Below, in pieces: positions 1-64,000 of a stretch of 64,000 bases of DNA (positions within the stretch are counted from its first letter, which is position 1; each line of letters opens with the position of its first letter). Position numbers and translations under genes: made by a program. The notes below the pieces were generated by a model. It made no database searches and was not told the DNA's origin. It saw only the letters and a list, made by a program, of their open reading frames with translations. The DNA is taken from the NCBI GenBank assembly GCA_963422465.1, contig OY730172.1, positions 496,001-560,000 on the forward strand, in the 5' to 3' direction. The stretch is from Lichina pygmaea. Lineage: Eukaryota; Ascomycota; Lichinomycetes; Lichinales; Lichinaceae.

Positions 1-509
1 ACGAACGGGTGGGGACTCTCAGGCAGACGTACGGGTAGAGGGGTACGAGGGGTTTAGGCTGGCGCGGCGGGCAGATCTGCGGGAGTACGAACGTACGTTA
101 CGTACATACGTACCAGAACAGTGATAGGTCACTGGAAGTCTCTTGCACTTCGTTGGGAGTACGTATGTACCTGCTACTTAGCTGTACGTAAGTAGTACGT
201 GTCTCATATATGTATCTACGTATGTACGTTACGTACTCCGTACGACTACTGGTAGAAAATACTGGGACAGATACTCCGTAAGTACCTCCTTACCTCCGTA
301 CTCCGTACATAGTGTGATTTGAGACTGGTGAGCAGACGTGACAAGATTTCTGCTAGTACGCATGTTGGTACCAGATGTAATGCTCCGCCAGTGATATTAC
401 AAGCCTTATAATTTTTGTAAATGAGAGCCATCAATCTGAAGTCCTGCCCTATTGTGAACCCGGGGTGCTCTTGGTGAGTGTACCATGATGCCTGGCCCTG
501 GGTTATAAG

Positions 510-745
510 TCTCTTGATACTTGTTGCCTCCCTCCAGCTCAATGATCTTCTGGATAGTGTTAGGGATACACTCAATCCAGCGCTAGATCTGACTCTCAAG
601 CTCTTTCCAGCATTTCTTCCATGCTTGTTCTGCTGGCCCCTGAGCTATAAATCCACCATATTTTGTAGTCACTCTTTTCATCCAGGGCCAGCAATGAAGG
701 CTCAATAGCATTAAGGTCTGGAGAGTTCCCTGGTCGCTCCAGATA
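510..745 (-). pseudogene. Decayed Tc1/mariner-type transposase, C-terminal part
   Basis: Read on the minus strand, this stretch encodes pieces of a Tc1/mariner DDE transposase C-terminus. Near 745-715 is a block reading RPGNSPDLNAIEP, which matches the 'W-P-x-x-S-P-D-L-N-P-I-E' motif around the last catalytic acidic residue. After a frame change come W-P-W-M-K-R, then R-W-I-E-C-I-P and I-I-E-L-E-G-G-N-K-Y near 520, the usual ending of fungal mariner transposases. Frameshifts and stops break the frame, so it cannot make a working enzyme. AT-richer sequence up to about 1000 may be the eroded upstream part, but I see no further clear motifs and no inverted terminal repeats. Confidence 0.72.
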
Positions 746-1251
746 CTGTACTTAACACTAAATCCTTGAAAAGCTGCATCACGATGTGTAGATACTTGAC
801 GATCTGCCTAGTTCTACTATGCTTAGTCAGAAAGTCATGAGACTCATAATATTTCTGGTGGAGCATTATATCTGGTACCAACATACGTAGCTTCTACCGA
901 TCTTTGCTGGACATACTATAGGTCTCAAGGGTATCGAGTACTGACGGATATGCTGTGACCTTCGTGCCGCACGGTAGCTGACTTGGCTGACGGAGCCAAA
1001 CGCTAACTTGATCTGATTATTGGATGTCTGTCAGGAACGCCGTTGGAAGTCCAAGATCGACGGACATAAAGTCAAGAAAGGCCAGAAGGAATGAGGTGGT
1101 CAGCACAGGACGAATGAAGCGGCAGCATCGGCATACTGATACACCGCCTCCTTTCCGTGTCTTCCTGACGCTCTATGGACCTGTAAGTGCATGCGCCGCA
1201 AACCTTTGTGCTGCAACTTACGACACGTCCTATTGTTCTGACACTCAACGG

Positions 1252-1273
1252 CCCCCCCCCCCCCCCCCCCCCC
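1252..1273. repeat. Poly-C homopolymer (22 C)
   Basis: An uninterrupted C run sits about 310 bp upstream of the reductase start codon. Runs this long are unstable and prone to sequencing error. Confidence 0.95.
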
Positions 1274-1583
1274 AGCGAACCGAGTGGCCCTTGAAAGGAA
1301 GGAGCTGTGCCGCAACAAGGCGCACTGGAACGAGCGGGCCAACAGTTGGTTAAGAGTCGCCGGGGCAAGCACGTCTCGCCGTATCGAACGGTTCGAAACT
1401 CCTTCTCGGTTCATGGCGACGACGGCTGTCCGTCGCAATTCCTCGAGGGTCTCGTGCATGGCTATCAGCTTTGTCTCACTTGCGTAACCACCGTGGGGAC
1501 GACCGCGACGTCGTGACCGCCGAGCCGACAGCAATATCGGACTCGGCCGGGTTCTGTGGTACCCCATCTCCGCATCCTTGAGG

Positions 1584-3205
1584 ATGCTCGTCGAGTCGTT
1601 GTTCCCCGCCTCGAAGCGGGACCGCGACGGGTCACGGTCGCCGGCGACGTCCAGCTGGCCGAAACGGCAGATCACACCGACCCTCGAGTCCATCTCCCGT
1701 CGTGCCTGTACCCACCCGATACACACGGTCGTCTTCGTTGCGTTGCTGGCCAGCACTACGTACGTTGGATTGCTGGAAGGGAAGCTCTTTGGACCGGAGA
1801 GCGATGGTGGCCACATCTCGTCTCGGTCAGACTGGTCCGCGCTCCTGCGAGGCAGCAAAGATCTCTGCGTTGGGGAACATACTGCGTGGAAATGGCAGGT
1901 CGATGACCAGGGGGAGTGTTTGGCGCACAAGCCGGTTGGTTCCCCGAGCGTTGCAGCGCATTCGGCGGCCTTGACAGCTCATGGAAGAACGTCGGCATGC
2001 TGACTGTGGACGTAGTCACGTCACCTCACTCTCGTGACCCTGTTGTTTCCCGACTCGCTGTCCCCGACCACACCACATGCCGCTCCGGCGCCTCACTCGG
2101 TCCCTCTTCAGAAAAATTCTTCGGTGAAGCCGCTGCCGACGACGTCCCACCCGCTGTCCCCCATCTCGCAGGACTCGGCCTTGGCCTTCTCCGTGCCCTA
2201 TGGCAACGCCCCGGCCTTTCTCTCGACGATACAGGAGTTGTCGGATGCGCCGCCGCAAGACGTGTACGACGATGGCATGCCTGGCTGGTCTCGACCCAAG
2301 TCTGCAAAGCCGCGCTGGGTGATGAAGGCCGCCCTCGAGGCCGGTAGCACGGAACGGCGCAGTTTTCGGGCGTGGATGGAAGATGCGTGGTCGGAGTTCC
2401 TCGATCTGCTCAAGGTGCGTCGCTCGGGCAATCGTTGCGGCAATCGCTGCTCCAAGAAGATTGGCCATCCTGACGATTCTCGTCCTCGACCAGAATGCGG
2501 AATCCTTGGATATCTTCATCATGTTCCTCGGCTACTTGTCTATGCACCTGACCTTTGTCTCGCTGTTCCTGTCCATGAGGCGTCTGGGTTCCAATTTCTG
2601 GCTGGCCTCGATGGTCGTTTGCTCTTCCGTCTTTGCCTTCTTCTTTGGCCTTACGGTGACCACGAAGATGGGCGTGCCGCTCAACCTCGTTCTGCTCTCG
2701 GAAGGGCTGCCCTTTCTCGTCGTCACCATCGGCTTCGAGAAACCCATCGTTCTGACCCAAGCGATGCTCTCGGCCTCGCGGCAGAGGCGACACCGGCCCG
2801 CCTTGGACGGGACCGTCTCTCGCGACGCTGCCGACGGCAACCACTACAAGTCACCGATGATGATCCAGGACGCCGTCCCGGCAGCCGTCAGGGACAAGGG
2901 CTACGACATCGTCCGGGATTACGCCGTCGAGATTCTGATCCTCGTCGCCGGCGTCTGTTCCGGCGTCCAAGGCGGCCTTCGACAGTTCTGCTTCCTGGCC
3001 GCCTGGATCCTGTTCTTCGACTGTCTGCTGCTGTTCACCTTCTACACCGCCATCCTGAGCGTCAAGCTGGAGATCAATCGGATCAGGAGGCACATGACCC
3101 TGCGGTCCGCTCTCGAGGAGGACGGGGTCAGCAAGCGCGTTGCCGAGACCGTCGCCCGACGAGACGAGTCGCCCAACCTCAAGCGGGCCGATCGACAGGG
3201 CGCCA

Positions 3206-3246
<41 letters not shown>

Positions 3247-5560
3247 TCGAGCGGCCGGCATCTGGGCATCTTCCGTGGGAAGCTCGGAGACAGCAGCGTG
3301 CCGAAGTTCAAGCTCCTCATGGTCTCAGGCTTCGCCCTCATCAACGTCGTCAATCTCTGCACGATCCCCTTCCGAAGTGGGAACCGCCATGCCGCCGCCG
3401 CCGCGCCGACCGTCTCGGGGCTGTCGAGCGTCGTCGCCTCGCCGCCCATGGACCCCTTCAAGGTGGCGCGCAACGGCCTCGAATCCATCCACGCGTCGGC
3501 GTCCGAGGACCGGGCCACGACCTTGGTCACGATCCTCGCACCGATCAAGTATCTGTCGGAGGACGGAAGCGGTCGTCGCCGTCGGGCTGCGTCCGGCCTT
3601 GATGAGCGCTACCTTCGGTCGGACTCGCCGTCGTCGGACGAGATGGGCTCATCTCTGGAAAGCGTCGGCGGCAGGGTCGTGTCGAGCCTGTTGAAGAGCC
3701 TGGAAGACCCAATCCTCAGCAAGTGGATCATCCTGATCCTGGCGATGAGCCTCGTGCTCAACGGCTACCTCTTCAACGCCGCCCGGTCGGGCATCGAAGA
3801 CCGCCACGCGTCGGATGAGCACGAAGGCCGCCATCGTTCGAAGGAGGTACCACCGGACGACCGACCGGTCCCGAGAGCACCAGCCGTCGTCCAGGATCGG
3901 TCTCGGTCTGCCGAGAACGGTGCCGTTCCCTCGCCTCGCATCGCCATCGACGGCGAGGATGACCCTCTGGAGATGGCGGACCGTCGGGTCGAACGGCGTG
4001 GGCCGACGACCGCACGAACGCAGGCGGAATGCGAGCAGATGGTCAAGGGGAACCGAGCCGCAGAGCTCACCGATCCCGAACTGGTGAACCTGGCGCTCCG
4101 GGGCAAGATCCCCGGCCACGCGCTCGAGAGGAGCCTCGGGGACCCGACGAGGGCCGTCAAGATCAGAAGGGCGGTCGTGTCGCGAACGCCCTCGACGTCG
4201 ACGAACACGGCCCTGCTCGAGGCTTCCTTGCTCCCGTACAAGGGCTACGACTACGCGCAGGTGCTGGGTGCGTGCTGCGAGAACGTCATCGGCTACATGC
4301 CTCTGCCCGTGGGCGTCGCGGGTCCGATGATCATCGACGGACACAGCTACTACCTCCCGATGGCCACCACCGAGGGCGTCCTGGTCGCGAGCACGAGCCG
4401 AGGCTGCAAGGCCATCAACGCCGGAGGTGGCGCGCTCACCGTCCTCACCGGCGACGGCATGACCCGTGGCCCGTGCATCGGCTTCGAGACGCTCGAACGA
4501 GCCGGGGCCGCCAAGCTGTGGCTCGATTCCGACGCCGGACAGAAGACGATGAAGAGAGCCTTCGACTCCACCAGCGGCTTCGCTCGGCTGCAGAGCATGA
4601 AGACGGCCCTGGCCGGGACGTACCTCTACGTCCGGTTCAAGACGACGACGGGCGACGCCATGGGCATGAACATGATCTCCAAGGGCGTCGAGCATGCGCT
4701 CGGCGTCATGGCGACGGAGAGCGGCTTCGACGACATGATCATCGTGTCGGTCTCGGGGAACTACTGCACCGACAAGAAGCCGGCCGCGATCAACTGGATC
4801 GACGGGCGCGGCAAGAGCGTCGTGGCCGAGGCCATCGTACCGGCCGAGGTGGTGCGCAACGTGCTCAAGACCGACGTCGACTCCCTGATCGAGCTCAACA
4901 TCAGCAAGAACCTCATCGGAAGCGCGATGGCGGGCAGCATCGGCGGCTTCAACGCGCACGCGGCCAACATCGTCACGGCCCTCTTCATCGCGACGGGGCA
5001 AGACCCGGCGCAGAACATCGAGAGCAGCAACTGCCTGACGACGATGAGAAAGTACGACGACGATTGGCCGCTCCCCCTCCTCTTTCACCTATCACGTAGC
5101 AGGCTCTCTCGCTGACCGGGCACTTCGTAGGCTCAACGGCGACCTCCAGATCAACGTGTCGATGCCGTCCATCGAGGTGGGCACCATCGGTGGCGGGACC
5201 CTGCTCGAGCCGCAGGGTGCAGCGCTCGACATGCTCGGCGTTCGGGGCCCGCACACCACCAGTCCCGGCGACAATGCGCGGAGGCTCGCTCGCGTCGTCG
5301 CGGCGGCCGTGCTGGCGGGAGAGTTGAGCCTCTGCAGCGCCCTCGCCGCCGGTCATCTGGTCAAGAGCCACATGGCACACAACCGGAGCAAGCCGGGGAC
5401 TCGCGCAGGAACGCCGGTGTCGTCGTCGTCGCGGGGCGCGCCCACGTCGTTTTCGGGATCCTTCTCGGCCGCGCAAGGTGGAGCGGCGACGCCGGTCTCG
5501 TTCGCGATGACATCGATCAAGGACAAGGCCAGGCCGGAAGTACGAAAGACCTCGGTATGA
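1584..5560 (+). CDS. HMG1: 3-hydroxy-3-methylglutaryl-CoA reductase
   Basis: This is the rate-limiting enzyme of the mevalonate/sterol pathway (HMG-CoA + 2 NADPH to mevalonate), an ER membrane protein. Predicted exons are 1584-1934, 2016-2414, 2494-5051 and 5131-5560, giving about 1245 residues. The first intron's donor (GTTGGT at 1935) is the least certain site; the others have good borders and CTGAC branch sites. The N-terminus carries the fungal [20 protein letters not shown] membrane segment. Exon 3 opens with the sterol-sensing domain (about residues 251-440). A glycine-rich linker follows, and the catalytic domain runs from about 760. Catalytic features seen: Glu846 in [16 protein letters not shown], the DAMGMNM block near 971, Lys in DKKPAAINW near 1011, Asp1087 in GQDPAQN and His1178 in [16 protein letters not shown] chose the ATG at 1584, the only in-frame ATG ahead of the first membrane segment. 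Sterol feedback through the sterol-sensing domain is known for the family and not shown here. Confidence 0.95.
3208..3246 (+). repeat. (GGC)13 microsatellite encoding a 13-glycine run
   Basis: Thirteen perfect GGC codons lie in the linker between the sterol-sensing and catalytic domains of HMG-CoA reductase. The repeat is in frame, so changes in copy number would alter linker length without breaking the protein. Confidence 0.95.
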
Positions 5561-8259
5561 TGAGTCATCCATCGCGTACGGTACCGTCGCCGCCCGTCGA
5601 CGGCACCCCTCGTCCGGACAGCCTCCTTCAACCCGGTGATCACCATATACCATCTTCGCATCCTGTACGCTCTGCATCCTGGCCATCTACCTCGTGATCC
5701 GCTCATCCTCCCCTCGTCTCGGCGTCTACCGAAGCATTGTGTCTTTGACTGCCATCGCCACCGCCTCGTCGTCCTCGTCATCATGAGCCATATCCCCTCG
5801 GCTGCTTCATGCTGCTGTCCTTCTGGGTCCTGACAGCCGATAGACCAGCGTTTGTCATCACTGCATCTACCGCGTTTGTAGAAACCCTCGATATCGTCAC
5901 AGGCTCTCCGCCGCCGCCTCTTTCCTACTGCTGCTCACTTGGAAGAGCAAAACACAACCTAGACTGTTCCTCTTCTCCTTCTTCTTCTTCCTCCTTCTAC
6001 TCCTCCTCCTTCTCCTTTGTTAGCGGCTCCGACGTCTTTTAGAAATTATTTCTTCCATAGCGGTATCCAGCGTCGGCATCTGGTCCTCTTCTCTTCTTTC
6101 CCCCGTTTGTCCGCCATCCCGTTCCGTCTTCCTGAACATGGGCACATCAAAACTCTCAGTCGAGACCTACAGTACATCAATCTCAAACCCACCCCGAATG
6201 GAACCTCAATCTCCATCCTCCCTCTCTTCTCCTGCAATCCTTTCACAAATCTTCCTCCACATACAAATCTTTCTGGCACTGACCCTTATTTCTCTCTCTA
6301 CAAATCACGTTGCTCATGGACATCTCTGAGTAGGTGATACGTACCGTACTGTCACATCAGCACTCCGCCAACTAATTAATCGTACGGCAAAAACGGTGCT
6401 ACCCGTGCCTCTCAGGGACAGTGATTCTTGTACGTAGTGCTCAGATATATCGCCGACGGTACAGCACATGTGTGGAGGGTGTACTTCCGCACTTCTGTAC
6501 GAAGGCACAAGGTATAGAGGGTGAGCACGACAGTATGGAGGGTGTTACTTTTCACTGTATGGAGCGAGTACTCCTTGCAGCACGGAGGGTGTACTTCTTA
6601 CAGTACCTTGAAGGGGGTGTCCCTAGATGTCTACATCAGCTCTTACAAGTACTCGTAGAAGGGGCTCATGGGTGAGACGTCCGGTGCAGCCTCGATGCAG
6701 CCGGTGGGAATGGAAGGTCGACGGCCCCGCCGAAAGTGATTCGAGGACTGTCGGCTCCGGGAGCCCTTGTGGTGTGTTGCCGTACGAGGTTTGTGGTAAT
6801 TACTCGTAAGCTCTGGGCTGCGGTACCGTACTGGGAGGCTGTCATGGGCTGTCAAGAACTGTTCAAGGGAGTTGACGGGGTCTGCTGAGTGAGTGGGAAA
6901 ACATTGCAACGGGCTCATCGACACAAAAGTTCTTTTGCTTCCACGGGTGTCCTAGCTAGAACGTGGCGGGATTCTTCTCTGGGCGAGGGAGCTCACGAGG
7001 GCACGATTGGTCGCCTTTTACATTACCGTATCGTACGGGAGAAGGCTGTCGCGATGTTGTCCAGGCTTGTGGCCCCTGTCACAGTTGAGTGTGATCATGG
7101 CTTGCAGGTGCATACTTCTGTTGGCGGCTCTCCTTTCTCTGGTATCTCTGGTTACGTAACGCTCGCGACGTCCTCAACCCTTGTCGCTTGCCGCGTCAAA
7201 GGCCAGGAGATCGGCAACCAACCAGAGGCACCCGGTCGCCTCGGCGTCAAACGCATCAAACGCGAAGGACGGCTGTTTGAGGTCGCCTACCAGTACGGAA
7301 CGAGGTGTGCGTAGGGCATCTCTTGACTTTTGACCCTCGCGTTTGAAACAAAGCCATGACGGTCGAGTTTCAGATGGCCCGGACTCTCTGAACGCCACTC
7401 GGTGTGGAATCGTCCTTCTCTTGACTCCCCGACCCCGACCCAGGCGCGACGACGCGCCTCGGAGCCCCCCACGTTTGATATCGTACAGAGCTGCTCGTCC
7501 ACGCTTGGCCGGGCGATCTTGCCTTGTTCGCTCCCAGCGAATGGTTGCAAGGACAGCAGCCGCGACTTGCGACCGGAGCCAGCATCGCTCTTCGCCCACA
7601 TCACGCACACCACCGTCAGCAGGACAAACCAGGGGCTTTCTTGGCGTGCTGTCAAGGCGGAGCAAGGAGACTGGACGTCTCCCCCCTCTTCCCTCTTCTC
7701 CATGTTTCCGTTTGCCAGGAAGGTCCGGTCCAGATGTGTCGCGAAACGGCCGTCGAGTCGGCATCTGATAGGCTTCCTCGTTTCCGGACGCTCCTCTCCT
7801 TTCGTGCTCCAACGGAGACGATGTTTGTTCCTTCGAGTCAGACGTTTCTTTCTCCGGTCGTCTTTCTTGGGCCCACCCCTCCCCCCTCGCTCCACGTTTG
7901 CTCTTGGCCTTACGATTTCTCTTTGTCGTCTGCGTCTGCTTTGTTTCCCTTTGTTCAAGGTTTGTCTGCGCCTTGAACGATAACGCTTCTCGCTTTGAAG
8001 GTAGACCCGCCATTGATATAATACAATGGGAACCCCCCCACAATGTATCTTCACTGTTCGGTTTCTCCCGGTCAGTCGACCGCTCTCTCCTCTGCGCCGT
8101 CGGCAGGTAACTACTGCTCACGTGGCCCTCCTGACACGCCTGGTCGTGTTTCAACAGCGCCCTGTGAATCATCGAGTCGCATTAACTCCATTCTGTTCAC
8201 CTCCTGCCGGATCGACTGCCTTTATTCACCGGCGCTGGCGTCTTGAATTCTCTTCCAGC
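5561..8259. other. Intergenic region between HMG-CoA reductase and LPMO-like gene
   Basis: About 2.7 kb without a supportable gene. From 5561 to about 6300 it is strongly pyrimidine-rich (CTT/TCC runs near 5970-6020), probably the reductase 3' UTR and terminator region. Around 6465-6610 a short word like GGAGGGTGTACTT recurs several times. From about 7300 to 8250 long pyrimidine tracts dominate. Several open frames here (including a 332-codon one on the minus strand, 7174-8172) are low-complexity and match no family I recognise. Confidence 0.5.
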
Positions 8260-8266
8260 TATATAA
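8260..8266 (+). promoter_or_regulatory. TATA box of the LPMO-like gene
   Basis: A TATATAA element stands about 215 bp upstream of the ATG at 8481, followed by a C/T-rich stretch typical of fungal transcription starts. Spacing implies a 5' leader of roughly 180 nt. Confidence 0.6.
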
Positions 8267-8480
8267 CCCCACACCTTCCCTTTGCTTCTTCGTCTGCCCA
8301 ACCCTCTCCTACCAACCACTCCTCTGTACCATCTTCGCATACTTCGACTGCAGGATCAGTCCGTCTCCTACTTTCCACGTCCTCGTGACATCTTTACGCC
8401 TTCTCGCGGGATCGAGAAAGTCCTACTGTCGTTTAATACCAGCCGTCAACTCTTCCCTCTCCTCTCGATATCTTGCAGAC

Positions 8481-10046
8481 ATGCAGTCGACCATGTCCTT
8501 CGCCTTTCTCGTTCTCGCCTTCCTTGCGGCCTGGGATGTGCGTGTCGACGCGCACTCTTGGGTCGAGCAGCTCATGGTCATTGGTCCCGATGGCACTTTC
8601 GTCGGCGAGCCTGGCTACCCACGCGCCAACGTCCTGCGCGGTTCCCCTGACTTTGGCGACCCGGTCATGGTCAACCTCTTGCCCGCGAACGGCGGCACCG
8701 CCATCACCGACGCCGAACCCATGTGCAAGGAGTCACAGGCGACTCCGAACCAGAGCGAGGGCAGCCCGCGCCTCAAAGCCGCCCCGGGCAGTCTCGTCTC
8801 CCTCCGCTACCAGGAGAACGGTCATGTGACCCTGCCCGACGCTCAGCTGGGCAAGGCGAAGAACCGCGGCACGGTCTACGTCTACGGCACCAAGGAGCCT
8901 CGTCCAACCGATACCTTCCTCGACATCCACAACGTCTGGACCGCGGACGGCTCGGGTGGGGACAAGCGGGGCAGGCTCCTGGTCGCCCAGAACTTCGACG
9001 ACGGCCAATGCTACCAGGTCAACGGTGGCCCTATCTCGACGGAGCGACAGTCGGAGTTCCCTCACGAGCCGACGCCGCTCATGGGCGGCGATCTCTGGTG
9101 CCAGAACAACATCAAGCTGCCCGAGGAGGCCACGGCGGGGAGCGCCTACACGCTCTACTGGGTGTGGGACTGGGCCACCGAGGCCGACGTCGACCCGGGC
9201 CTCCCCAAGGGCAAGGCCGAGACCTACACCACGTGCATGGACGTCGACGTGACCGACGAGATCAACGCCTCGGTCAAGATCAAGTCGAAGAAGGCTCAGA
9301 AGAACGCCGGCGACGTTGGCAACCGCGCCATCCCGAGCTACCTCGACGAGCTCCAGAACCCGTCGCAAGCTGCGCCCCTCGTCGCCTCGTCGTCTCAAGC
9401 ACCTTCCTCGTCCCAGTCGGCACCGGTCGCAGTCTCGTCTCCGGCTCCGGCCCCGGCTCCGACGTCGGCCGAACCGTCGTCGTTGCTCGCTCCGGTCTCT
9501 TCGAACTCGGCTGAAGTGTCGCCATCGCTTGGTACGGTCTCTCCCTCGAACCCGGCTGAACTGTCGTCGTCGCTCGTTCTGGTGACCTCGACCGTGACTG
9601 AACTTCCGCCGACGCTCGTTCCGGTGTCGTCCTCGGCCGTGGCTGAGCCGTCGGCATTGCTCGCTCCGGTACCTTCCTCGGCTGTGGCCGAACCGTCGCC
9701 GTCGCTCGCTCCGGTGTCCTCCTCGACCGCGGCGGAACCGTCATCGTCGCTCGTCGCGATCTCGACCTCGACGCTAGCGGTGCAGGAGTCGGCCAGCCAA
9801 AGCGAGTCGACGCTCCGGGGCAGTTCGCTCCAGCCAGCCCCGACCGAGGTCCAATCACCTGCGGCCTCACCAGACGACGCCTTTCCCCTGGACTGCAAGT
9901 GCGAGCGCGGGGACGGCTCGAGGGTTGCGAAGCGAGAGGTGCCCGAACCAGTTGTCACGGCCACCGTCACAGTCACAGCGACGGTCTACCCACGGGGCAC
10001 GTGCATCCCTTCGGCCGCGACAACACTGGTCACGCGGGTCGCATAA
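8481..10046 (+). CDS. Secreted LPMO-like protein with N-terminal histidine and Ser/Ala/Pro-rich tail
   Basis: An intronless frame of 521 residues. Residues 1-24 form a signal peptide whose likely cleavage leaves His25 as the new N-terminus (A-HSWVEQL). An N-terminal histidine is the hallmark of the copper 'histidine brace' of lytic polysaccharide monooxygenases. A second conserved-looking histidine is His115 (ENGHVTLP), and YTLYWVWDW near residue 223 resembles the axial-tyrosine strand of AA11/AA16-like enzymes. The catalytic-like part spans about 25-290. A low-complexity tail of imperfect Ser/Ala/Pro/Glu repeats (about 325-450) follows, then a Cys-containing C-terminus (DCKCERGDGSRVAKR). The ATG at 8481 was chosen because it starts the signal peptide; the frame stays open further upstream only through non-ATG codons. 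It may belong to the fungal DUF7492-type relatives of LPMOs, so substrate and even catalysis are unproven. Probably secreted to the wall or outside. Confidence 0.75.
   Translation: MQSTMSFAFLVLAFLAAWDVRVDAHSWVEQLMVIGPDGTFVGEPGYPRANVLRGSPDFGDPVMVNLLPANGGTAITDAEPMCKESQATPNQSEGSPRLKAAPGSLVSLRYQENGHVTLPDAQLGKAKNRGTVYVYGTKEPRPTDTFLDIHNVWTADGSGGDKRGRLLVAQNFDDGQCYQVNGGPISTERQSEFPHEPTPLMGGDLWCQNNIKLPEEATAGSAYTLYWVWDWATEADVDPGLPKGKAETYTTCMDVDVTDEINASVKIKSKKAQKNAGDVGNRAIPSYLDELQNPSQAAPLVASSSQAPSSSQSAPVAVSSPAPAPAPTSAEPSSLLAPVSSNSAEVSPSLGTVSPSNPAELSSSLVLVTSTVTELPPTLVPVSSSAVAEPSALLAPVPSSAVAEPSPSLAPVSSSTAAEPSSSLVAISTSTLAVQESASQSESTLRGSSLQPAPTEVQSPAASPDDAFPLDCKCERGDGSRVAKREVPEPVVTATVTVTATVYPRGTCIPSAATTLVTRVA
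9460..9785 (+). repeat. Degenerate in-frame repeats encoding the Ser/Ala/Pro linker
   Basis: Imperfect units of roughly 45-60 bp encode variations of 'S-S-A-V-A-E-P-S-x-x-L-A-P-V'. Synonymous and replacement differences between units show an old expansion that stayed in frame. The linker is likely O-glycosylated in the secreted protein. Confidence 0.75.
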
Positions 10047-10284
10047 CGGTTGCTTGGAGCTCAATTCGCCCTCGTCGCTGTCACATCGCACCTCCATCCC
10101 TTCCCACAAATTCCTTTGTCACTCCAAATGAGCACAGCTGCATCGCGAGGGCGCACTACCCTATCCTTTTTGTTTCTTTTTACAACTATTCGTGGGCAAC
10201 AGGGAGGCATTGTCAATCATCATCCATCAGCACCTGTACATGTGGCACGCAGGCTTTGATACCTATAGAGACGAACACCAATAG

Positions 10285-10740
10285 AAATGAAAGATTCGCA
10301 TCAACCCCAAAGCTTTCTCCGTCCGGCTTCCGAGCTTAGCTCTCCACCGTAGATATATACATGCCAGTAGACAGTCGCATCAACCCCAAAGCTTTCTCCT
10401 TCTCCACCATCGACTCGCTCAGACTTTCGAGTTCGAGCTTGCTGTTGTAGATACATGGAGCATGAAAGATTCGCATCAACCAACCCATCATCTCGTCCTG
10501 AGTGATCGACTCTCTCTTTCTCTCTCTCTCTCAGGCTTTCCAGTCGAGCTTTGCGCTGTAGATATAAACAGCAATAGACAGTCGTATCAACCCCAACGCT
10601 TCCTCCGCCAGGCTTCCGAGCCTGGCTCTCTGCCGCACATATATATATATATATATATATGTATATAACAGTAGCCAGCCACGTCAACCCAAATTTTTCT
10701 TCACCATCGACTCTCACGTTCACGAGTCCAAGATGTAGAT
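10285..10740. repeat. Imperfect tandem repeats with a TA microsatellite
   Basis: The word GCATCAACCCCAAAGCTTTC recurs near 10297 and 10376, with a diverged version near 10583, each followed by a TTCCGAGC...CTCT stretch and a GTAGATATA motif. Copies are about 80-200 bp apart. A (TA)n run occupies about 10638-10660. Confidence 0.7.
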
Positions 10741-13587
10741 GACACGGAAGCGGGAGAATTTTTCTGCACGAGACCGAAGGAAAGGCAGCGCAGTGCTGAC
10801 GGATACGTGAGAAGGATGCGTGAGACGGCAGCTCCGGTCATGATAGAAAGCCCCGTTGGTGAACCACACGACCACCCCCAGACACCTCTTGATCTTGTCG
10901 CCTGCTGTCACACAACGTACTCGGACAGATCGACATTGTCCTTTTCGCGACCCCACTTGATCCTGCGTTTTGTAGCTAGAGTTGATCAGTGTTCCCCTCT
11001 GACACCGACAGAGGAGATGGTTGGTACGTTTTTCAGCACACCCTTGGCTCTGCTGCAGACTTTTCTGCTGGCCTAGACATCCACTGGATGTCTTTGCCTG
11101 GTGCTATTCCGTCGCCAGCCTTTGCACAACGTGTTCGGGCAGAAGAGCGTTGTGCCTTGACTTGATCCTGTGGTTGTAGCTAGAGCCCATCGGTGTCTTT
11201 CTGACACTGAAGGAACATGGTCAGTCCATCTCCCAGTACACCCCTCGCTCCGTTGCAGATTTTGCTGCCGGCTTCGCCGTCCGCGGGATATCTTCGCCTC
11301 GTGTCCCTACCGACACTTTCATAAGCACAGAGTCTCTGCGCAATCGAGTGTCAGACTCCTCGAGTCTAGTATCTCGATGCATAGAGATAAAGCTTTTCCG
11401 TCAGCCCGAAATTCAGAGCATTTTTTGCAGAGGACTCGCAGGGCTTGTGAGTCGTTGAAGTAAGTCGTTTGAACCAGTCGGGCCTGTTCCGCCATCCACT
11501 CTCAGGCTCCCGAGTCATACCCGCACCGTATGAGATCTGTTGTTTGACACCTGCGACTTTGGGCGGACGTCGTAGTAGTACAGGTGACCGTTCTGTCGAT
11601 CTCCTGTTGTAGCACGGCCGTCGAAAGGCCAATGGCCGAGCGTACAGTATCATTAAAGAGTAGATCCTGATAGTCATCAATTGGTCGTTCAGTCGATCTC
11701 CTGGTGCAGCACAGCTGCCGAAAGGCCAACGGCAGAGAAAAAAGTACTCTTGAAGAGTAGATCCTGACAGTCGTCTGGTGCGACGAGGGCGCCCGCGGAT
11801 AGAGTAGCAGCAGTGGTCGAACTGAAAGACCTCCCCAGACCAGTGTCTTGATGGTCGATCAATATTGTACGGTACCGTCGTACCGTACAAGCATAGACTT
11901 GCGACCACCCGCCTTCATCGGCTCTCAGGCTCGCATGTTGAGCCTGTAAGGACGAGACTAAGGCTTCCGTCCACCACCAAGCAAAACACCCAGGTTTCCG
12001 CCACTTAGGGTCGCGGATCACACCGGGTCCATGTGATGCCCCGGCATAAGCCGACCATATCCGCCGTGCTCGTCACGCTGCCAGCAACCCTTGGACGGCT
12101 ATCGCCGGTTTCTGGGAGCCGCACAAACTTCTGGGTATAAATATTGGCCCAATATTTCCGGGTGTGAATTCTTCTTCTTCCTCTTCACACTTCTCATCGT
12201 CACTTCTCCGCCCAACTGTCGCCACCTCCGTCCTCACCGCTGCCACCACCACCGCTACCGCGGCAGGTCGACGGCTGTTTTTAGGTCCTCTCCTCTGCCA
12301 CCCGTCATGGCTTTTTCTACCGTTGAAGTCGAGATATCTCGGCACAACAAACTTCGCCGGCAGCTTTCGTCGAGGAGATATTGGCTTTCTGCTTCTTCCT
12401 TGCCACCCACATTCTCTCCCCTTGTTGTCATCTTCTGTATGACAACATCTTCATGGTGACTTGTGTCACTATGAGCCTTTTCCATCTTCAATCTCCGCCT
12501 TCTGACGATTTTTCCCAATCTGCATCATCTTTGATGTTATTGGACGCTTGAGCGTGGACTTTTGAAAACAGTCGTTCACAAGGTTAATAAGGTGAGGTGG
12601 ACATCAAATCGAACTCTTCTTGTCAAGTGTCGTTGAGAAGAAGAGAAAGGAAGATATTAATATCCATGCCAGTTCCTTGCTTTTCCTTACGACCAGCGAT
12701 GTTGGTTCGGAATCAGAGAAACTCCCATAAGTCGTCGAGAAATTCTTGGAAAAGAGTTCTCCCGACTCAAAACAACACTCGTGTAGTGTCAACAAGAAAT
12801 CTCCAACAGTTAACATCAACTGTTTGGGTCAAAGATATGATTACGGTACACTTCAAGTGTATCATGTTGTTTCAAGAAAAAAACAGTTTTTCTTGAGATG
12901 CCGAGGACTGGTCGAACTCTCCGACCACAGCAAAGAACTATCATCGATCAGAGATTAACATCGTCATACCAGCTGGAGGTACTCTTCTCAAGAATAGAGA
13001 GCTACCTTTGGGATTGTTACTCTTCAGTCGATAAAGATATTCTGGGATATAACAGTCCTGGTTTAAATCCCCGAAAACGTAAGCTATATCCTAATACCAC
13101 ATGAATACTTGCAGTATAGACGATAGTGCTTCGACAGAAATCCAGCTGGTACGTACTTTTTCGGCTTTTTATGGAGGTAAACCACTGTCCTCGGTGCTTG
13201 GCTTTTTTCTGACAAGGTTATCGATATAGCACAGGTATATCAACAACTATCATGTGATGAACATAGTCGCGAAGACTGTTTGCAACCACTTGTCGAAACT
13301 GCTGTTGCAATAACAGCCACCACGATAAAACATGGTTACAGACGATGTGCCTGCCACTGTTCGGGGTGCTGGAGCAAACAACACAAGATCCCGAAGATCA
13401 CGGCTCATGGATGGGGTCCAGAATAATATAGGTCTGGCTTCTCTATACACCAAGCCAAGATCAGAAAATACGTCAGAACGGACTCTGTGTTGTCGGGTTG
13501 CTGGGGTAGTATTTGATCACTACCCCTGGGTTTGTTTGGGAGATCCGAGAAAACAAACCTTTTTTCAAGATCTTCTTAAGATCTTGA

Positions 13588-14240
13588 TACCAGGCCTCTT
13601 CCATGGCCATGGTACTTCAGGTCTTGGTCCGGCAAGACCAATTGATTGGCGGTCAGCAAACTCGGCCTCGACGTGTTCTGAGTACTTGGCTGTGTTGGCG
13701 AATTCTCATGTGAAATACCAGGCCACTTCCACGGTCATGGTATTCCTGGTCTTGATCCGCCAGGACCAGTTGTCGACCGTCAGCTGACTCAGCCTCGAAA
13801 TACTTCGAGTGCTTGACTGTCTTGACAGATCCTCCTGCGAAATACCAGGCCACTCCACGGCCATGGTATTCCTGGTCTGGGCAGAACCACAATCGACTGA
13901 CTCGGCCTCGAAACACTCCAAGTGCTTAACTGTGTCGACGGATTTTCGTGCGGAATACCAGGCTACTTCCACAGCCAAGGTAATCCTGGTCTCGGTCCGC
14001 CACGACCTGCGATCGACTGTTTGTTCGAATTGGCGACTAACTCGACCTCGAAGTCTTTCAAGCACTTTGACCATGTCGACGTATCCTTTCGCGGACTACC
14101 AAGCCTCTCCCACGGCCGAGGTGTTCTTGGCCTTGGTCCGCCACGATCAGTGATCGACTGTTCGTTAGCATCGTCAACTGACTTGGTCTCGAAGTACTCC
14201 GAAAACTTTGACCGTATCAGCACATTCTCTTGCGACATAC
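13588..14240. repeat. Minisatellite array, five to six units of 113-141 bp
   Basis: Units begin with ATACCAGGC-like sequence at 13588, 13715, 13842, 13955, 14095 and (partial) 14236, so periods are 127, 127, 113, 140 and 141 bp. Each unit carries a CC(A)GG...TTCCACGG(T/C)CATGGTATTCCTGG core that can fold back on itself, a TTGGTCCGCCA box and a CTCGGCCTCGAA box. Copies are clearly diverged, with many C/T and G/A differences. Confidence 0.8.
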
Positions 14241-14764
14241 CTGGCGTTGTCGCTAGCCACTCTATTGTCAGACACAGTGGTGCTGGATGTTTGATGGCCA
14301 CTGCAACAATAACTACAGCTTGTCAGAAACTGGCAGAGTGGTGTTTCTGAATTCCGCTATCAACATATGATAGTTCACACAACTGGGGTGGAGAGAATCA
14401 TGATGTGAGAACTGGAAATATGGGACATGATGTACGAGTTATCGTCGGATAGGCATATTGAAAGAAAAACACAGCCTCTGTCAACAAGACACGAGGAAAA
14501 CTTACTAGCCTTAGCGACAAGTCTTTGGTATGTCAACTTCCCTCAAAACATCGATGTTCACATTACTGACGAAGGCATCTTTGACCTGGCTAGCTGCTTG
14601 AAAGTCGGCCAGTCGAGCGAGGGTGAAAGCAAGCGACCTGGACTGAGTCCTGGTGTTTGCCTCGGGTCGTCTTGGTTTCCCACTTTCAGGGAGTTCTGAG
14701 AAAGTTGGGATGTGTTTGGGAAGTTTCGCATCACGTCATATTTAAGAGCAGGATCGGGGAAAAA

Positions 14765-14850
14765 AGCTTGGCGACTCAGCGGCGACTCAGCGGCGACTCA
14801 GCGGTGACAACTCAGAGACGACTTGGGACAACCCAGCGACGACTCAGCGA
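14765..14850. repeat. Short 11-bp tandem repeats
   Basis: Three adjacent copies of GGCGACTCAGC start near 14768, followed by decayed versions (ACAACTCAGAG, ACCCAGCGACGACTCAGCG). This is a small local expansion in non-coding sequence. Confidence 0.75.
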
Positions 14851-15544
14851 ACAAGATCATGCCAGATGACTTCTTTCCAGTCTTGGTGCATGCTACTCCG
14901 CACTAAATACCACCCAGTGGAAACATCTTCTTCAAGAACAAGAAGTGCTCTTCTTGGAAATACTGTGCAAAACAGTAGGTCAGCCAGCTCGACTGTTCAG
15001 GGCTGCGAGAAGATTGTCACAAAAACAAAAATCCACTGTTTGATGAATTATTAAGAGCAACAAAGACTAGCTTGTCTTTGTTGGCGAGGCAGTCGCCAAT
15101 TAGCATGATGTCTTACACTGCTACAAAGACACCATGGGGTGTCCTTGTTTGAAAGCCGGAGAAGATAGGAGTTACTGGAAACTTCTACTCCAGAGACAAC
15201 GCCGCTCCGAACATACTCGGGAGCTTGAGTCTCCCGTGAACATCGTCGGGGATCTGGGTATATCTGGCTACGAGCAGCAAGCCCCCGAAGCAAGAAGTTC
15301 TTTGACAAAGTTTCTACAACTCTGCCACACCACGGACAGGTGGACGCAATACACAAGCGGTTAGTCGCGCAACACAAGTGGCTGGTCGCGCAACACGTCC
15401 AGAAAAAAACTGCAAAGCTATTGCAACCTCTACACTTTACACTACACAGTTTTCCCAATCGGAGTTACCTCGCGGGTTATATTACACGCAGATGTGTATA
15501 CAAGTTAGGGAGACTGGCCAGACCACAGAATCTGTGGCCAACTT

Positions 15545-15692
15545 GACAGCTTCCAACACTACGCTGTCTCTGGCTTGACCACATGATAAGTATATCATGT
15601 GAGGTTGTCGGCTAGACTATCATATTTTTGGCTCGACAACTTCCAGCACTACACAGACTCTAGCTTGACCACATGATCAACTACATCATGTG
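15545..15692. repeat. Duplicated segment carrying CACATGAT hairpins
   Basis: Two copies of about 90 bp contain GACA(G/A)CTTCCA(A/G)CACTAC, then CTTGACCACATGAT, a short loop and ATCATGTGAG. Each copy therefore holds an inverted repeat (about 15580-15601 and 15670-15692) able to form a hairpin. Confidence 0.7.
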
Positions 15693-16687
15693 AGACTAGA
15701 AGTTGTATCACTAGTCACTTCAAGATAAGATGGAGAAGTCTAGCAACCGTGTTCTCTATTATCTTTGGAACAAGAAGCAGACTACAAGTCTGCAAGCAAC
15801 AATGCCAGCAACGGAGGCTGTCGCCCATCTGCAGCTTGTCCATATGTCAGAGCAGCAGAGGACTTCTGTTCTCGACGCAAGAAAAAGAAAGACAACGTCA
15901 AAACAACAACACCAGAGTGTGAGGTGTGCGAGCAGTGACACAGAATCCCACTCATCGGCGGTCCGTGCGCTTGTCTGAGCAGCAGCGCACTGTTTTACAC
16001 TTCTTTTTTCTAAGAAGATTTTCTTATCTCCAAGATAAGAAACATCAAGCCAGGGAAACCACGCTGCACACGAGAGAAGATTTGGAAGACAAATCTTGGA
16101 GTACGGCCATTTCAGTGCCAGAAGTTAGGACCACCATCATGTATGAGATGGTCTGTTGGGGGGGTCGCAGTAGCGGAGGACTGTTTTACAGTGCCTTTTA
16201 TTAAGACATGTTTATTGTCTCCGAGATACGAAATACCAAACCAGGGCAACCGCGGAGATAAAATCCGGAGGACACGACATGGAGAAGAATTCTTGAAAGA
16301 CAAGTTTTGGAGGACAGAAACCAAATGGTGATCTGTCGCCACAGAAGACAGGGTCCAGCACGTCCCGGTACTATTTGGTGGTGTGTGGGAAGCTGGCGCA
16401 GCAAGTGACTGCGTTTGGAAGCTCGCTCTACCCAGAAGCAGAGCTAATGATCGAGACAAGAAAGCAATTTGCGGAGAAGCCAGCCAAATTTGGCGGAGAA
16501 GGAAATTGGAGGACAAGACTCCATAGGCTCCTCGCGCGAGCCAAAGACAATGTGCTTTCTGGTGGCCTGAGCTGTACGTCTCAGATCAACATCCTCAAGC
16601 AAGAGACGCAGATGTTGCACTGCGGCCAGCCTGGACTGGCATCAATGGCGGCGGCGATGGCGGCGATGATCACGCCGCCAAGCCCAA

Positions 16688-17250
16688 TGTCCACAAATCG
16701 AAAAGCATCTCGACCGTGGCCGATATCGCCGAGGAGAGTGGGCCTTGAGGAACCACTGGGGCCCGGCGGATAGACCTTGCAGTTCAACTCTTACAGGAGA
16801 ATCCTGAATTAGAAAAGCATCTCGACCACGGCCAATATTTCAAGGAGAGTGGGCCTTGAGGAACCACTGGTGCCTGGCCGACCGATCATGAAGCTCACCT
16901 ATTACACGAGAATCCAGACTTGGAAAAATATCTCGACTACGGCCTATACTTTCAATGAGAGTGGGCCTTGAGGAGCCGCTGATGCCTGGCCGACCGATCT
17001 GGAAGCTCACTTCTTACACGAGAATCCAGACTTGGAAAAGTATCTTGACTACGGCCTATACTTTCAATGAGAGTGGGCCTTGAGGGGTCGCTGATGCCTG
17101 GCCGACCGATCTGGAAGCTCACCTATTACACGAGAATCCAGACTTGGAAAAGTATCTCGACTACGGCCTATACTTTCAATGAGAGTGGGCCTTGAGGGGT
17201 CGCTGATGCCTGGCCGACCGATCTGGAAGCTCACCTCTTACACGAGTGTT
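16688..17250. repeat. 112-bp tandem array, five units
   Basis: Units start near 16688, 16800, 16911, 17023 and 17135 (period 111-112 bp) with AATCCAGACTTGGAAAA. Each contains GAGAGTGGGCCTTGAGG and TGCCTGGCCGACCGATC. The last two units are nearly identical and the first two more diverged; a still older copy is visible near 17336-17440. A 112-bp unit is not a multiple of three and the frames contain stops, so the array is not coding as it stands. Confidence 0.85.
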
Positions 17251-17818
17251 CTCTTGTCGGTGAAACAAGAAGGGAGGCCCGTACAATTATGATGCCAGTC
17301 TGGGCTGGCATCATTAACGACGGCGGTTGCAGGTCAAACACTCAGAAGTGGAAAAGCATCTCCACCATGGCCGATATCTTCGACGAGGATGGGCGTTGCG
17401 AAACCAATCGGGCCCAGTGGGCAGTCCTTACAGCTCAAGTTTTACGGGAAATCTCTCGTGTCTGCGCGACAAAAAACGTCAAGTCAGGACAATGACTTGT
17501 TCGTTGCATGGAAAAGGCATTTCTTGTTATTTTTTTCTTTCCCGAGTGGTCTCCTAATCATACAATGTATATGTATTCCTGACGACGATGGATATTGACG
17601 TGGCGTTGCTTCTCGAATTCACCCTGTCATCTGTGACGGTCTTGGGACTTATTTCTGACCCTCATTGTACCGGTAGTCACCGGTTTTCGGGGCACTGAAT
17701 TTGCTCGAGCGGTATTTCCACAGGATAGCACTATCGATTCCTGTTTAATAGCTTTGTAAAACGCAGACCTTACAGTAGGCTCCAGAGCGAAGCCTCCTCG
17801 TATCAACGCCTTATGCCA

Positions 17819-18753
17819 CTACGAGATCACACTCGCTAAGAGCTTCTTCCCATGCGCCCGCACCACCTTATCAAGTATCTCGCGAACCTGCTTGCAGCCA
17901 TCGACCCCGACCGCAAGCATCGACTCGAGTCGGCTGACTTGCACCCTGCTCTCCATGACCAGCACGCTGACCTTCTCGCCCGCGCCCAATGTAGCGACGG
18001 TCAGGAACGGCAGCTCCTGCTCTTCGACGCCGTTGAGATCAAGCAGAGGATCCGTCCTGTCTTGGCCTTCGCCACCTCCAGCGCCACCTCTGATCGTCGG
18101 TGACGACAATGCCAAGCCGGCGGTGCAGGCGATCGTGTAGTCGGACATGGGAATGCCAGCGTCGACGAGCGCCAATGTTGCCGCGTTGATGCAGGCAGCA
18201 AGAATGGACCCGTCCTGAGACAAGATACGTATTGCGATCGAGATCAGAGAGTGCGGATACAGGTGAGTGAACGAGCTCGATGAACAGGCATTGGCGATAG
18301 TGGTCTGCATCTCTGCGATTCTCCTGGCGAGAGCAAGACATAGAGATCAGCGACTCGTTATGGCTCTAGTGTGGTATATACAGCGTCCTCGCACGAGAGC
18401 CCAGTTCCAGCCCGACCGCCGGTCGGACAGACACGAAGAGAGTCCCACTTATCCCCTCTTGCTCTCTTCTTGCGTTCTGTGCCCGAGAAACCCGCCATGG
18501 AGATCTCGACTCTGACTTCGGCCTCCTCTCCACCGCCGCCTCCCGCCGCCGTTGGGATTGCTGTCGTCCTTCTTCCTCCCTCCGCCGGGCCAGTGACGGT
18601 GCAGAGCACCTTTGTGTTTCCCATCTCCAGATAGCTGGACCCGTCTGCTGCCGCTTGCGTCGATATCTGCGCGTGGAAGCGTCGCAACTCGTTCCATCTT
18701 CTTCCATCAAGCCGAAGAAGCGCTAGGGAGTACGTCGATGTGTCAAGAGGCAT
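17819..18753 (-). CDS. RRP41: Exosome core subunit Rrp41/Ski6 (RNase PH fold)
   Basis: A subunit of the six-membered RNase PH-like ring of the RNA exosome, which processes and degrades RNA in nucleus and cytoplasm. Predicted exons on the minus strand are 18753-18449 and 18323-17819, joined across a 125-nt intron, giving 269 residues. The N-terminus MPLDTSTYSLALLRLDGRRW is nearly diagnostic of this subunit. The first RNase PH-like half contains MGNTKVLCTVTGP, and the splice restores RARGDKRIAEMQTTI. The second half holds THLYPHSLISIAIRILSQDGS and AGIPMSDYTIACTAGLAL. A Gly/Glu-rich insert (GGGGGEEAE) and a GGAGGGEGQD loop lengthen it slightly. The family is catalytically inactive in fungi and animals. 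It is divergently arranged with the SNF2 gene, start codons 215 bp apart. Confidence 0.93.
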
Positions 18754-18968
18754 GTCGGCGAGTGTAGCCGCTGATTGGCAAGATCTAAGTCAGCAACAGC
18801 CCTGTGTGTTTGTAGAACGCGGGTGCGGAATGATGCGCCACAGCGCTCTTGATTTGTGGCGGGAGCTGCGTACGCGGGTCGGTTCAAACTGACGCCAATA
18901 CGTATGGGTACCGGTATACGTACCGGTACCGGTACGGTACTGCTTGGCGCATCCGCGCCCTACGAAAC
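18754..18968. promoter_or_regulatory. Shared divergent promoter of RRP41 and the SNF2 gene
   Basis: Only 215 bp separate the two start codons, so both promoters must lie here. The segment holds a GTACC-rich palindromic cluster (around 18900-18945) but no clear TATA box. Confidence 0.55.
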
Positions 18969-21900
18969 ATGTGGGAGCTGGAAGAGAACAGCGGTGACGA
19001 CCTTTCCAATCTGAAGATACGCCGCCAGGACTCGAAAGAAGTGGATAGATATATTGATGGTACCCTGATGATTCCCCGCATGCCCTTCAATCATCTTGCA
19101 GGTTTACATTTCTCTGACTGTAATGTGACGCCATGCAGCAGTAGCCAGCAGCTCTCCTCAGAAGCCAACCGATAAACCGGCCACATCCCTTGGATCAGTT
19201 CCTCAGGCGCGGAGTTCTGGTGATGCCGGCTCCCGCACGGATGCGGCTGGTCGTTATAGCCGACAACCCGCCCTGCTGAATAGCAGCTTCGGAACTGATA
19301 CTTCTGGTGGAACCCATCAAGGGAGAAAGAGCGTACAGACCAGCTTTGGAACCGAAGCCTCAAACGATGTCGTCGAACAACGAACTCCCGCGGGAGTAGG
19401 CTTCCAGTACGACGCATCTGCCGACCTCCATCGGAAGAGTGCCCATGAAGGAGCAGAGGACACCGTTGGCAGCCGGAGACTCGAATGGTCGGACGAAGAA
19501 GGCCAGGCGGCCTATGAGAAGTTCAAAAACCGCAGGAGCCTCAAGAGGAAGCGCGCAGCGGCGAGTACCCGGAAAGCCAAAGCCCAAGCATCCGCCCAAG
19601 CGGCGGAATCCAGCGGCCGCAAGGCCGCAGGCGGACAACAGCGGCGAGCGAGGAGATCGAAGCATTACGGCGATGCATCTGATGATGAGGATGCCACCTT
19701 GGACGATGGGGTCCCGGATTATCTGCAGCGGCGGCGGACGACGTTCGAGGACCATCATGCCCGGCTAAAGGAGGCAGGACTAAAGTTGCCTCCGGGATAC
19801 GACGACATCCAGTTCTCAGACGATGAGCGTCTAGAAGAGCTACAGGAGAGGCCGCAGTTTGACATAACGAAGCCGTGTGCACCGTACAAAGATATCACGC
19901 TCCCATACTCCCTTGGTTTAATTCCTGCGCCCGTTGCACATTGGCTGCGGGACTATCAGGTGCAGGGAGCAGCCTTCTTGCACGAACTGTTCGTCTATCA
20001 AAAAGGGGGCATCTTGGGTGACGACATGGGCTTGGGGAAAACCGTACAGGTGATTGCCTTTCTGACAGCAGCGTTTGGAAAGACGGGCGACGAGCGAGAT
20101 GCGAAGCGAATGCGAAAGATCAGGAGGGCCGGTGATTGCAGGTGGTACCCGCGGGTTCTGGTGGTGTGTCCAGGATCCCTCATCGAAAACTGGAGGTCGG
20201 AACTTCGCCGGTGGGGCTGGTGGCACGTCGATGTGTTCCATGGAGAAACCAAGGAGACGGCCATCGAGACAGCGAGAACAGGTCGTCTTGAGATCATGAT
20301 CACCACCTACGCGACTTACCGGCTCAACACGAGCGTCGTCAACATGGTGGACTGGGACTGCGTCGTCGCAGACGAATGCCACATCATCAAGGAGCCAAAG
20401 TCCGAGATCACCCGGGCAATGAATGAGGTCAACGCGCTGTGTCGCATCGGCTTGACCGGTACCGCCATCCAGAACAGATATGAGGAGCTCTGGACACTCC
20501 TCAACTGGACCAACCCGGGCCGGTTCGGGCCCCTGTCCACGTGGAAGGCCACGATCAGCGAGCCGTTACGTATCGGCCAATCGCACGATGCTACGGTTTA
20601 CCAGCTGAGCCGAGCTCGTAAGACGGCCAAGAAACTCGTGCAGAACCTTCTCCCAGAGTTCTTCCTCCGCCGGATGAAGACTCTCATCGCGGATCAGCTG
20701 CCAAAGAAGAGCGACCGCGTCATGTTTTGCCCGCTCACGGAGACGCAACGGGATGCCTACGAGCGGTTCTTGGAGAGCGACATGGTCGTATACATCCGGA
20801 GCGCTTCGGAACCCTGCGACTGCGGATCGGGGAAGAAGCGAGGCTGGTGCCACTACAAGATGCTTCCAGAGGGCCGGGGCCGCTGGCAGAACTACGTGTT
20901 TCCCGCCATCGCCACCCTCCAGAAGATTAGCAATCACCTGGCGATGCTGATTCCACAGGGTACCGAGTCGAACGAGAAGCAGGCAAAGAACCTGGATTAC
21001 CTTCAGCTGATCCTCCCGGAGCAGTGGAAGGAACTGTACCGTCAGCGCGACTCGATACTGAATTATTCGAATCCGGAGTTCTGTGGCAAATGGAAGATTT
21101 TGAGGAAGTTGTTGAAATTCTGGCATTCCAGCGGCGATAAAGTCCTCGTCTTCTCGCACGCCGTTCGTCTGCTCAGGATGCTACAGATGCTCTTCAACCA
21201 CACTAGCTACAACGTAAGTTACCTCGACGGCGGCATGAGCTACGACGAGCGGGCCAAGACCGTGGACGACTTTAACAGCGACCCGGCGCAGTTCGTCTTT
21301 CTCATATCGACGAAGGCGGGTGGGGTCGGCCTGAACATCACGTCGGCCAACAAGGTCGTCGTCGTCGATCCGAACTGGAACCCAAGCTACGATCTCCAGG
21401 CGCAGGACCGAGCATACCGGATCGGCCAGGTCCGGGATGTCGAGGTCTTCCGTCTGGTCTCGGCCGGCACGATCGAAGAAGTCGTGTACGCTCGACAGAT
21501 CTACAAGCAGCAGCAGGCCAAGATCGGATACGAGGCGTCGACCGAACGGCGGTACTTCAGCGGCATCCAGGAGAAGAAGGAGCAGAAGGGTGAGATCTTC
21601 GGGCTGAAGAACCTATTCTCCTTCGGCGGGGACGACGTGTTCCTCAAGGACATCATCAACAAGACGAACGTTGCAGAGTCGAAAGCGGCGGTCGAAATCG
21701 TGGGCTTCGAAGTCGACGACGGAGCAACACAGGACGACGGGGACCGCGATGCAGCGTCGTCGAAGAAGAGCGGCGAGGAAGAAGCGATGAGTCAATTGGC
21801 AACTTTGGTCGCGGAAGGCGAGTTGGACACGAACTTGTCGGACCCCGACAGCAGCAACAAGTCAAGGAGGAAAGCGACCTCGAAAGATGGGCATGCGAAC

Positions 21901-22494
21901 AAAGCCACCGATCCCATCAAGGCCATCCTAGCTCATGCCGGTGTCGAATACGTGCACGACAACTCCGAGGTGATCGGCTCGTCAAAGGTCGAGGCAACTC
22001 TGAGCAGGCGTGCCGAGGAGAAGGCAGCCCTTTTTGCTGCCGGCGCCGCCTCCCGCGACAACGATGATGGCGAAGATAAAACCAAGGGCGCCACCAACGG
22101 ACAGCAGATGGACAACATTGACGAAGTCGACGAGGCCGTCTTCGGATCTCTCCCTGACTACGTCCTCGTTCCAGTCCCTGCACCCACCAGGTCATCGTCA
22201 GACGCAACCGCGGACTCCGACGGTGACGAGCTCAACCCCACCCAAGCGGACCGGCCAGCCCAAGGGACGCGAAAGGTTTACTTCAAACACCGGCCTCCGC
22301 CCGACGTCAAGAAAAGGCAATTCTGTACCATGGCCAAGGCGTTCGGCTATCCCAATGCGACTGAGTTCGCACTCGTTGTCGAAGGCTGGGCGCCGTCGAA
22401 GAGAAGGCAGGTGCTCGAGAAGTTCTACAGAGCACGAAGGGCATTGCTGCTGCCGCCGGAGGCAGATAACGCCCAAGGACAGCAGCATGCATAA
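18969..22494 (+). CDS. SNF2-family DNA translocase, ERCC6L2/Rad26-like
   Basis: An SF2 ATPase related to ERCC6L2 (Rad26L), a nuclear family linked to DNA double-strand break and transcription-associated repair. Exon 1 is 18969-19101 and exon 2 runs from about 19142 to 22494, giving about 1160 residues. The intron is very short (37, 40 or 43 nt depending on the acceptor). An Arg/Lys-rich N-terminus precedes the helicase core. Motif I is GDDMGLGKTVQ (about residue 338), motif II is DECH in VVADECHIIKEPKS, motif III is LTGTAIQN, and the C-terminal lobe holds STKAGGVGLNIT and DRAYRIGQ. A CDCGSGKKRGWC segment lies between the lobes. The tail KAFGYPNATEFALVVEGW near 22330-22400 is the C-terminal module seen in ERCC6L2 relatives. 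Acidic, low-complexity sequence fills about residues 880-1090. Assignment to this subfamily is by motif recognition, not alignment. Confidence 0.85.
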
Positions 22495-22941
22495 GTTGGA
22501 AGTGCTGTGATGACCTGTGGGATTTTCAATGTGGATATCTGACCTGAAATCTTCTGCTGATATCAACCGCGGACGCAATGTATTCTGGGCGCATGAATTC
22601 TAGATTTTAGGGTATCCGGATGGGCCGGAAAGCTCAAAGGAGACGAAGGTGGGGAAGTACGATACGTAGGGAGTACTCCGTACAAGGTGGGGAGCTACTC
22701 GTACTGATCGCGCGTCTATCAACGTAGGGCTACAGGGATCTTGGCACGCTAGGATGGCTTGCGAGATATCGATACGAGTTGTCGCTTGTTCCCGATGCAC
22801 GAGCCACGAGCCCCATTGGTGCATACGGAACAGGACCGGATCGGAAAGTCGCAACGGGTATGGGTCACTTGAGTCAAGCTCAAGATACCGTGCCGAAAGC
22901 TCCATCCAGTCGAACATTTGCAAAGCGTGCTTGTCTTCCTC
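22495..22941. other. Intergenic region between SNF2 and Zn2Cys6 genes
   Basis: A 447-bp stretch holding the 3' end of the SNF2 gene and the promoter of the regulator. A GTAGGGAGTACTCCGTAC palindrome-rich segment lies near 22665. I see no gene. Confidence 0.5.
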
Positions 22942-25664
22942 ATGGAAGACGATAATCGCATCGTCCATCCGCCGCCACAGGATGCGGTTCCGCAGGCGGG
23001 AGACGCCCATACACATCTGAAGCCGGACAATGACCAACGTTTTGTCTCGCACCCGAACATTTCATGCGTGACGTGTCGCAGGCGCAAAGTCAAGTGTGAC
23101 AAGCAGGTACCATGCTCCAATTGTACTCGAGGTCTCATAGTCTGCCAATATGCTCGGGAGCGCGGTCCTCGTCGCAGGAGAGCCCTTGCCGCAAGGAAGA
23201 ACGAGATTGCCAGCATCCAGGGAGCGGATGATCTCCTTGCGAGGATCTACAGCCTGGAAGAAGCCATACTGAAACTAAAGGGAAGCGAAGATGACGGCAC
23301 TGGTGACGGCAGCCAGAAACGCCCCGAGCACGGAGCCAACAATGGCGACCACAGTCAATGGCCCAAGACGGAGGACAGGTTGCCCTCGCCTGAGACCGAG
23401 AAGCAGTTTGGTCGGTTGATGATCGGCGAGAAAGGCGCAAAGACCAGATACGGATCGAGCAGCCTATGGGCGTACCTGAGCGAGCAGGTGGAGGACATGA
23501 AGGATATATTCATCGAGAGTGACTCCGATGAAGACGACCCCGGCGACAATACCAACGCGCAGAGCTACTCACCGCTGGAGTACGGAACGGGGAGCTCGTC
23601 ATCGACGACGATACAGCCGAACCACCAGCGGCATCAGTGTCATGGTCATCAGGAATTTCTGTTCGGCTACAGCTCGCTCGCAGTGGACATGCGCTCGCTC
23701 CACCCGACGCCGGAGAAGATCCTCTTCCTCTGGGGTGTCTACAAGGACGCCATCGATCCGATCATCAAGATTGCACATGTGCCTACGACCGAGAACCTCA
23801 TCCTGAAGCTCATCCGAGAAGAACGGTACCCTCGACGGCGTTTCCCGAGGGTTTGAGGCGCTCATGTTCGCGGTCTACTTTGCCGCTGTTACGACCTTGA
23901 CGGAGGAGCAATGCCGCACCCATCTGGGTGGCGACCAGCGGTCCGTAGCGGACCGGTACCGCTTTGGCGCCGAGCAGGCTCTGGCAAGGGCTGGCTTCCT
24001 GACCACTCAAAAGTTTGCCGTCTTGCAAGCGTTGGTTATATTCCTGGTAAGCTTTATCTACTCGCCAGGCGATTATGACTATGATTCCTCCTGAAGGACT
24101 GACTGGTGGACTGCCATGAAAACAGGTCTGTGTGCGACAGCAAGATCAGAGCGGCCTTGTATGGGCCTTGTTAGGCACAGCCATCCGTCTCGCTCGGAAT
24201 CTCGGTTTACATCGCGACGGTACGGCCTTCGGGCTGTCTCCGTTTGAGACAGAAATGCGTCGGCGAGTGTGGTGGCAGCTCTGTGTCATGGATCTGCGCA
24301 CGGCCGAAGATTATGGGTTCGATCCGTCCACCACCGACTGGAGCTTCGACACCAAGATACCGCTCAACATCGAAGACGAGCAGATCCATCCGGGCTCAAC
24401 CAAGTTTCCGGAACCGTACGTCGGTCGCTCCACCGGCATGTGTTTCTCCTTGCTTCGTTACGAAGTCACCAGTACGGTGCGTCGCCTGAACCAAGTTGCC
24501 TTTACGAAAGGGCCTCTTCGACAAGACGGCAGCTCGCCTTCGCCTTCGGCCAGGTCAATGGCCGAGAAGGAGCGCCTGCTCGAAGTCACACATAGGCGGC
24601 TCGAAGAAGAGTACCTTCGCTTCTGCGATATGAACGACCCGTTGCAATGGATTACAGGTACGGTCGGACGATTGGTCATGGCCAAGCTGTGGCTTGCCAT
24701 CTATCATCCGCTTCAGCTGCAGTCCATTGGCCATCTGCAGCAGCGGCATCCTGACGCCGATTGTGGCCGTCGCGACGACAAGGGCAGCGGTGATGCGTCG
24801 CCTCTGTCACCGTCGATCAGGGATCGTCTGTTTGTTACGGCCGTCGAAGTCATCGAGTATGCTCGTCTTACGGCAACGGAGCCGCGGGTGGCCAAATGGA
24901 GCTGGATGTTCCAGGGCTTTGTCCCCTGGCATCCGCTCGCATACATCGCCTCGGAGCTGTGTGTCCGAACCCGGGGCGCGCTCGTCGATCGTGCTTGGAC
25001 AGCTATTGACGGCTTCTTCGATCTCTCGGACGATATTCTTTTTCCCGCCGCTCCTCGGCGTTGCGCCAAGAGGGGCCTCCTATGGGTCCTGCTGAAACAG
25101 TTGGTGTCCAAGGCAAGAAGAGCGAGAGAAATGGACCAGGACGGAGCTGCTGCGCCGTACCATGCTCATAGCAATGCAGCACCGCCATCTGCATCGGCTG
25201 AGGCGTCTACCGGTGCCAGCAACATCGATCCCGTATTCAGCTCATCCCCCGCCAGCGGTACGGTTACGGCTGTTGGAACGACCTATCCCGAGCTCACGGA
25301 CACCTTTCCCTCTCCAAATCACGGCAAACACCCTCGTCTCTCTTCCGACTTCTCGCTGCCACAACCCGTGCTTACCGAGGACGCGTCTACGCTCGAGGAC
25401 GCGCAGGATTTCCCATTTCCGAACGACCCAGAAAGTCTACCGCCGCCCGGCGACTCGCGCGCAGACGGTCTAGACGGAGTCGCAACGGCAGACTTTTGGA
25501 AGGCATGGCAAGACGCGATGCGGGACTACCAGTTCGATCTCGAAGTGCCGTCCTTTGTCGTTCCGAACCTCAGCTCGTCCCATGATCCCTTCGCCTTCTT
25601 GGATAGCCTAGACGCCGAGGGCGGCGTGCAGATGTCTGGTTTTGGAGACATCGGTCATCGATAG
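22942..25664 (+). CDS. Zn(II)2Cys6 transcription factor with fungal_trans domain, apparent frameshift
   Basis: A nuclear fungal regulator of about 880 residues. The binuclear zinc cluster CVTCRRRKVKCDKQVPCSNC (CX2CX6CX5CX2CX6C) spans about residues 39-66, followed by a basic stretch and a coiled-coil-like segment (DDLLARIYSLEEAILKLKG). The middle-homology region runs from DPIIKIAHVPTTENLILKLI through FEALMFAVYFAAVTTL to LARNLGLHRDG and EMRRRVWWQLCVMD. The family reading changes frame near 23825-23830: the upstream frame stops at 23856, while the homologous sequence continues in the next frame. No intron of plausible length can bridge the change. A normal 79-nt intron lies at 24047-24125. I count the gene as real but possibly broken, unless one base is a sequence error. 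Target genes are unknown. Confidence 0.82.
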
Positions 25665-26537
25665 CCGTTTCGAGCGATGTTGCGGTAGGTACCTCACAGT
25701 TGTGGCCGTCGAAGGTGGTGCTACCGCCTGTGCTTTTTGGTATCGGCGGCCTTACTTCGCCCTTCCTTCCAGCCAGCAGACACAAGCCATGGATACGTTT
25801 CTGCGCGTGCGCTAGCTCCTCGAGAACGATTCATACCCGCGGCAGCAACGATAACCAGCACCATGACACTCGCGCCTTGAGCGCCAGCAGTCCGTCGTTT
25901 TGATCTACCAAACACGTAGACACTTCATCCCTCTAGCCAGCCAAGCTTCGATAGTGACCCAAGCACTGTGAACTTCACTCAATCATACCCATCTTCATTG
26001 CCAATACCTAACATCAAATCACTCTCCCCTAACGTACTAATCAACAAACCTCCTCATTCGAAGGATGTCTATATGCACTATCCATGGCGGTTGGGGTCAC
26101 TCTACGACAATCATGAACACAAGGACACCGAGATTCACGATATACGTATATGCGAACTCTACGGTAGAATCCACCATGATTACTTCACGGCCCGGGTGAC
26201 CAGGCATGCCAGGGACACGCGTTCTTCAGGAAAACAACTCGCTCGCTTCGCCCAGTCCAGAGGGCAGGTGGCGGAGGGTGATCAGAGCGAGCTCCGACAT
26301 GAGGCCAGGCGCCCCAGAACGGAGCGAGCGCCGTCTCCAGGAGTACCATGCAGCAGGCTTCTTCTTTGCTGAAGTCAAGCATGGCAGGAGCACCGACAGC
26401 AGCAGCTACTGCTGCTCAGCGATCGCCTGCACGGTATTGGGGTTGGTCCCTGCCTGTCCATCTGACATGCTAGAACTTTGCTCGGCCCCCCCCCCCCCCC
26501 TCGTCCACGGGGAGGAAATTACAGCACCAGCTCGGTA
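25665..26537. other. Convergent intergenic region between regulator and photolyase
   Basis: The two genes converge here, so the segment holds both 3' ends. It includes an AT-rich stretch near 25960-26150 and a C run at about 26489-26500. No gene is supported. Confidence 0.5.
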
Positions 26538-28394
26538 CTAAGGTTTATCCCTGGCGATGCCGGCCTTGTATCTCGTGAGGGCTCGGTCCCTTGCGAATTT
26601 GTGGTCGACGATCATCTTGGGGTAGCCGCTCTTGGCGGCGGAGTCGGCCTGGCCGCGACCGTAGGGGTCGTGGATGGCCTTTCCCGTGACGTGGCTCAGC
26701 TCGGGCACCCACTTGCGGATGTAGGCGCCGTCCGGGTCGAACCTCTCGCTCTGCAGGGTCGGGTTGAAGATGCGGAAGTACGGCTGCGGGTCGACGCCGG
26801 TCGAGGCCGAGAAACCCCAGCCGCCGTTGTTCGACGCAAAGTCCCCGTCGATGAGGTGCTCCATGAAGTACCGCTCGCCCATGCGCCAGTCGAGCAGCAG
26901 GTCCTTGGCCAGAAACGACGCCACGATCATCCGGCACCGGTTGTGCATGTAGCCCAGCTCGTTCATCTGCCGCATCGCGGCGTCGACGATCGGGTAGCCC
27001 GTGCGGCCCTCGCACCAGGCTTGGAAGTGCGACGTCGAGTACTCCCATTCGATGTTGGCGTACTCGGGCTTGAACGGGGTGTTCATGCTGCAGTAGCGGG
27101 CAAGCCAACGGTCAGCAGGAGTCGGGGTCGAAAGGAAAATGGCCGCCCCAGAGCAGATGTCAAGTGGGCTCGGCACTAACCAGACGTAGGGCCAATTCGC
27201 CAGCACGTGCTTGTAGAAATCTCGCCAGGCCACTTCTGAGATCCAGCAGGCTATGCCGGGGTTTCCGCCGTCGAGCTTCTTGGCGCTGTTGGCGTCTCTC
27301 GCTCTGCGCACCGCCGTCCGAGCCGACAGCGTGCCGGCCGCGAAATGGACGCTCAACATGGCGGTGCCGTTCTGCTCGGGAAAATTGCGAGAATCGCGGT
27401 ATTCGCCAATCTTCTCGTCCAAGAACTTTGTCAATCGGTCGACAGCTTCGTGTTCACCTTCGCGCCACAACGAATGGAACCGGGTCTTCTCCTCTTTCGT
27501 GAGCCGCTTGTTCTCCGGAGCTTCGGGCACTTGCTCGTCGAACAGATGCTTGAACTTGGTCCGCGCCGAGGCGGGGTTCGGCCCTGGCGGCTCGAACAGC
27601 GTCAATGCTTCGGCATTGGCATGGCAGTGCGCGATCCAGGCCCGAAGCCACGGACTGTACACGGCGTACTGGTTCCCCTGCTGCGACGACAGCTTGCCAG
27701 GCGCCACAACGCAGGCATCGTGTAGAGCGTGGAAGGCGACGCTGTGATCCAGACACTTGCGCACCAAACGCGTCTCACGACGCAGCTCGTCGACCTCGTA
27801 CTCGATGTTTGCGTAGATGTGACTGGCGCCCCAGGACTCCGCCAGCTCCAGCAAGCGGTCGGGTAGCTCGTTCCGTTCGAGGACCGTCTCGATGTGCAGC
27901 GGTATGTCCAGCTTGGCCAGGTCATCGCGCAAGACCGCCAGGGTGCGAAGCGTGAAGTCGATACGCACGGGGGCCCGCAGGTGCGCCTGGTAGTCCTGCG
28001 GCGAGACCAGAAACACGCCGATCAAGGGCACGCCAGCGTCCTTGGCCTTTTGCGCGGCCGCGTGGAGGGCGGTATTATCCTGCAGCCGGAGGTCCATCTT
28101 GAACCAATGGACGACCGCATCCTTGACGGGGATCTTCTCGCGAGCATCACGCGTCTCCCTGAGGGCCGCGTTCAGGAGATCGCCGGGCCGAGGAAGGGAT
28201 CCATCACGGTAGGCCATCGCGCGCGAGACGGACATCTCGGGCGGGTAGAACTCCCTCTGCACGATTGCGGATTGTTGGGTCTGACTCTCGCCCTCGGTAT
28301 GCGACTTCTTCTGCGGGCCTTCCGACGTCGACGCCGCTGCCTGCTGCGTCGGCGAAGCCTTGCGCTTGCCCAGCACCGCTTGCTTCAGCGCCAT
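26538..28394 (-). CDS. PHR1: Deoxyribodipyrimidine (CPD) photolyase, class I
   Basis: A blue-light-driven flavoenzyme that splits UV-induced cyclobutane pyrimidine dimers, acting in nucleus and possibly mitochondria. Exons on the minus strand are 28394-27181 and 27087-26538, giving 587 residues. The splice restores NWPYVCMNTPFKPEY across a 93-nt intron with a GCTGAC branch site. The N-terminal half (from about residue 95, VVHWFKMDLRLQDNTAL) is the antenna-chromophore Rossmann domain. The C-terminal half is the FAD domain with RTGYPIVDAAMRQ, GYMHNRCRMIVASFLAKDLL and NNGGWGFSASTG. A Lys/Ser/Gln-rich N-terminal extension (GKRKASPTQ) looks like a nuclear signal. An upstream frame remains open to about 28550 without ATG, so 28394 is the first possible start. 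The intron is in frame and stop-free. Light induction is usual for fungal photolyases; I see no proven site. Confidence 0.94.
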   Translation of the reverse strand: MALKQAVLGKRKASPTQQAAASTSEGPQKKSHTEGESQTQQSAIVQREFYPPEMSVSRAMAYRDGSLPRPGDLLNAALRETRDAREKIPVKDAVVHWFKMDLRLQDNTALHAAAQKAKDAGVPLIGVFLVSPQDYQAHLRAPVRIDFTLRTLAVLRDDLAKLDIPLHIETVLERNELPDRLLELAESWGASHIYANIEYEVDELRRETRLVRKCLDHSVAFHALHDACVVAPGKLSSQQGNQYAVYSPWLRAWIAHCHANAEALTLFEPPGPNPASARTKFKHLFDEQVPEAPENKRLTKEEKTRFHSLWREGEHEAVDRLTKFLDEKIGEYRDSRNFPEQNGTAMLSVHFAAGTLSARTAVRRARDANSAKKLDGGNPGIACWISEVAWRDFYKHVLANWPYVWLVPSPLDICSGAAIFLSTPTPADRWLARYCSMNTPFKPEYANIEWEYSTSHFQAWCEGRTGYPIVDAAMRQMNELGYMHNRCRMIVASFLAKDLLLDWRMGERYFMEHLIDGDFASNNGGWGFSASTGVDPQPYFRIFNPTLQSERFDPDGAYIRKWVPELSHVTGKAIHDPYGRGQADSAAKSGYPKMIVDHKFARDRALTRYKAGIARDKP

Positions 28395-28881
28395 GGCGCC
28401 GACTGGTCTCGTGGCGCTACGAAGCAGAACAGAGGCGGCCAGCGCCCGTGAGCCGGCGACGGCAAGGCTAGCGATGGTGCCGATGGTGTGCGAAAATGCC
28501 GGTACGCGCCCAAGTCTTCTATTTGGATAGATCAGAGACGTTCGTCAATAGTAACCAAATGGTCTGTTGGCAAGCAATCGAACATGAGTTCGCAAAGGGA
28601 AGATGCGCGCGTCGAGGTCGTCTCGAGTCGCGCATACCCCCTTCACGCCCCTGCGCGTCCCGTGCCTGCTAATTAAGTTACGTAGGAGATCCTGATCCGA
28701 TCTCGATTCGACGCTGCGGATCGGCATATGACCTCATATCGGAATCTGTGATTGATAATGGAGCATTGCATGACTAATCAAGCTCCTAGAAATCCGGACA
28801 TGCTGTCGATCAATTGGAAAGGGGAGGGAGTCTACAGAAGTACCTTGTAGTGTACTGTACGTACCGTACCCGATCACATGA
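28395..28881. other. Upstream region of the photolyase gene
   Basis: A 487-bp stretch left of the inverted-repeat element. It contains the photolyase promoter region and, near 28852-28870, another TACGTACCGTAC palindromic cluster. No gene is visible. Confidence 0.45.
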
Positions 28882-29591
28882 CGGTCGATATCAGATACCG
28901 AGCAGTTAAGGGGCCCCCTTGATGAGATTTTGTATAAGTCCACTATCCTTGGTTGGAATCATCTCAAATTTTTATATTGGGTGGAGAATCATATAGAGAA
29001 GAGATATCGAGCAATAGAGCTCTAGTATACAAAGCGTGACTGTTTTCTCAGAACTCGACTTTATTACTTAGTCCTTGCGACCTCCTTGTCTTCCCACCGG
29101 TCATCTTCATCATTGACATCAGCAGAAGACCCCAGGAAGTAAAGCTAGTGGAGTGTGTTGGTGCCCTTAGCATCCAGGAATAGTCTATGACTCCCCAGAC
29201 TGTCTAGGATCTATCAGAGCGTATTGTTGGGAAGTCTTGTTTCAAGTGCAGAACACAGCACCTTGTAGAAGCAGGCAGAGAAGGAGGAAAAAGATCAGAA
29301 GGCTGTAAAAACTGCAAGAAAGACTCACTCACCAGTCAAAACAGTCTTCTTCTGATGTTGATGATGTAGATGACAGGTGGGAAGATTAGGAGGCCCCAGA
29401 ACTAATTAACATGATTGAGTCCTGAGAAAGCAATCACGCTTTGTATACTAGAGCTCTATTGCTCGATATCTCTTCTCTATATGATTCTCCACCCAATATA
29501 AAAATTTGAGATGATTCCAACCAAGGATAGTGGACTTATACAAAATTTTATCAAGGGGGCCCCTTAACTGCTCGTTATCTGATATCGACCG
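28882..29591. mobile_element. 710-bp non-autonomous DNA transposon with 175-bp terminal inverted repeats
   Basis: The left end (28882-29056) and right end (29417-29591) are inverted copies 175 bp long, differing at only about six positions, nearly all transitions. Both begin CGGTCGATATCAGATA at the outer tips. The 360-bp interior is too short for a transposase. It does carry a plus-strand segment near 29265-29420 that reads as a charged tail (KEEKDQKAVKTARKTHSPVK), then an acidic SSDVDDVDDRWED segment after a frame change, resembling the C-terminal tail of fungal Tc1/pogo-type transposases. This suggests an internally deleted copy. I see no clear target-site duplication; the flanks are TACGTA-rich. 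Family assignment is inference. Confidence 0.82.
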
Positions 29592-30216
29592 TACGTTACG
29601 TACGTAACGTACATACCTGATCTTGGTCTACCTGGTAGAGCGCCACAGGCGCTACTGTCGCTAATCACCAGTTCCAAGACTTCCTGAGCTAGTCTTTCTT
29701 GGGATAGCCAAGTGAACAAGCGCGCTCCGCTTCTCAGTACTGTACGAGTATTTCTGCATCAAAATCACATGACCTCCTAGGGGCCTGACCTAATTGAGAA
29801 GATTGTTTTGATCCCGCTCCGGTCCCCCGAAATACTACCGGTAAAATCGACAGGGTGGTCGAACATGCAATGCGACCTGCCTGACGGCCCACTCGTGCCA
29901 CTCCTGAGTTCCGCATCTGCAGAAGGTTAGATGCTGCCAGTTTCTTGAAGATCACGAGTCAAGGCCTTATTTGGCTTTGAGGGGGAGGCGTGGCAGTCAT
30001 CTTCGGACTCGCCAAATATCGATGAGGTGGCGTCGTTGTTGACATGAATTTTGCTAGGGCAAGCGGAAACCCCGCATCTGGAAGCACCGATCATCTGAAT
30101 GCATCCACGGACGCGCCTGGCACTCTCGGCTTCCGCCATTCAACTTCTTTGCGCCACAAACCGCCTTTCTCTTTCCCTGGCAACCTTCTCACCGGCGACT
30201 GGTGCTGTTGCTCGCC
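29592..30216. other. Intergenic region upstream of IQGAP
   Basis: It begins with a TACGTTACGTACGTAACGTAC cluster at the transposon edge, followed by unremarkable sequence and the IQGAP promoter region. No gene or clear promoter element is visible. Confidence 0.45.
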
Positions 30217-33200
30217 ATGTCATCGCAACACCCTCTGCGTCAGACGCAGACGATCAACTACTCGACGGCGTCGACCGGCGCGACGCGCCATCCTTCAAAT
30301 GCCTCGACCGACTCATCGGCCTACTCCGCCGGTTCCAATCCATCCCTTCTCAGTAGAACCAGCACCATGTCGTCGACATGCTCTCTCGGTGGGCGCGGGT
30401 CAGTCAACGGTCACAAGCGCGGAATCAGTGAAGCCACCGGGCTTCATTCGCCGACGACCGCCGATGGCCATACCAAGAGCAACGAGATAAGCCCGGGAGG
30501 CAGCTACAAGAGCGTTCGCTTGTCCCTGAAGCCGCTGGCTCAACCACCAAGCTCGACGGTTCCACGAAGGAGTGAACCGCCATGCTGGAGTTTGGAGTCG
30601 CCATCCGACGTCGCAAAGTCCACCTGGACCGATGCGGGATCGAGGCCACAGAGTCCGAAAGACAAGCGGCCCGCTTCGAGTGGTGAGCCACCTGTGCTCA
30701 GTAGAGCTGAATCGCTCCCGGTGACGGCGCCAAACTCGTACTTCTACTCGAGCCGAGGACAGCATCAGCCTCATCCACATGCTCATACGGTGGTTACTGC
30801 CCCCGACCTGGAGAGCCTGCACAGGTCGTCGACGGGTCATTTCCGTACACTATCGCGCCTCGCCGGCGACGGTTCAAATGCCGACTTCTCCATCAGCTCG
30901 CCGGCCGAGGAGGTCGTAGGTTTACATGGACGCCGCCGCCTTCAACGCACCGGCTCGGTGCGCGGTGATCGGGGGCTGGGAAAATCAAACAGACCGGTTC
31001 CGAACGAGTGGATCGATCGAAACTGGATGGATAAGCAGAGGCAGTTTCTGCAGGCCTACGAGTATCTCTGCCACATCGGCGAAGCCAAGGAATGGATCGA
31101 AGATGTCATCCACAAGCCTATACCACCGATTGTCCAGCTCGAGGAGGCCTTGAGGGACGGCGTCACACTGGCGGAGGTCGTGCAGGCTCTGAAGCCCGCC
31201 AAGCCGTTGCGAGTCTTCCGACATCAAAAGCTTCAGTTCCGTCATTCCGACAACATCGCCCTTTTCTTCCGCTATCTCGCAGAAGTGGAGCTTCCGGAGC
31301 TCTTTCGATTCGAGCTGATCGACCTGTACGAGAAGAAGAACATTCCGAAGGTCATCTATTGTATCCACGCACTGAGCTGGTTACTCTATCGAAAGGGCAT
31401 CCTCCAGTTCCGGATTGGCAACCTTGTTGGGCAGCTCGAGTTCGAGCGCCACGAATTGGAAGAGATGCAGAAAGGCTTGGACAGAGCAGGTATCACCATG
31501 CCCAGTTTCAGTGGTATGGGTGCTAGCTTCGGTGGCGAACCGGATCCAAAGCCCGAGCCAATCCCGGAGCCAAAGCGGGCTCCTGTCGAAACGGAAGAAG
31601 ACCGGATTCGACGCGAACTTGCTCCGGTCGAACCGATCGTCGCGGAGCTTCAAGCACAAGCGCGCGGCGCCGTCCTTCGGATCAAACTCGGCGAGATGAT
31701 GCAACAACTCTGGGATGCAGAAGAGATGCTCGTACAGCTGCAATCGCGGCTGAGGGGGACTTGGGCGAGACAGGTAGTGGGGTATCGACTCGACATGCGA
31801 CGATTCGCCGTAGATTTGCAAAGCGCCGCCCGTGGCTATCTCGTTCGTTCTCAAACCAGAACGCGCCAAGCTATAGAGGACCTCGCCGTCGCTATACAAA
31901 GCGTCGCTCGCGGCTGTCTCGTCCGCTCTCAAACCAGAACGCGTCAAGCTGCGGAGAGCCTCGCCGTCGCCATGCAAAGCGCCACGAGAGGTATGCTTGC
32001 TCGGAAGCAACATCAAGCGTCCATTCAGCAGTGCAAATCCCAGCAGAGACTCATCATTCAGCTGCAGAGCGCGGCGAGAGCTGCCCAGGTTCGCAACTCT
32101 TTGCACAGGATCGCCTCCGTCATGCATAGCCAAGAGCAGGGGATAAAGATGCTGCAGGCGGCAGTAAGAGGCACCATGTACCGCAGGGAAGCAGCTCGCC
32201 AAGTTGGACAGAGTCGGGCTGCGGAGCCTGCGGTGGAGCTGCTCCAAGCGGCGGCTAGAGGATATCTCGTCCGCAAAGGTCTCAAGCAAGTTAAGCAAGA
32301 TCTTCTCGGGCATGTCCACTCGACCCTCCAGCTTCAGGCCACGGCCAGAGCAGCTCTTTATCGATCTGCCGCCCAGGACGACCAGAAAGCCCTCAACGCC
32401 TCCACCGAGTCGTGTCGTCTGCTACAAGCCAACGCAAGAGGATTCCTCGCCAGAAGACAGTTTGCTGGTCTTCAGAGTCGGCTCCATGCTGCCTCCGGTA
32501 CGGTCACCATGCTCCAGGCGGCTGCTAGAGGCTACAAGGTCCGAACATCCACCAGTTTGATTCTGAAAGAGCTCTCGAGGGAGGAAGAAGCGTTCAACAC
32601 AGTGCAAGCCCTTGCTAGGGGGATGTTGCTGCGACAAAGATTGGCCTTGGATAAGGCGGCCGTTCTCTCCGAAACCGCCAAGATCTGCACCCTGCAGAGC
32701 GTTGCCCGTGGACGGCTCTGTAGAATTCGCGTTCGCGCAACGCTGTCTTCTCTGGGGTTGCACGAGGCCGAGCTCGTCGACTTTCAAGGCTTGGCGCGTG
32801 CGATGCTCCTACGACACACGGTTGGAAGCCTGCTCGAGGAGTTGGACAGCCTCGAGGACCATGTCGTCATGCTGCAAGCTGCCACTCGAGGCTCCCTCGT
32901 CAGATCTCGGTTCAAAGAGAAACAGCGCTACTTCCGAGAGAACATGGAAAGGGTCATCAAGGTCCAGAGCTTCGTCCGGGGAAGGCTTCAGGGAGAGGCT
33001 TACAAGAGCCTCACTACTGGCAAGAACCCTCCCGTTGGCACAGTCAAGAACTTTGTCCACCTTCTCAACGACAGTGACTTTGACTTTGACGAGGAGATTG
33101 GTAGGTCGCCCTATATCAAGAGCGGCTTGAAGGCTGGGCTAACGAGTCGCAGAGTTCGAGAGGATACGGAAGACGGTGGTGCAGCATGTACGCCAAAACG

Positions 33201-35711
33201 AGCTGGCTGAGCAGTACATCGACCAGCTCGACATCAAGATCGCCCTCCTTGTGAAGAACAAGATCACGCTCGATGAAGTCGTCAAGCACCAGAGGCATTT
33301 TGGCGGCCACGTCGGAAGCTTGCTGACGAACTCCGAGATGTCTTCCAAAGACCCGTTCGACCTGAAGGCCCTGAACAAGAACTCCAGACGGAAGCTCGAG
33401 CACTACCAGCAGTTGTTCTTTGTTCTCCAGACGCAGTCTCAGTATCTAGCCCGATTGTTTCGGAGGCTTCGAGAGCAAGGGACTGCCGAGAAAGATTGCC
33501 GTCGCATCGAGCATCTGATGCTTGGCCTGTTCGGATACGCGCAGAAAAGACGGGAGGAGTACTACCTCTTGAAGCTCATCGTGCGGTCCATCAAGGAGGA
33601 AATCGATTGCTCCGGCTCCCTCCAAGATTACGTGCGCGGCAACTTCTTCTGGAGCAGGCTCATGACGGGCTACGTGCGATCACCCCGAGATCGGAAGTAC
33701 ATGCGCGACCTGTTGGGCCCCATCGTCCGGGAGCACGTCATCGACAACCCGGACCTGGATCTCGAGAGTGACCCGATGCAGATCTATCTGTCGGCGATCA
33801 ACAACGAGGAGCTGCGAACAGGCCAACGCAGCCGTCGAAGACCGGACGTGACCCGCGAGGAAGCCATCAAGGACCCGGAGACTCGCAAGACCTTCACCGA
33901 TAACCTCCAGGACCTGCGAGACATTGCCGACCAGTTCATCGCCGCTCTGGACGAGCTGCTGCCGAAGATGCCGTACGGTGTACGATACGTCGCCCAGCAA
34001 ATGCTCGAGCATCTGGTGTCCCGGTATCCCCATGAGCCCAAGGACCAGCTCCTGCAGCTCGTGGGGAACTGGGTCTGGAAGAGCTACCTGCAGCCGGCGA
34101 TGACGCAGCCCGAGTCGTGGGGCGTCGTCGATCGTGGTCTGACGTCACTCCAAAAGAGAAACCTCGGGGAAGTTGCCAAGGTGGTGTCGCAGATCGCAGT
34201 GGGCAAATTGTTTGGCGGCGACAACGTCTTCCTTCAGCCCCTCAACAGCTACGTGGCCGAGTCGGTCGAGTCGATGGGACATATCTGGGAAATCTGTATG
34301 GCGAACCCTGAGATGCCCTTTTGTATCCTTCGTCTTTCCTTTTCGACCGCACGGTGCTAACGCAGAGCCTGGCGGTATAGTGATATCCGTCCGAGAAGCC
34401 GAGGAGCATTTCGACATCGACGAGTTCAACGATCTGTACGCGAGAACCAAGCCGACTCTGTACATCAAGATGAGCGACATCTTTGCCATCCACCAGCTTG
34501 TCGCATCAGAAGTCGGCAATATTTGCCCTAGCAAGGACGATATCATCACGGAGCTGGTGCACGATCTTGGCAGCGCGAAGAGCAACGAGAGCGAGATGCT
34601 TGCCGTGAGCTCAGCCGAGATCAGCCTGACCCTCAACCCGAGACTCCACGACGTCCCAGGTACGGCGCCTTTTGTCTTTTGACGTACGGTTGGATCCGCG
34701 GCTGACCGGCCCCCATAGATCCCGACGCCGAATGCAAGTCCCTGTTCGTGGAGATGAAGCGATGTGTTCTGTACATCATCCGCGTGCAGTCGGGGCCGAG
34801 CCTGATGGACATCTTGGTCACTCCCATTACGGCGGACGACGAACAACGATGGCAAGCGATTGTGCGGGAAGAGTTCGCCGGCCCGGGCAAACGCCGCGGC
34901 GCGTACTCGGAGAGCAACAGTCTCGGGGACATCACGTCGATGACATACTCGGAGCTGAAGCGTGTCGCGCTCGAGAACGTCGTGCAGCTGGAACGGCTGG
35001 GTCGGGTATCGCGACACGACCGCTACCAAGATCTGCTCAACGCCATCGCGGTCGACATCCGAACGAAGCATCGCCGACGGATCCAACGACAGCGTGAACT
35101 CGAGGGGGTCCGACTGACGTTGGCCAACCTCAACGAGAAGGCGCTGTGGCTCGAGCAGCAGCTGAAGAGCTACAACGACTACATCGAGCAGGCGATGGTG
35201 ACGTTACAGAACAAGAAAGGGTTGGTCGACTTCTTTTTCCCCTCCTTCCAAGTAAAGGCAGACAAACAAACCAAGGATGCGAGTATCGAGAAGCTAACCA
35301 CCATGCCACAAAAAAAACAGGAAGAAGCGCTTCCTGCTCCCCTTCACGAAGCAGTACAACCACGAGCGCGAGCTGCAACGGACGGGACGGGTGCCGAAGT
35401 TCGGGTCGTTCAAGTACTCGGCGCGCAGCCTCGCGGAGAAGGGCGTTCTCGTGTCGTACGAGGGCTACGCCGAGAAGCAGTACGACAAGATCAACCTGAC
35501 CATCTCGTCGGACGCCGTCGGCGTCTTCTTCATCGAGGGCTCGGTCGGGTCGATCCAGATCCCCGGCGCCAGCGCGCACGTGCCGCTGGATGACCTGCTG
35601 CAGGCGCAGTTCAACAACCACCAGTTCATGACGCTCTTCGAGGGCCACATGCGCCTGAACGTGAACCTGTTCCTACACCTCCTGTTCCGGAAGTTCTACC
35701 GCGACGAGTAG
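30217..35711 (+). CDS. IQG1: IQGAP-family cytokinesis scaffold (Rng2/Iqg1-like)
   Basis: An actin- and calmodulin-binding scaffold needed for the contractile ring and polarity at the cell cortex. Exons are 30217-33100, 33153-34322, 34381-34659, 34719-35220 and 35321-35711, giving about 1741 residues. A Ser-rich disordered N-terminus (1-265) precedes a calponin-homology domain (about 271-395, FLQAYEYLCHIGEAKEWIED to YCIHALSWLLYRKGI). About 16 IQ-like motifs of the 'LQxxARGxLxR' type follow (about 478-930), two of which are near-duplicates. A RasGAP-related domain spans about 1055-1320 (LEHYQQLFFVLQTQSQYLARLF, FNDLYARTKPTLYIKMSDIF just after), and the RasGAP C-terminal domain ends the protein (KRFLLPFTKQYNHERELQRT, FGSFKYSARSL, INLTISSDAVGVFFIEGS). 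The GAP-like domain of IQGAPs binds rather than activates small GTPases. The last intron uses a GTTGGT donor. ATG 30217 is the first in frame. Confidence 0.94.
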
Positions 35712-36899
35712 GTGGGTATTTCGACTCCTGAACGCTGTAAGTAGACAAGATGGGGGGGAGGTGGCAACAACCCCACTGGGTCGTGCAAACGAACTCGATG
35801 AGATGGTGGGATTCTCTTTTTTTTTTCCCTCTTTGGAAGTGTGGGTATCTGGGCTGGGATTGCAGGCGCTGTGTATGTCTGTCCGTGTTGGTTTCACTTG
35901 GTCGTGACCCACGTCTTCGTCGTCGTCCTTGTTCGTCCCCGCCATAGCCACTTTCGTCCCACAACTGACTCCCATCACTTCAGACCCCTTCTTTCTTGAT
36001 CATCATCCTATCTCGCCTACCTTCTCTCCTCGACGTGCGGCCATTCTCGATGCCTTTGAGTGGCTGTTGCAGTTTGCGCCCTTGTGTGGAGTGCACTCCG
36101 ACAGCACCTACCGACGTTCTCCGAAGCTGTATCTTGTCAAAGCATCTGTTCTTGGCTACCTTACACATACACACACCCACACCCGCATACATACAGACTT
36201 GTGATGCTGTATATACACACGCGCATGCACGCAAAAGAAATCACAAAGACGTATCTATAGCCCTTTCTTTCCTCACCCTCTTCCTCTCTCCTCTCACACT
36301 TCTTCCCACGAGACCAGCACACGTATCTACTCATCTCCACTTCCATCTCTACAACTTCAAGGAGGGAGGAAGCAAGGAGGTAATGAATGAACCTACGGGC
36401 TGTCGGGCTGACGATCGGGTTGACGTGGGCGGGCTGACATGGGCGTCGATAGACAGAAAAAGATGTCTTTTTGATTTGAGTCAAGAGGATGGAACGACGG
36501 CGTCATGCCTGCCAATACAAAACACAACATTGTCACTGAACAAAGTGCTTGAAAGAAGGATGTCCTGAGAGGGAGGGCTCGTTCCCGCTACTCTGTATCT
36601 TTCCCAGCTGCACTGTAGTGTAAGCTTTTGTGAGACTGAAGTCCATGACTATAGATGGGCTCAGAGAAGGATGGTGCGTGAGTACGGTGGGTGCGCCTGT
36701 CAGGCTGGCCAGTGGAAGTCGTGCGTGGAACTCTTTGCGTCGTATGTACGACGATTGTACTAATTACTCCGGGGTTCTCTTTGAAAAGAATCAAAACCTG
36801 CACGATATGTAGCTGTTCAACCCCCGGGTTCTGGGCCAGAGATATCCTCTGGCGACAACAGCAAAGGATGGCCGACATCACGACAGACCTGGACCCACC
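35712..36899. other. Intergenic region downstream of IQGAP
   Basis: About 1.2 kb containing a T-run (35815-35826), a CA-rich stretch at about 36167-36203 and pyrimidine tracts. I see no gene. Confidence 0.5.
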
Positions 36900-37335
36900 C
36901 CCCTGGTCGGACGATTCCCGGCCAGGCCCGGCCCAGCCCCCGGACAACATTGGCCCAGCCCGGCAGTCTCTATGGCAGGCCTACCAGTCAGTAGAACAGT
37001 GGTGCTGGGATCGCTGGAAAAAACTCGAAGGAGAACCTCCGCCACCCCGCCGCGCAACCGGACCCAGACCCCGGGGGTGGCAGCAGCGGGAAGCCCGAGA
37101 AGATATCCCACATGAAAGCGGCGCTCCGGCTTCACGCCGGCCTCTCAAAGGCGCACGGCAGTTTTCTCACGCAGATCCGCACACCGCCTTCCTCGATACG
37201 GTAAGTGTTGGGTTCCCGGCTTCAAGTCTCTAGTCTGCCCCTGCGGGTGGCAGTGGGGAGATAGCGAAGCATGTGGTCCTTTACTGTCCGCGCTTCTCCA
37301 GGGAGAGGCAGAGACCGAGCCAGGTAGGTTCCTCT
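36900..37335 (+). pseudogene. Decayed LINE (Tad-like) ORF2 C-terminus
   Basis: Broken frames reproduce the C-terminal region of a fungal non-LTR retrotransposon. The first frame reads LWQAYQSVEQWCWDRWKKL, then after a frame change HMKAALRLHAGLSKAHGSF and LTQIRT, then, after further frame changes, AFLD...VGFPASSL, CPCGW and AKHVVLYCPRFSRERQ. The last part matches the C-x-C-G...H-x4-C zinc-knuckle ending of such ORF2 proteins. At least two frameshifts and a stop make it dead. The upstream RT domain is missing. A 3' non-coding tail may continue to about 37640. Confidence 0.68.
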
Positions 37336-38023
37336 ACTACGGTACCGTAACTTCCAAAAGCTGAGGTCAGACCCCCGGGGCAGCCGCCGCCTCGACAACA
37401 TGGTCCCTACAGCTGGATCTCCTCCCCCAATTTTCTTGGGCCCGGGGCCAGCTCTCTCTCCTTGCTTGCAGCTTCTTAATAGGAGGACGCTCGACTACGT
37501 AGGGGCCGCAGGGGAGGTTTTCCCCCCATACGGTAGAGTCAGATGACCAGCAGGCCCCATGTCACATGACCTAGAGGTTTCCCCACCACTTTGATAGGTT
37601 CCCAGCACGATCTAGCCTAGCTAGCTTTAGAATAGAGTAGGAATTCAGACAAACAAGCAGGCCCCCGGTTTCGATGTTCGTGGAATGGGGTTTGGTGGGT
37701 GATGAGGAGAGGTCGACAGGACCATAGATGCTACCGTACCGTACCCGGTGGCGTTCTCTGGCGCGCGTTCTTGATTCCCGCGGTTCCCTGCGTACGGTAG
37801 TGGGAGAGTGCCTTCCTCCCAAGTTCGGCAATCGTTGGTACAATGGGATTCATTGGGTCTAGATCACCGCAAGTCCGTGGAACTGCATCTGGAATGCCGT
37901 GCGGCGCCATGGGGTGCTTTCACGAGTGAAAAATCATGTGTCGACATGGTGCCCTTCTCACATACGCACGGATATCTCACGGCTGTATTGATGTAGCTGA
38001 TGTAAAACCTCCCTGGATAGTTC
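37336..38023. other. Intergenic region, possible LINE 3' tail
   Basis: GC-rich and G/C-homopolymer-rich sequence follows the LINE relic. A segment near 37515-37635 (GGAGGTTTTCC, then TTCCCAGCACGA, then AGCTAGCTTTAGAATAGAGTAGGAATT) resembles sequence at 44845-44955, suggesting a shared repeat tail. I see no gene. Confidence 0.4.
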
Positions 38024-39092
38024 TCAGAACCAGGCCAGAGTCCACAGGGCCGGAAGATTCGGCCAGCGAGCCTGCCACTCGGCGATGATCTCGGGCACTC
38101 GTTCGTCGAAGCTGGCTCGGCCGCGCCCCGTCCCCTGATCCCACGCGTCGCTCCCAGTCACCTGTCGTTCCTCGTTGGCCGCTCGGTTCATGCAGTCGGC
38201 CAGGTCCAGGATGCCCTTGCCCCCGACCAGAGCTTCTTCGTGGTTGTCTCTGATGTCGACGTTGATGACGTGCACGGGCCGATTCAGCGGCGAGCCCCTG
38301 CTCAGCAGGTCGTCGACGACGGCGTCCCAACAACGCTCCTCGCACGTGATGACCACGTCGACGACGCCGCCCTCGACCCCGAGGCTGCCTCGGTCCGTCT
38401 CGTGCTGCAAGCGCGGCACACCGACCCGCCAATCCTGCCATCTCTCAGGGCCCCATTTCACGCCGCGGTTCCGTTCGAGCATGTTCAGCAGCCCGTTGGC
38501 GCGGTATAGACGTTGGTCCTTCTCTTCGAGCTCCTTGTACATCGAGTCGTAACTCGTCGTGTTGAAGGCGTAGACGTTCGGCTGCGTGATCGTCGGTCCC
38601 GGAAGACGGACGAGAGAGCCCGTTCCAAAGGACACCACCGGGTAGTCAGCAGCGGCTAGTTGTAGGTGGGCTTCCATCGATCTGCTTGGGACGCTGCTCA
38701 GAATCTGTTCCGCACGGGGTACCCAATCTACGGGGTCCCGATGAGGGCATTGCACGTAGGGACAGGGTAGGTGAACATCCTTCACACGACGTGCAGCTAC
38801 GTTTGCCTAGTCTACGTCCAAGTGGCTTGCGTGGAGGGAAGAATCGTTCGTATCCTCGTCGGTTCTGGGCTCACCTGTTCTGATTGCTCGCACATACCGT
38901 GCAGAACTTGAGCTTGAAGGACTCATCGTTGCTCGAGTCGGCTGCGTTGGAAGCTTGGCCGTCGACAGCGCCATCTAGCGTCTCGGGCGACTGCTCCGAC
39001 GGCGGTGATCCTGCTGGAGGTGGAGGTGGAGGTGGGGGAGGAAGGGCGTCGTTGCGGGAGCTTGACCTAGCCAACTTCGGATCTGCAGCCAT
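38024..39092 (-). CDS. SSU72: RNA polymerase II CTD phosphatase Ssu72
   Basis: A Ser5/Ser7-specific phosphatase of the Pol II C-terminal domain and part of the cleavage/polyadenylation machinery, nuclear. Minus-strand exons are 39092-38875 and 38681-38024, giving 291 residues. The 193-nt intron splits the codon for Arg73 within the active-site loop: [12 protein letters not shown], a CX5RS signature with Cys67 as nucleophile. Downstream are [38 protein letters not shown] and [10 protein letters not shown], with the general-acid region at the last. The N-terminal extension (about 60 residues, Pro9 run, Ser-rich) and the Thr/Asp-rich spacer near 265 residues from the start make it longer than the usual ~200 residues. 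ATG 39092 is the nearest to the domain; the frame upstream lacks another ATG up to about 39143. Confidence 0.94.
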
Positions 39093-40984
39093 CTCGAGAT
39101 ATGGTTCTGGAGTCGACGGTCTCGGTGAAAGCAACCGCGGCAAGAGTTATCCCGACCTCAACCCAGTCCGGTCGCACGCGGAGGAGATCAGACCCTCATC
39201 CGCAACCTGCTCATGCGGCTCGGTCAGCGGCGACCAAGACCTTGCAGGGGAGCAACGCGGGCGACAGCAGCACCGATGCCTTCAGAAAATAAAGATAACT
39301 ACTTGGATATCCTCACTCCTCCGACTGGAGGTAGGACAGCTCCAATATATTAGATTCATCATAACGCAGGCGACATCTCGGGTAAGGAAAACGACAGGCA
39401 AGCACTCGAGAAAGACCAAAGACCACGCACAGGTATGAGCCGCAGGAGGGTAACCTTGGAAGACGAGACGACTGTCGTCATTCTCCACTCATACATTACT
39501 TGTTGGTCCGAGATGTGGCGTTCCTGGTGCCGCCGCACAGTATTTCTGTAGAGACGGCGCTTATGTTCGATCGATCTTCCGAGCGCCGGATTAGACAAGT
39601 CGATGCGAAGATGCGGTACGTAACGTACGTATGTACGGCTCTTCGTACGGGATGCATTCGTACGAAGCAGTAGTAGTGAGAGTTTGCTTACTCCGGTGTC
39701 GTACGTAATCCAACAGCTGCTGCTCTTGTCTTGTAAGCCAGGGAACCGAGATGCTGTTTCTTTGCCTAGTGGCGGACTCTTACGAGGTAAAGTTCGTGCC
39801 AGTGTCCCGACTTTTGATGCGTAGACGGCCGGGCGGCAACAAAAGTTCGGGCGTCGGTGACGGCCAATGTTTTGAAACGAAGGGGCCGATGAGGTTTAGG
39901 GCTAGTGCCACGCTAACGTCGCAGCTTCGGCGACTTCCTATATATAGCTACATATACCACACAGTATCCCACAGCCCCCCTCCGTCCCAAATTCCCTAAT
40001 GCCCTCCCCCTCTCTTGCTGGATCCCACGTCCACCCGCTGCGTCGACCGAGACGAACCTACCGCTAGGCACTTCCCCCGACGAGGTCCAGCGGCAGCCTT
40101 TTTGGCGTCGTTTGTTATTCTCTCCTAGAGTGAGCTGCGGGCTCGTGTATCCGGCGTCGAACCTCTACCGCTAAGGCTTCCTTTGGTATTCGGAATGCTA
40201 CTCGTAATTGTGGATCAACTCGGCCGCGTCCCTTCGTCCTCTATGCGATAGGGCATCCTATGCGCTCCATGTACGAGGGTCCCGTACGTATTACACCCCA
40301 TTTATCCGTCTCGTCATACCTCCAGCGCATACGAGCTGACAGCGCACAAGACCGGATACATGTGAGACCTAGATTGCGAAGTTTGGATGTGGGGTCGGCA
40401 ACGGAACGACAGGACAGACAGACGTCGTCGCGAGCCCGAGCCCTGTCGGCGGTTCGACTTGACCTTGGATTCGGATTCGAGTGGACTTAAGCCCAACCCA
40501 AGTGAGAACCCCACCATGGCTGACTTTGGAAATGGAGCGCACGAGCCTGACCGTCCGGCCGAGATGATCGCAGTCTTCTCTTCCCATCCTACCGCGGTTT
40601 CGAGGACTGTCAGAACGTGTGCTCTCGGGCTGTGTGTTGCGTGCGGAAACGTCCGATGCACGACGCGGCAGAGGATCGCTTGAAATAGACACATGCGCCT
40701 GCGAATTCGGACAGTGTCCTGATTTTGCAGGCGGCGATAGTCTAGTGAGCACGGGCTTGAATCTGGAACCATCAGCTGGCGACGGCCTCGGTCGCTGTTT
40801 CTGAGCGAGGCGGAATCGTCCCGCCCTCATCTGCATCTGGCGCCGCAACCGCACATTTCGCTGGTCTGGCGCTTGATCGTGCCGATCGCTCGGATGAGGC
40901 CGTTCTCCCCGGGAGCGAGCCGACCACACAACATCTTTCTGGACTGACGGACGTAGATCGCGGTCAAGTCTCACGGCGACAGCT
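39093..40984. other. Divergent intergenic region between SSU72 and NBP2-like gene
   Basis: About 1.9 kb without a supportable gene. A TACGTAACGTACGTATGTACG cluster lies at about 39614-39637. A TATATATA element sits near 39938, about 1 kb before the NBP2 start, followed by C-rich sequence. It could mark a long, possibly spliced leader, but no intron can be assigned. Confidence 0.45.
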
Positions 40985-42709
40985 ATGACCGCGGTAGAAC
41001 CGAGCCATCCGGCGACATCATCGACGCCGGACCCGAGCCATCCAGCGCTTCCACGACTGGTGACGAGCACGAAGCGCGCAGGCGTCCAGCGACCGCTTTC
41101 ACTTGCGAAGAACCGAGGGTCGACTCCATCGAACCTCTCGCACAGCCAGTCACGGCCTACGTCGCACGTCCTACCCGCCTTCGAACCGGTTCCGTCCTTT
41201 CCGGCGGTGCGCGACTTTGCCTACTCGGCCCTCCATCCGCTGCACTATGGCCCGGCGCCCGAGGCTTCGGAGCCGGCGTCGATCGCATCGACGCCGGTGA
41301 GCGAGTTCCAGCGACGTCTGTCAGACCCGACTCGAGCGTCGTGGGGCACGTCCCTCGGCGGATGGTCCGCTGGGCCGTGGGGCGGTGATGGCTCGGTCAA
41401 CGACCAGCACCTGCCGCCTTATCTACTCAAGGATGGATCTCCGTATCCCGACGACGACGATCTGCAGAGCCCGGTCTTCACGTCACGGCACAAACGACAC
41501 AAGACGACCGTCGGTGCCTTCGGCGGCGGGCACGGTCGAGGTCGAGGCCGAGGTGGCGACGAGCCCGAAGGGATGCAGGAGGGTGCGCCGTGCTCACCCT
41601 ACTACGACAAGGAGCGTGGCTACTACACCGGTACCAGGGACGACGGGAGCGAAACGTACTACGTCAACGAGGGAGCCGCCACCGCCAACGGTCCGGGCGG
41701 AGAGTACGTCACCTACCCACCGGAACAGGCCCGGCATCGCACCGCCTGGGCGCCACACAGCCGACGCAGCCAGCGTGACTCTCACTTTGCCATCACGCTG
41801 CCCAATCGGTCCTACGTGGACGAGCAGCAACATCAGGCTGGTACGGGCGCGATGTCGACGGAGCAGTCGTACAGCTCGGATGACCCGTCCGACCCGGTCT
41901 CGTCACCCGGCATCGAGGACGACGGTGAACCCGGCGGCGGGCATCATTCGCACGGCCATCGGTTCAGGATCCGCTCGCCGGACGAACCGATGCACGGGAA
42001 AGCCGTGGCGCTCTTCGACTTTGAGCGAGAGAACGAGAACGAGCTGCCCCTGGTCGAGGGCCAGGTGATCTCGGTGTCGTATCGGCACGGCCAAGGCTGG
42101 CTCGTCGCCGAAGACCCCCGCACGCACGAGAGCGGCCTCGTGCCCGAGGAGTACGTGCGCCTGCTGGAGGACATTGAAGGCGGATGGAACAGCAACGACG
42201 ACACGGGAGGTTTGGCAACCGACGGCTTTGACATCAACACGACGCCCACGCGAACCGACCAAACCACGCCGGTGGCCGGGTCACCTCGTCTGCTTGCTAA
42301 CGGCGGCAGCAGCGGCGGCGGCGGCGATGGCGTTGGTGCGAGCCGCGGCTCGAATCACTGGCCCTTGCACGAGACACACAATGGGGGTGACCACCAACGA
42401 CGTGCCCAGCCTCGGCCTAGCCAACAGCAACGGCAACAGCGACATCGCCACCCAGAGGACGCCGCGCAACTGGCGTCAAAAGACACGAACCTCCCAATCC
42501 AAGCTCCGGACACAGCCGGCGAAAAACAACCTCATCGGAACAACGCCACCCCTGTTCAGGATCCCGCAAACACACCCACGACCAATGCGGCCGGCAGGAC
42601 CAATCCGCCACGCCGAGCCAACATGTCGCACGGCAAAGACGATGCGCTGCGACGGTCCTCGCTCGCGTCGACGCGCTCGACGCGGAGTAAGAAATCTACG
42701 GGACAGTGA
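40985..42709 (+). CDS. NBP2: SH3-domain protein, Nbp2/Skb5-like
   Basis: An uninterrupted frame of 574 residues. A single SH3 domain lies at about residues 339-395, with the ALFDFERENENELPLVEGQ start, the GWLVAEDPRTHESGLVPEEY core and a YVRLLEDIE ending. This wording is characteristic of Nbp2, a scaffold that brings the phosphatase Ptc1 to MAP kinase pathways (HOG, cell wall) in yeast. The long N-terminal half is disordered, with an RGRGRGGDE stretch and a YYDKERGYYTGTRDDGSETY segment. The C-terminus is low-complexity, rich in Gly, Asn, Gln and Arg, ending in a Ser/Arg/Lys-rich tail. The fungal copy is much longer than the yeast protein (about 236 residues). Role in the cell is inferred from the SH3 resemblance only. 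Confidence 0.8.
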   Translation: MTAVEPSHPATSSTPDPSHPALPRLVTSTKRAGVQRPLSLAKNRGSTPSNLSHSQSRPTSHVLPAFEPVPSFPAVRDFAYSALHPLHYGPAPEASEPASIASTPVSEFQRRLSDPTRASWGTSLGGWSAGPWGGDGSVNDQHLPPYLLKDGSPYPDDDDLQSPVFTSRHKRHKTTVGAFGGGHGRGRGRGGDEPEGMQEGAPCSPYYDKERGYYTGTRDDGSETYYVNEGAATANGPGGEYVTYPPEQARHRTAWAPHSRRSQRDSHFAITLPNRSYVDEQQHQAGTGAMSTEQSYSSDDPSDPVSSPGIEDDGEPGGGHHSHGHRFRIRSPDEPMHGKAVALFDFERENENELPLVEGQVISVSYRHGQGWLVAEDPRTHESGLVPEEYVRLLEDIEGGWNSNDDTGGLATDGFDINTTPTRTDQTTPVAGSPRLLANGGSSGGGGDGVGASRGSNHWPLHETHNGGDHQRRAQPRPSQQQRQQRHRHPEDAAQLASKDTNLPIQAPDTAGEKQPHRNNATPVQDPANTPTTNAAGRTNPPRRANMSHGKDDALRRSSLASTRSTRSKKSTGQ

Positions 42710-42720
42710 GCTACTTTTCC

Positions 42721-42753
42721 ACCATCACCACCACCACCACCACCACCACCACC
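42721..42753 (+). repeat. (CAC)n/(CCA)n microsatellite in the NBP2 3' region
   Basis: About ten CAC-type triplets begin a dozen bases after the stop codon. Confidence 0.9.
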
Positions 42754-45663
42754 ACTTTCAAAGCGGCCCCGCTTCTTGCCTTTCGCAAAGTGCCCGCGAC
42801 AGCTGGGTTCTCAGGGACCGAAACGGAGCTGGGGAGCGAGCTCAACACCAGATTTTGCTACCGGCAGCAGTTGCGCGGCTGATGAGGCCTGACTCGGGCG
42901 GGCTCATTCGGGCGCGACGGGGCTCTGTTATGCTCTCAGGCTCTTTCAAGCTTGTCTGTGTGCTACGATTCGTGTCGTGATAGCTTCACGGGTGGGGGAC
43001 ACGAGTCACGGAGCCTGATGTCCCCCCTCTCTCTCCAAGCAATCACTCTCCACCCTCACACCCCTTTCAACCCTCCCCTCTCCAATTTCCCCTCCTCGCA
43101 CATTGCCATCCCAATGTCCTGCTCTCCAACAGGTCATTCTTCCCTGATGTCCTATCGCTCCACCTTCCGTCAATCCTTCTCGGCTGTTCTTTCTCTTTTC
43201 CTTTCATCTCTGCTTTGCTTTACTCTATCTCGCTTTGGTCTTCTCTGCTTCTCTTCTCTACTATCCTGTTCTCTTCTCTTCTCTTCTCTTTTCGTCCATC
43301 CGAGATTAGCGACTACTGGTCGGTGGTTGTTACCATTTGGTGTTGGTGTTGGAGTTGGAACTGGATGTGGGGTGCTGGCGTGCGGGGTGTTTGGTGACGG
43401 GTGACGGTTCTACGTGCGGGTGCTGGTGTTGTCAGAGAAAAGCAACCTCCGCGCCAGAAAGGAAACTTGAGTGGACCCGCAACGGATGGAGTGTATGCGA
43501 CTTGGCACCGCCCAAAAATGTGCGGGCGGGGTTTGCGCTATACCTACACAGTTGCTCACTCCATCCATCTGTCCATCTGTCCATTTACATACCACCCCGC
43601 TATCTCTCTTCCTCTCCCTTTTCTTTCTTTTCTTCCTACTCTTCTCTTGTCACGTCGTGGTATGTCACGTCATGTCACGTTGTGGCACATGACGTCTTCC
43701 TGGCCGTCTAGCTACCTAGCCACTCGCTATTCATCTGTGTGCTCATCTGGTTTGCCGTCTTGTTGATCTACCCACCCAAAGATCTACCTAGCCAGTGAGA
43801 GACCGACGTATCCAAAGATTCAACTAGCCCAGGGATCCAAAGAAATCTGTCTGGCCACTTGAATCAGTGTTATGGTCGGAGTTCCACCAGTTACCCTCAC
43901 CTCGCACGCACTGAATGCTATGCATAACCAACACCGGCATGCTTTTCTAGAACGAAAACAAGAAAGTGGATGAGAGAGTAGAGCAGAGAGCGGACAAGAG
44001 AATGGAGGAGAGAGTCGAGGCGGGACGGGAAGATGTGGTTGCTATAGCTTGCTTCTTTCCGTCTCTACCTTGTCTCTCTTCACTTCGGTTACTTGGTTGC
44101 TTTCTCTGTTGTTATTCTCCTTGCCGTTTGAATTCTTGGGGTTTCTTTATGTAGCGAACTGGGGGCATCATACATAATTACGGTAAGTACAGCAATCACC
44201 GCAATCACCACAATCACACGCCTTTCACAGCAATTACAAGCCATCACCGCAACCATACTAGCAGTCACACCTCACCGCTGCAAGGATGGTAGCACCCGGG
44301 CAGTTCCTGGTGCCACGAGTGGAGGCACCACCATCAACATCACCACCAGTATCCACAGCCACCCCACAGCCCCCGCATAGCAGCAATAGCGACGGCAGCA
44401 GGGACAACAACAGTGGCAACCCCCACCCCCCCACCCCCGCTGCGGGCCCCGGGCGAGAAACGCTCACGCAGCAGCGATGGTGACAGCGAGAACAATACCC
44501 CCCGGCAGCAGCAGCAACATCACCCTCCCGAAAGGCCGAAAGCGACGGGGGCTTGTCCAGCGTACAATCATGATGTCACAGCTACATGGCATCGCAGCAT
44601 CAGCATCCTCCACAGCGGCCCCAGCAACAGCAACACCAGTACTGGCCCCAGCAACACCAGCATCAGCCCCACCCCTCCCGACACCGTCACTCCCTGGACA
44701 GGGGATCTCGAGGTTCTGCTGCTACAGAGCTCTTTCTGTGTTCTATCGTCACCCCAGCAGTTTACCGCCTTCTGAGGCGTGTGGGACAATGAGGTTTTTC
44801 GCCCTTCCGGCCCTGGAGCCCAGAGATCTTTTGATCTCGCAGCTCTAAATTAGGGCCCGGAGGTTTTCCTTATTATACAGCTACACAGCGTTCCCGGCAT
44901 AGTTCTAGCAAGTACGTACGTTACGTAGCTAGTTCTGAAACGGAGTAGGAATACCATACCATACCATACTAGCAGTCACAGTGATCGCGGCAGTCACACG
45001 GGCGATCACACACACACACACACACGGTCTGCTCCCAATCATCAGATCCTTGATCTTCCTTGGTGCCTACACACACTTCTCTTGTCTTCTTCTTTTCTTT
45101 GCTCCCCCCCCCCCCCCGCCTCGCTTTGTGCCAAGCTCCTCCTCGCTAGGCTCTGTCATCTGTACTGTAAGGAGTTACTGATGAGGGAGGGAGAGGAGAG
45201 GAGAGGAGAGGAGAGGAGAGGAGAGGAGAGGAGAGGAGAGGAGAGGGGAAGAGAGGAGAAGGGAAAGGAGTGGGTAACCGAGCGATTTTGAGAAAGCCGT
45301 GCCAAGTAGGAAGAAAAAGAACAAAAAAAAAAGAAACCAGTGCAGTAAGTTGAACTTGTTTCTACTGAATGGTATGCACTCGGCGTGGTCTCATCGTGGT
45401 CTTGGCTTGGCATTTGGAATGCCTTACGCCCGCGGGCAACTTTTCTTTGGGCAGATGCTCTCTGCTGTCTGCTCTCTCCGCGCTTGCTTGTATGGTTACT
45501 TGGGCGAATGCTCGCTGGCTTGGACTATCACTTTTACAAGGTGTGATCCTTTTCCTCCGTCCACTCTTGCGACAGATGAGATACAAGTGCGAGAAGGAGG
45601 ACCGGGGAGATTCCGACAAAGAAGAAGTGTGAGAAGAACTGTCGAGAGACACGCTCCGTCGGC
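42754..45663. other. Long low-complexity intergenic region between NBP2 and ENT3
   Basis: About 2.9 kb between two converging genes, dominated by pyrimidine tracts (43020-43310, 43560-43650), CAN-repeat-like sequence (44180-44700) and microsatellites. Sequence near 44845-44955 weakly resembles the tail after the LINE relic at 37.5 kb. A TACGTACGTTACGTA cluster lies at about 44911-44926. Open frames here have low-complexity translations and are not supported as genes. Confidence 0.5.
45005..45262. repeat. Microsatellite cluster: (CA)n, poly-C, (GGAGA)n
   Basis: A CA run lies at about 45008-45025, a run of about 14 C at 45104-45117 and about eleven GGAGA units at 45190-45246, followed by decayed copies. 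Confidence 0.9.
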
Positions 45664-47495
45664 CTACCCTAGAAGATCTTCCAGCCCCCCTCCGACTTTC
45701 TGATTCCCTGTCGAGCCACCTGGCCTCTGCGCCGCTGGTTGCTGACTCGGGGCTGGCGCGGCACCCCAGATGCCAGCGCTCGCCTTCTGCTTGGCCATGC
45801 TGGCCAGGTTCGGACCTTGCTGGGATGGCGTGCCAGACTTCTTGATGTTCGCGCTGGCACTCGACCACAGAGAGCCGAAGGCGTCGCCGGATGATGCCGC
45901 CGCCGACGACGGTCCAGCGGGCTTGCCTGCGCGGCCTGCCGGCGTCGAGCTTGATGTCGACATGGGCGACCTTGCGGTTGTGGCGGCCGTGTTCGACGGC
46001 GCCTGGCTGCCGCCGACCGGGACGGACGTAAAATAGTTCGGCTGCGACGCGTGGAAAGCGCCCGACAGAGAAGCCGGCGGAGCCGACGACGACGGCGGCG
46101 GAAGTGATGGCGACGTGACGGACGGGGCGGGCGACACCGAGGACACGGCTACCATGTTGGTGAGACCAGCACCCTGGCCACCCGGGACAGGCCTCGGCGC
46201 TGCTAGCGGCGGCGGAATGCCGGCGGAAGGGTTCAGCGAGGGCGGTAGAATGCCGGTGGAACCTGTGCTCGGGGGACCTAGACTCGACGACGGGGCCGTA
46301 GCAGGCGCAGCCGACTGAAAGTCGTCAAACTCGTCTTCGTCTGGAGGGCCGAGGTTGGTGGTCTGGGTAGGGTTCGAAGACGTCGGAGCTGGACCGGTGT
46401 CGTCCGCCGATAAGAGATCTACATCGGGCGCCTTGGGCTTCGCAGGCTCGGCCTTCTTCTTCGACGTCTCGACCCTGCGCGTGGAAGGATCTGCGCTGAC
46501 GTCGGCAGCTCGTCGGGCGGCGCTGGCCGCGGGGACGTCATCGCCCTCATCGTACTCCTCGAACTGATCTCTTCGGCCGCCCGAATCCTGGAAGCCTCCG
46601 GAACTGCCGCCGCCGCCACCGCCACCGCCGAAGCCACCGCCATCCCCGTACACACCGCCGCTATACCCACCATAGCTCGCGTCGTTGCTGCCGAATCCTC
46701 CGTATCGGCCGCCGCCGGACGAGGATCCGAAGCTAGAGCCGCCCTCGACACCACCGTATTTGTTCCTGGTGGCTCGCGCCTTCTTCCGCTCGGCGCGGAT
46801 CCTGTCGACGTCGGACAAGAGGTCGGCGAGCTCCTTGGCTCGATTCCGCACGTTGATGCCCTGGTCTTTGCCGTTCTGGTCGATGAAGTGGAACTGGCGG
46901 AGCATCTTGAGGAGAGAGACGTGGGCGCGTGCGTCGTCGATGACCCTCTCCGAGCCGTTCTTGATCAGGAACTCGAGCAGTTGCAGCGCCTGAGAGATTG
47001 CGCAGTTAGCCCACGTGCCCCTTCGGCGACGCTGCCGGATCTACCTTGTATATCTGTCTCCATTCCTCCGCGGCCTTGTCTGTGAAGCGCTTGTAAAGAA
47101 TTGGCATGATCTCGTTCAGCAAGGAGCTGATCCAGAATGATGGTCAGCCGGGGTTCCATCGACCGGCCGTCCGTCCCGGCGTCTCACTAATTGAATGTGC
47201 CGTTGGCGATCTCCTGCATCAACGTCGACGATGCGCCCCATGGTTCGTTGTTGGTAGCCTCGCGCACCTGGGTCGCCCGTATCAGCTGAAACGGCCAGAC
47301 AATCGAACGAGCACGTTCGGTACCTTGGCTTCCATCTCGGTCAGGTTCATAACGGCTAAGTCGCCCAACCGGTCAGCATTCGGTTCCTGGACACCGGCAT
47401 GGGTTCGACGTACCGTTCTGCAGTTTCCGCACTCCGGCTTTGACATCGTAGAGGCTCAAGTTGCTCACTTGGTCCTTGAGCGAGTTCAAGTCCAT
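45664..47495 (-). CDS. ENT3: ENTH-domain clathrin adaptor, Ent3/epsin-related
   Basis: An epsin-family adaptor acting in clathrin transport between trans-Golgi and endosomes. Five minus-strand exons are predicted: 47495-47414, 47355-47324, 47267-47188, 47126-47045 and 46989-45664, giving 533 residues. The short introns (55-61 nt) have clear borders, and three contain GCTGAC or GCTAAC branch sites. The ENTH domain covers about residues 1-150: MDLNSLKDQVSNLSLYDVK, VMNLTEMEAKVREATNNEPWG, YKRFTDKAAEEWRQIYKALQ and LLEFLIKNGSERVIDDARAH. A Gly/Ser/Tyr-rich stretch with a Gly9 run follows. The remaining tail is Pro/Ser/Ala-rich with acidic DEDEFDDFQSA, a likely adaptor-ear binding motif, and ends GGLEDLLG, which resembles a clathrin-box-like or gamma-ear motif. 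The ENTH wording and short tail favour Ent3 over Ent1/2; no ubiquitin-interacting motif is seen. Confidence 0.92.
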
Positions 47496-48495
47496 GGTTG
47501 CTGACTGTCAGAGGCAATTGCGGGTACGAGCTGTCCAACGGTGTCGGGCACGCCAGGTTCAACGTCACCGTCGACCAGCCAATTTACTCTAACGTTCAGG
47601 CCCCTTTACAGCACGAGTAAGACACAGCTCAGACCACGTGATTAGAAGTCACGTGCTTATCTGTCAGTACTATGTAGAAAACGGTACGTATACACAGATC
47701 AGTATCAGTTCGAGTGTCAGAGACGAGATGCAATTATTGTCTTTCTCAAAGAGTTCCTTGATCTCTAGATCGTGCGGACTCGTAGATTGATCATTCGTGC
47801 TTTCAGATCACGTGACTGATCCTCTCCCCGTGACCTGGCATTCCATAGCTCTACGTTACGTAAGTTTTACGTACTCCGTATGTACAGAACGTACTGTACT
47901 CCGTACTGTAGCAACAGCTCCCCTTCTCACCCGTCGTCCCCCTGGAGGCCACGTCTCGGCGTAAAGTGCGACGATCGCTACATACGTACATCACCCACAT
48001 CAACACCTCCGCCTCGGTTTGGATATCTTTTCGGCCTGAGCTAGGCCCGGGACCCAAGTAGGCGCAGGACGAGACCGAATTGGTGAGCATCAGAGCCAGC
48101 ATCTATTGCAATTCCCCTCCCAACGGTAGAAACATACCTCTTTCTTTCCTCGACTACAGTACGCAAAAAGATTTTTTTATCCTTCGTATTTAATGCCTCG
48201 CAGCGCGACGGAAGCCTGCTTCGCCGCGGTGTCGTCAGCCCTCGTTAGCCCGAGCGGCCCCGCTACCAGAGCTCTGTGCGTCGGATCACGTACTAATTTC
48301 CGGCTCTTGGGATCTCCAGGTATCGAAACCCCCCGCCCTCTGTATCGCTGCTTGTTGAAAGGTCGTTAAGGGTACCTCGATTTCGGGGCTCAAGTACCTG
48401 CAGCTATCTCTTGCCCCTCAACATCCAGCCCCCCCCCCCCCACCCAACGCTGGGTGTTATTCTTGGCCCGGTCACCAAAAGGGAAGCTCCGGACG
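47496..48495. other. Divergent intergenic region between ENT3 and cyclophilin
   Basis: One kilobase holding both promoters. It contains CACGTG-type E-box words near 47634 and 47650, a TACGTAAGTTTTACGTACTCCGTA cluster near 47857-47900 split by short spacers, and C-rich tracts just before the cyclophilin start (48429-48441). No gene is supported. Confidence 0.45.
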
Positions 48496-49443
48496 ATGCC
48501 CCTCCTTCATATCCACCCCACCTCCACCCTTTCGTCTGTTCTCCGCCGCTCTCTCCCACGCTCTCCATCCGCTGCTTCAACAACCCAAAGGCGCCTCGTC
48601 CCTACACCAACTATCTCGTCCGCTTCCCCCTTCAAGTCATTCCCACTTCGACGATCCTTCCATTCGTCGCCAGCCGCCGCAATGGTCAATACCTACTTCG
48701 AGATCGCCTGGACCGGCCCGGTCCTCGACCAGCAGGGCAGACCGACGTCCGATGTTCGAGGTTCGTGCAGTCGTCTCGGGACCCGAGCCCGGCCTCGCAG
48801 GCGCTAACATCGATCGCAGAGCAACAAGGTCGCATCAACATGAAGCTCTACGACGACGTCGTGCCAAAGACGACCGACAACTTCCTCTCCCTCTGCACCG
48901 GTGACAAGGGATTCGGCTTCAAGGGAAGCGTCTTCCACCGTATCATCCCGCAGTTCATGCTCCAGGGAGGCGATTTCACCCGTGGTAACGTACGTCGGTC
49001 GTCGATGCCGCGGTGTCGCTCACCCCACCCGAGCCTACCGCTGACGATACCTCTTTCAACGGTCAGGGAACGGGCGGCAAGTCCATCTACGGCGAGAAGT
49101 TCCCGGACGAGAACTTCAAGCTCAAGCACGACCGACCGTACCTGCTGTCCATGGCCAATGCAGGGCCCAACACGTAGGTCCCGCCCTCGGATGGTCTTGC
49201 CTCGGCAGCCCTGGAGGACTTGGCTGACACGACAATGGCACCAGGAACGGTTCTCAGTTCTTCGTCACCACCGTCGTGACCAACTGGCTCGACAACAAAC
49301 ACGTCGTCTTTGGCGAGGTCGCCGACGAGGAGTCCAAGACGGTCGTCAGGGCTCTCGAGGCGACCGGTTCGCAGAGCGGCGCGCCGCAGTACCCCAAAAG
49401 CAACCCGAAGCCACCCGTCATCGTCGATTGCGGTTCCGCCTAG
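48496..49443 (+). CDS. CPR1: Cyclophilin-type peptidyl-prolyl isomerase, predicted mitochondrial/cytosolic dual form
   Basis: A cyclosporin-binding prolyl isomerase. Exons are 48496-48760, 48820-48989, 49067-49173 and 49245-49443, giving 246 residues from the first ATG. Residues 1-62 are rich in Arg and Ser with almost no acidic residues (for example [20 protein letters not shown] and RRSFHSS), a typical mitochondrial presequence. A second in-frame ATG at 48682 (residue 63, [12 protein letters not shown]) would start a 184-residue cytosolic form. In Neurospora a single cyclophilin gene is known to make both forms. The isomerase core shows [54 protein letters not shown] and the cyclosporin-contacting Trp in [14 protein letters not shown]. 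Whether the two forms arise from alternative transcription or leaky scanning cannot be read here. Confidence 0.93.
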
Positions 49444-51500
49444 AGTCGGCCGACCGCACATGGGTCAAAGGGGACGTCGGCGATGGGCGGCACTACTCGT
49501 TAATCGGTGGGTGTGATGCTTCGTTGTGGTCGAGCGAACGGCAGGCGGGTCAAGGTCGATCTTATCGAAGAAATCGATGTTGCTTCACACAGTAATCTGG
49601 TACTCTCGCACGGAAGTACGTGCGTGAGGCGATGTGTCGGTCGCACTTTGGCTTGTCAAGATCATTGCTCAGGATGGGCCTGTTGAGGGACCTAGGTGGT
49701 CCGACTACGTATCGACACGGTCACAGCAGGAGCTCGTCATCCAACCGTAAATCAAGCGTTGACCTACGAGAAAACTTCTGAGACCATCAAGTAGCGTCAG
49801 GTCGACCTTAGGAGCAGTACGTAGGGTATGCCCCTTCTTGGCCTATCTCCAGCTTGGCAAGCACTCTGTCTCGTAAAAGTATCATGATCAAGACTTTTTC
49901 ACCGGCCAGCAAATCCCGAAGGAAGCCATTCGTAAGCCGTGGCAGCAGGACTGATACGTACTCGCTCACGCACGCACGGCTAGCCACGATGAGGGAAAGG
50001 TAAGCACTGTCCGACTCCCTACGAGCATGTGGCTCTGTCGAATTTGAGGTAACTGGAGAGCAACGTCGAGCTGCCGTACTAGTAAAGAGTTCCTATATCA
50101 TACATACCCCAACTAGTGCAACTCAATTGGCAGAGAGATACGATCAAGACGGACCGTCGACGTGCAAAGCCAATACTTGAATGTCGACCGCAGGTACGTA
50201 ATGCTGCGGGGATTGTATCGGAGGATACAGAACGCTTTACAGGAAGCAAGTCATGTTGGTGACTACCATACAAGGATACTACGGTGTCTAGGATGCTGGT
50301 CGTGCCAGTGGAGGTGTCCAGGCATGTTTCATGAGACTTTTTGGAGATACGGTATGGTTTGATCTAGCTGTGACGGCTTTGTCTGATTCAGTCGATGCAA
50401 CCACATCCGTCCATCTGTCCATGTCACTTGCATTGCTTACTGTAGACGAATCCCTCTTCTCTCGTTTTGATGGTGACAGCTCCCAGCCCTTGCAGTCTCT
50501 CTTCACACGATGCATCTGAAACTCCGCCTGAGCGGGATACCACTGTTGCCCACTTCAGCCTCCGCACCGCCGTGAAGTTTGGTGGGGTCAACATTCAGCT
50601 TCTGCAAAGGATCGGACAACGGTGAGATCAGCAACAGCAGTCTTGGATACCCTCCAAACCTTTGACAGACTTGACACCACCTCACCCCTTCAAAGACCTC
50701 TTACAGCATGATCCGACTCTTCGAAGGTGCACCATGATACCGTAAACGTTCAGCTGACAAATATAGTACGTTCATGATCTCATCATGTGTTTCTATGGGA
50801 AAAGCCGCCTGTCATCACAACTACAGCTAGACAGTGGGTCTGTCCATCTCCCTCGGTGCAAGAGCGCAGAAAGCGTGAATTCACAGCATATATTCAAAGA
50901 CAGGCGCACTATTTCAGGGCAGATACCTTCATGGAGGTATCGTAACATAGCCAATGGCTGCAGATCCCAAGGTCCGGCCCTGCCATCGGACGTGCTGGTG
51001 TTCATTGCCTCTATACCAAGTTATCCAGTCTGTCGACCCAGCAGCGACCTAGCAAGAGTGAGAGCAGCTGCCGCACATCATCACACATCGTCATCCATCA
51101 TCATACATCATCGCACAACATCCCCATCAAGACCGCAACTCCTCAGCATTGTGGGACATTGGGACCCACAAAGCATGAGACTTTGGAATCGTAACAGTCA
51201 TAGGACCCCCGGCGCCTCGAAATCTCTGAACACTAGGTTCTGATCCTCAGCATCTCAGAGCCTCAGGAGATGGAGATGGCACCATGACCGCGGAACGACT
51301 GACATTCTGATGGCTTGCACGAGCATCTGGGCCGGACTTGTACTCTGACCCGACTAACTCTGACCCGGAAATTCCGTACTTCTGACCTAACAGAGCACTT
51401 TGCATTCCAGTCCTTTGACTCGAGCCGTTTGACTCCAGCTCTCCGAGCCAAATTTTGACAACAGACACCAATCAGCTCTTCTCTACTCTACTCTTCTCTA
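49444..51500. other. Intergenic region left of the LINE insertion
   Basis: About 2 kb of mixed composition with no supportable gene. CATCAT-type runs occur near 51080-51120, and short duplicated CTCTACT words occur just before the LINE insertion (51480-51504). Confidence 0.5.
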
Positions 51501-51513
51501 CTCTACCATGTCC
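51501..51513. repeat. LINE target-site duplication, left copy
   Basis: CTCTACCATGTCC, identical to 51971-51983. Confidence 0.88.
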
Positions 51514-51970
51514 CAGAACTGGGAGAATTGGTCTAGCAAGTTTTCGTTTCAGAGCTGGAGTCCCTGACTTTCCTACCCCTTTATGCATTTGTGGTCAAGC
51601 AGAAGAGACAGTAAAGCACATTACCTCTTCATGCTCTCTCTACTCAAGTCAAAGACAGCATGCTCTTTTCAACCCTCAAGATTTCACTACTATTATTTCA
51701 AACCCAGAGCTTCTACAGAAGTCTCTGTATTGGTTTATGTCTTTGAAAAGACTAAACCAATTTAATCTGGCTTTCAAACTTCACTATTCACACTCCAATA
51801 TCTAGAAGCTTTTTCTACCAGACACTACAAGATTTCCTTTTGCTACACCTTCTAGCCACCTCCCTGTCTTCAGTTTTTATCCCTTTAAAGGTTTTCTGAA
51901 GAAGTTCACTATTAGCTGGAAGATCTGCATGGCTGTAAAGCTACTATCAGTGTAAGAACCAAAAAAAAAA
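51514..51970 (+). mobile_element. 5'-truncated LINE insertion with poly(A) and target-site duplication
   Basis: The insert starts directly within the end of a LINE ORF2. The frame RTGRIGLASFRFRAGVPDF runs on to the zinc-knuckle segment PLCICGQAEETVKHITSSC and ends with a stop at 51803-51805, without interruption. A 155-bp 3' non-coding tail follows and ends in ten A residues at 51961-51970. The 13-bp word CTCTACCATGTCC stands both immediately before the insert (51501-51513) and immediately after the poly(A) (51971-51983). These are the hallmarks of target-primed reverse transcription. The RT and endonuclease domains are missing by truncation, so it cannot move on its own. Confidence 0.9.
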
Positions 51971-51983
51971 CTCTACCATGTCC
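51971..51983. repeat. LINE target-site duplication, right copy
   Basis: CTCTACCATGTCC directly follows the ten-A tail and matches 51501-51513 perfectly. Confidence 0.88.
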
Positions 51984-52209
51984 ATCCAGGCCGATTTACT
52001 CCGATCCACCGGACCACTGCGTGGAGCAGCCAAAGAAGCTCTGCTCGTTGTAACCGGCGTGTGATGACCTGCGCGTAGCGACCCGGAATCTTACGATAAA
52101 GCTACCGGACCGGCTGATCCGAAGGGCAGGTTTGCCCTATATAAGTTACTGTACGTGCTTCATTTTCGTCCAAAGGAGGGGATTTACGATGCTTTGCGCT
52201 GTGAGACGA

Positions 52210-52210
52210 G

Positions 52211-52269
<59 letters not shown>

Positions 52270-52270
52270 G
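52210..52270. repeat. (TTG)n microsatellite, about 20 units
   Basis: An uninterrupted TTG/GTT run of about 60 bp. On the plus strand it would encode only poly-valine in a short frame, which I do not accept as a gene. Confidence 0.97.
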
Positions 52271-52375
52271 ATTCATGGCTCATGGAAAGGGCATGGAACA
52301 GACATGGGAAGTGAATAGCATAGAAAGGGTATAGTATGGTGTAGTACCGTATGGTATAACATGGTGTAGAGAATA

Positions 52376-52408
52376 GGAAGAAGAAGAAGAAGAAGAAGAA
52401 GAAGAAGA
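52376..52408. repeat. (AAG)n microsatellite, about 11 units
   Basis: An uninterrupted purine AAG run of about 33 bp, 100 bp downstream of the TTG repeat. Confidence 0.95.
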
Positions 52409-52514
52409 GTGGAGGAAAGAGGTCATGACAGATGAGAGCACCGGAAAAAGAGAGTTGGTTTAGTTGACATGATATTTCTACCTACCTTTGGGGCAGAGAA
52501 CAAGAGAACATGGT

Positions 52515-53805
52515 TCATATCTCGAGCCACTGCTTAAAGTACACGCACGTCGAAGCGCTGACGGGTCCTCCTTCCTCGCAGAGATGAAACACGGGGCATT
52601 TCCCGCAGGGCGCCTCGGTGAAGGCGTTGCGTCTGGTCAGGCCGGCGCCGTCTTCGATCGAGGAAGAAGAAGAGGCACCGCCGCCAGCGGCCCGGGCAGA
52701 AAAGGGAGGAGGCGACGCCGGAGGTTGGCGCACGGCGCGAAAAACCTGGACGTCGTCGTCCGTCCTCCGCGCCAGCCGCTCGACCCGCTTGTCGTAGTGC
52801 AGCAGGTCCATCAGCTGCCGCACGTGATCTTCTTCTAGCGGGACCTGGGTCACGCCCGTGTCGTTGATCCACGTCATGATCTCTTCGAGCGTCGGATAGT
52901 CGTGGTAGGAGGGTGGGTAGGGTAGAAGCGTGATCGCTTCTTTCTGTTTCATCGGAGTCGTCATCGGCTTGTTCGATGATGACGATGCCCTCTTGCCGCT
53001 GCCGATGTTTGACATCTTTGTTCGACGATCGTCGGTGGACTCGTCGTCGGCCAGCTTTCTCTTCCTACCGCTGTTGCTGGCGGCGCCCATCGTAGCAGTC
53101 GAATGCGAACCCGATGCTAACAGCGACTCACCGTGAACTGCGTGTGTGGCCTTGAAGAAGCTACGCTCGCGCACGTACCTCTCGAGCACCTCGCAGAGCT
53201 GAGCGACGAACTCGGTGTCTAGCTCCCCATCCGTAAACCACGGGCCACCAGTGACGTCCTCCGACGGTGTGAGAGCTGCGAGCATGTATATCTTCCGAGC
53301 CGGATACTTGACATTCTTGACCTCTTTGACGATGTTCTTGGTCTCCAGGCTCTTCAATGACCGAGTGACGACCGACTGATGCAGGTTCGTACGCTGGTTG
53401 ATCGTTCGCCTCCAGATGCCTTCTCGGCCGGCGGTCTCGATGCAGTTAAGAATGAGGGCCTCGTCGTTGTTGAGGGTTGCATAGCTGCAAAGGTCCAGTT
53501 AGTCGAGGTCACTCCAATGAGGAGAGCAAGAACAGATATAGTCCATACCGTGCCGCATCTTCCCGCTTGACCGCCTTGAATGCAGCTTCCCCGCCAATGG
53601 TAGAGACCTTGAAAAGACTTTCCTGTAACAAAGAGCTGGTACATGCCATGAGCAGCTCCGTGTCATCATCTGGGATCACTCCCAAGGCCAGGAGATCGGA
53701 CGTCTTGAAGAAGCGGTCCGGCTCTCTGATACATTCTTCGTAGAGCTCATCTCTCAAGCCATCGATGTCCGACTGGCCATCTGGCGTACCTCGAGATGGT
53801 GACAT
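52515..53805 (-). CDS. RPC34: RNA polymerase III subunit Rpc34 (RPC6/C34)
   Basis: A Pol III-specific subunit of the Rpc82-Rpc34-Rpc31 subcomplex that contacts TFIIIB and helps open tRNA and 5S promoters, nuclear. Minus-strand exons are 53805-53549 and 53481-52515, giving 407 residues; the splice restores AARYATLNNDEAL. The N-terminal winged-helix part includes GREGIWRRTINQRTNLHQS and VVTRSLKSLETKNIVKEVK, with YPARKIYMLAALTPSEDVTG and GGPWFTDGELDTEFV after it. A disordered, Lys/Arg/Ser-rich insert lies around residues 225-270 (GRKRKLADDESTDDRRTK). The C-terminus carries four cysteines, C378, C381, C387 and C398 (CGKCPVFHLC...C), matching the iron-sulfur ligand set known for this subunit. It is divergent from the STI1 gene, 463 bp apart. 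Confidence 0.93.
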
Positions 53806-54268
53806 GGCTGTTTGATGTGGGGTTCAGACAGCTATGAGAGGATACGAGATTGTAGATGACGGCGGTCCCAATGCTTTAGGGCGTAGCTGTATGCACCACC
53901 ACACCCATTGGTTATGAACCAGGAGTCAATACCTGCACCACAGCAACCTTAGTCCTATCAGTTTGTAGGTACAGAGCATCTCGGCGTGTCTCCTTGGTGA
54001 ACGTCTTGCGCGGCGACAGCCTGATGTCACTTTCACGGACGAGTAGTAGTGGCAGCGGCAGAAAAGTGGGGGATGATCACGTGCCTCGGCGGTGAGCTCC
54101 ATCGGCCCGACAAAACGACCGAAGCGATCAAGGAAGCATCTAGAAAACATCAGAGCTCTCAGCTAGCCCGTGGTTCCTTCTATATCAACGTCCCATCTCT
54201 CTCCTGGTCTTGGTCAAGAGTTCACTCGAGAACAGAGGAAGTCGCATATAAAAAAACACTTCTCACAG
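53806..54268. promoter_or_regulatory. Shared divergent promoter region of RPC34 and STI1
   Basis: The two start codons lie 463 bp apart on opposite strands. GAA/TTC words near 54130-54235 (TAGAAAA, GTTCC, AGAGTTC, GAGAAC) could form imperfect heat-shock elements, which would fit a co-chaperone, but none has perfect spacing. Confidence 0.45.
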
Positions 54269-56295
54269 ATGGCAGACGCTCTCAAGGCCGAAGGCAACAA
54301 AGCCTTTGCCGACAAGAAGTTCGACGACGCCGCGTATGGATGACACTGACGACCTTCAAGCCCTGCTGTAGAGAGCACCTACTAACATCCTACAGGGCAA
54401 AGTTCTCAGAGGCCATCAACATCGAACCCTCCAACCACGTGCTGTACTCGAATCGATCCGGAGCGTACGCATCCCTCAAGGACTTTTCAAAGGCGCTGGA
54501 AGACGCGAACAAGGTCACCGAACTCAAGCCCGATTGGGCAAAAGGCTGGAACCGAAAAGGCGCCGCCCTGCACGGCGAGGGAGACCTCAGTGAGTAAATC
54601 AGATGGGCTGAGATCAACCCTCGCGCTCGTCGCATCCGGCTGACCACGTCTGCAGTCGAGGCCTTGGAAGCATACGAGAAGGCGGTCCAGCTTGAACCTT
54701 CCAACGCTCAAGCCAGGGCGGGCCTAGACGCGGTCAAGCGAGCCATTGACGCCGATGGCGGAGGATCTGGAGCAGGAAACCCCATGGCCGGACTGGGCAA
54801 CATGTTCAACGACCCGCAGATGATCGCGAAACTCGCCAGGAATCCCAAGACCAGCCACTTGCTCGCCGACCCCCAGTTCATGGCCAAGCTACAACGTCTG
54901 AGACAGAATCCGGACAGCATCGGCGAAGAGATGGCGGATCCTCGGTTTCTGCAGGTCATGGGGGTACTTCTCGGTGTCGACATGCAGTTCGGAGCGCCGG
55001 GCGAGGGGGGCACCGAACCAAAGTCACCTCAAGAAGACACACCAATGTCCGATACAGGCCCCTCTTCCTCCAGAAGCGGCGAGCCACCGAAAGCGCGGGA
55101 GCCCGAGCCCGAGCCCGAACCGGAGCCCGAAGACGAAGAGGCCGTTGCCAAAGCCAAGGCCAAGGCGGAGGCAGAGGCTGAGAAGAAGCTTGGCAACGAG
55201 CTATACAAGAAACGTGAATTCGACGCTGCGGTCGAGCACTACAACAAGGCGTGGGAGCTGCACAAGGATATCACGTACCTCACCAACCTTGGAGCGGCCA
55301 AGTTCGAGAAGGGCGACCCCGACGGTGCCATTGAGGCCTGTCAGAAGGCGATCGAAGAGGGTCGAGAGATGCTTGCCGACTTTAAGCTCATCGCCAAGTA
55401 TGTTGTTTGCTCCTCTTTCTTCTTGTTTGAACAGATTGCTGACAAGGTTGCGGCGCCTGCAGAGCGTTTGGCCGGATCGGGGCCGCATACGAAAAGAAGG
55501 GCGACCTTGCGAGGGCGATCGACAACTATCACCGATCCCTCACCGAACACCGCACCCCCGACGTCTTGACCAAGCTTCGAGCGGCCGAGAAGGCCAAGGT
55601 CGTGCAGGAGAAGCAAGGGTACATTGACCCGGCCAAGGCCGAGGAGGCGCGCGAGCTCGGCAACAAGAGGTTCAAGGAGGCCGACTGGCCCGGCGCGGTC
55701 GAGGCGTACACGGAGACGACCAAGCGCGCGCCAGAAGACCCACGGGGCTACACCAACCGAGCTGCTGCCTTCATCAAGCTCATGAGCTTCCCAAGCGCGG
55801 TGCAGGACTGCGACGAGGCCATCAGGCAGGACCCCAACTTCATCAAGGCCTACATCCGCAAAGCGCAGGCGTACTTCGCCATGCGCGAGTACAGCAAGTG
55901 CCTCGACATCTGCACCGAGGCGCTCGAGCACGACGCCGCGGGCCAGCACACGCGCGAGATCGAGCAGCAACAGCAGAAGGCGCTGCAGACCATGTACAGC
56001 TCTCGCGAGGGCGAGACGGAGGAGCAGACGATGGAGCGGATCCAGAAGGATCCCGAGGTGAGCCTCTGTCGTCCGAGCCGCCCCAATATTCCCTTTCCCG
56101 AACGGGGCGTCGTCGCGCTAACCGGAAGGGAACGACCAGATCGTCGGCATCCTGCAGGACCCGGTCATGCAGAGCATCCTGCAGCAAGCGAAGAACGACC
56201 CGGCCGCGCTGCACGACCACATGAAGAACGCCACGATCCGGTCGCGTGTCCAGAAGCTCATCGCCGCAGGCGTCATTCGCTTGGGCGGCCGTTAG
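54269..56295 (+). CDS. STI1: Hsp70-Hsp90 organising co-chaperone Sti1/HOP
   Basis: A cytosolic adaptor that holds Hsp70 and Hsp90 together through TPR domains and passes clients between them. Five exons are predicted: 54269-54333, 54396-54589, 54656-55397, 55463-56057 and 56140-56295, giving 583 residues. TPR1 is at about 2-105 ([40 protein letters not shown]). The first DP/STI1 domain is at about 128-195 ([20 protein letters not shown]). An acidic Glu-Pro repeat linker follows ([14 protein letters not shown]). TPR2A begins [23 protein letters not shown]2B begins [20 protein letters not shown] with NRAAAFIKL, and DP2 closes the protein ([18 protein letters not shown]). Asn/Lys carboxylate-clamp positions look intact. 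All introns are 62-82 nt with clear borders. The family is usually heat-inducible. Confidence 0.95.
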
Positions 56296-58649
56296 AACTT
56301 CTGCCATGGGGATTCACCTTCTCTCGGCCGGGACGCGACGACGGCCCTCTCCTTCCTCCTCCTCCACCTCCACCATTCCGTCTTCCCTCTCCTCGATCCT
56401 TCTTCTGGTTCTTCTCTTCTCTCTTCCCCCCCACCGCCTCCTCCTCTCGGGTCGCCTCCACCGACCTGGTCTTCCAATGTGACGCAGGCTCTCCTTGTCA
56501 ATCAAGCTGTCTCGGCTCTCAAGCGATCATGCGTTTCTACCTCTTCATCTCGCTCGCTCGCTCGCTGGCGCTCTCGTATAGGATGTTTCGACTTCTCATG
56601 CTGCTACGCTTCTGCCTTGCCTCGGCGCATTTCGGGACTTGTTTCGCGGTGGCGCATGGCAACGTGGGCCCCTTTTCATCTCGCCGTTTCCGTCGTATCC
56701 ACCGATAGCGCTTCCTGGAACAGGCCCGTACCACCACAGAAGCGACGCCGTAGACGTGAACCAGTCAAGCCAGGCGGATCGGGAGATCTGGTTCCAGCCT
56801 CGCCGTCGCCGTACAACCAAGCAGATGCAACAGAGGGCTCTCTATCGCTACTGACGTACGTATCGTACAACAACCATCACCACCACCGCCATCAAAGCCA
56901 CCTTGTAGCGAAGGCTTCTCCGCCCTCTCACCGCCCCAATTCATCATGAGGAGTTAATCGCGCAGTGTCAGAGAGGGCGACGACGACGGCGATGGAGGGA
57001 TGAGGGCACGTCGGCTCCACCCCTTTATATGTTTCGTCATGCTGTACGTAACGTACGTACGTACGTAACGTACTGTACATACGTACTTACGTACTTCCAT
57101 ACGAGCGCTCGAAACAAAATACGACTCCACTATTGCGAGACTTTGCTCAAGGGTGAGGCCTACACCACATCTCGCGACGGAAGTAGAACTCAAGCTCCTC
57201 ATGAAGGATCAATATTGGTCCTTATGCGATACTAGCTCTGATCAATACTTGTTGAAAACTTCTAGCGTCGTAAGTTCTGAGAGCGTCTCTGTGGTCAGTC
57301 AAAAGGGCCGAGACACAGATTCCAACATCTCGGCGGCAGCTGGTCTCGAAAATTACGTCTACGCAGAATCTCTCCGGATGGCCTCCCGATCTCGAGTTGG
57401 CTTTCTTGCTGCGCTTGACCCGATTAGTGATACGTAAGTACGTATGTAGAATGTCGCGACACAAGTCCGAGTACTCCAGTACATGTTCTCTGCTCTCATC
57501 TTCATAAGTAATGCGACGAGATCAAAGATAGATATGAACAGTAGAAGCGATCTTGTATTGAATCTCCGGAGCTTCTCGAGGTATTCTTGGCACGGAGGCG
57601 TCCGCAGACTTGTGTCATGCCCCTGTAGCTCTGAAACTCCACCCAAGCTCCATCGCGGTTGGCTGTTGAAGTCCTTGCCGCGGGCCAATAACCCCGAGAC
57701 AACTATTGACACCTGCCAGAAAATATTCCCGCTTGAAAAGCTTGCGCTCTGATTGGAGATTGCAAAACAGTGCCAGAAGTGATGAGACTGCCCTGAATTG
57801 GCTCCCCCATCACTGTTACCTTCACCCTCACCTTCACTTCAAGTCTCACTGTCACCCATCGTCGTTCACTCTCCTGTCAGGACCGTCAGCCTCCGTATCG
57901 GCGCACAAAGACGGACCAGACCAGCAGCCCAGCTGTCTCCGTACCGAATTCATTCACGGGCTAGACCCACTTTACCACGACGGAGCCAATACGTACTGCA
58001 CCCTGCACGATCATCTTGCAGCAAGCCAATCAGCCACATACGGTAATCACGGCAATTTTCTGGAAACGACAAGCGACGCGTAGTAGGTGTCGACATTTCA
58101 TTCCCCGCTTGAAGAGACCCGTCGGACAAGTCAACGGCAGCATGCTGTCCCCCGGGTTCCGATGAAGTGACAAACGAACAGAGTCACAGGGATAGCTACC
58201 GAGCTCTGGCCAGTGGACATGAATACTGAGACAAGAGGCAGAAGACGGAGATATAGGTTCACTACCACTACCATGTCAAGTTGGCGGTAGTGTCGATCGG
58301 AAGCTGCCACCGTCCAGGACTCGTACGTCAACAACGACGGAGTCTGGTCTCCGTACGGTCAGGTCAGCCGCTCCTGCCCAGGCGAGCTCAGAAAAGGCCG
58401 TTCCAGACTTTGGTGCAGTACCCTGGACAGACTGATGGGATGTCGTAGCGGTGGCGACATGTGACCGGTAGCTGACAGGACTTTTAGAACCCTCACTCTA
58501 CCTGCAGACGAGCAGGATCACCGGGTCGACGCCGACCTCGCCACAAGTGTCCATTCTCGATCCCGGCCCAGCTGGCACGTTCCTTCGTTCACACGTACAC
58601 TTAGCAGCTCGTCGTTGGCGGTGGGGCTCGCCTCGGGGCGCTTTCCACG
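56296..58649. other. Intergenic region between STI1 and tricalbin
   Basis: About 2.35 kb without a supportable gene. The first 400 bp are C/T-rich (STI1 3' UTR). A large TACGTACGTACGTAACGTAC cluster lies at about 57042-57098. Positions 57100-58100 are AT-richer with scattered broken frames that match no family I know. The tricalbin promoter lies at the right edge. Confidence 0.5.
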
Positions 58650-61600
58650 ATGTCGCATGCGGGCGAGTGGAGGCAGCAGGCCTCGATCGAAGCTGCTCGC
58701 GACGATCGCAGCTTCGTCACGGCCAGCGAGGCCGAGAGCAAGATCGTCGAGGAGGCCCGGAGAGCGGGTGACCAGGCCTTTCAGTTCGACCCGAACGCGT
58801 CCCCCGCCGCAAAAGCGGCCCAGGCAGGAGCGGTAAGGCCGTTCGGCGCTCTGGCCGTGCCAGAGAGGGACTCCGGCCATGGACGAGGTCTGGGCTGACT
58901 CTGGCTGGAATCTAATCTAGCGCGTTCCGGCCAACTTCCACCACCACCGGAAACCAAAGGCCTCGGGCGTCGTGACAGACTTGGTGGGTTGGACCGTTCA
59001 GCTGAACCGGGCTCGGAGTGATCGTTAGACGCTGACCTTTGGGTGCTCGGCACGGTCAGGATACCTCGGGTGCAAAGCCGCAGTACGATCTGCCATCGGT
59101 CGACGAAGCCGCCGCTCTCGCCGACCCACCTGCGGCCGTTCCGAATGGCGATGCGCAGACAACAAAGGGCCAGCTGCCCGCCGACGAGAACGCGAGGTTG
59201 GTCGAGCAGAGCGGATGGGCCCCGAGGTTTGGGTCCGGAACGGACGCCGACGCTCAGGGCTCGACCTTGATGGACCATCAGACCTGGCTGGAAGGCAAGC
59301 TCGACGACAAGTTCTTTGGCGGTAAGAGACGACGGAGACCCTTCGCTCCCCTTGTGCGCCCCTCTTCTCCTACGGCAAACCCTTCTTCCTGTTCGATCCA
59401 GAAACCCCGGGGTCCCTGCGCTGATGTCGTTGCTGCCCCTAGACTGGTATCATAACGCGGCCGTCATCGTCTTCGCGTGCCTGTTCTCGTGGCTCGTCGC
59501 CGTCCTCGGCGGAGGACTTGGCTGGGTTTTCATCATCATGGCCTTCTGTTCGACCTACTACCGTACCTCGATCCGGCGGGTGCGGCGCAACTTCCGCGAT
59601 GACATCGAGCGCGAGCTAGCCAAGACCAAGTTAGAAACCGACGTCGAGAGTCTCGAATGGATCAACAGTTTCCTGGTCAAGTTCTGGCCCATCTACCAAC
59701 CGGTGCTCTCGCAGACCGTCATCAGCTCGGTCGACCAGGTCCTCAGCGTGTCGACCCCTGCATTCCTGGACAGCCTGCGGCTGAAGACATTCACTCTGGG
59801 CTCCAAGCCTCCACGTCTGGAACATGTCAAGACGTACCCGAAAGCCGAAGATGACGTCGTCCTCATGGACTGGAAGTTCAGCTTCACGCCTACCGACGTG
59901 GAAGATCTCACGGCCCGTCAGCTCAAGAATAAAATCAACCCGTACGTCAGGTTTACTTTTTCGTTGTTGTTTTTTTTTTTTGGGCTGGGCGCGGCGTGCG
60001 AGAGACCATCGACAGACTCGAACGTGCCCTTGCTGACGGTTTCGGTTGCAGGAAGGTGGTGTTGGAAGTCCGTATCGGCAAGGCTATGGTGAGCAAGGGT
60101 CTGGACGTGATCGTCGAGGACATGGCCTTCTCGGGCCTCATCCGGCTCAAGTTCAAGCTGCAGATTCCGTTCCCGCACGTGGAACGGATCGAGTTCTGCT
60201 TCCTCGAAGACCCCATTGTCGACTACGTGTGCAAGCCCCTGGGCGGTGATCTGCTCGGCTTCGACGTCAACATCGTCCCGGGGCTGCAGTCCTTCATCCA
60301 GGACCAGATCCACGCGAACCTGCGACCCATCATGTACGCGCCGAACGTCTTCCCGATCGAGGTGGCCAAGATGCTGTCCGGGGACGCCGTCGACCGAGCC
60401 ATCGGCGTGCTCGCCATCACGCTTCACGGCGCGCAGGGGCTCAAAAACCCCGACAAGTTCTCGGGCACGCCCGATCCGTACGTGACCGTCTCGCTGAACA
60501 ACCGAGAATCCCTCGGCCAGACGAAGACGGTGCACGAGAACGCCAACCCCCGGTGGAACGAGACCAAGTACGTCATCCTGACGTCGCTGTACGACACCTT
60601 GACCCTGCAAGTCTACGACTTGAACGAGTACCGCAAGGACAAGCTGCTGGGGACCGCGAGCTTCGCGCTCGAGAAGCTCCAGCAGGACCCCGAACACGAA
60701 AACCTGCAGGTCGAGGTGATGGTCGGGGGCAAGGCCCGTGGCATACTGCAAGCCGACGTTCGCTTCTTCCCCGTGCTCACCGGCCAGACGTTGGAGGACG
60801 GCACCGAGGAGCCCGCTCCCGAGTCCAACACGGGCATCGCTCGCTTCACGGTCGAACAGGCCAAAGAGCTCGACGGCAGCAAGGGCTTGATCGGACAGCT
60901 CAACCCCTACGCCGTGCTACTGCTGAACGGTACCGCGGTGCACACGACGAAGAAGCTCAAGCGGACCAAGAACCCCATCTGGCCGAACCCGTCCAAGGAG
61001 CTTCTCATCACCGACCGCAAGACGGCGAAGCTCGGCGTCGTCATCAAGGACGATCGGGACCTGACCACCGACCCCGACCTGGGCTCGTACCAGGTGAGGC
61101 TCGACACGCTGACGACGTTTCTGTCCAAGGGCCAGGAATGGTTTCACCTCGCCAACGCCAAGACCGGCCGGATCCATCTGGACCTTCAGTGGAAGCCCGT
61201 CGGGTTGAAAGGTGCCGCCGGTGGCTCCGGAGGCTACGTCACGCCCATCGGGGTCATGAGGATCCACTTCATCAGCGCAGAGAGCCTACGCAACCTGGAG
61301 ACCCTCGGCAAGTCGGACTCGTACGTCAGGGTCCTTCAATCCGGGGTCGAGAAGGCCCGGACGGTGACGTTCAAGAACAACCTCGATCCGACCTGGGACG
61401 AGGTCCACTACATCCCGATGCACTCGGAGCGCGAGCGACTCACGCTCGAGGTCATGGACGAGGAGAGCATCGGCAAGGATCGCAGCCTCGGTCACGTCGA
61501 GATCGGGGCAGCGCAGTACGTCCGGAAGAGCGAGAACGGCGAGTACATCGAGCACAGCGAGCGTCGTGTGGTCTCGGAGGGTCTACACCTAGCCGGGAAA

Positions 61601-63757
61601 AGCTCGCCCAAGGGCACTCTAAACTACACCGTTTCCTTTTATCCGTGTCTCGACGTCGCGGATCCCGAAGACGAGGAGGAAACGAAAGGAGAGCAACAAC
61701 AGCATCAAGAAGCGTCGGAGGCGACCGCGGCCGCGGCGGACGAGCCCGAGTCGGTGACCGCGCGGGTTCTCGAGGACGGGGAGACGGACCGCGCCGAATC
61801 GCTTCGACAGAAGCCGTTGCCTAAGTTGCGACTTCGACCGGAAGACCTTGTCGACTACGGTAGGAATGCCTTGTTCATCCGGCTCTGGGTGTTGTTGCCG
61901 TCGTCGTGAAAGGCGCGCGATGCTGATGCGACATCTCGACAGAATCGGGCCTCATCGTGTTCAAGTTGATCGAGGGTGACTTCAGCCGATGGAACGCCCA
62001 TCTGGAGGTTCTCATCGACGACATGCGTTTCCCGTCGTACGTCTCTTCGAGGATCAAGGCTAGACATGCGCACTTTGAGGAGAGTAAGTGCAAGGCTCGC
62101 CGTAGCGGAATCGCCGCATGGGCCGTGCTGACCAGTCTCCAGCCGGCGACACCTTTGTCCGCGAGATTGACGTCTCCCGCATCACGCTGCGTCTCACGAC
62201 CAATCCGGACAACAGGTCGGACGAAAAGGATGAACACGTCATCGCGAAGCTTACCGGCGATACGCTAGGCACCCTGAAGCAATGTCTGGTGAGGAACATG
62301 ACCTCGGCATGTCTTTTGTGTATCTTGATCGGGCCGCTTACGCTGCAAACCGTTAGAACACGCCCACCGTCTTGACGATCAAAGACCCCGAGGAAGGCGT
62401 GCACCAAGTCAAGGTCAGCATGAGATATCTACCGGTGAAGATGAAACTGGACCCCAAAGAGAGCATCAACAACATGGGGCTCGTGCGTATCGACGTGCTG
62501 GATGCAGCCGACCTTCCGTCGGCCGACAGGAACGGATTCAGCGATCCGTACTGCAAGTTCATCCTGAACGGAAAGGAAGTCTTCAAGACCTCGGAGCAGA
62601 AAAAGACGCTAAATCCAGTCTGGAGGCAGTACTTCGAGGTGGCGATCCCGTCGCGGGTCGAGGCCGACTTCAAGGTGATCGTGTACGACTGGGATGCTCT
62701 GGGGAACGATGACCTGCTCGGCAGCGCTGGCATCGACCTGAGCCTGATGGAGCCGACACGGCCGCGAGAGTACAAGCTGCCCCTGGATGGCAAGTCGGGC
62801 GTCGTGCGCATCAGGGCGCTCTTCCGACCGGACTACGTGACCCGATCGCGGCAAGGATCGACAACGTTCTCAGGCAGCCTCGCGCCGTCGAAGGCCATGA
62901 CCGGACTGGTCAACGCACCCATGAAAGGCGCAAGCATGGTCACGGGCGGTGTGACCAAGGGAGCATCCTTCTTCCGGTCCAAGAAGGACAAGGAGAAGGA
63001 CCCCAAGACGGCGGAAGCGGCGTCGGCGGCATCGGCGGCGTCGGCGCTGGCTGCCAGCCTCAACGCCAAGCGTTACACTACGGCACCCACGAACAACCCG
63101 CCCGCGATGTTGGACGGTGACATGTCATCGTCGTCGCCCGCCGCGAAGAGTTCGCCAGCGCCTCAAGCGTCGCAGGCGTCGTCTTCGGAGCCCAAGACGC
63201 CAACCTCGTCGGCCCCTCACGCGCGATCGACGAGCTTCGGGGGCAAGTCGATCGCCAGCGTGACCGGCGGCAGGCCCGGCGCTCCCGACATGGGCACGGC
63301 GAGCTTCACGATCATCTCGGCGTCGGGCTACCCTGCCGAGGCCAAGGTGCGGGTGCAGGTCAAGCAGCTGACGACCAAGGGCGGCAAGGACGTGCACAAG
63401 ACCAAGTCGATCCAATCGTCGTCGGGGACGGCGCAGTACGAGCACGAGACGTTCCGGGTGCACTGCACGCCGGACACGCAGTTTCAGATCGTCGTGACCA
63501 ACCACGGGTCGTTCCGGAACGTGGCCCTCGGCGAGGCCATGTTCTTCGTCGACGACTCGAGTCCGGCGGGTGGCGGCGGTGGCGAAAAGACGGTGCGAGT
63601 GGGCAGCGGCACGGTGGTGCTGCGATCGAGCTTCACCGCCAGCGGCGACTCTCCGGGCGGAAGGGAGAGTTCGAACAACAGCGTCGGCAGCAGCGGTCGC
63701 AGCAGCAATCCGTTCCGCTCTAGCATGCTCAATCGCAGCCCCGGTGTGCATGCATAG
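58650..63757 (+). CDS. Tricalbin (SMP and C2-domain ER-plasma membrane tether)
   Basis: A lipid-transfer tether of ER-plasma membrane contact sites (extended-synaptotagmin family). Eight exons are predicted: 58650-58832, 58921-58983, 59060-59321, 59443-59941, 60052-61859, 61943-62083, 62143-62288 and 62357-63757, giving about 1500 residues. A hydrophobic hairpin lies at about 175-204 (AAVIVFACLFSWLVAVLGGG). The SMP lipid-binding domain spans about 230-445 (LEWINSFLVKFWPIYQPVLS, PPRLEHVKTYPK). C2 domains follow at about 450-560 (GVLAITLHGAQGL, DPYVTVSLNN), 598-720, 736-850 and 1074-1180 (GLVRIDVLDAADL, DPYCKF). A fifth, more divergent C2-like segment lies at about 1348-1450. Asp residues of the calcium-binding loops are visible in the first and fourth (TPDPY, FSDPY). 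The C-terminal region between the last two is Ser/Ala-rich. Wording is closest to yeast Tcb3-type proteins, so I leave the paralogue number open. Confidence 0.94.
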
Positions 63758-64000
63758 GAGGGCTTGAATGCAACTACTCATGGGTGGGGGTGGTTAATGG
63801 GAATGGAAATAGAAATGGGAATGAACGGTGGTTGTCATTCATCCTTGTTTTGGCCCGTCCCTGGCTGTCTTCTTCTTCTAGCTGCCCGTCGGTCTACGGG
63901 GGTACAGTAGCTTCCCTTCTATAACCCCGCCGACTGGGCTTCTCTATCTCCCTCTGTCTTTACCCATCAATCTGCCTCTCCATCTGTTCATCTCACCCAT
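63758..64000. other. 3' flank of tricalbin to window end
   Basis: A GGGAATGGAAATAGAAATGGG purine stretch and a C/T-rich tract, probably 3' UTR. No gene is visible. Confidence 0.4.

Follow-up and report, generated by a model that had tools for sequence, protein, structure and literature searches.

A truncated LINE insertion in Lichina pygmaea, its family, and a non-coding RNA fused to LINEs

The insertion and its surroundings

The 64-kb stretch of Lichina pygmaea DNA analyzed here, which we call the window, encodes proteins that include a Zn2Cys6 regulator, a Fungal_trans protein and a DUF7492 protein. A 457-bp LINE 3' end, truncated at its 5' side and bounded by exact 13-bp target-site duplications, has as its neighbors a cyclophilin-type isomerase gene (from 48297) and, on the minus strand, Rpc34 (52515-53498). 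The insertion is intergenic, outside any recognized coding sequence, and is located ~530 bp downstream of the 3' end of Rpc34. Two microsatellites, GTT (52211-52269, about 240 bp beyond the insertion) and GAA (about 52380-52410), lie between the insertion and Rpc34. The parts of the insertion are as follows.

51501-51513 (51500-51513 with an ambiguous A), plus strand: left target-site duplication CTCTACCATGTCC, an exact match to 51971-51983
51514-51970, plus strand: 5'-truncated LINE insertion of 457 bp, the last ~8% of a ~5.45-kb element, matching other, full-length genomic copies at their 3' end with 95.2% identity and no gaps
51515-51805, plus strand: C-terminal 96 codons of ORF2, open in translation (51515-51802), and the TAG stop (51803-51805)
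51584-51634, plus strand: CCHC motif C-X-C-X8-H-X4-C at the ORF2 C-terminus, read from the translation
51806-51960, plus strand: 3' UTR, from alignment to family copies
51961-51970, plus strand: A10 tail of exactly ten A, from the sequence
51971-51983, plus strand: right target-site duplication, an exact match to 51501-51513

The duplicated word has no third site in the window, and 0.01 occurrences are expected by chance. Either 13 or 14 bp may be assigned to the duplication, because the A at 51500 matches the last A of the tail; the 14-bp reading places the cut between T and A, like most other inspected copies of the LINE family. The 5' junction shows a 1-bp overlap (C) with the element. The stop codon is common to copies with the full 1083-aa ORF2, in which a zf-RVT domain is matched weakly (E=0.16, below the cut-off). 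In other copies of the LINE, the A-rich tails contain ATCAA or AATAA units. To its left, the insertion is flanked by a CTCTA/CTCTT run, and a genome search found both flanks to be single-copy, so there is no paralogous empty site with which to compare this locus.

These observations bear out the original prediction of a 5'-truncated LINE with a perfect 13-bp duplication, an uninterrupted ORF2 C-terminal frame, a 3' tail and ten terminal A residues. The decayed relics that it placed elsewhere in the window were not recovered: neither the full LINE nor fragments of other LINE families matched anything else in the 64 kb. The most G+C-poor 4 kb of the window (12001-16000) is single-copy. Two short segments, 44270-44328 and 44701-44763, are 82-83% similar to DNA flanking L115, one of the LINE chimeras described below, and hint at a further dispersed repeat.

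The LINE family and the origin of the window copy

Our genome searches covered 32.5 Mb in eight contigs of one assembly. A conserved word of 32 bases immediately preceding the tail was found at 701 genomic sites with at most two mismatches, compared to none for a reversed-pattern control. The search for longer copies, set as a check on the identification, recovered full-length relatives of ~5.45 kb with an endonuclease and a reverse transcriptase. A full-length copy (for example L032, about 2418-7870) consists of a ~500-bp leader followed by ORF1 (507 aa) and ORF2 (1083 aa). ORF1 has CCHC-like knuckles by eye and no Pfam match, and ORF2 matches RVT_1 (E=1.8e-34) and Exo_endo_phos_2 (E=5.8e-15), the latter pointing to an APE-type endonuclease. 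Pfam gave no RNase H match in ORF2, even for the part following the reverse transcriptase at E≤10, in a search that could miss a divergent domain. Other truncated copies have variable 5' truncation points and duplications of 11-14 bp, and two full-length copies have duplications of 12-13 bp.

The main lineage of the family is young and uniform. Among 46 distinct sampled copies, nearly all are at least 99% identical to one another, most differing from the majority by 0-2 bases in 460, and the whole 1083-codon ORF2 is open in at least 30 of 150 scored copies. The claim of an active LINE family is thus well supported by the 701 3' ends, the near-identical main lineage and the open reading frames, which together suggest activity now or in the very recent past in Lichina pygmaea. 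The window insertion itself is ordinary; its value is as evidence for a young, heavily expanded family in which many full-length copies are open.

The window copy falls outside this dominant young lineage, as its 95% identity (94.7-95.4% against the 46 sampled copies) and its separate branch show. In the tree, the window branch measures 0.035 and the main-lineage stem 0.012. The assembly yielded no further member of the window lineage, and two lineage-specific words occur in it only in the window copy. The best partial match, C7:3198002, was rejected as a decayed copy with 91.6% identity. Polarization with an older subfamily assigned the 20 differences between the window copy and the main lineage to the window branch (14), the main branch (5) or neither clearly (1). 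The window-branch changes run in both directions (C>T 5 and T>C 6 among 14), which rules out RIP-type mutation as the cause of the divergence.

Ten coding differences between the window copy and the main lineage are synonymous and three non-synonymous, with no stop, compared to the ~25% synonymous changes expected under decay in place (P from 4e-5 to 9e-4 across transition biases). The bias resembles that between active subfamilies (about 26 synonymous to 10 non-synonymous) and differs from that of the decayed copy L082 (7 synonymous to 12 non-synonymous, plus a stop), suggesting that the bulk of the 5% divergence built up on a functional source before insertion. A mixture estimate of in-place change in the window copy is best near 0, with an upper 95% limit of 2.4% per site. 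The original prediction took the intact duplication and frame as signs of a recent event. Both barely limit age: up to ~11% divergence per copy is compatible with an unchanged 13-bp duplication (95% level), and at 5% divergence 57% of 96-codon frames would still be open. The synonymous bias is a stronger test and does favor little decay since insertion, a reading that draws on only 10 polarized coding changes, 7 of them synonymous, on the window branch. Some in-place change is possible, given that this branch is longer than the main stem.

We consider it very probable (about 0.93) that target-primed reverse transcription with 5' truncation made the window copy from a minor source lineage of a family that is active or was so very recently. 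The LINE endonuclease would nick the target DNA, the LINE RNA would be reverse-transcribed from its A-rich 3' end for ~460 nt, and 13-14 bp would be duplicated when the staggered cut was repaired. The structure, the duplication, the kinship, the copy number and the selection pattern of the differences are directly shown; we infer the mechanism from the anatomy of the insertion, and infer the recency of the insertion as well. The evidence favors a source lineage that is sister to the dominant one, with little decay of its offspring since insertion; no other copy of that lineage was found in the assembly. The window copy was dead on arrival because only the tail of ORF2 was copied.

For a very recent insertion, the lack of a source copy in the genome would be unexpected unless that source has been lost, is polymorphic or lies in a gap. 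One refinement of the explanation above, rather than an alternative to a LINE insertion, is that the source lineage segregates in the population or entered by a cross with a relative, leaving offspring here without the parent. A singleton lineage under selection with no parent in the assembly fits this proposal, but the parent may sit in an assembly gap or the copy may be older than the loss of its source, and we regard the proposal as possible though somewhat doubtful. It is distinctly unlikely that the window copy is instead an old relic of the main lineage, decayed in place with its duplication and frame intact by luck. The 5% divergence from the main lineage agrees with such a history, and the duplication and frame taken alone are compatible with it, but 10 of 13 coding differences are synonymous, including 7 of 10 on the window branch, as expected of a selected source lineage, and in the truly decayed L082 the bias is reversed. 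The CTCTA-rich run in the left flank might invite a non-LINE reading, in which a coding exon or a duplicated piece of a gene happens to sit next to a chance repeat; this is refuted by the hundreds of copies with the same 3' end at unrelated sites, with variable truncation points and duplications.

A 1,117-nt non-coding RNA fused to LINEs

Two main-lineage LINE copies, L013 and L017, carry the same non-LINE sequence at their 5' side, joined at different positions of the LINE. In both, the two chimeras checked at both ends, one 13-bp duplication (ATTGTTTGAACTG around L013 and AATACAATAGTAG around L017) encloses the whole chimera. The single duplication implies that the RNA-like and LINE parts were inserted together, as by a template jump, and rules out LINEs inserted into an older repeat. 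The last 23 bases of the 1.1-kb sequence occur at 120 genomic sites with at most two mismatches, compared to none for the reversed pattern. From these ~120 sites genome-wide, none of which is in the window, we sampled L013, L017, L083-L091 and L093-L117.

The ends of the captured sequence are fixed. The RNA-like part ends at one base, ...GGCATAGTACGACTGTGG (its 3'-terminal sequence is also written ...GACTGTGG), in the 31 sampled junctions, and the bases that follow are a sense LINE in 29, a second copy of the RNA in one and unresolved in one. Of the 29 LINE assignments, that of L105 relies on LINE-like protein motifs read by eye, and those of L099 and L111 on weak matches combined with such reading. 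The LINE parts are 5'-truncated, come from several families and have nearly all different start points. At the other end, GGCCTGCAACGAC or a close variant of it forms the start in 22 of the 23 copies whose flanks are unrelated. The unit bounded by these ends is 1,117 nt long and is without a long sense reading frame, and its copies are about 98% alike.

Several further features of the chimeras were observed. On the LINE side, most junctions open with C or T, and CC or CCC is frequent, which suggests short pairing or preferred jump sites. At L085:862-1261, a second copy of the 1.1-kb sequence, 5'-truncated and 85% identical, comes after the first, as if by an RNA-to-RNA jump. A search for the head-to-tail copies that a circular RNA could produce gave no exact match. 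Many variants among the 23 RNA 5' ends resemble CpG to TpG/CpA changes, of the kind expected from cytosine methylation. A tRNA gene (L113:264-358, minus strand) lies ~190 bp upstream of one chimera.

The start of the RNA coincides with a predicted ribozyme, located in three copies.

L114:543-659; L113:543-659; L116:689-805 (minus strand): predicted HDV-like ribozyme, from a match to the Rfam model

The HDV ribozyme model (RF00094) matches L114 from the first base of the RNA with 38.7 bits (E=0.00017 in a 221-base search) and the two further copies with 37.0 and 36.1 bits, all three below the gathering cut-off of 50. The match coincides with the 5' boundary common to the 22 of 23 copies. A helix descriptor for the double-pseudoknot core, with P1 at the cleavage site, matches at L114:545, the first base of the RNA; this descriptor was written after the Rfam match had been seen and has a background of 6 matches in a 64-kb control scan. 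By eye, P1 can be drawn as GGCCUGC/GCAGGCU with a G-U first pair and P2 as GACUCGA/UCGAGUC, and the joining stretch GCUAA holds a candidate catalytic C. The 5' region of the LINE itself gave no HDV-like ribozyme with either the Rfam model or the descriptor.

The 1,117-nt RNA thus starts exactly at a predicted cleavage site and seems to cut itself at its 5' end. A self-cleaving 5' end, if true, would explain the constant start base of the captured RNA. We lean, with some reservation, toward a model in which the ribozyme-trimmed RNA is a habitual landing template for template-jumping reverse transcriptases of several LINE families, always entered at its exact 3' end, and would thereby have given rise to the ~120 chimeras; the WEIRD RNA of Magnaporthe grisea may be of the same kind. 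The chimeras matter more than the window insertion: MINE-type fusions are known from Magnaporthe, with an RNA (WEIRD) that is unexplained.

Comparison with known systems

The LINE family resembles the fungal two-ORF, APE-type LINEs of the Tad1 group, among them LINE-Tad-RtPc5 of Paracoccidioides, a 5905-bp element with an ORF2 of 1312 aa and an RNase H (PMC4427930). Both have two ORFs, an endonuclease and reverse transcriptase in ORF2, an A-rich tail and many truncated copies. The Lichina element is shorter (~5.45 kb), as is its ORF2 (1083 aa), and RNase H is undetected by Pfam in it, compared to present in RtPc5.

The closest parallel to the chimeras is provided by the MINEs of M. grisea, in which a full-length 1.1-kb non-coding RNA, WEIRD, is fused to truncated MGL LINEs and has no solo copies (PMC2104539). 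The C or T at the LINE side of the Lichina junctions may be compared with GCC*A/U, reported for M. grisea (PMC2104539). As in WEIRD-MGL MINEs, a non-coding RNA of ~1.1 kb is fused at full length and in sense to 5'-truncated LINEs between short flanking duplications, so the Lichina chimeras match the MINE type in architecture. The systems differ in scale, with ~120 intact RNA 3' ends in Lichina compared to 31 MINEs in M. grisea (PMC2104539), and several LINE families are used in Lichina. They also differ in that an HDV-like ribozyme is predicted at the 5' end of the Lichina RNA, a feature not mentioned for WEIRD in the literature examined.

HDV-like ribozymes have been described at the 5' ends of R2 (PMC3774820) and of trypanosomatid L1Tc/ingi elements (PMC4035085). 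As in those elements, the predicted cleavage in Lichina falls exactly at the 5' boundary of the element. Unlike in R2 and L1Tc/ingi, the prediction is made on a non-coding RNA captured by LINEs rather than on an autonomous LINE, and a ribozyme match at the 5' end of a MINE-type RNA appears, as far as the literature shows, to be new.
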